This document shows, in pieces, positions 1 to 40,827 of a stretch of 40,827 bases of DNA (the stretch's first letter is position 1; every line of letters begins with the position of its first letter). The position numbers and the translations under genes were made by a program. The notes under the pieces were generated by a model. That model was not told where the DNA came from. It ran no database searches and saw nothing but the letters and a program-made list of their open reading frames with translations. The DNA is taken from assembly GCA_027488865.1 (NCBI GenBank), contig JAIYAU010000040.1, forward strand, positions 1 through 40,827, given 5' to 3'. The stretch comes from Cytophagaceae bacterium. GTDB taxonomy: Bacteria; Bacteroidota; Bacteroidia; Cytophagales; UBA9547.

Positions 1-191
1 AACATGGCTTGGTTGGCATAGTGCACGGCATCACGGAACTTGCTACGACTCTTCTGCTGGGCAGGGGTATTGGATACTGGGCCTTGGTACAATGTATAAA
101 AAACAGTACGGCCGTGTTGCTGGCGTAACACCCAGTTGCCAAACTTGCCAACCACTCCTTTTAAGAATCCAGCGTTAATTAGGTACTCCAT
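1..191 (-). CDS. Conserved Bacteroidota hypothetical protein, N-terminal part
   Basis: The gene runs off the left edge, so only about 63 residues are visible. The protein begins MEYLINAGFLKGVVGKFGN and continues with WVLRQQHGRTVFY and a P-x-S-N-T-P-A-Q-Q segment, ending with a KFRDAVHYANQA stretch. This pattern (GK-x-GN near the start, a short R-x-x-G strand, then a basic Q-rich helix) is what I associate with a small uncharacterised protein family common in Bacteroidota. No function is known to me. An in-frame ATG lies 15 bases upstream (206), but a good TATCTTTG promoter element at 211-218 would place the transcript start near 204, so I prefer the ATG at 191. The family call is from memory and is moderate. 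Confidence 0.55.
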   Translation of the reverse strand, partial: MEYLINAGFLKGVVGKFGNWVLRQQHGRTVFYTLYQGPVSNTPAQQKSRSKFRDAVHYANQAM

Positions 192-206
192 TCGATTTCG
201 TTCCAT

Positions 207-603
207 ACCACAAAGATAGTATGGCACAGTGCAACCAGCGTGCATGGTGGTAAAAAGTTTAAAAGTAATTGGATGATTAAGGGACTACCATCGAATGACT
301 CTTGGAAGATGACCGTAGGATAAGCTTAGTCCCCTGACCCCGATGGGAGAATTTTCAACCTAGAATATACACCAAACACTATTCACAATTCTTTGTCAAT
401 TATCAATTCTCTATTATCTCATGGTTTAGGAGTATTTTTAATAATGTTTTTAAAATAGTCTAAAAATAATAAATATATATCGAATAATTTAGACTAATAA
501 AAACGATAGATGTAATTACCACGTAAGAATTAAAGTCAGTTATGTGGTATAGCTTACTTTGGAAAACTTTTAATCATTATTCTGCCTCTTAAACTTACCT
601 TTG
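207..603. other. Gene-free upstream region between divergent genes
   Basis: No credible coding frame is seen on either strand. It holds the presumed promoters of the left-edge minus-strand gene and of the surface operon starting at 604. A seven-base inverted repeat (GGGACTA at 281-287, TAGTCCC at 327-333) encloses about 39 bases and could form a weak stem. The second half is very AT-rich. A near-consensus -7 element (TTACTTTG, 554-561) lies about 42 bases before the ATG at 604. Confidence 0.5.
211..218 (-). promoter_or_regulatory. Putative -7 promoter element TATCTTTG
   Basis: On the minus strand this reads TATCTTTG, an exact match to the Bacteroidota -7 consensus TAnnTTTG. It lies just upstream of the left-edge gene. 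I see no convincing -33 element, so the call is tentative. Confidence 0.4.
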
Positions 604-1563
604 ATGAAATCATTTTACTATGTGTTATGCCTATTGTGGCTAAGTCATTTTACTTTTGCTCAAACCTCCGATAAAGGATTCTCATTTCAGGGATATGCTA
701 TTGACCAAGACGGCAAAGCGATTGGCAGCACAGGAATTACAGTTAGGTTTACCCTAAGTCCTGCATCAGGTACAGGTACTTATGTAGAGGAACACGTACT
801 TACTTCAGATCCTTTTGGGGTGTTTACTGCTATAGTAGGTAAGGGAACAAAACAATCAGGAGACGATTTTAAAACCCTAGATTATACACGCAAAGATATT
901 AAATACAGACTAAAGGTGGAGGTAAGAAAAACCTCGGGAGGTGTATATGCAACTATAAGTGACGCCGAATTAAATGCTGTGCCTTATGCTCGGAAGGCAG
1001 AAAATGGTGTACCAGTAGGAACTATAATAGCATTTGCTGGTCCTAAAACAAAAATTCCAGATGGTTGGGCATTGTGTGACGGTTCACAAAGGGACGGAAC
1101 AGCCGCAGATTGGAAACAGCTTTATGATATGTTAGGCACGTCTTGGGGCGGCTCTGGCACAAATTTTAACTTGCCTGACTTACGCGGAATGTTCTTAAGG
1201 GGTGTGAATGATGGCCGTACTGGTACTTACAGCGATCCTAATGCAGCCACCAGAACTGCTCAACAAGCTGGTGGTAATACTGCAGATAATGTTGGCTCTG
1301 TTCAAACTGATGAGTTTAGGCAGCACACTCATACCGCAACAAGCTCCACCGATGGAAGTCATACCCACGTATGGAACAATGGCACGGAAGGTGATGATAG
1401 CGGTTCAGGTGGCTCAAACGCTGAATATACTAGAACAGGTGGAACTGTGACAGATGCCATACAAGCGGCAGGTAACCATTCCCATACAATTACCGTTCAG
1501 AATAGTGGTGGTCTTGAAACGAGACCGATTAACGCGGGCGTTTTCTATATAATCAAATACTAA
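604..1563 (+). CDS. Secreted protein with phage tail collar domain
   Basis: A 319-residue protein. Residues 1-20 are a signal peptide (hydrophobic stretch ending TFAQ). Residues about 26-135 match the N-terminal beta domain common in Bacteroidota secreted proteins (FQGYAIDQDGKAI ... LNAVPYARKA). From about residue 138 a tail collar domain (Phage_collar type) follows: GTIIAFAG, the PDGWALCDGS box, NLPDLRGMFLRGVND, then a His-rich end with QHTHT, SHTH and HSHT, ending TRPINAGVFYIIKY. In this setting such domains probably serve as surface or fibre-tip modules rather than virion parts. The first gene of a close-packed operon, 23 bases before the next start. No T9SS sorting domain is visible. I chose ATG 604 over TTG 601. 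Confidence 0.8.
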   Translation: MKSFYYVLCLLWLSHFTFAQTSDKGFSFQGYAIDQDGKAIGSTGITVRFTLSPASGTGTYVEEHVLTSDPFGVFTAIVGKGTKQSGDDFKTLDYTRKDIKYRLKVEVRKTSGGVYATISDAELNAVPYARKAENGVPVGTIIAFAGPKTKIPDGWALCDGSQRDGTAADWKQLYDMLGTSWGGSGTNFNLPDLRGMFLRGVNDGRTGTYSDPNAATRTAQQAGGNTADNVGSVQTDEFRQHTHTATSSTDGSHTHVWNNGTEGDDSGSGGSNAEYTRTGGTVTDAIQAAGNHSHTITVQNSGGLETRPINAGVFYIIKY

Positions 1564-1586
1564 ACTAAACTAATAATACATTGCGT

Positions 1587-4500
1587 ATGAATCCCTATTT
1601 GTTTAAAGTAAGGGGGCTAATGTTGTTTATTTTAGTCCTTTTAAGTATTCAATCTTTTGCTCAATCGAACAATCCAATTGTAATTGGTTATACTTCGGGT
1701 CAATCAGTTACCACACCAGACGGATCTAAATACTCGTTTTCAGGGGGTTCTGTGGTAGGTACAACCCATCAATCTCTTACACCTGGCACAGATAAATGCA
1801 TGTTAGGGATGAAATATGGAATCGTATTTGCCGAAAACGCCTTTGACAAAGATCTGTTTGTATCTAAAGGTTATTTCCCTGACTATATTCAACTCAGATG
1901 GGAATTAAAAAGATATCAATCTTCTGTTACCAATTTTAGAGTTTTTAGAAAAAAACTTGGCACAACAGATGCTTTTGCACAGGTAGCTTTTCTATCTAAG
2001 GATGTATCAGACTGGCGCGATGAATTTGCAGAATCAGGTGTTTTATATGAATATAAACTTTTTGTAGAAGGAATATTTCCCAAAGAACAAAAGTTTTTGA
2101 ACATGTTGACGGGTATTGGGTTTCGATTACCTGCTGGAAATATTTCTGGCAGAGTTACCTATAAAGGTGGTGCTGCTGTACCAGGGGTAAGTTTGATAGC
2201 TCAATCGGATGACGACTTTTCTGGTAGCAGTCTCTATTTGAATGGTACAAATGCCTTTATGGGAATTTCTGCCCCAGCCAATGATCCTTCCTTTAAATTT
2301 GATACCGCATTTACCTTTCAAGCTTGGGTTTTGCCGCAATCTACTGGTAATTCCATTTTATTTAAGAAGGCAAATCAATATTCAATAACTCATTCCAATA
2401 ACAGAATCACCTTTAGGGCTGGTACTCAAAATTTAATTTTAAACTTTACTCAAAAAGTAGATACATTTTTTCATGTTTCTGCAGTAAGGCAAAGTGATTC
2501 AATCAAGCTATATGTTACTTACAAGGAGGGACAAACGTTTACAGCTAGTGCTAAACTAACTAGCACCACACCTGCAAACAACGGAACTGTCTGGATTGGT
2601 AAAGATTCTACAAATACGCAGTATTTTAGAGGAAATATTGATGAAATAAGAATTTGGCAAAGGGCACTTAAAAGTGAAGAGGTCTTAACCCGATCTTTAA
2701 TGTATATCGCTGGTACAGAGAATTTATTATCAGCATATTATCGATTAAACGAAGGTGTCGGGGACTATTTTTATGATCTTTCAAGGAGAGGTTTTACTTA
2801 TAATGAAAAACATGGAGGTATATTTAACGCCACGTGGTCTAAGATCATCCCAAATACAAATCAGCTGGCTGTAAAAGGAATCACAGATAATAACGGTAAC
2901 TATATTATTTCTGGCATACCTTATACTTCTGACGGATCAACCTATACCATCGTGCCAGCTTATCTAACGCACACGTTTGATCCTACTCAAAAGTTGTTAT
3001 TTATTGGGCCAGGTTCCAACAACTTTAGCGATATAAACTTTATAGATGTTTCTTCTTTTCCTGTTCAAGGATATGTGTACTATAAAGATACTAAGTTTCC
3101 TGTGGAAGGAGTTCAAGTGAAAATAGATGGACGTACAGCAGTTACCGCTGAAGGCAATGTAATTACTACTGACAACAAAGGATTTTTCTTGATAGATGTT
3201 CCCATTGGTAAGCACAATTTACAAATGGCAAAGTCTGGACACGTATTTCGATCTGATGGTCGATTCCCAGCAGCTCCGAATAGCACCTTCGATTTCCAGT
3301 CAGCCTATACTATTCAACAGGATTTTATCGATTCTACGTTGATTAAGGTAATTGGTAAAGTAGTAGGTGGCCCTATTCAAGGTAAGAAACCAAACGGCTA
3401 TGGAAAGGTGCTAAATAATTTAGGCAACTCTACAATTGTTTTTACCACACAAAAGGAATACATCCTTACTGATAAGTCTGTTGATGTTTTGAGTATTTGG
3501 CCTAATATTTATTCAAGGGGTGGGGTTAAAACTAACGTAGGTAATACAAAATATTCTATTTTAAACGCAAGTCCTAAGCGTATCAACGTAGAAGGAGATG
3601 TCAATACAGGTGAATTTACAGCCTACTTACTTCCAGAAAAATACGTTATTAAATCCATTAATGCAGGTTCTTATACCTTCGATGATAGCTACCATACTAC
3701 CATAGATTTAGAAAATGCAGTATTAGGTTTGACAAGAACCGACACCACACTTGTGGACTCATTATTACTAGGAAATGGAAAGAGAAAGTATATTTATAGG
3801 TATGACACAGTTTCCTACAACTCAGAAAGGGATTTTGTTTTTAGAGTAATACCTGATGTGAGTGTTACCCATAAATCTGGTGGTGTCTGTTTTTGGGATA
3901 CTACCACAACTACACTCACTGGTTCTACAATAAAAATTGTTGGTGCTGGCAAAGTTCCATTGACTGATTATCCTTGTTTCACACAAAGAAATAAATATCA
4001 ACTCAAGGTGAGTGTTTTTGAAAAGTACATCAACTCTGATAAATCTAATGTTGAGGATAGAGTGCCGGTTTCAGATGGTGAAATTGAAATTCAAAATGAA
4101 CTGGCTACAGACAATAGCAAGCAAATACTTAAAATTGGTGAGTTGGGGTCTGTAGATTATGAATTTTTTGGTGGGCTACCAAATATAACCACTGGTGGAA
4201 TAGGAGATTACTTAAAGCCATTCACAGTTGTAGCACTTACTGGTAAGAATAAAAATATTTCTACAAACTGGAGATACAATGGAGGTAACTTTTATGGGTA
4301 TGTATTAGGAGGTATGCCTACTGGTAATAACTTTGTAACTACTGGTCCTAACAACGTGGAGATGATACTTAGAGATCCTCATGGTACAGGTAGCTACGCT
4401 TATTTAGAAAAAAGTTCTTCTTTTTCAAAAACCAAGAATTTCGAGGTAACCAACCAAAATTCAATCTCAATGGCCAACAAGATTGATTTTGGTGGCAAAG

Positions 4501-7500
4501 TAATAGTTTGGGCTGGAGTTGGTGCAGGAACAATTACAGAAACCGAAGTAATTGCCAATGCAACGGTAGGATTTGAAAGTGAACAAACATGGGTAGATAA
4601 TAACACTCAAACTATCACCACCACAACTACTAAACGATGGGAAACAAGCGATGCCCCTGAGTTTGTTGGTGCAAATGGTGATTTGTTCATTGGTAATTCA
4701 ACCAATCTTGTTTATGGCAAATCTATTAACATAAAATTTGTACCAAATGCTAATTGCCCTACAGCTACATGCACTGGAGCGGCAGTAGGAGGATTTAAAA
4801 TTGGACAAGATATCGGTCTTAGAATTAGTCCTGAATTTGCTACCTCTTTCATTTATAGTCAATACCACATAGAGCGAAACTTAATACCAAACTTAAAAAT
4901 GTTAAGAAACGCCTTCTTACAAAAAGCAACCAATTATACGAGTGTACATCCATTGGGCAATGCTAATTACGGAAACAAGAATACTACAGGAACTTTATCT
5001 ACAGCTGGTTACAGCGGTGGTAACTCTTATAATTATACCATGCCAGCAGGTTGGCCAGTTTCTAAACATTATGAAGATACTGTAGCCTACTACAATAGAC
5101 AAATTGATGGTTGGGTGAATGCTTTGACTAGAAATGAAAAGGAGAAACTAGAATCTACATTGCTTGAGAATATTTCTTTTGATGCTGGAGCTAAGTATGA
5201 AAGCAGTTCTACTATTGATACCTCTGATGCGGTAGAATCAACCTTCGAATTCAACATTGCGCCATCACTTGCCGGTGAAATAGGTTTTGAAGCCCTAGGT
5301 CTTGGAAATGAGTTTTCGATAGAGGAGAAATATACACATACAGAGAAAAAGACAGACGGAACAGAATCTACTAAGTCAGTTACTTTTGGGTATGTATTAG
5401 CCGATAGCGATATAGGTGACTATTTAAGCATGGATATTAGAAAACCAAGCTCACAAACAGGTCCTGTTTTTAAAGTAAGAGGGGGACAATCATCTTGCCC
5501 TTATGTGGGAGCTGAAACTAGTAAATACCACCAATTTGGAAGCATTTTAAGTGAAGCTACCATGAAACGTGAAGTTCCACTAATAACATGTAGTAATCCG
5601 ATTGCCACCAATGTTCCCGAAGACGAAAATGCGGTTTTTAATATTAGCCTTTTGAATGCTTCAGAAACAGGCGACGATAGATGGTATACCTTGGAAGTGA
5701 ATAGATCTAAAAATCCAGATGGTGCTAATATCTCTTTAGAAGGCTCTGATTTGGCAGGTGGTATACTAATTAGAGTGCCAGCAGGTAAGGCTGTGAATAA
5801 AACAGTATTCCTAGAAAAAATGAATCCGTCTGTATTCACCTATAATAATTTAGAACTGGTTCTTAGCTCAGTTTGTGAACCAAATAAAATAAGTGATACG
5901 GTTCAAATATCTGCCAGATTCATACCTGTTTGTACCAATGTTGAGCTTACAGATCCTACAGATAAATGGTTGGTAAATTCAAGTAGTGTACAACTTAATG
6001 GAACTCAAGTACAAAGCGTTCCGCTTGATTTTGGCGTAGATGGTTATAATTTGAACCATTCAAGTTTTGACAAAATCCTAATGCAGTATAAATCAAGTTC
6101 TTCCTCTAGTTGGATCACTGATAAAATATACTTTGTTTATCAATCAGATTTTAACGCATCTACAGAAACTAGCAAAGAATATATCAACAATAGAGCTACC
6201 GTGCAATACTCTTTAGAAATGAAAAGTTTGCCAGATCGTAATTATGATATCCGGGCAATAACTACATGCGGTTTAGTGGGCCCTACTAATAGTTCTGAAA
6301 TTGCTAAGGGTATAAAGGATACCAAGCGTCCGAAGCTTTTTGGTACGCCACAACCAGCAGATGGAATTTTGTCACCTGGCGAAGATGTAAGCATACAATT
6401 TGACGAACCTATTGAGGCTGGTTTACTATTGAGTAGGAATTTTCAAGTAAAAGGGGTGCTTAACGGTGCACAAATTAGGCATGGTTCAGTGCTGTCATTT
6501 GATGGAGTGGATGATAACGCCTCTATTATCGCAGGTCCAGACCTAAATGATAAAGACTTTTCTGTCGAGTTTTGGGTACAACGATCTGCCAATACTGCTG
6601 GCGTAATCTATTCTCAAGGTGATCTTGAAATTGGCTTTAACGCTGCCAATAAATTTTATACCAAAGTAGGTACACAAACCTTTGCTACGGTTGATAGCTA
6701 TCTTACTACAGACGACTGGATGCACTGGGCCGTTGTATATAGTAAAACAGATAAGAAGGTATATGCATATGTAGCCTCAGATAATATTACCATTACTCAA
6801 GTTTTGTCTAATACCGTATCTAGTCCTCAACCTTCAGGCCGAATATATGTAGGTAGAACACAGGCTGGCTCGTCGTATTTTAATGGTTATTTACATGAAT
6901 TAAGAGTTTGGCAAAAGACGCTTGGTAGCGGAACCATTAATGCATTTATGAACCAAACCTTGTCTGGAGCAGAAGTTGGCATTGTAGGCTACTGGCCAAT
7001 GGACGATGCGGCTGGAGCTGTGGCAATTGACAAATCAAGAAGCCACCATGCTGTATTAAATGGAGCTTCATGGACGGTTTTTCCAAAAGGCTTTGCAGCA
7101 ACTTACAATGGCACGAATAATTATTTTAGAATGCCTTCAGGTACGTCCATTATCACCACAGATATGGACATGACGATGGAGTTTTGGTTTAAAGCAAATA
7201 ATATTACAGACCAGGTACTTTTCTCCAACGGTAAAGGTGACAAAACTGATGCCTCTCCTCCTTTTGAAAACATCTGGGTAGTTGGCAGTGACGTGGCTGG
7301 AAAACTATATGCCTTAAATAATGGCACAAAAATTACCGTAGAAAAGCCAGTATTTGATAATGAATGGCATCATTTTGCCTTAGTACTTAATAGAAATGCC
7401 AACACCTCGGTTTATGTGGATGGTGCTGTACAGGCTTTTGACCTTAGTTCTAACTTTGGAGGCTTAAGCGGTGCAACCATGTCTTTAGGAGCTAGGAGCA

Positions 7501-9806
7501 CGACTTCAGCAGGAAATGTTACCTATGACAAATTCTATAGTGGTAAAATAGATGAGTTCCGTTTATGGCGATTGGCTCGTACTCAAAAATTGCTTCAAAT
7601 GGATATGAGTTCTAAATTGACAGGAAACGAAAAAGGACTCTTGTCATATTATCCACTTGACAAATATGATGTAAATCTTGTTTTGCAGCAATCTATAGCT
7701 GACAATGTATTGGACGCTACAGGTTCTGCCACTACCAATGTGGTGCTTGATAATCTGGATTCACCTAATTTAAAGGATGCACGTCCAGTTCAAAACGTTG
7801 CCTACGAGTGGGTTACTAACAATGATAAAATTATTCTTACTATTAAAGAACCTGCCAATTTGGTTGAAAAAACAGTTCTAGAATTTACAACAGAAGATGT
7901 AGAGGATCTCAATGAAAACCTTCTTTCATCTCCAGTTACATGGACAGCTTTTGTAAAAAAGAACACCATGATTTGGAACTCTGATAATTTGTCATTCGAA
8001 AAGAAATTGTATGACCCACTAACTTTTAATGTGGAGATTAAAAACATTGGCGGTACAGCACAAAACTATGAAGTTAGTAATCTTCCAGTTTGGTTAAAGG
8101 TAGATCAAGCAAATGGTACCCTTGGTCCTGATAGCAAGCTTACGCTTAAATTTACAGTGAATGAGGCAGTAAACATCGGCGATTTTGAAGAATCAATTTA
8201 TCTTTCTTCTGACTTTGGATTCAAAGAAAAATTAGATATTAGCTTAAAAGTTTTCAAAGAAGCTCCTAAATGGGTGGTTAATGCTAATGATTACCAATAC
8301 AACATGAGTGTAATTGGAGCCATTTCCATCAACGAAGTAATTTCTACCAATGAAGGGGATATGATTGCAGCATTTGTCAATGACACTTTAAGGGGAGTTG
8401 GCAAACTTCAATACCTTGAGTCTTACGATATGTTTCAATTCTTTATGGACATTTACAGCAATAAGCCAAGTGGAGAGACTGTAGTGTTCAAGGTTTGGAA
8501 TGCAGGAGAAGGTAAAGTACATGTGAATGTTGATTCTAATCAAGCCTTTCAAAAAGATGTAATTCTTGGTATGCCTTCTAATCCAATTATTTTCAAAGTA
8601 GAAGAAAATGTAACCATCGACTATCGATTGGTAAAAGGATGGAACTGGCTTTCATTTAATGTGAAGACAAGTTCATTACAAAATTCTAGAAATCTATTTT
8701 CAGAAGTAAATCCTGCAGATGGTGATGTGGTCAAGTCCATGGGGCGCTTTGATCAATTTGGGGCTGTTACTGGATGGATAGGAGAAATTTCAAAACAAGG
8801 AGGTTACAATGTGCGAGAAGGATATAAAATGAAAGTGGCCAAGGCTGACACCTTCAGTGTAGTAGGTAGTTCTGTTAAAACTGATACCGTTGCAATCGCA
8901 CTAAGGACAGGCTGGAACTGGATAGGTTATCCGGCCCAAATGAATATGTTAATAAACGATGCCATGAGCAACGTTAACTTTGATAATGGTGACTTTATAA
9001 AAGGACAAAAAAGTTTTGCCTTTTATGACAAAAAGCTTGGTTGGATTGGTAGCTTAAAGGCTCTTGTTCCGCAACAAGCCTACATGTTACAAACGAAGCT
9101 ACCACATGCCTTTACTTATCCTGATCCAACGGTTTTATATAAAACAAGGCGAGAGAACAGAGAAGAGAGCCAAAGAAGTTCTCTTCCATGGGTAGTAAAT
9201 GAGCAAGATTTTGACAATTCCATGTCTATTATGATGTCAACAGATATTTGTAAAGAGGCGGTTGATAGTCTTTCAGATTATGTTGTTGCGTTTTCTGGTA
9301 ATGAATGTCGAGGCATTGTCGAGGCTACCTACGTACCTAGTTACAATAACTATGTGTTTTTCTTAACAGCCTTTGCAAATACAACTGGTGAGATACTTAA
9401 TTTTAAGTATTATGATGGAAGTAGTAATTTACTCTATAACCTTAAACGCACCCTTCCATTTAAGTCAGATAGTATTGTAGGAACTGTTACAAATCCTGCC
9501 ACATTTGAGTTTGAGGAAAGCAATGCTTGTAGATTATTAAGCGTAGATAATGAAACTCCGCTAGGATCTAACATTCAAGTATATCCAAATCCATTCAATT
9601 CTGGATTCAAAGTGATGGTGTCAGATGCTGTTGCAAATAACGCGGCTTTGACAATAACTGACGTATTTGGAAAAGAAGTTTACAAAACCATAATGTCTTC
9701 AAAAATAATGGACGTTAATAGTCAAGTACCGCTTACCTCAGGGGTTTACATTTTGAATATAAAATCTGCTGACAAATCTTTTAGTGTAAAACTTATTAAA
9801 GAATAA
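1587..9806 (+). CDS. Giant T9SS-secreted LamG-domain surface protein (type A sorting domain)
   Basis: A 2739-residue secreted protein; the signal peptide ends near QSFAQ. In order: an N-terminal domain; a LamG/concanavalin-like domain (about 211-418, FRGNIDEIRIWQRAL); carboxypeptidase-regulatory-like folds (about 425-560, DNKGFFLIDVPIGKH); a long middle region of unknown fold; two more LamG domains (about 1633-1829 and 1835-2046, each with the DE-R-W motif); two copies of a roughly 110-residue W-V-V-N module (about 2228-2340 and 2532-2645) flanking G-W-N-W repeats; and a C-terminal T9SS type A sorting domain (about 2664-2739, VYPNPFNSGF, ending VKLIKE). Type A domains direct export through the T9SS. 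LamG domains suggest glycan or matrix binding, hence a surface adhesin. Start ATG 1587 rather than TTG 1581. The exact ligand cannot be told. Confidence 0.88.
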   Translation: MNPYLFKVRGLMLFILVLLSIQSFAQSNNPIVIGYTSGQSVTTPDGSKYSFSGGSVVGTTHQSLTPGTDKCMLGMKYGIVFAENAFDKDLFVSKGYFPDYIQLRWELKRYQSSVTNFRVFRKKLGTTDAFAQVAFLSKDVSDWRDEFAESGVLYEYKLFVEGIFPKEQKFLNMLTGIGFRLPAGNISGRVTYKGGAAVPGVSLIAQSDDDFSGSSLYLNGTNAFMGISAPANDPSFKFDTAFTFQAWVLPQSTGNSILFKKANQYSITHSNNRITFRAGTQNLILNFTQKVDTFFHVSAVRQSDSIKLYVTYKEGQTFTASAKLTSTTPANNGTVWIGKDSTNTQYFRGNIDEIRIWQRALKSEEVLTRSLMYIAGTENLLSAYYRLNEGVGDYFYDLSRRGFTYNEKHGGIFNATWSKIIPNTNQLAVKGITDNNGNYIISGIPYTSDGSTYTIVPAYLTHTFDPTQKLLFIGPGSNNFSDINFIDVSSFPVQGYVYYKDTKFPVEGVQVKIDGRTAVTAEGNVITTDNKGFFLIDVPIGKHNLQMAKSGHVFRSDGRFPAAPNSTFDFQSAYTIQQDFIDSTLIKVIGKVVGGPIQGKKPNGYGKVLNNLGNSTIVFTTQKEYILTDKSVDVLSIWPNIYSRGGVKTNVGNTKYSILNASPKRINVEGDVNTGEFTAYLLPEKYVIKSINAGSYTFDDSYHTTIDLENAVLGLTRTDTTLVDSLLLGNGKRKYIYRYDTVSYNSERDFVFRVIPDVSVTHKSGGVCFWDTTTTTLTGSTIKIVGAGKVPLTDYPCFTQRNKYQLKVSVFEKYINSDKSNVEDRVPVSDGEIEIQNELATDNSKQILKIGELGSVDYEFFGGLPNITTGGIGDYLKPFTVVALTGKNKNISTNWRYNGGNFYGYVLGGMPTGNNFVTTGPNNVEMILRDPHGTGSYAYLEKSSSFSKTKNFEVTNQNSISMANKIDFGGKVIVWAGVGAGTITETEVIANATVGFESEQTWVDNNTQTITTTTTKRWETSDAPEFVGANGDLFIGNSTNLVYGKSINIKFVPNANCPTATCTGAAVGGFKIGQDIGLRISPEFATSFIYSQYHIERNLIPNLKMLRNAFLQKATNYTSVHPLGNANYGNKNTTGTLSTAGYSGGNSYNYTMPAGWPVSKHYEDTVAYYNRQIDGWVNALTRNEKEKLESTLLENISFDAGAKYESSSTIDTSDAVESTFEFNIAPSLAGEIGFEALGLGNEFSIEEKYTHTEKKTDGTESTKSVTFGYVLADSDIGDYLSMDIRKPSSQTGPVFKVRGGQSSCPYVGAETSKYHQFGSILSEATMKREVPLITCSNPIATNVPEDENAVFNISLLNASETGDDRWYTLEVNRSKNPDGANISLEGSDLAGGILIRVPAGKAVNKTVFLEKMNPSVFTYNNLELVLSSVCEPNKISDTVQISARFIPVCTNVELTDPTDKWLVNSSSVQLNGTQVQSVPLDFGVDGYNLNHSSFDKILMQYKSSSSSSWITDKIYFVYQSDFNASTETSKEYINNRATVQYSLEMKSLPDRNYDIRAITTCGLVGPTNSSEIAKGIKDTKRPKLFGTPQPADGILSPGEDVSIQFDEPIEAGLLLSRNFQVKGVLNGAQIRHGSVLSFDGVDDNASIIAGPDLNDKDFSVEFWVQRSANTAGVIYSQGDLEIGFNAANKFYTKVGTQTFATVDSYLTTDDWMHWAVVYSKTDKKVYAYVASDNITITQVLSNTVSSPQPSGRIYVGRTQAGSSYFNGYLHELRVWQKTLGSGTINAFMNQTLSGAEVGIVGYWPMDDAAGAVAIDKSRSHHAVLNGASWTVFPKGFAATYNGTNNYFRMPSGTSIITTDMDMTMEFWFKANNITDQVLFSNGKGDKTDASPPFENIWVVGSDVAGKLYALNNGTKITVEKPVFDNEWHHFALVLNRNANTSVYVDGAVQAFDLSSNFGGLSGATMSLGARSTTSAGNVTYDKFYSGKIDEFRLWRLARTQKLLQMDMSSKLTGNEKGLLSYYPLDKYDVNLVLQQSIADNVLDATGSATTNVVLDNLDSPNLKDARPVQNVAYEWVTNNDKIILTIKEPANLVEKTVLEFTTEDVEDLNENLLSSPVTWTAFVKKNTMIWNSDNLSFEKKLYDPLTFNVEIKNIGGTAQNYEVSNLPVWLKVDQANGTLGPDSKLTLKFTVNEAVNIGDFEESIYLSSDFGFKEKLDISLKVFKEAPKWVVNANDYQYNMSVIGAISINEVISTNEGDMIAAFVNDTLRGVGKLQYLESYDMFQFFMDIYSNKPSGETVVFKVWNAGEGKVHVNVDSNQAFQKDVILGMPSNPIIFKVEENVTIDYRLVKGWNWLSFNVKTSSLQNSRNLFSEVNPADGDVVKSMGRFDQFGAVTGWIGEISKQGGYNVREGYKMKVAKADTFSVVGSSVKTDTVAIALRTGWNWIGYPAQMNMLINDAMSNVNFDNGDFIKGQKSFAFYDKKLGWIGSLKALVPQQAYMLQTKLPHAFTYPDPTVLYKTRRENREESQRSSLPWVVNEQDFDNSMSIMMSTDICKEAVDSLSDYVVAFSGNECRGIVEATYVPSYNNYVFFLTAFANTTGEILNFKYYDGSSNLLYNLKRTLPFKSDSIVGTVTNPATFEFEESNACRLLSVDNETPLGSNIQVYPNPFNSGFKVMVSDAVANNAALTITDVFGKEVYKTIMSSKIMDVNSQVPLTSGVYILNIKSADKSFSVKLIKE

Positions 9807-9812
9807 TTTTTT

Positions 9813-12800
9813 ATGATTAACCCTCGTTTTTCATTACTGTCATTGATAATGATAGTAATAGGTGTTTCAGGTTTAAGAGCAGCAGCCCCTAATTGGACTG
9901 TTAATCCGTCTGCCTTTACTTATGACCTTAACATTACCGCCATTCTGGTTGATAATTGTGTAGAACTTCAAAATCCCAGTAATAAGATTGGGGCTTTTAT
10001 AAATGGTCAACTTAGAGGTACTGTAAATACCTCCACGGTTGTTGGGGGTAAATTCATGGCACTTTTATCAGTTTATAGTAATTCTCCAAGTGGAGAAACT
10101 ATAACTTTTCAAATCTATAACGCCACTACAGATCAAATTGTAAATACTAAAACTACCTTGTTGTTTCAAGACGATGCAGTCTACGGAACACCTTCAGTTC
10201 CTCAGGAGATTAGAACTAACAATAGACCATCAAGTATAGCTTTGTCAGGAAGCAGTATACAGGAAAATCTTGCTACCGCTTCCCTAATAGGTTCTTTTAC
10301 TACAAGTGATGCAGACCTAACAGATACCCATACCTATAGTCTTGTTAGTGGCACAGGTGGTGGTGATAATGGAAGCTTCTCCATAACGGGAAGTCAACTT
10401 TTAACCAATGGAACTCTCGATTTTGAGGCCAAAAAGACATTATCCATTAGAGTGAGGTCAACAGATAATGGGGGATGCTCTATTGAAAATGTTTTCAATA
10501 TAAAAGTTTTGGATGGTAACGACTCCCCAACGAATATAGCGCTTGCTATAACTCAAACCGATGAAAACAAGATTAAGGGAAGTCAAATATCCTTAATTAC
10601 TGGTACAGATCAGGATAGTCTAGAATTACTTACATATACGTTGCCTGTAGGATTTGGAGACAACAGGTATTTTGCAATTGTGGGTACACAACTAGTGGCA
10701 GATTCTGTTTTGGACTTCGAGTTTAAATCAACCTATAATATTAGAATACGTGTTACGGATGCACAATCAGCTTTCTTTGAGAAAAATTTTGTTGTTTCAT
10801 TAAATGATATTAACGATAACCCAACAGGAGTAAATATTAGCAATAGCCAACTAGATGAAAATAATAAAATTGGCATCACAATTGGAAATCTTTCTGCAAT
10901 AGACCAAGATGCTGGCGATTTACATTCTTATGCCTTTAAAGATATTCCTGGTAATAATAATAACAAGTTTTTCATTGTTGGCAACCAACTTAAAGCTTCA
11001 GTAGTTTTTGATTACGAATCAACTGCTGACTATTTTATTTATGTTTCATGTTTTGATAAAGCAGGTAAAGAAGCATATTCCTTAATAAATATAAAAATTA
11101 CTGATGCCAATGATGCACCTACCAATGTTATCATTTCAAATACTAGTGCGCTTGAAAGTAAGCCAGTTGGTACTTTTATAGGAAAATTTGCTACGGAAGA
11201 TTTAGACGTTAGTCAAACTCACGTATATACTTTTGCTAGTGGGGTGGGAGATTTGGATAACGCCTCTTTTCAAATAAAAAATGACTCTTTATTCTCCAAT
11301 GCAGTTTATGACATTTTAGCAAAAGACAAATATTCTATAAGAATACAATCTGATGATCAAAATGGTGCTGCAATTTCCAAGCAGTTTGATATCCTAATTA
11401 AAGATGTCAATAATCCTCCAACCGACCTGTTTGTAGATAACCTTCTTGTGGATGAGCTTTCAAAAATTGGTACTGTAATAGGTAATTTCAGTGCTTTGGA
11501 TGCTGACCCTGGCGATGGCCATACGTTTGTATTTGTATCAGGCACTGGAGATTCGGACAATGCAAGATTTACAATTTCTAAAGGTCAGCTCAAAAGTAAT
11601 ACTACTTTTGATTTTCAAACAAAAAGTCAATACAATATAAGGGTAGAAGGTAGAGATAATTTTGGAGGTACTTTTCAAAAGGCTTTTATAGTTGAAGTAG
11701 TTAATGGAAATGATAAACCAACAAACATTACTATTTCAAAAGACAGCATTGCCGAAAACATGATTTCAGGTACTGAAGTTGCTATCCTATCAACAACAGA
11801 TAAGGATATTGCAGACGTTCATACGTACACATTAGTAGGAACTTTGAATCCAGACAATTCTCAATTTGTAATCAACGGAAATAAACTTTTGTCGAATGCT
11901 TCTTTTGATTTTGAGAGTAAAAAGCAATATGCAATATTAATTAAAACCGATGACGGCAATGGAGGCACGTTAGAAAAACAATTCGTTATAAGAATTACTA
12001 ATGGAAATGACGCACCTACTGATGTTAACCTTACAAATAATAGCATAGCAGAAGAACAACCAATAGGCACTGTCGTAGGAGTTTTCCAAAGTTCAGATCC
12101 AGACTTTATAGATAATTTTACGTATTCCTTAGCTGCCGGATCTGGTGACACCGACAATAGATTGTTTACGATTGTTAATGATACACTCAAATCAGCACAG
12201 AAATTTGACTTGTCAGTAGCTTCATCATTTAACATAAGAGTACAAACCTCAGATAAAGCAGGTCAAAGATTTCAGAAATCATTTAAGATTAACATCACCG
12301 ATGTAAACGATGCTCCTACTGGCATTAGCTTATCTAATAATTCGATTCCAGAAAACAACAAATTAGGAGACAACGTTGGTTTACTAAGCACTGCCGATCC
12401 TGATCTTCAAGATGTACATACTTACAGCCTAGTTTCAGGCTTAGGTGACAATGATAATTCTGTATTCTTAATTAGTGGTAATTCGCTTAAGATGAATGGA
12501 ATTGTAGATTTTGAAACCAAAGATTCTCTATTTATAAGAGTAAAAACACAAGATCCTACTGGTGCTGGGTTTGAAAAATCTTTTGTTATTGTAGTTACCA
12601 ATACCAATGACAATCCTACTGAAATCAATATCAGCAAAGCCAGTTTCAAAGAGAATGTTGCTAAAGGTTTTACTATCGGGTTGTTGTCTACCATTGATCA
12701 AGATTTGAATGATAACCATTCTTATTCCTTTGAGGATCTTTCTGGAAATAATAATGACAAATTCCTACTATTTGGTAACAATCTACGCACAAATGCATTA

Positions 12801-14087
12801 TTTAACTACGAGACACAAAGCGACTATATTATAGCCATAAGAACTACAGACCCCGCAGGTCGTTTCTTTGTAAAACAATTTGCCATTTCAGTTTTAGATT
12901 CTAATGATACTCCTATTTCGTTAAGTCTTAATGATTCAACAGTCTTGGAAAAATCTTCGATAGGATCGTCCATTGGACAATTTAGCACCCTAGATGCAGA
13001 TGCCAATGATTCGTTTACCTATAGTTTGGTAAGTGGCAATGGAGGCGAAGACAACAGATTCTTTACCTTGGTTAATGGAGAGCTTTTAACAAATACTGTC
13101 TTTAATTTCAATACTCAAAATGTGTATCGAATATTAGTTAGATCAACTGATGCTGGCGGATTGTTTCGTAATCAAAAATTTACAATCTATGTAGATAACT
13201 TAAATGTAGCCGCTACTAGGGTTACCTTTACTTCATCTGAGGTGAAAGAAAATCAAAAAATAGGAACGTTTGTAGCTAAACTAACAGCTACTGACGAAGA
13301 TCTAGGTGATGTACATTCTTACTCTTTAGTAACAGGAATAGGTTCTTCGGATAATAGTTCTTTTGATATAAGAAATGATAGCCTGTTTACAAATGACTTT
13401 TTTGATTTTGAGGTAAAAGATCAATATCAAATTAGAGTACGTTGTCTTGATAAGGCTTCTAATCCATTTGACACAGCATTTACAGTGAGTATTGCTGATC
13501 TGAACGAAAGACCTGTAGCTGATGATATGAGTTTCTTATTGGACGAAAGTGCTAAATCAGGCACTGAATTAGGTGTAGTAACTTTTGTAGATCAAGACAA
13601 GTCACAAAGTGCTACCTTTAGCTTATTGGGTGATTCCAAAATCAAACAAATGTTTACCATTGAGTCTACTACGGGCAAAGTATCGTTTTTGCAAGGAACG
13701 CTTGATTATGAAAAAACTGGACAGCTAGAACTTAAAGTGTTGATTACCGACAACGGCACTCCTAAGCTATCAGACACCTCTACCGTCACCGTTTCAATCG
13801 TTGATGCTATTGAAAATGCTTTACCTTCTTCAGACTATTTGTCGCCAAATGGTGATGGTAGAAATGACGCTTGGAAAGTTACCAATGTAGAAATGTATAA
13901 AGATTATAGCTTAAATATTTTTGATTCCTTTGGCACCCTTGTTTATAACGTTTCTTCCAATTATGATAATACTTGGGAAGGCACCTATCAAGGGAGTCAA
14001 TTACCTGCTGGTACATACTACTATGTATTCAAGGCCACTGCCGATAGTAATAAATCATTTACAGGAACAATCACTTTAGTACGTTAA
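9813..14087 (+). CDS. Cadherin-repeat adhesin with T9SS type B (CHU_C) sorting domain
   Basis: A 1424-residue secreted protein. The signal peptide is residues 1-24 (ending GLRAAA). Residues about 26-135 are one copy of the W-x-V-N module that also occurs twice in the preceding protein. Then come twelve tandem cadherin-like repeats of about 100 residues (about 138-1335), each starting near P-T-x-x-x-L/I-S and holding D-x-D, HTYSLVSG-like and DFE-x-K motifs and ending D-x-ND-x-P. Acidic residues suggest calcium binding. The C-terminus (about 1338-1424, LSPNGDGRNDAW ... LPAGTYYYVF) is the gliding-motility-associated type B sorting domain. Six bases follow the upstream stop, and a PorP/SprF gene follows at 12 bases. 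By analogy with SprB-SprF this is probably a cell-surface adhesin exported with help from that partner. Confidence 0.88.
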   Translation: MINPRFSLLSLIMIVIGVSGLRAAAPNWTVNPSAFTYDLNITAILVDNCVELQNPSNKIGAFINGQLRGTVNTSTVVGGKFMALLSVYSNSPSGETITFQIYNATTDQIVNTKTTLLFQDDAVYGTPSVPQEIRTNNRPSSIALSGSSIQENLATASLIGSFTTSDADLTDTHTYSLVSGTGGGDNGSFSITGSQLLTNGTLDFEAKKTLSIRVRSTDNGGCSIENVFNIKVLDGNDSPTNIALAITQTDENKIKGSQISLITGTDQDSLELLTYTLPVGFGDNRYFAIVGTQLVADSVLDFEFKSTYNIRIRVTDAQSAFFEKNFVVSLNDINDNPTGVNISNSQLDENNKIGITIGNLSAIDQDAGDLHSYAFKDIPGNNNNKFFIVGNQLKASVVFDYESTADYFIYVSCFDKAGKEAYSLINIKITDANDAPTNVIISNTSALESKPVGTFIGKFATEDLDVSQTHVYTFASGVGDLDNASFQIKNDSLFSNAVYDILAKDKYSIRIQSDDQNGAAISKQFDILIKDVNNPPTDLFVDNLLVDELSKIGTVIGNFSALDADPGDGHTFVFVSGTGDSDNARFTISKGQLKSNTTFDFQTKSQYNIRVEGRDNFGGTFQKAFIVEVVNGNDKPTNITISKDSIAENMISGTEVAILSTTDKDIADVHTYTLVGTLNPDNSQFVINGNKLLSNASFDFESKKQYAILIKTDDGNGGTLEKQFVIRITNGNDAPTDVNLTNNSIAEEQPIGTVVGVFQSSDPDFIDNFTYSLAAGSGDTDNRLFTIVNDTLKSAQKFDLSVASSFNIRVQTSDKAGQRFQKSFKINITDVNDAPTGISLSNNSIPENNKLGDNVGLLSTADPDLQDVHTYSLVSGLGDNDNSVFLISGNSLKMNGIVDFETKDSLFIRVKTQDPTGAGFEKSFVIVVTNTNDNPTEINISKASFKENVAKGFTIGLLSTIDQDLNDNHSYSFEDLSGNNNDKFLLFGNNLRTNALFNYETQSDYIIAIRTTDPAGRFFVKQFAISVLDSNDTPISLSLNDSTVLEKSSIGSSIGQFSTLDADANDSFTYSLVSGNGGEDNRFFTLVNGELLTNTVFNFNTQNVYRILVRSTDAGGLFRNQKFTIYVDNLNVAATRVTFTSSEVKENQKIGTFVAKLTATDEDLGDVHSYSLVTGIGSSDNSSFDIRNDSLFTNDFFDFEVKDQYQIRVRCLDKASNPFDTAFTVSIADLNERPVADDMSFLLDESAKSGTELGVVTFVDQDKSQSATFSLLGDSKIKQMFTIESTTGKVSFLQGTLDYEKTGQLELKVLITDNGTPKLSDTSTVTVSIVDAIENALPSSDYLSPNGDGRNDAWKVTNVEMYKDYSLNIFDSFGTLVYNVSSNYDNTWEGTYQGSQLPAGTYYYVFKATADSNKSFTGTITLVR

Positions 14088-14099
14088 AATTTTTTAAAA

Positions 14100-15215
14100 A
14101 TGGTTCTAAATAGAATACCGCTGGTAATAGTTTTATCATTCTTTTTGAGTGATGTGTTTTCTCAGGATATAGCAAATTATTATCCTTATCAGATTAACCA
14201 GTTTAATGCAATAGCTGCATTTGCAGGAAATGAAGAGAAGGTAGTAGCAAGTCTTAATTCTCGAACACAATATGCAGGAGTAAAAGACGGGCCTAAGAAT
14301 TTAGTTTTTGGCCTTCATGCTCCGATTTTTGAAAATCAAGGTGCTGGTTTAAGGTTTATTAACGATACACGTGGTTTATTTGATGTAAATAAAATAGATG
14401 GGATATATACCCACCGATTCTTTGTAAAAGACGATGTTTACTTTAGGTTTGGGTTAAATGTGGGTTTGGTTAATCGCAGAATAAATACAGGTCGTATCGA
14501 CAAAAATTCTTCTATTGACCTTAATGACGCCTCGCTATCAAATAACACATTCAATACTAACCGTTTTGCATCAGGGTTTAGTATGTTAAGTAAGATTAAG
14601 GATCTGAGAGTAGGTTTTGCCATTCCTAATTTAGTCGAAAATGGGGTGTCTATGAATTCGTACATGGTGGGGATGCTTTTTTACGATTATAAAATTAACA
14701 ATGATTGGAAACTAACCCCTTGGATGTCTTATCAAAATATACCCGTCTTAAAAAATGTAGCAGACGTAAGCGCTAAAATAGAATGGAAGAAGATGATTAT
14801 GGCTCAAGTGACTTATAGCAATATTAAATCGGTAAAAGGTGCTATTGGGTTTGACCTTAAAGGTTTTGGAATGAGCTACATGTACGAGCATTATACAGGA
14901 GCTTTAACTAATTTGGCTAGCTCTAGTCATGAGTTGGCAGTTATAATAAGTTTTGATCGTAAAACACGTAATTTTAAAACTGCTAAGTATGAAAAAGACC
15001 TTGATGTATTGATAAGTTATATGGCCAACCTCACAAATGATAAAAATGATTATGATAAGGGCTTTATACAATCAGAAATAGCAAAAATTCGTCAAGAACT
15101 TCAAAAATTAATGGAAGTTAATTCAGACAAAACCTCAGCAAAAGTTGAAAGGAAGTTGGACGTTATAGAGGAACATATTAATAATTTAATTCAAAAATAT
15201 AGTTTAGATAAATAA
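14100..15215 (+). CDS. PorP/SprF-family T9SS outer-membrane protein
   Basis: A 371-residue protein. The signal peptide is about 1-21 (ending DVFS). The mature part opens with the PorP/SprF pattern of Y-P-x-Q-x-N-x-x-x-x-A-F-A-G and S-L-N-S-R-T-Q, followed by alternating beta strands typical of this outer-membrane barrel family, up to about residue 300. The last 70 residues are a charged helical tail (IRQELQKLMEVNSDK) that the family usually lacks. In Flavobacterium, SprF is needed for secretion of the type B adhesin SprB encoded next to it; the same gene order here suggests a dedicated partner for the cadherin-repeat protein. The start ATG lies 12 bases after the adhesin stop. The next gene starts one base after the stop. 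Confidence 0.85.
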   Translation: MVLNRIPLVIVLSFFLSDVFSQDIANYYPYQINQFNAIAAFAGNEEKVVASLNSRTQYAGVKDGPKNLVFGLHAPIFENQGAGLRFINDTRGLFDVNKIDGIYTHRFFVKDDVYFRFGLNVGLVNRRINTGRIDKNSSIDLNDASLSNNTFNTNRFASGFSMLSKIKDLRVGFAIPNLVENGVSMNSYMVGMLFYDYKINNDWKLTPWMSYQNIPVLKNVADVSAKIEWKKMIMAQVTYSNIKSVKGAIGFDLKGFGMSYMYEHYTGALTNLASSSHELAVIISFDRKTRNFKTAKYEKDLDVLISYMANLTNDKNDYDKGFIQSEIAKIRQELQKLMEVNSDKTSAKVERKLDVIEEHINNLIQKYSLDK

Positions 15216-15216
15216 G

Positions 15217-15807
15217 ATGAGAAAGTTGATTTTTTTGCTCACCCTTACATTTTTTGTTCAAAGTGTGTACTGCCAAGACCAGTTGAATACCAAAGAACAA
15301 GCTGATAAAAACAAGAATAAAATTGTAGAACTTCAAAAAAAGCTTGATAACTTATCAAATAATGTAAAAGCTGATACGATTATTAAATATGTTAACAATG
15401 ACTTGGTTACCTTAAAACGGGAGTTAGACGATATTAAAGTCACTCAGGAGATTATTTTGAAAGAAATAAGACAGAACAACATACTCCTTTTCCAAAAATT
15501 CGATAGTTTGTTTAAAGTGAATCGTGCACAACCAATTATTGATGGCAAAGTGAGCAATTCTTCGAATGATTATTACGTAGTAATTGAATCACAAAAAACA
15601 TTAGACCTTGCTAATAAGGCACTTGCCAATATGTCAAATGCTAAATTGGTGAAAAACAATATTTCGTTAAATAGTTATGGAGAGTGGTATTATTTGGTTT
15701 TGAAAGAATCGATGTCAAAAAGTAGCGTGTTAAGTTATTTAACAAATCACCTAAAACAAGGAAACCAAATGCCTTGGTTTATCCCTGTTACACAAGTAGT
15801 GGAATAG
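15217..15807 (+). CDS. Small periplasmic coiled-coil protein with SPOR-like C-terminus
   Basis: A 196-residue protein; the signal peptide is about residues 1-19 (ending SVYCQ). Residues about 22-105 are charged and heptad-like (KNKIVELQKKLDNLSNNV), predicting a coiled coil. Residues about 116-196 start NDYYVVIESQKTLDLANKAL and include a GEWYYLVLKES strand, resembling the beta-alpha-beta pattern of SPOR domains, which bind denuded peptidoglycan. I do not recognise a named family. It begins one base after the PorP/SprF stop, so it is translated with it, and both proteins have helical segments that could pair. Inferred role: periplasmic support of the neighbouring secretion partner. Confidence in the coding call is high, in function low. 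Confidence 0.6.
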   Translation: MRKLIFLLTLTFFVQSVYCQDQLNTKEQADKNKNKIVELQKKLDNLSNNVKADTIIKYVNNDLVTLKRELDDIKVTQEIILKEIRQNNILLFQKFDSLFKVNRAQPIIDGKVSNSSNDYYVVIESQKTLDLANKALANMSNAKLVKNNISLNSYGEWYYLVLKESMSKSSVLSYLTNHLKQGNQMPWFIPVTQVVE

Positions 15808-15906
15808 TTGCGATGGAGTATGATTTCCTTACTAGAATTGTCCACCTCCCAGAATTTAGTAATGCTCACTATCAATACTGAAAATCATATCATAAACTTT
15901 TGCCAT

Positions 15907-15944
15907 AGCCCAAATGTAAAGTTTTCGGGCTTAATTTCTTTTTA
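15907..15944 (+). terminator. Possible terminator of the surface operon
   Basis: AGCCC (15907-15911) pairs with GGGCT (15927-15931), with weak A/T pairing inside, followed by a T-rich run. It sits 100 bases after the last stop of the operon. The stem is short, so this is tentative. Confidence 0.35.
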
Positions 15945-16104
15945 TGGAGTACCAATTACTCTGTGCAATCGGTGTTAATTTGTTATAATTCCTAAAATTA
16001 GCCTATCTACTTTCGTTCTTTATCTTACGGTGTGTGTCCGGGGTTCCAAGCTCCTGTATGCTGTAAAATATACTTTTTTAAGTCAAAAGCCCGAAATATT
16101 AAAT

Positions 16105-16140
16105 TATCTTTCGTATCATTGTGGTCAGGTTTATCCTGAC
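16105..16140 (+). promoter_or_regulatory. AbiEi promoter with palindromic operator
   Basis: A near-consensus -7 element (TATCTTTC, 16105-16112) is followed by a perfect palindrome, GTCAGG (16124-16129), five bases, CCTGAC (16135-16140), ending nine bases before the AbiEi ATG. The palindrome would overlap the transcript start. AbiEi antitoxins studied elsewhere repress their own promoters by binding inverted repeats, so this is a likely autoregulatory operator; that reading is inference. Confidence 0.5.
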
Positions 16141-16149
16141 ATTTTTACT

Positions 16150-16971
16150 ATGAAAAATAAGTATATATCAACACAGTCAAACGAACTTTTGTCTTATTTC
16201 AATGGAAAAAGTAAGACTTGTTTTGACTATAGCGAAGCTTTCAACGCTATGCCTAATTCAAAGGAAAGCACACTTCGGGAGTTACTTAGCGACATGACAA
16301 AGCGTGGACTTCTGATGAGATTGAAAGACGGAGTTTTTTATATCATACCATACGAAGCAAATGCTGAAAGCTTTATGCCCGACTGGCATTTAATAGCAGA
16401 ATACCTGGTAAATAATGCTCAATATTATATTGGTTACTATTCAGCTTTGCAAATTCATAACCTTATAACACAGCCTTCTTTGAAGGAACAAATTGTTGTT
16501 TCAAAACAAATACGGCCATCAGTAATCAAGATCAAAAACGTACCTTTTCAATTTATATATCATAACGAAAGCCATTTTTTTGGAGTAAAAAAAATATGGG
16601 TAGATAAGTTTAATAAAGTGCAATGTTCTGATCTTGAAAAAACAATTATTGACTGTTTGTTCAAGCCTGATTATGCAGGTGGAATTGTTGAAGTAGCAAG
16701 GGCAATTTACATTTCGAAAGAAAAAATAAAATTTGACACGCTACTTGATTATACACAAAAATTCAAATCTCAGGCGGTTATTAAACGACTTGGGTTTTTA
16801 TTAGACCTATTGGAAATAAATAATAACATCACTGAAGAATTGCAAAAAACAAAAACTGCTTCTTATGTTTTACTGGATACAGAATTACCGAAGTCGGGTA
16901 AAATGATTAGCAGATGGAGCATTCAGCAAAATTTGGAAACAGAAACAATTAAGTCTGCTATTTATACATGA
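16150..16971 (+). CDS. abiEi: AbiEi-type antitoxin (type IV toxin-antitoxin, transcriptional repressor)
   Basis: A 273-residue protein of AbiEi length and layout. Residues about 1-80 form a winged helix-turn-helix (FDYSEAFNAMP ... LLSDMTKRGLLMRLKDGVFYI). The rest is the AbiEi C-terminal domain, with GYYSALQIHNL, a V-S-K-Q-I-R-P segment, and DLEKTIIDCLFKPDYAGGI. AbiEi proteins counteract the nucleotidyltransferase toxin AbiEii and repress the operon; the pair gives abortive infection against phage. The stop overlaps the next ATG as ATGA, the usual coupling to AbiEii. Only the first part of that toxin remains, so this antitoxin now looks orphaned. Start at ATG 16150, nine bases after the palindrome. 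Confidence 0.85.
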   Translation: MKNKYISTQSNELLSYFNGKSKTCFDYSEAFNAMPNSKESTLRELLSDMTKRGLLMRLKDGVFYIIPYEANAESFMPDWHLIAEYLVNNAQYYIGYYSALQIHNLITQPSLKEQIVVSKQIRPSVIKIKNVPFQFIYHNESHFFGVKKIWVDKFNKVQCSDLEKTIIDCLFKPDYAGGIVEVARAIYISKEKIKFDTLLDYTQKFKSQAVIKRLGFLLDLLEINNNITEELQKTKTASYVLLDTELPKSGKMISRWSIQQNLETETIKSAIYT

Positions 16972-17132
16972 TCAAACCTAGTGAAATACAACAGAAAGCT
17001 CGTGAAGTAGGAGTTCGTGACCAGCAGATAGAAAAGGACTATATCCTATCTTGGATATTGCAGGGTGTTGCTCAACATGAGCAACTTTATAAAAGAGGTG
17101 GAGATATATACAAGAACATGAAGTTGCGTTAG
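16968..17132 (+). pseudogene. Truncated AbiEii toxin (nucleotidyltransferase) remnant
   Basis: A 54-codon frame whose start overlaps the AbiEi stop. Its first 35 or so residues (MIKPSEIQQKAREVGVRD, then QQIEKDYILSWILQGVA) match the conserved N-terminus of AbiEii/AbiGii toxins, which normally run to about 250-300 residues. The expected next block, a K-G-G-T nucleotidyltransferase motif and the D-x-D catalytic pair, is missing. Instead the frame ends after GGDIYKNMKLR. I see no continuation of the toxin in other frames downstream. The most likely reading is a toxin gene cut off when the methyltransferase cassette arrived or by deletion. An intact very short protein of new function is possible but less likely. 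Confidence 0.7.
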
Positions 17133-17183
17133 TGATTTTTTTTATTTGATGCGTTGGTGATAATATTTTCTTTTGATGCGTTG
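17123..17183 (+). repeat. Short direct repeats at the AbiEii break
   Basis: Three related copies lie in a T-rich stretch right at the end of the AbiEii remnant: TTGCGTTAGTGAT (17123-17135), GATGCGTTGGTGAT (17148-17161) and GATGCGTTG (17175-17183), spaced 25 and 27 bases. They mark the junction between the broken toxin and the methyltransferase unit. They may be a recombination scar or binding sites; the sequence does not decide. Confidence 0.5.
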
Positions 17184-17327
17184 AAAAATGGTTACAAATC
17201 AAAAAAGGATTCTCGATTACGAATCAAGATTGGATTTTTATCTTGCAAATGTTTGGTTTTGTGTTAGTTTGTTTATTATATTGCGTTTGTCGGTAAACTT
17301 AAATTTACCAATTCGTCAAAATTTTTT

Positions 17328-17335
17328 TACCTTTG
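17328..17335 (+). promoter_or_regulatory. Promoter of the methyltransferase unit (TACCTTTG)
   Basis: An exact TAnnTTTG -7 element lies 16 bases before the methyltransferase ATG. TTTA at 17304-17307, 20 bases upstream, is a three-of-four match to the -33 TTTG. It gives the whole 17352-22379 unit its own promoter, separate from AbiEi. Confidence 0.65.
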
Positions 17336-17351
17336 CAGATTATTTGAAAAT

Positions 17352-18569
17352 ATGCAATCTAATACTTGTATAGACTTATTTGCAGGATGTGGTGGACTTT
17401 CTCTTGGGCTATATCATGCAGGTTGGAAGGGTCTCTTTGCTATTGAAAAAAGCCCAGATGCTTTCAAAACACTTCAACATAATTTAATAGTAAACAAGAA
17501 TCATTTTGATTGGCCCTCTTGGTTACCGCTAAAGGAAAATGACATCAATGATGTCTTGAAGAACTACAAGCAGGAGCTTATTGAATTACGAGGACAAGTA
17601 GATTTGGTAGCTGGTGGTCCTCCATGTCAAGGATTCTCAATGGCTGGCAAACGTAACGAGTATGACTTAAGAAATGATCTTATTAATTCATATATAAAGT
17701 TTGTTGAAATCGTAGAACCTAAGATTATTTTCTTTGAAAATGTGAAGGGATTTACGATGGAATTTAAAAAAAACAAAGAAAAGGGGGTTGCCTATTCTTC
17801 ACTCGTATCTAAAAAACTAGATGATGCTGGATATTTTGTAAAAGGGCAATTGGTCAATTTTGGAGATTATGGTGTTCCTCAGAAAAGAACGCGGTTCATT
17901 CTTGTTGGAATTAAAAAGTCGCTTGCTAATTCTTCACAAGAAAAGGTCGATAATTTTTTTAATGTGTTAAAAGACAATCGGTTTGATTTTTTAGGAGAAA
18001 AAGGATTGGATGTGGAAACAAATCTTCAAGATGCAATTTCTGACCTTTTTAAAGGAAATGGATTGAAGGATACTCCTGATTTTCCGAGTTTCAAATCGGG
18101 TGTTTATGGAAGAGAAAAGAGTAATTATCAAAAATTAATGCGGAAAGGTATTAAATACAAAGTGGCAGATAGTCACAGGTTTCCGAAGCATTCTCAAACC
18201 ATTATTGATAGATTCAGAAATATATTAGGCGAAACTAAAGACAGAAGAAACTTGAATATCAGTAAAGATATTCAAGAAAAATACGGCATAAAGAAACGAA
18301 CTGTTATCCCACTAAATGGATTAGATAAAACACCCACCATTACCACATTACCAGACGATTATATTCATTACTCGGAACCTCGCATTTTGACAGTACGAGA
18401 ATATGCACGTATCCAAAGCTTCCCAGATTGGTATGAATTTCAAGGCAAATATACTACAGGCGGAATACTCAGAAAAAAGGAAGTACCCCGTTATACCCAA
18501 ATAGGCAATGCAATACCTCCTCTTTTTGGAGAACAAAGTGGTTTGGTATTAAAGCAATTGATTAGCTGA
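17352..18569 (+). CDS. DNA (cytosine-5) methyltransferase
   Basis: A 405-residue C5-methyltransferase with its motifs in canonical order. Motif I is DLFAGCGGLSLGL (8-20). Motif IV is GGPPCQGFS, with catalytic Cys92. Motif VI is ENV (129-131). Motif VIII is QKRTR (177-181). A target-recognition region spans about 190-310, then TPTITTLPDD, RILTVREYARIQSFPD and IGNAIPP (motifs IX-X). It transfers methyl from S-adenosylmethionine to C5 of cytosine in a specific site that cannot be predicted here. The stop TGA overlaps the next ATG by one base, so it is coupled to the ATPase gene. It could be the modification half of a restriction system with the HNH nuclease at 22971, or serve the ATPase-receiver-effector module directly. 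No Vsr gene is present. Confidence 0.93.
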   Translation: MQSNTCIDLFAGCGGLSLGLYHAGWKGLFAIEKSPDAFKTLQHNLIVNKNHFDWPSWLPLKENDINDVLKNYKQELIELRGQVDLVAGGPPCQGFSMAGKRNEYDLRNDLINSYIKFVEIVEPKIIFFENVKGFTMEFKKNKEKGVAYSSLVSKKLDDAGYFVKGQLVNFGDYGVPQKRTRFILVGIKKSLANSSQEKVDNFFNVLKDNRFDFLGEKGLDVETNLQDAISDLFKGNGLKDTPDFPSFKSGVYGREKSNYQKLMRKGIKYKVADSHRFPKHSQTIIDRFRNILGETKDRRNLNISKDIQEKYGIKKRTVIPLNGLDKTPTITTLPDDYIHYSEPRILTVREYARIQSFPDWYEFQGKYTTGGILRKKEVPRYTQIGNAIPPLFGEQSGLVLKQLIS

Positions 18570-21103
18570 TGGCAACAGTAAATTTCAGGACAAATGTCTT
18601 ATTAAAAAGCATCATTGGTAAGGACTTAATTACTGATGATAACAATGCAGTTCTTGAATTAGTTAAAAATTCTTTTGATGCAGGCTCTAATAAAGTTGTA
18701 TTAGAGTTTGAAAATCTTATACACAATTTACCCAACAAGGACTCGAAACTTATAATTTCAGATACTGGGATTGGAATGTCAGAATATGATTTAGAAAATA
18801 AATGGCTAAACATTGCTTATTCAGAGAAAAAAGAAAGGAGAGAAGAATACGGAAGAATATTAGCAGGAAACAAAGGAGTAGGAAGATTCTCTTGTGACAG
18901 ACTTGGTCAATACTTGACTATCTATTCGAGGAAGCAAAATGAGAATTTTACCAAGTTATATATTGATTGGAATTGGTTTGAAGTTACAGGTAATATAGAT
19001 CTTAATATTCAAGACATCAATCTTGAAACAGAAGAAATAAAAGAGGAGGATTTTTTTAATTTAACAGGAATTCAAACGTTTACAAAAGGTACAATTCTTG
19101 AGATTTCATCACTTAGAGAAACATGGAGTTACAATAAAATCTTATCCTTAAAAAGGCAACTAGAACGATTAATAAATCCAAATCAATCTTTTAAATCTTT
19201 GCCATTTGAAGTAGAAATAATAGCGAAGGATTATTTTAACGAGGAAAAGTCTAAAGAGAATCACGACAAAATAAATGGAATTGTAAAAAACAGGATATTT
19301 GAAAATTTGGATTTTAGAACTACAAGTATTCAGTCAAACATTTGTGCATGTGGTGACCTTACAACTACAACATTACAGGATAGAGGCAATAACATTTTTA
19401 AACTAGTAGAAAGAAACAAGTTCACTCAGCTTAAAAATATTGATATTAATATTTACTATTTAAACCCTTATTCAAAAGCGTATTTTACTAAACAAACAGG
19501 AATTCGTTCGGTTAATTTTGGGTCTATTTTTTTGTTTATCAATGGATTTAGGATACCACCATATGGAGATGAAGGCGATGATTGGTTAGGGATGGAGAAT
19601 AGGAAAGGCCAAGGTTATAGTAGATACTTGGGAACAAGAGAAGTGGTTGGTCGAATTGAGATAAAAGATGAGGATGAAAATTTTAAGATTATTTCGAATA
19701 GAACTGGTGTAGTAAATAATGAAGCCTTTTTTCAATTAACTAAAAATGAAAGTCCTTTTGGGTACTATTATAAGACATTTAGACGACTAGAAAGATTTGT
19801 TGCAGAAGGAATAAAATGGGATAGTACTAATGAGGATGAAAGGAAATTAGAAACCAAAATTTTAAACGACCCAAACTGGGATGAATCAAAAGAAAACTAT
19901 TTAGAAGATTCACTAACAAGAAATAAGCGTGTTATACAAGTCGTTAGAAACATTATAGATGCAAAAAAGGATGATATAATAAGTTTATCTGTAAATGAAT
20001 CATTTGTTGACGACTTAATAGAAGAGCAGTCGAATAAAGTCAAATTAGAATTAGATCAAATCGCAGAACGTTTAACATCTCAAAATTTAAGCACTAAAGA
20101 AATAGCTTCATTTCTTGAAAAGATAAATATTTCCAAAAGTGAATTAGATAGGTTTTCGAGTATTATTTCCCCCTACAAAAAAGATGTTGGTGAAATTGAA
20201 AATATCTACAATGATTTAGAAAGTAGATATAACCAACTAAAACAAGAAAAATCAAGACTAGAAAAAAAACTTGAGGAAGAAGAAAAAACAAGAAAAGAAG
20301 TAGAAGAAAAAAAGCAGAAAATTGAAGCAGATTTAGAGGTAGAAAAACAAAAGAACACCTATTTACTTGCTACGAGAAGGACAATAAGCCCTGATGCTGA
20401 TGGCTTAATACATAATATTAAGTTGAATACTTCGAACATAATCTCTTATGTTAATATAGCGAGTAGACTCATTAATGCTGGAAACGTTGATACAAATAAA
20501 TTATTGGATTACCTAAGCAACATTGCAGCAGAAGCAGAAAAGTGTTTAACTATTTCTAAAATAATTACTCGAGCGGATATTCAAGAAGAAGTACATAACA
20601 AACCAATAAATATTCCAAGATACATAGAGCAGTATTGCGAACATTATAATGATGTATTCGACAGGTCAGTTGAATTGAAAGTTGATAATAAAGCGAAAGA
20701 CTATTGGGTTATCACAAACATACTTGACTTATCACTTGTTTTTGACAATCTTTTCTCAAATGCTCAAAAGTGGAATGCGTCTGAAATTCTTCTTGAAATT
20801 AATAATACTTCTGAGGATACATTATCAATCATTGTTAATGACAATGGAATTGGCTTAGTGGAGAAATATGCAAATAATTCAGAAAAAATATTTGAATTAG
20901 GAATAAATGAACAATCGCCTAATAATTTAGGGTATGGTGGTTCCGGTATTGGTTTATTTACTGTAAGAAAAACCTTAAAGGATGTAAATAAGAATTTGAA
21001 AGGAGATATTCGATTTATTGGAAATGGGTATAAGTTAAAAGGGGCATCGTTTGAAATAACATTAAAAAACAAATATATCAATGCAGAATTGCCTAATCAT
21101 TGA
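18569..21103 (+). CDS. Double GHKL ATPase: MORC/Hsp90-like N-terminus fused to histidine-kinase-like C-terminus
   Basis: An 844-residue cytosolic protein with no membrane segments. The N-terminal ATPase has an N box (ELVKNSFDA, 30-38), G1 (SDTGIGM, 64-70) and a glycine-rich lid (AGNKGVGRF, 99-107). A second-domain strand set follows around 318-390 (FLFINGFRIPPYG, DDWLG, NRTGVV), typical of Hsp90/MORC-like ATPases. Helices and a strong coiled coil span about 490-600. A helix at 611-630 carries His615 in HNIKLNT, placed like a histidine-kinase phosphoacceptor. The C-terminal kinase-like ATPase has N box FDNLFSNAQK (725-734), G1 DNGIGL (758-763) and G2 GGSGIGL (790-796). The receiver gene overlaps its 3' end by 23 bases. 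Inferred: it senses a DNA or infection state by ATP-driven clamping and signals to the receiver. MutL/MORC-like ATPases are known near restriction-modification genes; biochemical activity here is unproven. Confidence 0.85.
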   Translation: MATVNFRTNVLLKSIIGKDLITDDNNAVLELVKNSFDAGSNKVVLEFENLIHNLPNKDSKLIISDTGIGMSEYDLENKWLNIAYSEKKERREEYGRILAGNKGVGRFSCDRLGQYLTIYSRKQNENFTKLYIDWNWFEVTGNIDLNIQDINLETEEIKEEDFFNLTGIQTFTKGTILEISSLRETWSYNKILSLKRQLERLINPNQSFKSLPFEVEIIAKDYFNEEKSKENHDKINGIVKNRIFENLDFRTTSIQSNICACGDLTTTTLQDRGNNIFKLVERNKFTQLKNIDINIYYLNPYSKAYFTKQTGIRSVNFGSIFLFINGFRIPPYGDEGDDWLGMENRKGQGYSRYLGTREVVGRIEIKDEDENFKIISNRTGVVNNEAFFQLTKNESPFGYYYKTFRRLERFVAEGIKWDSTNEDERKLETKILNDPNWDESKENYLEDSLTRNKRVIQVVRNIIDAKKDDIISLSVNESFVDDLIEEQSNKVKLELDQIAERLTSQNLSTKEIASFLEKINISKSELDRFSSIISPYKKDVGEIENIYNDLESRYNQLKQEKSRLEKKLEEEEKTRKEVEEKKQKIEADLEVEKQKNTYLLATRRTISPDADGLIHNIKLNTSNIISYVNIASRLINAGNVDTNKLLDYLSNIAAEAEKCLTISKIITRADIQEEVHNKPINIPRYIEQYCEHYNDVFDRSVELKVDNKAKDYWVITNILDLSLVFDNLFSNAQKWNASEILLEINNTSEDTLSIIVNDNGIGLVEKYANNSEKIFELGINEQSPNNLGYGGSGIGLFTVRKTLKDVNKNLKGDIRFIGNGYKLKGASFEITLKNKYINAELPNH

Positions 21104-21737
21104 CGAAGAAAGTCAAGCAGCATTCATTGAAGAAGTTGGTTTAGAGGCACAGCAAAAAGGTGTTCCAATTACATTGTACCAATATGATCCACACCACAAT
21201 AAAAGCTGGCTGGATTACTCGTCTAGTAAACCAACTATAAAAGATCACCTTCTAAAGGAAGACTTACAAACCAAACTTAATAAAAGGATAGATGTTATAC
21301 TTTGTGATTACGATTTTAAGTTAAATAACCTTGACGGATTCGAACTTTTACGTTGGATTAGAACAAGGAATAAAAGCACGAAACTTATTCTATACTCTGG
21401 AAAAGGTGATTTGCAACGCACCTTCTTGAATTCTAAAACACCAGAAGAAGTAGTAAAAATTATACGGGCCAATATAAGTGATGTTATTTCTAGAGAACAC
21501 CGTAAGGGAATTTTATTTAGCTATTTAAAAGATTCTAAATTTGATACCGATTTGTTCATCTTAGAGCAATTAAGCCGATATCCGGACTTAAAAATACAAA
21601 ATTCATGTCCTGAATTTGATGGACTAACTTTGGGTGAAATTCTTGAATACATTGCAGATGGAAGCAATAAAGGATTTATGTTCAAGAAAAATCTTTTAGA
21701 ATTGACTATTGCACACTTATTAGAACTAGAAAAGTAA
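21081..21737 (+). CDS. Atypical response-regulator receiver protein
   Basis: A 218-residue protein. Residues 1-140 follow a receiver fold: acidic cluster DEE (8-10), a strand and putative phospho-acceptor VILCDYDF with Asp76, LDGFELLRWIR (84-94), and LILYSGKG with Ser106 at the Thr/Ser switch. At the position of the usual Lys in a final S-D-x-I-x-K motif it has ISREH, so Arg138 probably replaces that Lys. A 35-residue insertion (about 36-70) separates the acidic cluster from Asp76. Residues 141-218 are helical with no DNA-binding domain I can recognise, so it probably works by protein contact. It overlaps the ATPase gene by 23 bases and directly abuts the next gene. It is the likely partner of His615 in the ATPase and a switch for the downstream protein. 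Confidence 0.78.
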   Translation: MQNCLIIDEESQAAFIEEVGLEAQQKGVPITLYQYDPHHNKSWLDYSSSKPTIKDHLLKEDLQTKLNKRIDVILCDYDFKLNNLDGFELLRWIRTRNKSTKLILYSGKGDLQRTFLNSKTPEEVVKIIRANISDVISREHRKGILFSYLKDSKFDTDLFILEQLSRYPDLKIQNSCPEFDGLTLGEILEYIADGSNKGFMFKKNLLELTIAHLLELEK

Positions 21738-22379
21738 ATGTTACATATTGTTTACTCTAAAGATAAATCGACTGAGTTTCTCTCCTCAATACCCTTAAGA
21801 CTAAAAGAAAAATTTGAAACCAAAGTGTCTGTTCTAGAAATCGTTCAGACAAGCAATCAAAATACAATTCATAACTATATAGAAGTAGTTCCAGCAAACG
21901 ATCTAGTACTTTTTCTTGGTCATGGAAGTAGCTTTTGTTTATATGGCTATGAGAAAGAAAAAATAATATCAAAAGACCATTTACATCTTTTCAATAGCAA
22001 GAATCTTTTCTGTTTCTCATGTAATTCAAATGAATTATTGCGCAAGAACTTCAAAAGTACTTTAATCGTAAAAGCAGTAGGTTTTGGAGATATACCAACC
22101 GACATTGATGACATTCAAGCCATCCAAGAGCAAGATTCTCTTGCCTATGGCAAAATAGATGATATTGTTATTGAGCAATTTCGTGAAATCATTACAGCCC
22201 TCGTACATGATTCATTTTCAGATTATATAACAAGAGGTTTAGACTTTGTTGGATTATGTAATTATTTCTCTATTCGCTTAAACAAAAAAATCAATGAACT
22301 TATTCTAAACAAATCACTTAATTATAAACAATTGGCTGGCTTACTTTTTCAATTGAAAGATGAAATGTGTGTATTTTAA
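21738..22379 (+). CDS. Putative caspase/CHAT-like (clan CD) cysteine protease effector
   Basis: A 213-residue protein with no family I can name. Two hydrophobic strands end in the residues expected of a clan CD peptidase dyad: NDLVLFLGHGSS, giving His62-Gly63, and NLFCFSCNSNEL, giving Cys95. The 33-residue gap between them is shorter than the roughly 45 usual in caspases and CHAT proteins. A strand with VKAVGFGDIPTD (111-122) follows, where CHAT proteins often have a small-residue strand after the Cys. The rest is helical. No signal peptide or membrane segment. The start immediately follows the receiver stop, so the two are translated together. Inferred: a suicide or regulatory protease released by the ATPase-receiver pair. 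It could instead be an inactive adaptor with the same fold. Assignment rests on pattern only. Confidence 0.5.
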   Translation: MLHIVYSKDKSTEFLSSIPLRLKEKFETKVSVLEIVQTSNQNTIHNYIEVVPANDLVLFLGHGSSFCLYGYEKEKIISKDHLHLFNSKNLFCFSCNSNELLRKNFKSTLIVKAVGFGDIPTDIDDIQAIQEQDSLAYGKIDDIVIEQFREIITALVHDSFSDYITRGLDFVGLCNYFSIRLNKKINELILNKSLNYKQLAGLLFQLKDEMCVF

Positions 22380-22442
22380 TAGAGTATAAATTATTCCCTG
22401 CTATAGGTATTTAGCCTGCAAATCGATTTACATTTATGCTGA

Positions 22443-22598
22443 ACTAGCTCGCATCACATAGAATTTTTTAACAAAAATTTAAAAGAAAGCGTAAGGCAAT
22501 ATCCCTTTCGGCGGGTTGGTGGCCATACAATTGAGATTTGGAATGAAAAGGATTTTGCTAGCATGCCTTCAATTCTAGCCTTTCATTATGATTGGTAA
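22443..22598 (+). pseudogene. Possible decayed gene tail, unidentified
   Basis: An open frame of 51 codons bounded by TGA (22440-22442) and TAA (22596-22598), with no plausible start codon in its first 40 codons. Its last 35 residues have a varied, protein-like composition with two Trp and a GGHTIEIWNEKDF stretch, unlike the surrounding AT-rich spacer. I cannot place it in a family. It may be the 3' end of a gene whose front was lost; chance is also possible. Confidence 0.25.
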
Positions 22599-22758
22599 TT
22601 AAGAAGGTTAAAGAATAATTTTACTCCATAATTCGACTGACTTTGAGAAAAAATTATGATATTGTTGATAGAAATAGGCAAAAGATATTCTGACTTAAAA
22701 GCAAAACTCAATCTTGATGGCCTACGGATTTTTAGATGAAACCCAATCCACATTGTTT

Positions 22759-22790
22759 TTTGATTTGGCAAGAATTATAAACTACATTTG
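22759..22790 (+). promoter_or_regulatory. Promoter of the zinc-ribbon/HNH pair
   Basis: TTTG at 22759-22762 and TACATTTG at 22783-22790 are 20 bases apart, an exact match to the Bacteroidota -33/-7 pattern. The zinc-ribbon ATG lies 20 bases downstream, so the pair is transcribed independently of the methyltransferase unit. Confidence 0.65.
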
Positions 22791-22810
22791 ACAATTTTAC
22801 AAGTCGCGCA

Positions 22811-22969
22811 ATGGAAGAATTAGAAATATTCATAAGTTCAGAACAACCCACCACTTGTCCTCAATGTGGTACTAGGACAGAATTAATTGAAGATTTTGAA
22901 ATATCCCAAGAACATAGATGTATTTCGGAAGATTGCAAATTTCAATTCATGCTAGAATTCGACAATTAA
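22811..22969 (+). CDS. Small zinc-ribbon protein
   Basis: A 52-residue protein. It has C-P-Q-C (residues 18-21) and a second pair in HRCISEDCKF (Cys39 and Cys44), so four cysteines could bind one zinc ion in a rubredoxin-like or zinc-ribbon knuckle. The body is acidic (EELEIF, ELIEDFE). Its TAA is one base before the ATG of the HNH nuclease, and a strong promoter sits just upstream, which supports a real gene despite its size. Inferred: an accessory or DNA-contact subunit of the nuclease, or a small regulator. I know of no named family. Confidence 0.7.
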   Translation: MEELEIFISSEQPTTCPQCGTRTELIEDFEISQEHRCISEDCKFQFMLEFDN

Positions 22970-22970
22970 T

Positions 22971-23744
22971 ATGAAAGAGGGGCAAAAGCTTTGGAGTAGG
23001 GATGAATTAATTTTAGCAGTTAATTTATATTGTAAATTGCCATTTGGTAGATTACACAGGTTAAATCCAGAAGTAATTCACTTAGCCAAACTTATAGAAA
23101 GAACACCAAGTTCAGTTGCCTACAAACTTGTAAATTTTGCAAGCCTTGATCCAAGTTTAAAAGCAAGAGGAATTAAAGGTGCTTCAAATGCCAGTAAATT
23201 GGATGCTGAAATATGGAATGAGTTTTTTAACAATTGGGATGTTTTACCTTTCGAAAGTGAAAAATTATTAGCTAAAATTGAGCATACCACAATTGAAGAA
23301 CTTAATAATATTCAGGAATTTGAATTACCAAAAGAAGGAAAAACGAGAGAACAAGTCGTTAAAGTGAGAGTAAATCAATCTTTTTTTAGAAGTTCAATTT
23401 TGGCGTCTTATAATAATACTTGTTGTATTACTGGAATTCAACAACCTGAACTTTTAATCGCTGGACATATTAAACCTTGGAGTATTGATGAGAAAAATCG
23501 ATTAAATCCTCAAAATGGAATTGCTATTAATGCACTTCACGATAAGGCTTTTGAAACTGGTTTGATGACGATTACACCAGATTTTAAAATCAAGATTTCC
23601 TCGATATTATTAAAACAAAAGAAATCAAAATCAATAGAAAATTATTTTTTGAAACTTGACAACCAAGACATTATCTTGCCTTCAAGGTTTTTTCCTGATA
23701 TTGAGTTCTTGAAATATCATAACGAAGTTCGTTTTAAGCCTTAA
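22971..23744 (+). CDS. HNH restriction-type endonuclease
   Basis: A 257-residue protein. Residues about 5-95 are a helical domain often seen on Bacteroidota HNH endonucleases (LWSRDELILAVNLYCKLPFG, LIERTPSSVAYKLVNFASLD, RGIKGASN), probably for DNA binding. The C-terminal HNH nuclease has CCITG (151-155), AGHIKPW with His166, NPQNGIAINALHDKAF with Asn182 and His190, then FETGLMTI. These residues bind the metal and cut DNA in this superfamily. Only one side of a possible structural zinc site is present (no CxxC pairs). It is coupled to the zinc-ribbon gene, one base apart. It may be the restriction half matching the C5-methyltransferase 4.4 kb upstream, though its own promoter leaves that open. 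Confidence 0.85.
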   Translation: MKEGQKLWSRDELILAVNLYCKLPFGRLHRLNPEVIHLAKLIERTPSSVAYKLVNFASLDPSLKARGIKGASNASKLDAEIWNEFFNNWDVLPFESEKLLAKIEHTTIEELNNIQEFELPKEGKTREQVVKVRVNQSFFRSSILASYNNTCCITGIQQPELLIAGHIKPWSIDEKNRLNPQNGIAINALHDKAFETGLMTITPDFKIKISSILLKQKKSKSIENYFLKLDNQDIILPSRFFPDIEFLKYHNEVRFKP

Positions 23745-23748
23745 TAAA

Positions 23749-23787
23749 CCTGTAACTTCATGGCCCGTGTCTCACGTGTCTTACAGG
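23749..23787. repeat. Nested inverted repeat after the HNH gene
   Basis: CCTGTAA (23749-23755) pairs with TTACAGG (23781-23787), and inside it CGTG (23766-23769) pairs with CACG (23773-23776). It begins five bases after the HNH stop. It has no T run, so it may be an imperfect terminator or an RNA end-protecting hairpin. Confidence 0.4.
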
Positions 23788-24154
23788 ACATTAACCTTCA
23801 CTTGCCCTAGTTTACAACCCTAGATTTGCAGCGTTAAATTATTTCAAGAAAACAATTAAAATCATGTTATAAAAATTCTTTTGGTTAAGAGGGATTCGGT
23901 CGGGCACAGTGGCTCATAATCCGTTTCTAGTTGAAAAATTAAGGCCTAGTTTAGTAAACAGAATTATAAAACAAATACTAAATGGAGGGCTAAATGGCTA
24001 TGCCTGCAATTATAAACAACCAAAATTGTCCTTCAGGAATGGCAGCTTTTTTTCTTGATTCGGTTATCGCTTTGCAATTGGTAATTCATTGGTCGTCAAG
24101 GGTAAAATGGATAAAATTGTATATTGTTGTTTTGGATAAGTTAAAAGAAATTTA

Positions 24155-24191
24155 GAATGAATGAATAATTTTATTCATTCATTCATTTTTT
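24155..24191. terminator. Perfect long hairpin terminator between convergent genes
   Basis: GAATGAATGAATAA (24155-24168) and its exact complement TTATTCATTCATTC (24171-24184) form a 14-base stem with almost no loop, followed by a T run to 24191. It lies between the HNH gene and the minus-strand SpoIIAA-like gene. A T run on one side suits the plus strand; the AT-rich stem could also act on the other strand. The arms are built from repeated GAAT/ATTC units. Confidence 0.6.
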
Positions 24192-24232
24192 AAACAATCA
24201 TTATTTCATCAAGAAATTTTGATTAATTTCAA

Positions 24233-24619
24233 CTAAGACTTCAACCAAGCCTTTGCTTCATCTTCTCCAGGAAAAACTCTATAAACTTGATTTGGGTCAT
24301 CCGTTGCTACCCTATCAGCAGAGAACCTACTAAAAACATCCTTCGATTGAATTAAGGCAAATCTTGTTACACCAGCGGCAAGCAATCGAGGAAACCAGTC
24401 GTTATTTATCCAATCTAAAGCGAATGTCCAAGTGCCTTTTACCAAGCGATTGTCGTTTAAAATAAATTTTACCTGATGTTCATTTACAAACTCAATCATT
24501 TTATTGCCTCCATTTACAATGCTATCTAACGTTTGATAGTTTTGCCAGTTGTTGTAAATCCAATGATTGGTTTCGTCCAAGTACGTTTCAATAAATTGAT
24601 CTTTATAAAGTAGTTTCAT
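24233..24619 (-). CDS. SpoIIAA/STAS-like small protein
   Basis: A 128-residue cytosolic protein on the minus strand. It begins MKLLYKDQFIETYLDE with a strand-rich first half (HWIYNNWQNYQTLD), then KFILNDNRLVKGTWTFALDW, RLLAAGVTRFALIQSKDVFS and a C-terminal helix ending EDEAKAWLKS. The alternation of strands and helices, and the ND-x-R central motif, resembles a group of short SpoIIAA/STAS-like proteins common in Bacteroidota, whose role is unknown. It stands alone, convergent with the HNH gene and divergent from the DUF5713 gene. Fold assignment is moderate; the function is not known. Confidence 0.65.
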   Translation of the reverse strand: MKLLYKDQFIETYLDETNHWIYNNWQNYQTLDSIVNGGNKMIEFVNEHQVKFILNDNRLVKGTWTFALDWINNDWFPRLLAAGVTRFALIQSKDVFSRFSADRVATDDPNQVYRVFPGEDEAKAWLKS

Positions 24620-24694
24620 TTTTAAAAAATTAGTTCTGAGAGCTTATACATAAAAGAAGAATAACAAGTTTCGTATTATTTTCTGAAATCAATT

Positions 24695-24727
24695 ATTCGT
24701 TTTGTTAAAAAAAATTTTAAAACGAAT
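24695..24727. promoter_or_regulatory. Inverted repeat between divergent genes
   Basis: ATTCGTTTT (24695-24703) is matched by AAAACGAAT (24719-24727) across 15 A/T bases. It lies between the divergent SpoIIAA-like and DUF5713 genes, 20 bases before the -7 element of the latter. It could be a shared operator. Confidence 0.4.
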
Positions 24728-24746
24728 TTTTCGCAAAACAAATTAC

Positions 24747-24754
24747 TAAATTTG
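24747..24754 (+). promoter_or_regulatory. Promoter element TAAATTTG of the DUF5713 gene
   Basis: An exact TAnnTTTG -7 element 76 bases before the ATG at 24831. No clear -33 element. Confidence 0.5.
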
Positions 24755-24830
24755 AGCTATGCAGCAAAGAACTAAGAATTGTAAAAGCCGACTACAAATG
24801 ACATGTATTTAACCTTAAAATAATATCAAA

Positions 24831-25187
24831 ATGGCAAAAGAACAAAAAGATCTAACAAATGAAAAAGTAAAGAATTATTCATTTTTAAACGAAATGTATC
24901 AAGACGAGTATTTTCCTAATGATTGTGTAGATATGGGAAAGGAAATTTTAATTGATTTATGTTTTCAAATTGAAGAACAAACCCCAAAAACATTAGAAGA
25001 CTTATATAAGTTGACCCACACTGCAACTGAAAAATTCAACGATTTGGAAGAAGTTTTTTATGAAAATGATAGTGAAATTGAAACAGTTGCCAGAGATTGT
25101 ATTGGAACAGATTTTGAATTTATTGCAAATTCTTACGGCTTTACAAATGCTGATGTTGAAGAATTAATTGCGACAAGAGAATGGTAA
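24831..25187 (+). CDS. DUF5713 family protein
   Basis: A 118-residue acidic cytosolic protein. It has the features of DUF5713: KNYSFLNEMYQDEYFPNDCV at the front, MGKEILIDLCFQIEEQ, LEDLYKLTHTATEKFNDL in the centre, and ETVARDCIGTDFEFIANSYG with a final ELIATREW. The length is normal for the family. It is helical, with no catalytic motif that I can see, and its function is unknown. It stands alone with its own promoter. No terminator is clear; short palindromes follow the stop. Confidence 0.8.
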   Translation: MAKEQKDLTNEKVKNYSFLNEMYQDEYFPNDCVDMGKEILIDLCFQIEEQTPKTLEDLYKLTHTATEKFNDLEEVFYENDSEIETVARDCIGTDFEFIANSYGFTNADVEELIATREW

Positions 25188-25492
25188 AATGCTAAATTAC
25201 TTCCACTAGTTTGGAAGTTCGCTTCAGTACCCAAAACGTAGAAGTGAAGTAGTTTCGAAACTATCAAACGGATAGAACACGAAACTAGCTCTGCTGTACA
25301 TACTTATTTTCATATTTCATTAATTTTCTCCATGACCTAAGCCAACCTATTTTAGGACAAGACACTATGTCTTACATAATTCCTTGATTGAATCTCTCTC
25401 TAATTTTCCTATATTTGGCTGTAGGGATTGTAACCTGCTTAATGGTACCTATTTTGGTATTTTAGGATAGGTTAATTTTTGAAAAGCTTAAT
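25188..25492. other. Palindrome-rich region upstream of the metal efflux operon
   Basis: No gene. From left to right: TAGTTTCGAAACTA, a perfect 14-base palindrome (25250-25263), with a further GAAACTA copy at 25281-25287; CCTATTTTAGG (25346-25356); AAGACA-CTA-TGTCTT (25359-25373); the -7 element TATATTTG (25411-25418); and ACCTAT...ATAGGT (25447-25472) in the leader. Several of these are likely regulator sites for the pump. Confidence 0.5.
25411..25418 (+). promoter_or_regulatory. Promoter element TATATTTG of the efflux operon
   Basis: An exact TAnnTTTG element 74 bases before the CzcA-like ATG. The palindrome AAGACA-CTA-TGTCTT ends 37 bases upstream of it, a usual position for an activator such as a MerR-type or two-component regulator; no regulator gene is adjacent. 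Confidence 0.55.
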
Positions 25493-28400
25493 ATGCTGAA
25501 TCATGTTATTTTATTTTCCATCAAAAACAAGTTATTAATTGGTGTATTAATACTGGGCTTGATAGGAGTAGGTTCTTATTCTTTAAGTCAATTACCGATA
25601 GATGCGGTACCCGACATAACCAATAATCAAGTACAAATAATTACAGTATCACCCTCCTTGGCTGCACAAGAGGTGGAGCGTATGATTACTGCTCCAGTTG
25701 AAATGGCCATGCGAACGATTCCAGAAATTGTGGAAATGCGCTCATTTTCAAGATTTGGGTTGTCAATGGTCACTATCGTATTTAAAGAAACAACTGACAT
25801 TTATTGGGCAAGACAACAAGTGAACGAAAGGCTAAGTACAGCCTTAGAAATGATACCAAATGAAGCAGGAAGACCTGCTTTAGCTCCAGTCACTACTGGC
25901 CTAGGTGAAATTTATCAATATGTCATTAGAGCTAAAAAGGGATATGAAGGTAATTATGACCAAGTAAAATTGCGTACCCTCCAAGATTGGTTGGTAAGAA
26001 GGTCGCTGTTGGGTACAGAAGGTGTAGCAGACGTAAGTGCCTTTGGTGGTTATCTCAAGCAATATGAGGTAGCTGTAGATCCTTCTGTGCTTAAAAGCAT
26101 GAATTTAACTTTGGGGGACGTTTTTAATGCGCTAAATAAAAGTAATCAAAATGCGGGTGGTGCCTATATTGCCAAAGAGCACAATGCTTATTTTATAAGA
26201 ACTGAAGGATTAACAAAAAATATTGTAGATATAGAATCTATCGTGGTGGCGGTTACGCCAAATGGTATACCCATATTGGTTAAAGACATTGCAAAAGTAC
26301 AATATGGACATGCTATACGATATGGTGCAGCTACAAGCAATGATGACGGTGAAGTGGTGGCTGCGGTAGTAATGATGTTAAAAGGTGAAAACTCAGCCAA
26401 AGTAATAAGAAATGTTAAAGCTAAAATTAGTGAGATTCAAAAAAACTTACCAGAAGGTGTAGAAATTGTTCCTTTTCTTGATCGTACAAAACTTGTTAAT
26501 AATGCAATTTACACCGTTTCTAAAAATCTTATCGAAGGGGCTTTAATTGTAATTTTTGTGTTGGTGTTAATGTTAGGAAATATCCGCGCTGGCCTAATTG
26601 TGGCATCGGTTATTCCATTAGCCATGTTATTTGCTATTTGGATGATGTATATTTTTGGAATTTCTGGAAACCTAATGAGTTTAGGAGCTATAGATTTTGG
26701 CTTAATTGTGGACGGGGCTGTAATTATAGTGGAGGCAACCATGCATCATCTTTTGTTAGCTCAAAATAATCGCCGCTATTCTCAAGTTGAAATGGACAAT
26801 GAGGTATATCTTTCTTCTAGTAAAATAAGAAACTCTGCTGCCTTTGGTGAGCTAATAATTCTTATAGTTTACTTACCTATTTTAGCTTTGGGTGGTACTG
26901 AGGGTAAGATGTTTAAGCCAATGGCCGAAACAGTAATATTTGCAATTGCAGGAGCATTTATACTATCACTTACTTACGTGCCCATGGCAACAGCACTTTT
27001 TTTGAGTAAAAGTATCTCCACTAAAAAATCATTTTCAGAACATTTAATCTCATTTTTTCAAAAAATTTACACGCCAGTTATATCCTTAGCCCTTAGGGGT
27101 AAACTTTGGGTACTTGGTGCTACTGCCACCCTCTTGGTTTTGTCCATATTCTTATTAAGTTCATTGGGAGGGGAGTTTATTCCTACCTTGGAAGAGGGTG
27201 ATTTTGCAGTAGAAACGAGGGTGCTCACTGGGAGTTCGTTAGAGGAAACCGTAAATGCGACATTAAAAGCCGCTAAAATATTAAGAAAATTTCCAGAGGT
27301 TAAAGAAGTAATTGCCAAAATCGGCTCTGGGGAAATTCCAACTGATCCTATGCCTATAGAGGCGGCGGATTTAATGATTGTTTTAAAAGACAAGGATGAA
27401 TGGGTGAGTGCTCACAATAGAGAAGAATTGGCGAATAAAATGAGCGCTGCTTTAGAAGAAATACCGGGCGTAACTTTTGGATTTCAGCAGCCTATCCAAA
27501 TGCGATTTAATGAACTAATGACTGGGGCTAAACAAGATGTAGCTTTAAAAATATATGGAGAAGACCTTGAGGAGCTTACCAAGTTGGCTCATCAGGTTGG
27601 AGCTTTGGCTAATAAAGTAGAAGGTGTTAATGATATTTACATTGAAAAAATGATAGGATTGCCTCAAATTGTGGTAAAAATTGATCAAGATAGGTTGGCA
27701 AAATATGGTCTTCATGTGAAAGATATTAATAATACCGTGGAGATGGCATTTGCTGGCAAGGCCACAGGTGTAATTTTTGAAGACGAAAAAAGGTTTGATT
27801 TGGTAGTAAGATTACCAGAAGCCAACAGACAAAATCTTCAAGATTTGAAAAAGCTTTCTGTTGTAAATGAAAATGGTTCACAAATTCCATTGGAACAAGT
27901 TGCTAACGTGGTTATAGAAACAGGGCCCAATCAAATTCAAAGGGATGAAGGGAAAAGACGTATTATTGTAGCCTTTAATGTGCGGGAAATAGATGTACAA
28001 ACTGTAGTTGAAAACCTAAAAGCACAGATAGATAATAATATAAAGTTTAAACCTGGCTACTCTGTCACTTACGGTGGGCAATTTCAAAACTTGGTAGATG
28101 CCAAGGCAAGGCTAAATATTGCCCTGCCGATTGCACTTTTATTAATTCTGATTTTATTATATTTCACTTTTAATTCTGTACGGCAATCGTTAATAATTTT
28201 TGCATCTATTCCATTGTCGGCTATCGGTGGTATTTGGATTTTGTGGCTTCGAGATATGCCATTTAGTATTTCGGCGGGGATAGGTTTTATTGCTCTTTTT
28301 GGTGTTTCTGTTTTAAATGGGATTGTGCTAATGGCGGAATTTAATCGAATAAGAAATGAGGGAGTTTCTGATTTAGAGCAAGTTGTAGTACTAGGTGCTA

Positions 28401-28615
28401 CAATAAGACTGAGACCAATCTTGATGACTGCTTTGGTAGCTTCATTAGGCTTTTTGCCTATGGCACTTTCTGGTGGGTCGGGTGCGGAGGTTCAAAAACC
28501 TTTGGCAACTGTGGTGATTGGGGGTCTTATTACTGCTACCATACTTACTCTTGTTATTTTGCCAATTCTATATGTTTTGGTTGAATCTAAATTTTCAAAA
28601 AAGAATATTATTTAA
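25493..28615 (+). CDS. CzcA/CusA-family heavy-metal efflux RND transporter
   Basis: A 1040-residue inner-membrane proton/cation antiporter of full RND length. The N-terminus has a membrane helix followed by LSQLPIDAVPDITNNQVQI, typical of the heavy-metal efflux (HME) group. Transmembrane helix 4 carries AIDFGLIVDGAVIIVEA, with Asp401, Asp407 and Glu414 matching the three residues essential in CzcA (Asp402, Asp408, Glu415). The pore-domain stretch IQMRFNELMTGAKQDVALKI and the late FALFGVSVLNGIVLMAEFNR-like helix are also present. It exports divalent or monovalent heavy metal ions, but substrate (Co/Zn/Cd or Cu/Ag) cannot be fixed by eye. The adaptor gene follows after 12 bases. There is no C-terminal outer-membrane-factor fusion and no such gene nearby. 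Confidence 0.92.
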   Translation: MLNHVILFSIKNKLLIGVLILGLIGVGSYSLSQLPIDAVPDITNNQVQIITVSPSLAAQEVERMITAPVEMAMRTIPEIVEMRSFSRFGLSMVTIVFKETTDIYWARQQVNERLSTALEMIPNEAGRPALAPVTTGLGEIYQYVIRAKKGYEGNYDQVKLRTLQDWLVRRSLLGTEGVADVSAFGGYLKQYEVAVDPSVLKSMNLTLGDVFNALNKSNQNAGGAYIAKEHNAYFIRTEGLTKNIVDIESIVVAVTPNGIPILVKDIAKVQYGHAIRYGAATSNDDGEVVAAVVMMLKGENSAKVIRNVKAKISEIQKNLPEGVEIVPFLDRTKLVNNAIYTVSKNLIEGALIVIFVLVLMLGNIRAGLIVASVIPLAMLFAIWMMYIFGISGNLMSLGAIDFGLIVDGAVIIVEATMHHLLLAQNNRRYSQVEMDNEVYLSSSKIRNSAAFGELIILIVYLPILALGGTEGKMFKPMAETVIFAIAGAFILSLTYVPMATALFLSKSISTKKSFSEHLISFFQKIYTPVISLALRGKLWVLGATATLLVLSIFLLSSLGGEFIPTLEEGDFAVETRVLTGSSLEETVNATLKAAKILRKFPEVKEVIAKIGSGEIPTDPMPIEAADLMIVLKDKDEWVSAHNREELANKMSAALEEIPGVTFGFQQPIQMRFNELMTGAKQDVALKIYGEDLEELTKLAHQVGALANKVEGVNDIYIEKMIGLPQIVVKIDQDRLAKYGLHVKDINNTVEMAFAGKATGVIFEDEKRFDLVVRLPEANRQNLQDLKKLSVVNENGSQIPLEQVANVVIETGPNQIQRDEGKRRIIVAFNVREIDVQTVVENLKAQIDNNIKFKPGYSVTYGGQFQNLVDAKARLNIALPIALLLILILLYFTFNSVRQSLIIFASIPLSAIGGIWILWLRDMPFSISAGIGFIALFGVSVLNGIVLMAEFNRIRNEGVSDLEQVVVLGATIRLRPILMTALVASLGFLPMALSGGSGAEVQKPLATVVIGGLITATILTLVILPILYVLVESKFSKKNII

Positions 28616-28627
28616 TACCACTCAATC

Positions 28628-29749
28628 ATGAGATTAATAATTGTAATACTTGTTTTGTTAATATCCTGTACCAAAAAGGAGGCAGTTAAGGAGCAAGAGA
28701 ACCAAGCCAACTCTCAATTGGTTATGTTATCGGCCAAACAAGCTCAAAACGTAAACATTGGGTTGTGTAAAATTGAAAATAGACCAATCAGTCGTGAAAT
28801 TGCAGTAAACGGAATGCTACATGTCCCTCCACAAAATTTAGTAAGCATAACAGCTGTAGGTGGAGGATTTATTGAAAACACCTCCCTTTTACCAGGCTCT
28901 AAAGTGTACAAAGGTCAAACTATTGTAAGCATCCATAACCCAGAATACATAACCTTACAACAAGATTATATTGAAGCCAAAAATAAGTTGGAATACCTCG
29001 AACTCGAATTTCAACGACAAGAAACACTTTCTACACAAAATATTACCTCCGCCCAAGCACTTCAATCGAGTACGGCTGACTACAAAACAATTAAAACCAA
29101 GGTAAAAGCACTAGCAGTAAGATTAAAGGCGTTTGGTTTTGATCCTAACACTGTTAATATGGACAATATTACACAAAATCTTTCTATTAAATCACCAATT
29201 AATGGTTACGTAACTAAGGTAAATGTTAATATTGGGAAATTTGTCAACCCAACTGATGTTCTATTTGAAATTGCCAACACCCAACATTTACATATAGAAC
29301 TTAACGTTTTCGAGAAAGATATTTCATTTCTGCAAAAGGGGCAAAAAATATTAGTTGGTCTTCCAGATGGCTCAAAACAACGAAAGGCCTACATTCATTT
29401 AATAGGCAGAGAAATTGCTGCGGATAGGACAATAGCCGTGCATGCGCACCTTGAGAAGGAGGATACAGAATTAATACCTGGCATGTACGTAAAGGCACTT
29501 ATTGAAAGTGGAAATAAGCAGACCTTTTGCCTCCCAGACGAAGCAATTTGTTTTTCAAATAACACCAAAATTATTTTTGTTAAAAGAGATAAAAATATTT
29601 ACGAGGCAATTCAAGTGGTTACAGGAGATTCCGATAAAGGCTATACCGAAATTATCATAGACAAGAACAATGAACTTTTAAATGCACAAATTGTGTGTAA
29701 AGGCAATTATAGTCTTCTTGCTAAAAAAGATAATGTGGACGAAGAATAA
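28628..29749 (+). CDS. Efflux RND periplasmic adaptor (CzcB/CusB-type), lipoprotein
   Basis: A 373-residue membrane-fusion protein. A short lipoprotein signal ends in LLISC with Cys14 as the lipid site. Then come a beta-barrel strand (SREIAVNGMLHV), a lipoyl-like half (GGFIENTSLLPGSKVYKGQ), a helical hairpin (about 110-170, QQDYIEAKNKLEYLELEFQR), the second lipoyl half (SPINGYVTKVNVNIGKFV) and the beta-barrel and membrane-proximal part to the end. It bridges the RND pump and an outer-membrane channel. No N-terminal metal-binding or C-terminal CusB-like extension is seen. It is the second gene of the operon. The outer-membrane factor must be encoded elsewhere. Confidence 0.88.
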   Translation: MRLIIVILVLLISCTKKEAVKEQENQANSQLVMLSAKQAQNVNIGLCKIENRPISREIAVNGMLHVPPQNLVSITAVGGGFIENTSLLPGSKVYKGQTIVSIHNPEYITLQQDYIEAKNKLEYLELEFQRQETLSTQNITSAQALQSSTADYKTIKTKVKALAVRLKAFGFDPNTVNMDNITQNLSIKSPINGYVTKVNVNIGKFVNPTDVLFEIANTQHLHIELNVFEKDISFLQKGQKILVGLPDGSKQRKAYIHLIGREIAADRTIAVHAHLEKEDTELIPGMYVKALIESGNKQTFCLPDEAICFSNNTKIIFVKRDKNIYEAIQVVTGDSDKGYTEIIIDKNNELLNAQIVCKGNYSLLAKKDNVDEE

Positions 29750-29860
29750 GGCAATTTTTTAAATTAGTTGGTGCGCTGTGCATTTTATAAAAGAAGTTAT
29801 TTTACTTATTTTTTATTTTAGAATATGTCTATAAAATATTTTAAATCAGATATATATAAA

Positions 29861-29908
29861 TTAATGTTAAAACATTTAATGTTTTAACAAACTATTTGAT
29901 TAGTTTTG
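29861..29908 (+). promoter_or_regulatory. YceI promoter with palindromic operator
   Basis: TGTTAAAACAT (29865-29875), three bases, ATGTTTTAACA (29879-29889) form a perfect 11-base inverted repeat. TTAATGTT also recurs directly at 29861 and 29876, 15 bases apart. The exact -7 element TAGTTTTG is at 29901-29908, so the palindrome covers the -33 region and a bound protein would probably repress. The ATG follows at 29945. Confidence 0.6.
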
Positions 29909-29944
29909 GAGTTATTATAGTATTAACCGTAAAATTTTAAAATA

Positions 29945-30475
29945 ATGGCAACAACGAATTGGTCAATTGACCCAGTACATTCAGAAGTACAATTTAAAGT
30001 AAAGCATTTGGTAATTTCTACCGTAACAGGCTCATTTACTAAATTCTCAGGGCATGTTACAACTGAGAAGGATGATTTTGACAACGCTCAAGTAACTTTT
30101 TCCATTGATGTGGATAGCATTAACACAAATAATGTTGATCGTGATAATCACCTTAAAAGCGATGATTTTTTCTCAGCTGATAAATTTCCTTCAATTACCT
30201 TAGCTGACGGTAAACTTAAAAAGCTTACTGATGATAAGTATGAACTGCATGGTAATTTTACTATACGGGACGTTACAAAACCAATTGATCTTCAAGTAGT
30301 TTATGGTGGCACAGCGACCGATCCTTGGGGCAACGTAAAAGCAGGTTTTGAAGTAACTGGTTCAATAAATAGAAAAGATTTTGGATTAGCTTGGTCTGCT
30401 GCCACGGAAGCAGGTGGATTAGTAGTAGCCGATGAAATTAAACTTAACATTAATATTGAGCTTGCAAGAGGTTAA
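29945..30475 (+). CDS. YceI family lipid-binding-like protein
   Basis: A 176-residue protein of normal YceI length. It begins TNWSIDPVHSEVQFKVKHL, the family opening, and continues with FDNAQVTFSIDVDSINT, RDNHLKSDDFFSADKFPSI and GNFTIRDVTKPI, ending with a KDFGLAWSA strand. YceI proteins form a lipocalin-like barrel that binds long-chain isoprenoid lipids; some respond to base or stress. There is no signal peptide, so this one is predicted to be cytosolic, as in many Bacteroidota. It is a single-gene unit with a palindromic promoter and its own terminator. Confidence 0.92.
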   Translation: MATTNWSIDPVHSEVQFKVKHLVISTVTGSFTKFSGHVTTEKDDFDNAQVTFSIDVDSINTNNVDRDNHLKSDDFFSADKFPSITLADGKLKKLTDDKYELHGNFTIRDVTKPIDLQVVYGGTATDPWGNVKAGFEVTGSINRKDFGLAWSAATEAGGLVVADEIKLNINIELARG

Positions 30476-30489
30476 TAGACAAATGGAAT

Positions 30490-30517
30490 AAAATGCTGGT
30501 ATGCTTGCCAGCATTTT
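30490..30517 (+). terminator. Terminator of the YceI gene
   Basis: AAAATGCTGG (30490-30499) pairs exactly with CCAGCATTTT (30508-30517) around an eight-base loop. The T-rich 3' arm can act as the U run. It starts 15 bases after the stop. Confidence 0.7.
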
Positions 30518-30771
30518 GGTTCTTTTGCTCCACAACGAGCTAATTTTTTTGACATTTACAAATCATACATTTTAACAATGGACGTTAAAAAGTAATAACA
30601 TTTTTTGAAGTTCACAACCTATTGATAAGTCCTGTACATACTATTCTAGTTATAATTTGATAAAATTCAATTTTAATACAATTTAACTACACCAGACCTG
30701 TCATCAATTTTCCTTTCGCGTACTAATAGTTGCTACTAAGTTAGATATTAGTATATATCAATGAATGAACG

Positions 30772-30779
30772 TATATTTG
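30772..30779 (+). promoter_or_regulatory. Promoter element TATATTTG of the porP-porE-suf operon
   Basis: An exact TAnnTTTG element 90 bases before the GTG start at 30870. It is the only good promoter seen before the whole run of genes to 38564. Confidence 0.5.
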
Positions 30780-30869
30780 CATTAATTTGTGTGTATTAAG
30801 TAGTTTTAAGTGTTATTTTTCAACATTTAAAAAATAACTAACACCTTAAGAATTAGTACCAACATATTT

Positions 30870-31940
30870 GTGAATAAAAATATATTAGATCTGAACAGAT
30901 TATTAATTAAGCTTTTAACAACATCGTTATTGATTTTATGGTCAATAGTCGGTTGTCACTCACAAGAGGCTCAGTTTTCACAATTTTACGTTTCTTCGTT
31001 ATACCTCAACCCAGCTTTAGCAGGGCAAGAAGGCCAAATGACCTTCATATCCAATTATCGCACCCAATGGCGCAGCATAATTAACCCATTCGTTTCTAAT
31101 CAATTATCTTTTATTTATCCGCTCAAAACCAAAGAAATGTTCCATAACCATAAGGGGGGACTTGGAGCGTCGGTTTTTAGTGATCGTGCTGGAGATGGTA
31201 GCTTAAGAACAAATGGATTTAACGTTACGGCTGCATATAACCTAGAGTTAGCTGAGAGTAGCTACCATTTCTTTGCATTTGGGCTACATTTGGGTTTTAT
31301 GCAAAAAAGCATCGATTTCACCAATCTGCAGTGGGGCGTTCAATATAACCCATACCTTGGCTTCGATGCCAATATTGCACCTAATGAAAATAACGTTATT
31401 ACTACCAAACTTTATCCAGATGTGGCCGCCGGAATGATGTGGTATTATAATGGTTCAAAGGATTATTCTGAAAGTAACTTGAGTGCTTTTATGGGCGTTT
31501 CTGGTTATCATCTAAATCAACCAAACGAATCATTAATAAAAAATCAACCGTCTAAGTTGCCAATCTTGTTAAGGGTACATGGAGGGTTGGAATATAAAAT
31601 TGGTGAACGAATGTTTGTTGGGCCTAATTTTTTATATGCCAATCAAAAACAGGCTTCACAAATTAACGCCGGATTATATTTAGCCTTTAAAATGATTGAT
31701 AAACAAGATGGTATGTTTGCCAATGGTAAATTTTCCTTGGGGGGCTGGTATAGGTTAGGAGATGCATATATTGCTTCTGCAGGGTTTTTAACCAATTATT
31801 ATCAATTGGGCTTTAGTTATGACATCAATTCATCTAACTTGCGTTATGCCACAGGAGGTCGTGGCGCATATGAAATATCTTTGGTTCTTAGAAAAATTAA
31901 AGATCAAAAACTAAAAAGATTCTCAACGCCACGCATTTAA
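30870..31940 (+). CDS. PorP/SprF-family T9SS outer-membrane protein
   Basis: A 356-residue protein starting at GTG; no in-frame ATG precedes the signal peptide, which ends near IVGCHSQ. The mature part opens AQFSQFYVSSLYLNPALAGQEG and NYRTQWRSI, the standard PorP/SprF signature. Beta strands and GGLGASVFSDRAGDG follow, a motif close to the family consensus. In the T9SS, PorP is an outer-membrane protein working with the PorK/N ring and PorE. The porE-like gene follows 16 bases later, the known partner. The signal sequence includes a Cys (GCHSQ), so a lipid-modified form is possible but less likely. Note the GTG start when comparing lengths. Confidence 0.87.
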   Translation: MNKNILDLNRLLIKLLTTSLLILWSIVGCHSQEAQFSQFYVSSLYLNPALAGQEGQMTFISNYRTQWRSIINPFVSNQLSFIYPLKTKEMFHNHKGGLGASVFSDRAGDGSLRTNGFNVTAAYNLELAESSYHFFAFGLHLGFMQKSIDFTNLQWGVQYNPYLGFDANIAPNENNVITTKLYPDVAAGMMWYYNGSKDYSESNLSAFMGVSGYHLNQPNESLIKNQPSKLPILLRVHGGLEYKIGERMFVGPNFLYANQKQASQINAGLYLAFKMIDKQDGMFANGKFSLGGWYRLGDAYIASAGFLTNYYQLGFSYDINSSNLRYATGGRGAYEISLVLRKIKDQKLKRFSTPRI

Positions 31941-31956
31941 CATTATTATTTTTAAA

Positions 31957-34398
31957 ATGTTACTAGGTAAAAACATACATAACGCAATACTTTTTAAGGG
32001 ATTAATATTTCTTATGAGTGGTCTTAATGTTGTTATTGCTCAAGTTAAAAAAGAACATCACCATAAGTCAGAAGAAATAACCATGGCCGACCGTTATTTT
32101 GCTAACGGTGATTATTACTTGGCTGAGAAGTATTATACTGAAGCACTAATTACTTTTAAAAATGATCCTTACGTACACTATAAGTTGGCTGAGAGCTGTA
32201 GATTCTTTTTTGATTATTTGAGAGCAGAGGAAAATTATGGGGTAGTGGTTGACTATATCAACAAAACATTCCATTCACACCACCATCACGATGAATATCC
32301 CCTAGCAAGGTACTGGTATGCCATGATGCAGAAAACCAACGGTAAGTACGACCTTGCACAAGGTAATTTTGAAGTTTTTCTAGAATCGTATAAGATAACC
32401 TTGCCTGAAGATGAACTTTTTAAGGAAAAGGCATTATTCGAGTATAATGGATGTGTCTTTGCTATTGACGAACTTAAAAAGCCAGTTAGAGATTTCAAAA
32501 TAGAAAATTTACCTAGTCCAGTTAATTCCGCCAATTCTGATTATTCCCCAGCCATTTATAAAAATGACACAAGTATCGTTATTACCTCCTCTAGAGAAGC
32601 TAGTCTTGGTACAGAAACATTTAATCGACTGGGGGAAAAATTTAGTGACAACTACGTTTTTGTGAAGAAAAATGAAAAATGGGAGCTTCACGAGCATACT
32701 GATGGATTTAACACCCTCAACTCAACTGCAAATGACGGTGCAGGAGCTTTTAACAGCACTAAAACGAAGTTCTATTTTACAAGATGTGATATCTCCAATA
32801 ATTATTCTGATGGTGAATGTGCCATTTATGTTTCAAAACTAGTTAAAAATAAATGGGCAGTGCCAACAAGGCTCAATGATAACATAAATTTTCCTAGTTA
32901 TTGGAATGCGCAACCTTCGCTTACCCCATCTGGTGATACAATGTATTTTGTATCTAAAAGGCCAGGAGGTAAAGGACTACACGATTTGTGGTATTCTTCA
33001 AAAAGGGGCGATAATGACAACTGGGGGCCAGCAGTTAATATCAAAGAGTTAAATACCCCTTATATTGACATGTCTCCAAATTATTACGCCAAAGAGCAAA
33101 CACTCTTTTTCTCCTCTAACGGGCACGAGGGTTTTGGTGGTTTGGATATATATCGAACTGCTAAAGGCGATAAAACTAAATTTGTAAATATGGGCCTGCC
33201 ATTTAACTCCAACAAAGATGATTTCTATTTCATCACTGGCGAAAATAAAGGATATTTGGCATCGAATAGGGACGGTGGCAAGGGCAACGACGACATATAC
33301 ACCTTTAATACCTTTAGCCTCGAGGCCCTAATTGCAGAAATTCCACTAGATTCCTTAGGGGATGCTAAAAGTTTTTCTGTCAATGGAAAAATGCTTTACG
33401 ATGATAATAAACAGCCAGCAGAAGATGTGGAGGTTTTTTTAAAAGACCAAGACGGCAACATTGTAAAAAAGACAAGAACTAATAAAGACGGAACTTTTAG
33501 ATTTGAAGGAAATCCTGGAGGCAAAGGCTACAAAATAGTATTGGCTCAAGAAGATCCTAGGCTTACTGCTGAGGTAGACTACTTGGTAGACGAGGTGGTA
33601 ACTAAAAAGTCCAATAAAATTGCTGCTAAATCAACTTTTGAGAATATTTATTTTGACTTTGATGAGCATCATCTGAGAGAAGAGGCCAAGAAAATTTTGG
33701 ATGAACTTTTTGATTTAATTCAAAAAAATCCAACATGCCAAATCGAAATGAACGCAAATACAGACAGTTTCGGTTCCAGCGAATATAATCAGAAATTATC
33801 TGAACAAAGAGGTGCAGCAGCTTCTGCATATCTTAAAAGAAAAGGACTCGATAACACTGCCATTGTTCAAGCTTTGGGCGAATCTAGCCCACTTTCTTCT
33901 AATGAAAATCCTATAGGAAGACAACTAAATAGACGTGTGGAATTTACAATCATTGGCGCTGATAATTTATCGTCTAAAGCTATGACCTATGTTACGGTTT
34001 TAGATGATAACTTAAATTCAATAGCTAAAAAATTCGGAATGACTGTAAATGAACTTAAGAAATTGAACGGATTAACAGGTAAAGAAATTAAACCTTTCAA
34101 AGCAATTAGGGTTAAATCTAACGGCACTAGTGTTTCACAAAATTCATTAGAAATGAGTAGCTCAGGAGAATTTGACAAATACAATAAAGAGTATGATGCC
34201 ATACCTGAAGCTAATATTGAAAATTTGGGGCAAGTTATTGAGGAAAATGGAGAAACATTCTATATCGTTCAGCCACAAAACACCTTGTATTCCATAGCCA
34301 AATACTTCAAAATGCAAGAAGAAGAACTTTTACAATTAAATAATCTTGAAAGCAACAAAATAAGCGTTGGGCAAAAATTAAAAATAAAAAAGCCTTAA
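31957..34398 (+). CDS. PorE-like OmpA protein with TPR, beta-propeller and two LysM domains
   Basis: An 813-residue periplasmic or outer-membrane-linked protein; the signal peptide ends VVIAQ near residue 29. In order: TPR-type helices (about 42-140), a PD40/WD40-type propeller (about 195-455, PSLTPSGDTMYFVSKRPGG and YLASNRDGGKGNDDIY), a carboxypeptidase-regulatory-like fold (about 473-545), an OmpA domain (about 563-665, IYFDFDEHHLREEA, NANTDSFGSSEYNQ, LSEQRG) and two LysM motifs (about 677-724 and 767-813). The first four match PorE, which anchors the T9SS to peptidoglycan. The two C-terminal LysM motifs add a second peptidoglycan-binding mode. His-rich stretches (KEHHHK, HSHHHHDE) lie in the N-terminal part. 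It follows PorP by 16 bases and precedes sufC by 26. Confidence 0.87.
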   Translation: MLLGKNIHNAILFKGLIFLMSGLNVVIAQVKKEHHHKSEEITMADRYFANGDYYLAEKYYTEALITFKNDPYVHYKLAESCRFFFDYLRAEENYGVVVDYINKTFHSHHHHDEYPLARYWYAMMQKTNGKYDLAQGNFEVFLESYKITLPEDELFKEKALFEYNGCVFAIDELKKPVRDFKIENLPSPVNSANSDYSPAIYKNDTSIVITSSREASLGTETFNRLGEKFSDNYVFVKKNEKWELHEHTDGFNTLNSTANDGAGAFNSTKTKFYFTRCDISNNYSDGECAIYVSKLVKNKWAVPTRLNDNINFPSYWNAQPSLTPSGDTMYFVSKRPGGKGLHDLWYSSKRGDNDNWGPAVNIKELNTPYIDMSPNYYAKEQTLFFSSNGHEGFGGLDIYRTAKGDKTKFVNMGLPFNSNKDDFYFITGENKGYLASNRDGGKGNDDIYTFNTFSLEALIAEIPLDSLGDAKSFSVNGKMLYDDNKQPAEDVEVFLKDQDGNIVKKTRTNKDGTFRFEGNPGGKGYKIVLAQEDPRLTAEVDYLVDEVVTKKSNKIAAKSTFENIYFDFDEHHLREEAKKILDELFDLIQKNPTCQIEMNANTDSFGSSEYNQKLSEQRGAAASAYLKRKGLDNTAIVQALGESSPLSSNENPIGRQLNRRVEFTIIGADNLSSKAMTYVTVLDDNLNSIAKKFGMTVNELKKLNGLTGKEIKPFKAIRVKSNGTSVSQNSLEMSSSGEFDKYNKEYDAIPEANIENLGQVIEENGETFYIVQPQNTLYSIAKYFKMQEEELLQLNNLESNKISVGQKLKIKKP

Positions 34399-34424
34399 TG
34401 TAAATAAAATTAATAACCACAATT

Positions 34425-35180
34425 ATGTTAAAAATAGATAATCTTCATGCCAATATAGGTGAAAAGGAAATATTAAAAGGACTCAATCTAGAAGTAAAAG
34501 CAGGAGAAGTACATGCTATCATGGGGCCAAATGGTGCTGGAAAATCCACGCTCTCTTCAGTGTTGGCTGGTAGATCGGATTATGATGTTACCGCAGGAAC
34601 TGTAGATTTTAGAGGTAAAAATTTATTAGATCTTTCTCCAGAAGATAGGGCAAGAGAAGGGGTGTTTATGGCATTTCAATATCCAATTGAAATACCAGGT
34701 GTAAGCACCACCAACTTTTTGAAAACTGCCGTAAATGAAGTAAGAAAATATAAAGGACAAGAACCGTTGGATGCAATATCTTTCCTCAATATGATGAAAG
34801 AAAAAATGAAATTGGTGCAAATTGACCAAGCACTTTTGAGTCGTTCTCTAAATGAAGGCTTTTCTGGTGGCGAGAAAAAGAGAAATGAAGTGTTTCAAAT
34901 GGCCATGTTAGATCCCAAATTAGCTATTTTGGACGAAACTGACTCTGGGCTTGACATCGACGCGCTAAGAATCGTTGCTAACGGGGTTAATTCCTTAAAA
35001 TCCAAAGACAATGCATTTATTGTTGTAACCCACTACCAACGTCTTTTGGATTATATCATTCCTGATTACGTACATGTTTTGTTCAATGGCAGAATAGTAA
35101 AATCTGGCACAAAGGAATTGGCCTTAGAATTGGAAGAAAAAGGTTATGATTGGATAAAAGAGGAGGTTGCATTAGGTTAA
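34425..35180 (+). CDS. sufC: SufC, Fe-S cluster assembly ATPase
   Basis: A 251-residue ABC-type ATPase of exact SufC length. Walker A is GPNGAGKSTLSSVLAG. The Q-loop region is FMAFQYPIEIPGVSTTNF, a SufC hallmark. The signature is LNEGFSGGEKKRNE. Walker B is LAILDETDSGLDIDALR, followed by the His switch in VVTHYQRLLDYI. SufC powers the SufBCD scaffold that builds Fe-S clusters. It is the first suf gene here; sufB, usually just upstream, is replaced by the PorE-like gene. sufD follows after 60 bases. Confidence 0.95.
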   Translation: MLKIDNLHANIGEKEILKGLNLEVKAGEVHAIMGPNGAGKSTLSSVLAGRSDYDVTAGTVDFRGKNLLDLSPEDRAREGVFMAFQYPIEIPGVSTTNFLKTAVNEVRKYKGQEPLDAISFLNMMKEKMKLVQIDQALLSRSLNEGFSGGEKKRNEVFQMAMLDPKLAILDETDSGLDIDALRIVANGVNSLKSKDNAFIVVTHYQRLLDYIIPDYVHVLFNGRIVKSGTKELALELEEKGYDWIKEEVALG

Positions 35181-35240
35181 TTTTGAAACTTAATAAATTA
35201 TATTCATTTCAAGAAACAACCAAAAAGCAATATAAATAAA

Positions 35241-36518
35241 ATGACTTTGGACAATATAACTCAAAATTTTAAAGATTTCGGCAATAAGAATTTGCAAATA
35301 GCTGAACAATCTTTCCATAGCTTTAGCAAATTGGGTTTCCCAACTCCTAAAAATGAAGAGTGGAAATATACAGATGTGTCATCATTTGTTAATCTTGATT
35401 TTAATTGGGATTCTGCCTCTACACTTACCAAGGCGCAAATCGAGGCAATTTTTATCAAAGGTCTTGAAGCGAATAATTTGGTGTTTGTAAATGGCAAATT
35501 TAAACAAGAGTTTTCTCAAATATTATCACCAAGTTCTGAAGTATTTATTCAATCTTTAGATGAGGCTGTCAACCAAAATATTGACCTCATCAATAACTAT
35601 TTTGCGAAAGAAATAGACTATCAGAATAATGCATTCTCAGCGCTTAATGTTGCTTTTGCGAGCAATGGCCTGTTTATACATGTGCCTAAAAATACTTACG
35701 TTCAATTGCCTATTGTTGTTTATTTTATAAATGATAGCCGAACTGAACAGGTTTTTTCTCAACCACATAATATTTATGTAGCCCAAGAAGGGGCAGAGGT
35801 TTCTATTTCGGAAATATTTGTGTCAGAAGGTTCGCAGCCGGCTTTTAGTAATCACATTACTGAAATTTCTTTAGATAGGAATGCCAAAGTTCAATACAAT
35901 AAGGTACAGATTGAAACGGGTGAAAATTATCATGTAGGCACAACCCAAGTACGACAATTAAAGGACAGTATTTTTACTGGTACCACCGTTACACTTGGTG
36001 GTAAGATTGTCCGTAACAATCTTAATATACTATTAGATGATCAACATTGTGAAGGGAATATGAACGGGCTTTATTTACTTGATAATGAATCACATGTAGA
36101 TAATCATACCGTTGCTGACCATGCAAAGCCCAATTCTGTAAGCAATGAACTTTATAAAGGTATACTATCAGGGCATTCTACAGGTGTTTTTAACGGTAAA
36201 ATATTTGTAAGGCAGGACGCACAAAAAACACAGGCTTACCAGTCTAACAAAAACATTTTATTATCAGACACAGCTAGTATGAATACCAAGCCACAACTTG
36301 AGATATGGGCTGATGATGTCAAATGTTCCCATGGAGCTACTTCAGGCCAACTTGATGAACAGGCGCTGTTTTATTTAAGGGCTAGGGGAATAGGCGAGGC
36401 TACAGCTAAAGCAATGCTTGTTATGGCTTTTGCCAAAGATGTAGTAGAAAAAATACAACTAGAGCCGTTGAGACATCATTTGATGGACTTGATAGAAACC
36501 AAATTGCAACAATCTTAA
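35241..36518 (+). CDS. sufD: SufD, Fe-S cluster scaffold subunit
   Basis: A 425-residue protein. The N-terminal helical part has FPTPKNEEWKYTDVSSF, the typical SufD opening. The C-terminal right-handed beta-helix carries LLDDQHCEGNMNGLYL, HVDNHTVADHAKPNS, ELYKGILSGHSTGVFNGKI and ADDVKCSHGATSGQLDEQAL, all conserved in SufB/SufD. ARGIGEATAKAMLVMAFA follows. SufD joins SufB and SufC in the scaffold complex. The missing sufB must be supplied from another locus. It sits between sufC and sufS in the usual order. Confidence 0.94.
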   Translation: MTLDNITQNFKDFGNKNLQIAEQSFHSFSKLGFPTPKNEEWKYTDVSSFVNLDFNWDSASTLTKAQIEAIFIKGLEANNLVFVNGKFKQEFSQILSPSSEVFIQSLDEAVNQNIDLINNYFAKEIDYQNNAFSALNVAFASNGLFIHVPKNTYVQLPIVVYFINDSRTEQVFSQPHNIYVAQEGAEVSISEIFVSEGSQPAFSNHITEISLDRNAKVQYNKVQIETGENYHVGTTQVRQLKDSIFTGTTVTLGGKIVRNNLNILLDDQHCEGNMNGLYLLDNESHVDNHTVADHAKPNSVSNELYKGILSGHSTGVFNGKIFVRQDAQKTQAYQSNKNILLSDTASMNTKPQLEIWADDVKCSHGATSGQLDEQALFYLRARGIGEATAKAMLVMAFAKDVVEKIQLEPLRHHLMDLIETKLQQS

Positions 36519-36560
36519 AACACTGCTAAACTAATTTACTTACCTTTTGGTTTTGTGGAT

Positions 36561-37805
36561 ATGATTACTGAAACTGCACCGTATACGACAATTGATATTG
36601 ACCAAATTCGTCTTGATTTTCCTATTCTTAATCAAAAAGTAAATGGGAAGCAGTTAGTTTATTTTGATAACGCAGCCACCACCCAAAAGCCGTCTCAAGT
36701 GATTGATGCAATCTCTGAGTATTATGAAGGCTATAACGCTAACATTCATCGCGGAATACATCATTTGGCAGAAAAAGCAACCAGTGCTTATGAAGCTACC
36801 AGGGCAACGGTAAAAACTTTTCTCAACGCTAAAAGCATTGAGGAAATTATTTTTACTAGAGGGGTGACAGAATCTATAAATTTGGTTGCTAATTCGTATG
36901 GACGCCATAACATACGGTCTGGTGATGAAATAATTATTTCTACCATGGAACACCACTCCAACATTGTTCCTTGGCAAATGCTTTGTGAAGAAAAAGGCGC
37001 AATCTTGAAAGTTATCCCTATCAATGAGCAGGGAGAGATTTTATTTGATGAGTACTTAAAATTACTATCTTCCCGAACAAAAATTGTTTCAATTGTTTAT
37101 GTTTCTAATGCATTGGGTACCATCAATCCTGTTAAGGACATAATTGAGGCTGCCCATAATGTGGGCGCAGTAGTACTTATTGACGGCGCCCAATCTACAT
37201 CTCACTTGGACATAGATGTACAGGATTTAGATTGTGATTTTTATACCTTTTCTGCACATAAGCTGTATGGACCAACGGGCGTGGGAGTGCTTTATGGTAA
37301 AAAGAATATATTAAATGACATGCCTCCTTATCAAGGGGGAGGGGAAATGATTAAGGAAGTATCATTTACCAAAACTACCTATAACGAATTACCTTATAAA
37401 TTTGAAGCTGGCACACCAAATATTGCCGATACCATTGCCCTAAAAGCAGCTATTGATTATATATCTAAATTGGGTAAATCCACGCTTGCAGTATATGAAA
37501 ATGAGTTATTGGCATATTGTACATCCCAACTTTTAGAGATTAATGGCCTAAGATTAATAGGAGAAGCAGATCAAAAGGTAAGTATTGCATCGTTTGTGAT
37601 TGATGGAGTGCATCATCAAGATTTGGCAATTTTGCTCGATGGTGACGGTGTGGCAGTGAGAACAGGACACCATTGTACACAACCTCTTATGGCTCGAATG
37701 GGTATTTTGGGCACCACACGCGCATCCTTTTCAAAAAAAAAAAAAAAAAGTGAAATTGACCTTTTTATTAATTCCTTAAACAAGGCCATAAAAATGTTAA
37801 AATAA
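36561..37805 (+). CDS. sufS: SufS, cysteine desulfurase
   Basis: A 414-residue PLP enzyme that removes sulfur from cysteine for Fe-S clusters. It has YFDNAATTQKPSQVIDAI, HRGIHHLAEKAT, the EHHSNIVPWQ region, the PLP lysine in TFSAHKLYGPTGVG, the catalytic Cys in VRTGHHCTQPLM and the substrate Arg in TTRASF. After that, KKKKK stands where SufS enzymes have a Y-N-T motif (expected form about FYNTK); it is encoded by 17 consecutive A bases at 37733-37749. The reading frame and length are unchanged, and SEIDLF resumes the family pattern. This is either a sequence artefact or an unusual replacement. I chose ATG 36561 over GTG 36555. sufE follows 16 bases later. Confidence 0.93.
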   Translation: MITETAPYTTIDIDQIRLDFPILNQKVNGKQLVYFDNAATTQKPSQVIDAISEYYEGYNANIHRGIHHLAEKATSAYEATRATVKTFLNAKSIEEIIFTRGVTESINLVANSYGRHNIRSGDEIIISTMEHHSNIVPWQMLCEEKGAILKVIPINEQGEILFDEYLKLLSSRTKIVSIVYVSNALGTINPVKDIIEAAHNVGAVVLIDGAQSTSHLDIDVQDLDCDFYTFSAHKLYGPTGVGVLYGKKNILNDMPPYQGGGEMIKEVSFTKTTYNELPYKFEAGTPNIADTIALKAAIDYISKLGKSTLAVYENELLAYCTSQLLEINGLRLIGEADQKVSIASFVIDGVHHQDLAILLDGDGVAVRTGHHCTQPLMARMGILGTTRASFSKKKKKSEIDLFINSLNKAIKMLK

Positions 37806-37821
37806 GCTTAAATGCTTGAGC

Positions 37822-38250
37822 ATGAGTACTGAAGAAATACAACAAAAAATAATTGAGGAATTTGCCTATTTTGATAATTGGGCTGATAAGTACGAGTACA
37901 TTATTGAAATGGGCAAAAAATTGCCCTCACTTTCGGATGAATTTAAGACTGAAGATAATAAGATAAAAGGGTGTCAATCAAATGTTTGGTTGCATGCAAT
38001 TATGCAAAATGGGTTAGTTGAGTTTAAAGCAGATAGTGATTCAGTTATTGTGAAAGGATTAATAAGTATGTTGATTAGAGTATTATCACTTCATACGCCT
38101 GATGAAATCATTTCCTCAGATTTAATGTTTATTGACAAAATTGGAATGACCCAACATTTGGCACAAACAAGATCCAATGGGCTTCTTTCTATGTTGAAAC
38201 AGATGAAATTTTACGCAATGGCTTATAAAGCTAAGGCACAAATAACATAA
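37822..38250 (+). CDS. sufE: SufE, sulfur acceptor for SufS
   Basis: A 142-residue protein. It shows the SufE pattern: FDNWADKYEYIIEMGKKLP, then IKGCQSNVWLHA with the sulfur-accepting Cys, VKGLISMLIRVLS and GMTQHLAQTRSNGLLSMLKQ. SufE takes persulfide sulfur from SufS and passes it to the SufBCD scaffold. It starts 16 bases after sufS; ATG 37822 is preferred over TTG 37816. The next gene begins five bases after its stop. Confidence 0.93.
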   Translation: MSTEEIQQKIIEEFAYFDNWADKYEYIIEMGKKLPSLSDEFKTEDNKIKGCQSNVWLHAIMQNGLVEFKADSDSVIVKGLISMLIRVLSLHTPDEIISSDLMFIDKIGMTQHLAQTRSNGLLSMLKQMKFYAMAYKAKAQIT

Positions 38251-38255
38251 CTAAA

Positions 38256-38564
38256 ATGGATTCAGAATTAAAAGAAAAGGTATTAGATGCCATTAAGACC
38301 GTGTTTGACCCAGAAATTCCGGTTAATGTTTTTGATTTAGGGTTAATTTACGATATTAATGTTTTTCCAGTTAATAATGTGCATGTATTAATGACGCTTA
38401 CAACACCTTCATGCCCTTCAGCCCAATCCTTACCAGGCGAGGTAGAACAAAAAATAAAGGAAATTGAAGGAGTAAATGATGTTACTGTGGAAATAACTTT
38501 CGATCCTCCATACAATACAGAGATGATGAGCGAGGTGGCAAAACTGGAGTTGGGATATATGTAG
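38256..38564 (+). CDS. SufT-like MIP18/DUF59 Fe-S maturation protein
   Basis: A 102-residue protein of the MIP18 (DUF59) family. It has TVFDPEIPVNVFDLGLIYDI, MTLTTPSCPSAQSLPGEVE with the conserved Cys, and VEITFDPPYNTEMMSE. In suf operons this protein (SufT) helps deliver or mature Fe-S clusters in target proteins. It is the last gene of the sufCDSE run, five bases after sufE. The call is firm for the family; exact partners are unknown. Confidence 0.9.
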   Translation: MDSELKEKVLDAIKTVFDPEIPVNVFDLGLIYDINVFPVNNVHVLMTLTTPSCPSAQSLPGEVEQKIKEIEGVNDVTVEITFDPPYNTEMMSEVAKLELGYM

Positions 38565-38584
38565 TAAAAAAAGTATTATTTATT

Positions 38585-38614
38585 TTTGAATTAGAATACT
38601 GTTTCTTAACTTTG
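38585..38614 (+). promoter_or_regulatory. tRNA-Gln promoter
   Basis: TTTG at 38585-38588 and TAACTTTG at 38607-38614 are 18 bases apart, both exact matches to the Bacteroidota -33/-7 pattern. The tRNA starts 27 bases after the -7 element. Confidence 0.7.
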
Positions 38615-38641
38615 CACTCCCAAAGAATAAAACACTTAGAT

Positions 38642-38712
38642 TGCCCGATCGTCTAATGGCAGGACAACTGGTTTTGGTCCAGTTTGTGGAGGTTCGAATC
38701 CTTCTCGGGCAA
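38642..38712 (+). tRNA. tRNA-Gln (anticodon TTG)
   Basis: A full cloverleaf of 71 bases. The acceptor arms TGCCCGA and TCGGGCA pair over seven bases with discriminator A. The D arm is GTC...GAC with TAATGGCAG in the loop. The anticodon stem ACTGG/CCAGT encloses TTTTGGT, giving anticodon TTG at the centre. The T arm is AGG-TTCGAATC-CT. CCA is not encoded. Confidence 0.95.
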
Positions 38713-38719
38713 CATTCTT

Positions 38720-38749
38720 AAGTTTAGGAACGCATTCCTAAACTTTTTT
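38720..38749 (+). terminator. Strong hairpin terminator after tRNA-Gln
   Basis: AAGTTTAGGAA (38720-38730) and TTCCTAAACTT (38735-38745) form an 11-base perfect stem around a CGCA loop and run into TTTTT. It ends only 17 bases before the prs start, so it separates the tRNA from prs or acts as an attenuator for it. Confidence 0.8.
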
Positions 38750-38766
38750 ATTTAAATACGCCTACT

Positions 38767-39693
38767 GTGTCAAACGTTAAGATATTTTCTGGTACATCTT
38801 CAGGTTATTTAGCTGAGAAAATCGCCAAATCTTATGGCGAAAGTTTGGGTTCCATTTCTAGATATCGCTTTAGTGATGGAGAACTCTCAGTAAGTTATGA
38901 TGAATCTGTAAGGGGCAATCATGTATATTTAGTTCAATCTACTTTTCCTCCCGCAGACAATATTTTAGAGTTGCTCTTAATGGTAGACGCTGCTAAAAGA
39001 GCATCAGCTGAATATGTTACGTTGGTAATTCCTTATTTTGGCTATGCGCGTCAAGATAGAAAAGACAAGCCTCGTGTAGCAATAGGGGCTAAACTAGTTG
39101 CCAACTTGTTCGCAGCTTCTGGCGCAGACAGGTTAATTACTTGTGATTTACATGCTGGACAAATTCAAGGTTTCTTCGATTTTCCAGTAGACCACCTCGA
39201 CGGTCAGGCCATATTTGTTCCTTATTTGAGATCATTAAATTTGGAGAATCTGGTTATAGCCTCCCCAGATGTAGGAGGGGTAAAACGTGCCAGAGATTTT
39301 GCAAGTAAATTAGAATGTGAATTGGTAATTTGTGATAAACACCGCAAACGTGCCAATGAAATTGCCTCAATGCAATTGATTGGGGACGTAAAAGGTGCTA
39401 ACGTTGTACTTGTTGACGATTTGATAGATACAGGAGGCACTTTGTGCAAGGCAGCACAAATTATTATGGATAAAGGCGCAGCAAGTGTAAGAGCCATTGC
39501 CACCCATCCAATTCTATCTGGCAAAGCTTATGATAATATCGAAAATTCAATATTAACAGAACTTGTCGTTACCGATACCATTCCAATTAAAAATCAAACA
39601 AACAAAATAAAAGTATTGACCGTAGCCGATTTGTTGGCCACTGCAATTAGGAGAGTGCATACGCACGAATCCATTAGTTCTTTATTTATATAG
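38767..39693 (+). CDS. prs: Ribose-phosphate pyrophosphokinase (PRPP synthase)
   Basis: A 308-residue enzyme of normal length. It makes PRPP from ribose 5-phosphate and ATP for nucleotide, His and Trp synthesis. It has VKIFSGTSSGYLAEKIA at the front, FRFSDGE-like YRFSDGELSV, the ATP-binding VIPYFGYARQDRKDKPRVAI, TCDLHAGQIQGFFDFPVDHL and the PRPP-binding loop VVLVDDLIDTGGTLCKAA. The start is GTG 38767; no ATG is available near the front. It sits 17 bases after the tRNA terminator with no obvious promoter of its own in between. rplY follows after 23 bases, a common pairing. Confidence 0.95.
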   Translation: MSNVKIFSGTSSGYLAEKIAKSYGESLGSISRYRFSDGELSVSYDESVRGNHVYLVQSTFPPADNILELLLMVDAAKRASAEYVTLVIPYFGYARQDRKDKPRVAIGAKLVANLFAASGADRLITCDLHAGQIQGFFDFPVDHLDGQAIFVPYLRSLNLENLVIASPDVGGVKRARDFASKLECELVICDKHRKRANEIASMQLIGDVKGANVVLVDDLIDTGGTLCKAAQIIMDKGAASVRAIATHPILSGKAYDNIENSILTELVVTDTIPIKNQTNKIKVLTVADLLATAIRRVHTHESISSLFI

Positions 39694-39716
39694 TTCACCA
39701 TTTAACAAATTTTATA

Positions 39717-40298
39717 ATGAAATCAATTGAGATTATAGGGTATAACAGAGCAAATCTCGGCAAAACTGAAGCAAAAAGAATCAGGTCTGAATCAAATGTG
39801 CCATGTGTTTTGTACGGAGGAGCGGAGCAAGTGCATTTTCAGTCACCTATGTTTTTGTTTAGAGACTTAGTGTATACACCTGATACACAAATAGTAGAAT
39901 TGAACATAGAAGGTAAACATTACAGAGCAGTGTTGCAAGATATTCAGTTTCATCCTGTTAATGAAACTATTTTACATGCGGATTTCTTACAATTGCATGA
40001 AGATAAAGAGGTTAAAGTAGAAGTGCCAATTAAATTTGAAGGTACTGCTCCTGGTGTACAAAAAGGTGGTAAGTTTGTTCAAAAGGTAAATAGACTTAAA
40101 ATAATTGCTTTGCCAAAAGATCTACCTGACTTTGTTACTGTGAATATCAGCGGACTTGATTTGGGTAAATCAGTTCGTGTAAAAGATGTAAATAAAGGTC
40201 CATTCTCAGTAGTGAATACACCTGAGTTGCCAGTGGCATCTATCACAATACCACGTGCTTTAAAAGGTAAAGAGCAAGAAGACGGAAAGAAAAAGTAG
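39717..40298 (+). CDS. rplY: Ribosomal protein bL25 (Ctc/TL5 form)
   Basis: A 193-residue protein of the long bL25/general-stress Ctc form. The N-terminal 5S-rRNA-binding beta-barrel has RANLGKTEAKRIRSESNVPC and VLYGG. The HADFLQLHEDKEVKVEVPI junction leads to the C-terminal TL5-like domain (GVQKGGKFVQKVNRLKI, LPDFVTVNISGLDLG). A basic tail, KGKEQEDGKKK, ends it. It binds 5S rRNA in the large ribosomal subunit. It probably shares a transcript with prs (23-base gap). Confidence 0.93.
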   Translation: MKSIEIIGYNRANLGKTEAKRIRSESNVPCVLYGGAEQVHFQSPMFLFRDLVYTPDTQIVELNIEGKHYRAVLQDIQFHPVNETILHADFLQLHEDKEVKVEVPIKFEGTAPGVQKGGKFVQKVNRLKIIALPKDLPDFVTVNISGLDLGKSVRVKDVNKGPFSVVNTPELPVASITIPRALKGKEQEDGKKK

Positions 40299-40323
40299 GT
40301 TTTATTTCTTCTTAAAAAACAAG

Positions 40324-40358
40324 AAGGGGGGCTGTCCAATAAGGGCATCCCTTTTTTT
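40324..40358 (+). terminator. Terminator after rplY
   Basis: A G-rich stretch (AAGGGGGGCTGTCC, 40324-40337) pairs with GGGCATCCCTT (40343-40353) and is followed by a T run to about 40358. It lies just after the rplY stop and before the convergent SRAP gene. Confidence 0.65.
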
Positions 40359-40376
40359 ATAGTCTAGAATTGATTT

Positions 40377-40827
40377 TCAAATAATCGTTGCAGATAGGTC
40401 CACTTTTGCGGTTGTGAATTGCATTACATCGGTTTTTGAATCCAGCCAATCGAATTCAACATTAGTAGATAATATTAACGGCATTCGTTTTTTGGTGTTA
40501 TGGATTTCTGCCATCAATTCATTGGCTTCCGTAGTTATAATGGTGTAGGTACGCCAATTGTTTTCGGAATTTTTGTCCTCATAGTCACACCAAATTCCTG
40601 CTAAACAAAAAATTTCATGATCTTGGAGCTTTATTAAATATCGTTCTTTTCGTTTGCCTTTATCATCCAGCCATTTCCATTCATAAAAGCCAGTGACAGG
40701 AATCAAACATCTGTTTTGTAAGTTTGATTTAAAAGAAGGTTTTTCTTTTATAGTTTCTATTCTTGCATTAAGTGTTTGTTTCTGAATAGTTTTATCTTTT
40801 GCCCAAGAAGGTATTAATCCCCATTGT
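40377..40827 (-). CDS. SRAP-domain protein (YedK/HMCES family), 5' end cut by window
   Basis: About 150 C-terminal residues are visible; the start and catalytic Cys2 lie beyond the right edge. The family blocks are clear: WGLIPSWAKD, LNARIETIKEKPSF, NRCLIPVTGFYEWKW, CLAGIWCDYED, TIITTEANELMAEIHNTKKR followed by MPLIL. SRAP proteins covalently trap abasic sites in single-stranded DNA through Cys2 and shield them. The short insert before the RMP motif (HNTKKRMP instead of H-x-RMP) is common in Bacteroidota as I recall. An open frame that starts at 40706 (ATG within the LIPVTG block) is not the true start, since the conserved sequence continues upstream to the edge. Confidence 0.9.
   Translation of the reverse strand, partial: QWGLIPSWAKDKTIQKQTLNARIETIKEKPSFKSNLQNRCLIPVTGFYEWKWLDDKGKRKERYLIKLQDHEIFCLAGIWCDYEDKNSENNWRTYTIITTEANELMAEIHNTKKRMPLILSTNVEFDWLDSKTDVMQFTTAKVDLSATII

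Follow-up and report, generated by a model that had tools for sequence, protein, structure and literature searches.

A run of 17 adenines over the conserved Y-N-T motif of sufS in a Cytophagaceae genome assembly is almost certainly a technical artefact

RESULTS

The suf cluster and the A17 tract in sufS

The window, that is, the whole stretch of DNA analysed here (40,827 nucleotides), holds a suf cluster in which sufS is preceded by sufC and sufD and followed by a SufE-like gene and a further SUF-associated gene, these neighbours providing the cluster context. A run of 17 adenines (A17) lies within sufS, and the A/T run second to it in the window has a length of 8. The features are as follows:

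34425..35180, plus strand: sufC, ATPase
35241..36518, plus strand: sufD
36555..37805, plus strand: sufS, group-II cysteine desulfurase, an open reading frame (ORF) of 416 amino acids
37733..37749, plus strand: A17 run, overwriting the Y-N-T segment of sufS
37816..38250, plus strand: SufE-like gene, matching PRK09296 below its curated cut-off
38256..38564, plus strand: SUF-associated protein (TIGR02945)

Just downstream of the cluster, at positions 38642-38713, is a tRNA-Gln (anticodon ttg), the sole tRNA found in the window.

The sufS ORF is listed with a GTG start, has an ATG two codons downstream, and contains no stop across A17. The local reading at the tract is TTT TCA AAA AAA AAA AAA AAA AGT GAA ATT, which places RASF, a serine and KKKKK ahead of SEID. 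A first-pass annotation had put A17 at 37733-37749, and the letters of the window bear out this exact position. It had also proposed that five positions after the substrate arginine read KKKKK in place of a motif like FYNTK. The five lysines and the expected Y-N-T both stand, but relatives have S or A after RASF and then x-Y-N-T-x, often with K last, so that against those ending in K (x-Y-N-T-K) only four residues, not five, are changed. As the annotation had stated, the family pattern resumes right after the run, with an SEID that the relatives share.

Against the SufS subfamily model TIGR01979, the ORF scores 577.1 bits, above the curated cut-off of 475.1; against the stricter equivalog PRK09295, it scores 501.8, below the cut-off of 661. 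The RTGHHC segment with the catalytic cysteine is intact, as is the arginine of RASF, which we equate, by alignment, with Arg379 of Escherichia coli CsdB. Arg379 is given as the substrate-binding arginine of CsdB in PMC3343029. After the substrate arginine, where Y-N-T (or Y-N-S) is expected, the assembled SufS has KKKKK instead, and we judge this to be a fault of the sequence and not of the gene. The protein thus resembles the group-II SufS enzymes (TIGR01979; the closest chains are PDB 6c9e, 5vpr, and 8kg1) in its whole length, in RTGHHC, in the RASF arginine, and in its usual suf neighbours, but differs in having K-K-K for Y-N-T after RASF, a difference that we put down to artefact. No second SufS-like copy was found in this genome, the next two matches being 29% and 32% identical.

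SufS relatives across the tract

We compared the stretch from 10 residues before the tract to 12 after it in 109 SufS loci, made up of 29 relatives (of 30 loci in one search) and the best 80 of a second search. As at least 6 of the contigs, recognised by their equal lengths, are present in both collections, the 109 loci do not represent 109 independent genomes. The best-80 set may omit the window's own species, and the relatives searched included no second genome of its genus or species. The stretch is free of gaps in all 109 loci, and the motif at the tract is YNT in 105 and YNS in 4. The listed PDB alignments for SufS (6c9e, 5vpr, and 8kg1) are likewise gap-free at the tract (3/3), and a scan of the best 80 loci for A/T runs of at least 14 found none.

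Since all of the SufS loci are ungapped at the tract, the run took the place of an equal number of bases. The claim that frame and length are kept exactly is thereby confirmed, the ORF being open as well. The annotation had further held that A17 in relatives would speak against an artefact; at this site, neither an A-run nor KKKKK was present in any of the 109 loci.

A separate length class of A/T runs

Windows of 14 adenines (A14), counted over the whole genome and both strands, number 94 and merge into 19 runs of 16 to 25 bases. The mode is 17 (eight runs); the other lengths are 16 (two runs), 18 (five), 19 (two), 20 (one), and 25 (one). Genome-wide, there are no A/T runs of length 14 or 15. 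In the 138,496 bases that we read, A/T runs of length 8 occur 25 times and those of length 9 occur 3 times, followed by none of length 10 to 15 and then the 19 runs of 16 to 25. As these stretches were chosen to hold every run of at least 14 in the genome, the gap at 10 to 15 was rechecked genome-wide: 170 of the 194 A10 windows come from the 19 runs, and the 24 left lie in runs of 10 to 13. With few runs of 10 to 13 and none of 14 or 15, the long runs form a separate length class, and A17 greatly exceeds what chance would give. The longest G/C runs in the bases read are 7 long, and no N characters occur in these 138 kb. A fixed overwritten length of 16 extended by chance flanking adenines seemed a misfit to the two runs of 16 versus eight of 17, by estimate rather than by computation.

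Most of the runs lie within genes and leave the frame open. Twelve of the 19 are flanked on each side by 30 or more open codons, and for 2 others, in sufS and in a PorP/SprF-like gene, each flank reaches at least 17. Two further runs are found, one early in a subtilase-like gene and one right at the beginning of contig C33, within a DUF179 gene. The other three are outside long ORFs or at an ORF end (C4:41379 and C9:10 outside any long ORF; C4:40644 at the end of a 138-amino-acid ORF without a Pfam match). Besides sufS, runs are carried by genes for leucyl-tRNA synthetase (LeuRS), aspartate carbamoyltransferase (presumably PyrB), an IPP transferase (MiaA), a POTRA protein that we take to be BamA, and a DUF179/AlgH-like protein for which we use the name YqgE. 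Two glycosyltransferase genes are hit as well, as are those for proteins with type IX secretion tails and for peptidases S46 and M48. The sense-strand letter of the 16 gene-assigned runs is A in nine and T in seven; on the contig plus strand, the 19 runs are A in 9 cases and T in 10.

The runs are enriched near contig ends, which are weak spots of an assembly. Four of the 19 lie less than 1 kb from an end, against at most 0.56 expected (P = 0.002), and seven lie within 3.1 kb, against at most 1.74 expected (P = 0.001, with a cut-off chosen post hoc). Contigs C9 and C33 open with 9 and 5 bases, respectively, directly before a run.

When the runs are written as T, the T share of the relatives is about 0.69 over the first five positions and 0.31 over the last five (raw averages over per-position means of seven genes, which codon usage may influence). 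The start is T-richer than the end in six of the seven genes, with MiaA as the exception and the SufS site weak. If the T-rich start is real, it suggests that a false run would begin at a short true T-run and then overrun it.

Length-preserving overwriting at other genes

Homologue alignments were made at 7 of the 19 run sites, the genes other than sufS being compared with relatives of the same family. For LeuRS, the tract and its flanks are ungapped in 7 of 11 homologues, and the other 4 do not cover the tract; for PyrB, they are ungapped in all 8. The MiaA tract is ungapped in 8 of 11 loci and gapped in 3 low-scoring ones, one of them from this genome, which are taken as paralogues. Ungapped alignments were also obtained for BamA in 9 of 10 rows (two rows being one gene) and for YqgE in 7 of 8 homologues. 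The S46 peptidase, ungapped in just one of three homologues, is a weaker case. In the alignments, six genes (SufS, LeuRS, PyrB, MiaA, BamA, and YqgE) thus appear clearly to be overwritten without a change of length.

Examples of the replacement are IFLKLF to IFFFFF in LeuRS, PFLPDAN to PFFFFFY in YqgE, and, relative to a homologue 89% identical, FFALQK to FFFFFL in PyrB. Between the first-listed homologue of each gene and the homopolymer, 8 to 11 of 17 to 18 bases differ. Among the PDB alignments listed, those of PyrB are gap-free at the tract (3/3), and two of three for MiaA are ungapped, the third having a gap of one residue immediately ahead of it. For LeuRS and YqgE, the tract coincides with an edge of the PDB alignments, which are therefore uninformative on gaps.

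Runs in relatives and in other assemblies

The 58 relatives have 0 to 14 A14 windows each, against 94 here; 20 of them have any, and 38 have none. At least one A16 window occurs in 36 of the 193 other genomes of the order. By this count, the present genome (56) comes second to G191 (94) and is followed by G064 (43), G113 (39), and G185 (30), the last three belonging to three different families. Such scarcity among relatives and the scatter of high counts over other families put a lineage trait out of consideration. G191 has one listed run of at least 35 bases (from C1:676553), longer than the 16 to 19 bases typical of the tracts described below.

From the tracts listed in other genomes, we fetched 20, from two other families (G064, nine; G127, five; and G185, six). 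All 20 are 16 to 19 bases long, 16 being the search minimum. The fetched stretches contain two runs of 9 to 15, both in G185 and 9 and 10 bases long. At least 30 open codons flank 11 of the 20 tracts on both sides; the other 9 lack them. The one fetched tract outside this genome covered by a homologue comparison lies in a DEAD-box helicase of G064 (L219, ORF 291-1601, minus strand), in which the Walker A sequence TGSGK is replaced by KKKKK, free of gaps relative to DbpA.

DISCUSSION

Judging from these sequence comparisons, A17 is almost certainly a technical artefact that arose at the read or consensus level and is absent from the organism's DNA, because the genome has 18 more such runs, several of them overwriting conserved parts of core genes with the length kept. 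Ordinary sequence at 19 places would have been written as A (or as T, on the other strand) with the exact number of bases kept, yielding runs of about 16 to 19 bases. From the near-equal numbers of A and T runs on the contig plus strands, we infer that the error preceded contig orientation and arose during base calling, the processing of reads, or the consensus step. It may then have persisted at places that few correct reads covered. The first-pass annotation had favoured an artefact, such as a consensus error that substitutes bases, over simple slippage, a reading supported by the exact lengths, by the recurrence at core genes, and by the runs in three other assemblies.

A possible model for such an error is the writing of masked or uncalled read bases as A. 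This would resemble the present case in the A/T overwriting, in the preserved length, and, if it acted on reads, in the random strand, but alone it leaves the narrow length class and the T-rich start unexplained. Some 2-bit encoders and assemblers, Velvet among the latter, write N as A; this habit is not documented among the literature matches listed. Titles and abstract openings among those matches likewise describe no A/T-run artefact of the present kind, and we make no claim that it has gone unpublished. Masked read bases converted before assembly count under the artefact explanation favoured here. A separate matter is an N-to-A conversion applied to finished contigs or to scaffold gaps, which would agree with the lack of N characters in the 138 kb read. 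We regard it as extremely unlikely: conversion in finished contigs is rejected because it would not give 10 of 19 runs as T on the plus strand, and scaffold-gap filler is rejected because gap sizes are estimates, with which the codon number would not come out exact at six genes.

Explanations in which the run exists in the cell also fare poorly. A strain that truly has A17 would need to tolerate a SufS with KKKKK or to offset it with another cysteine desulfurase; the open frame, the otherwise intact appearance of sufS, and the two distant cysteine-desulfurase-like matches in the genome are compatible with this. Such a mutation is nevertheless very unlikely, as it would require like events at LeuRS, PyrB, MiaA, BamA, and YqgE with no net change of length, in runs whose lengths are set apart from all shorter ones, and as KKKKK is found in none of the 109 SufS loci. 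We know of no mutational process that overwrites sequence in this manner. That a new one exists, in which real poly(dA:dT) of about 17 bp spreads with preserved length from short native T-runs in core genes and is tolerated, or else undone in the RNA or in the population, seems to us exceedingly improbable. Least credible of all is a slippage-driven contingency tract serving phase variation. A long homopolymer within a gene is the usual form of contingency tracts, and the present runs share this feature with known contingency loci. However, slippage adds or removes bases, and contingency loci vary in length accordingly, whereas the runs here match the lengths of the relatives and replace residues. 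With lengths so exact, runs of 14 and 15 absent, and runs of 10 to 13 scarce genome-wide, slippage is rejected.

If the runs are artefacts, as we believe, they are of a kind that standard quality scores do not reveal. The genome is listed with a completeness of 99.98% and a contamination of 0.72%, scores to which the artefact is invisible, and because the reading frames mostly stay open, most frameshift checks would miss it as well. A/T runs of 16 to 19 bases combined with a nearly empty class of 10 to 15 could serve as a simple screen or quality flag. Conserved motifs, such as the YNT of SufS and the Walker A loop of the helicase, are silently replaced, and reading active-site changes off draft genomes could therefore mislead. 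In the present assembly, A17 should best be handled as unknown sequence of known length. The true sufS would encode the normal Y-N-T motif, and the SufS made by this organism is most likely an ordinary one.
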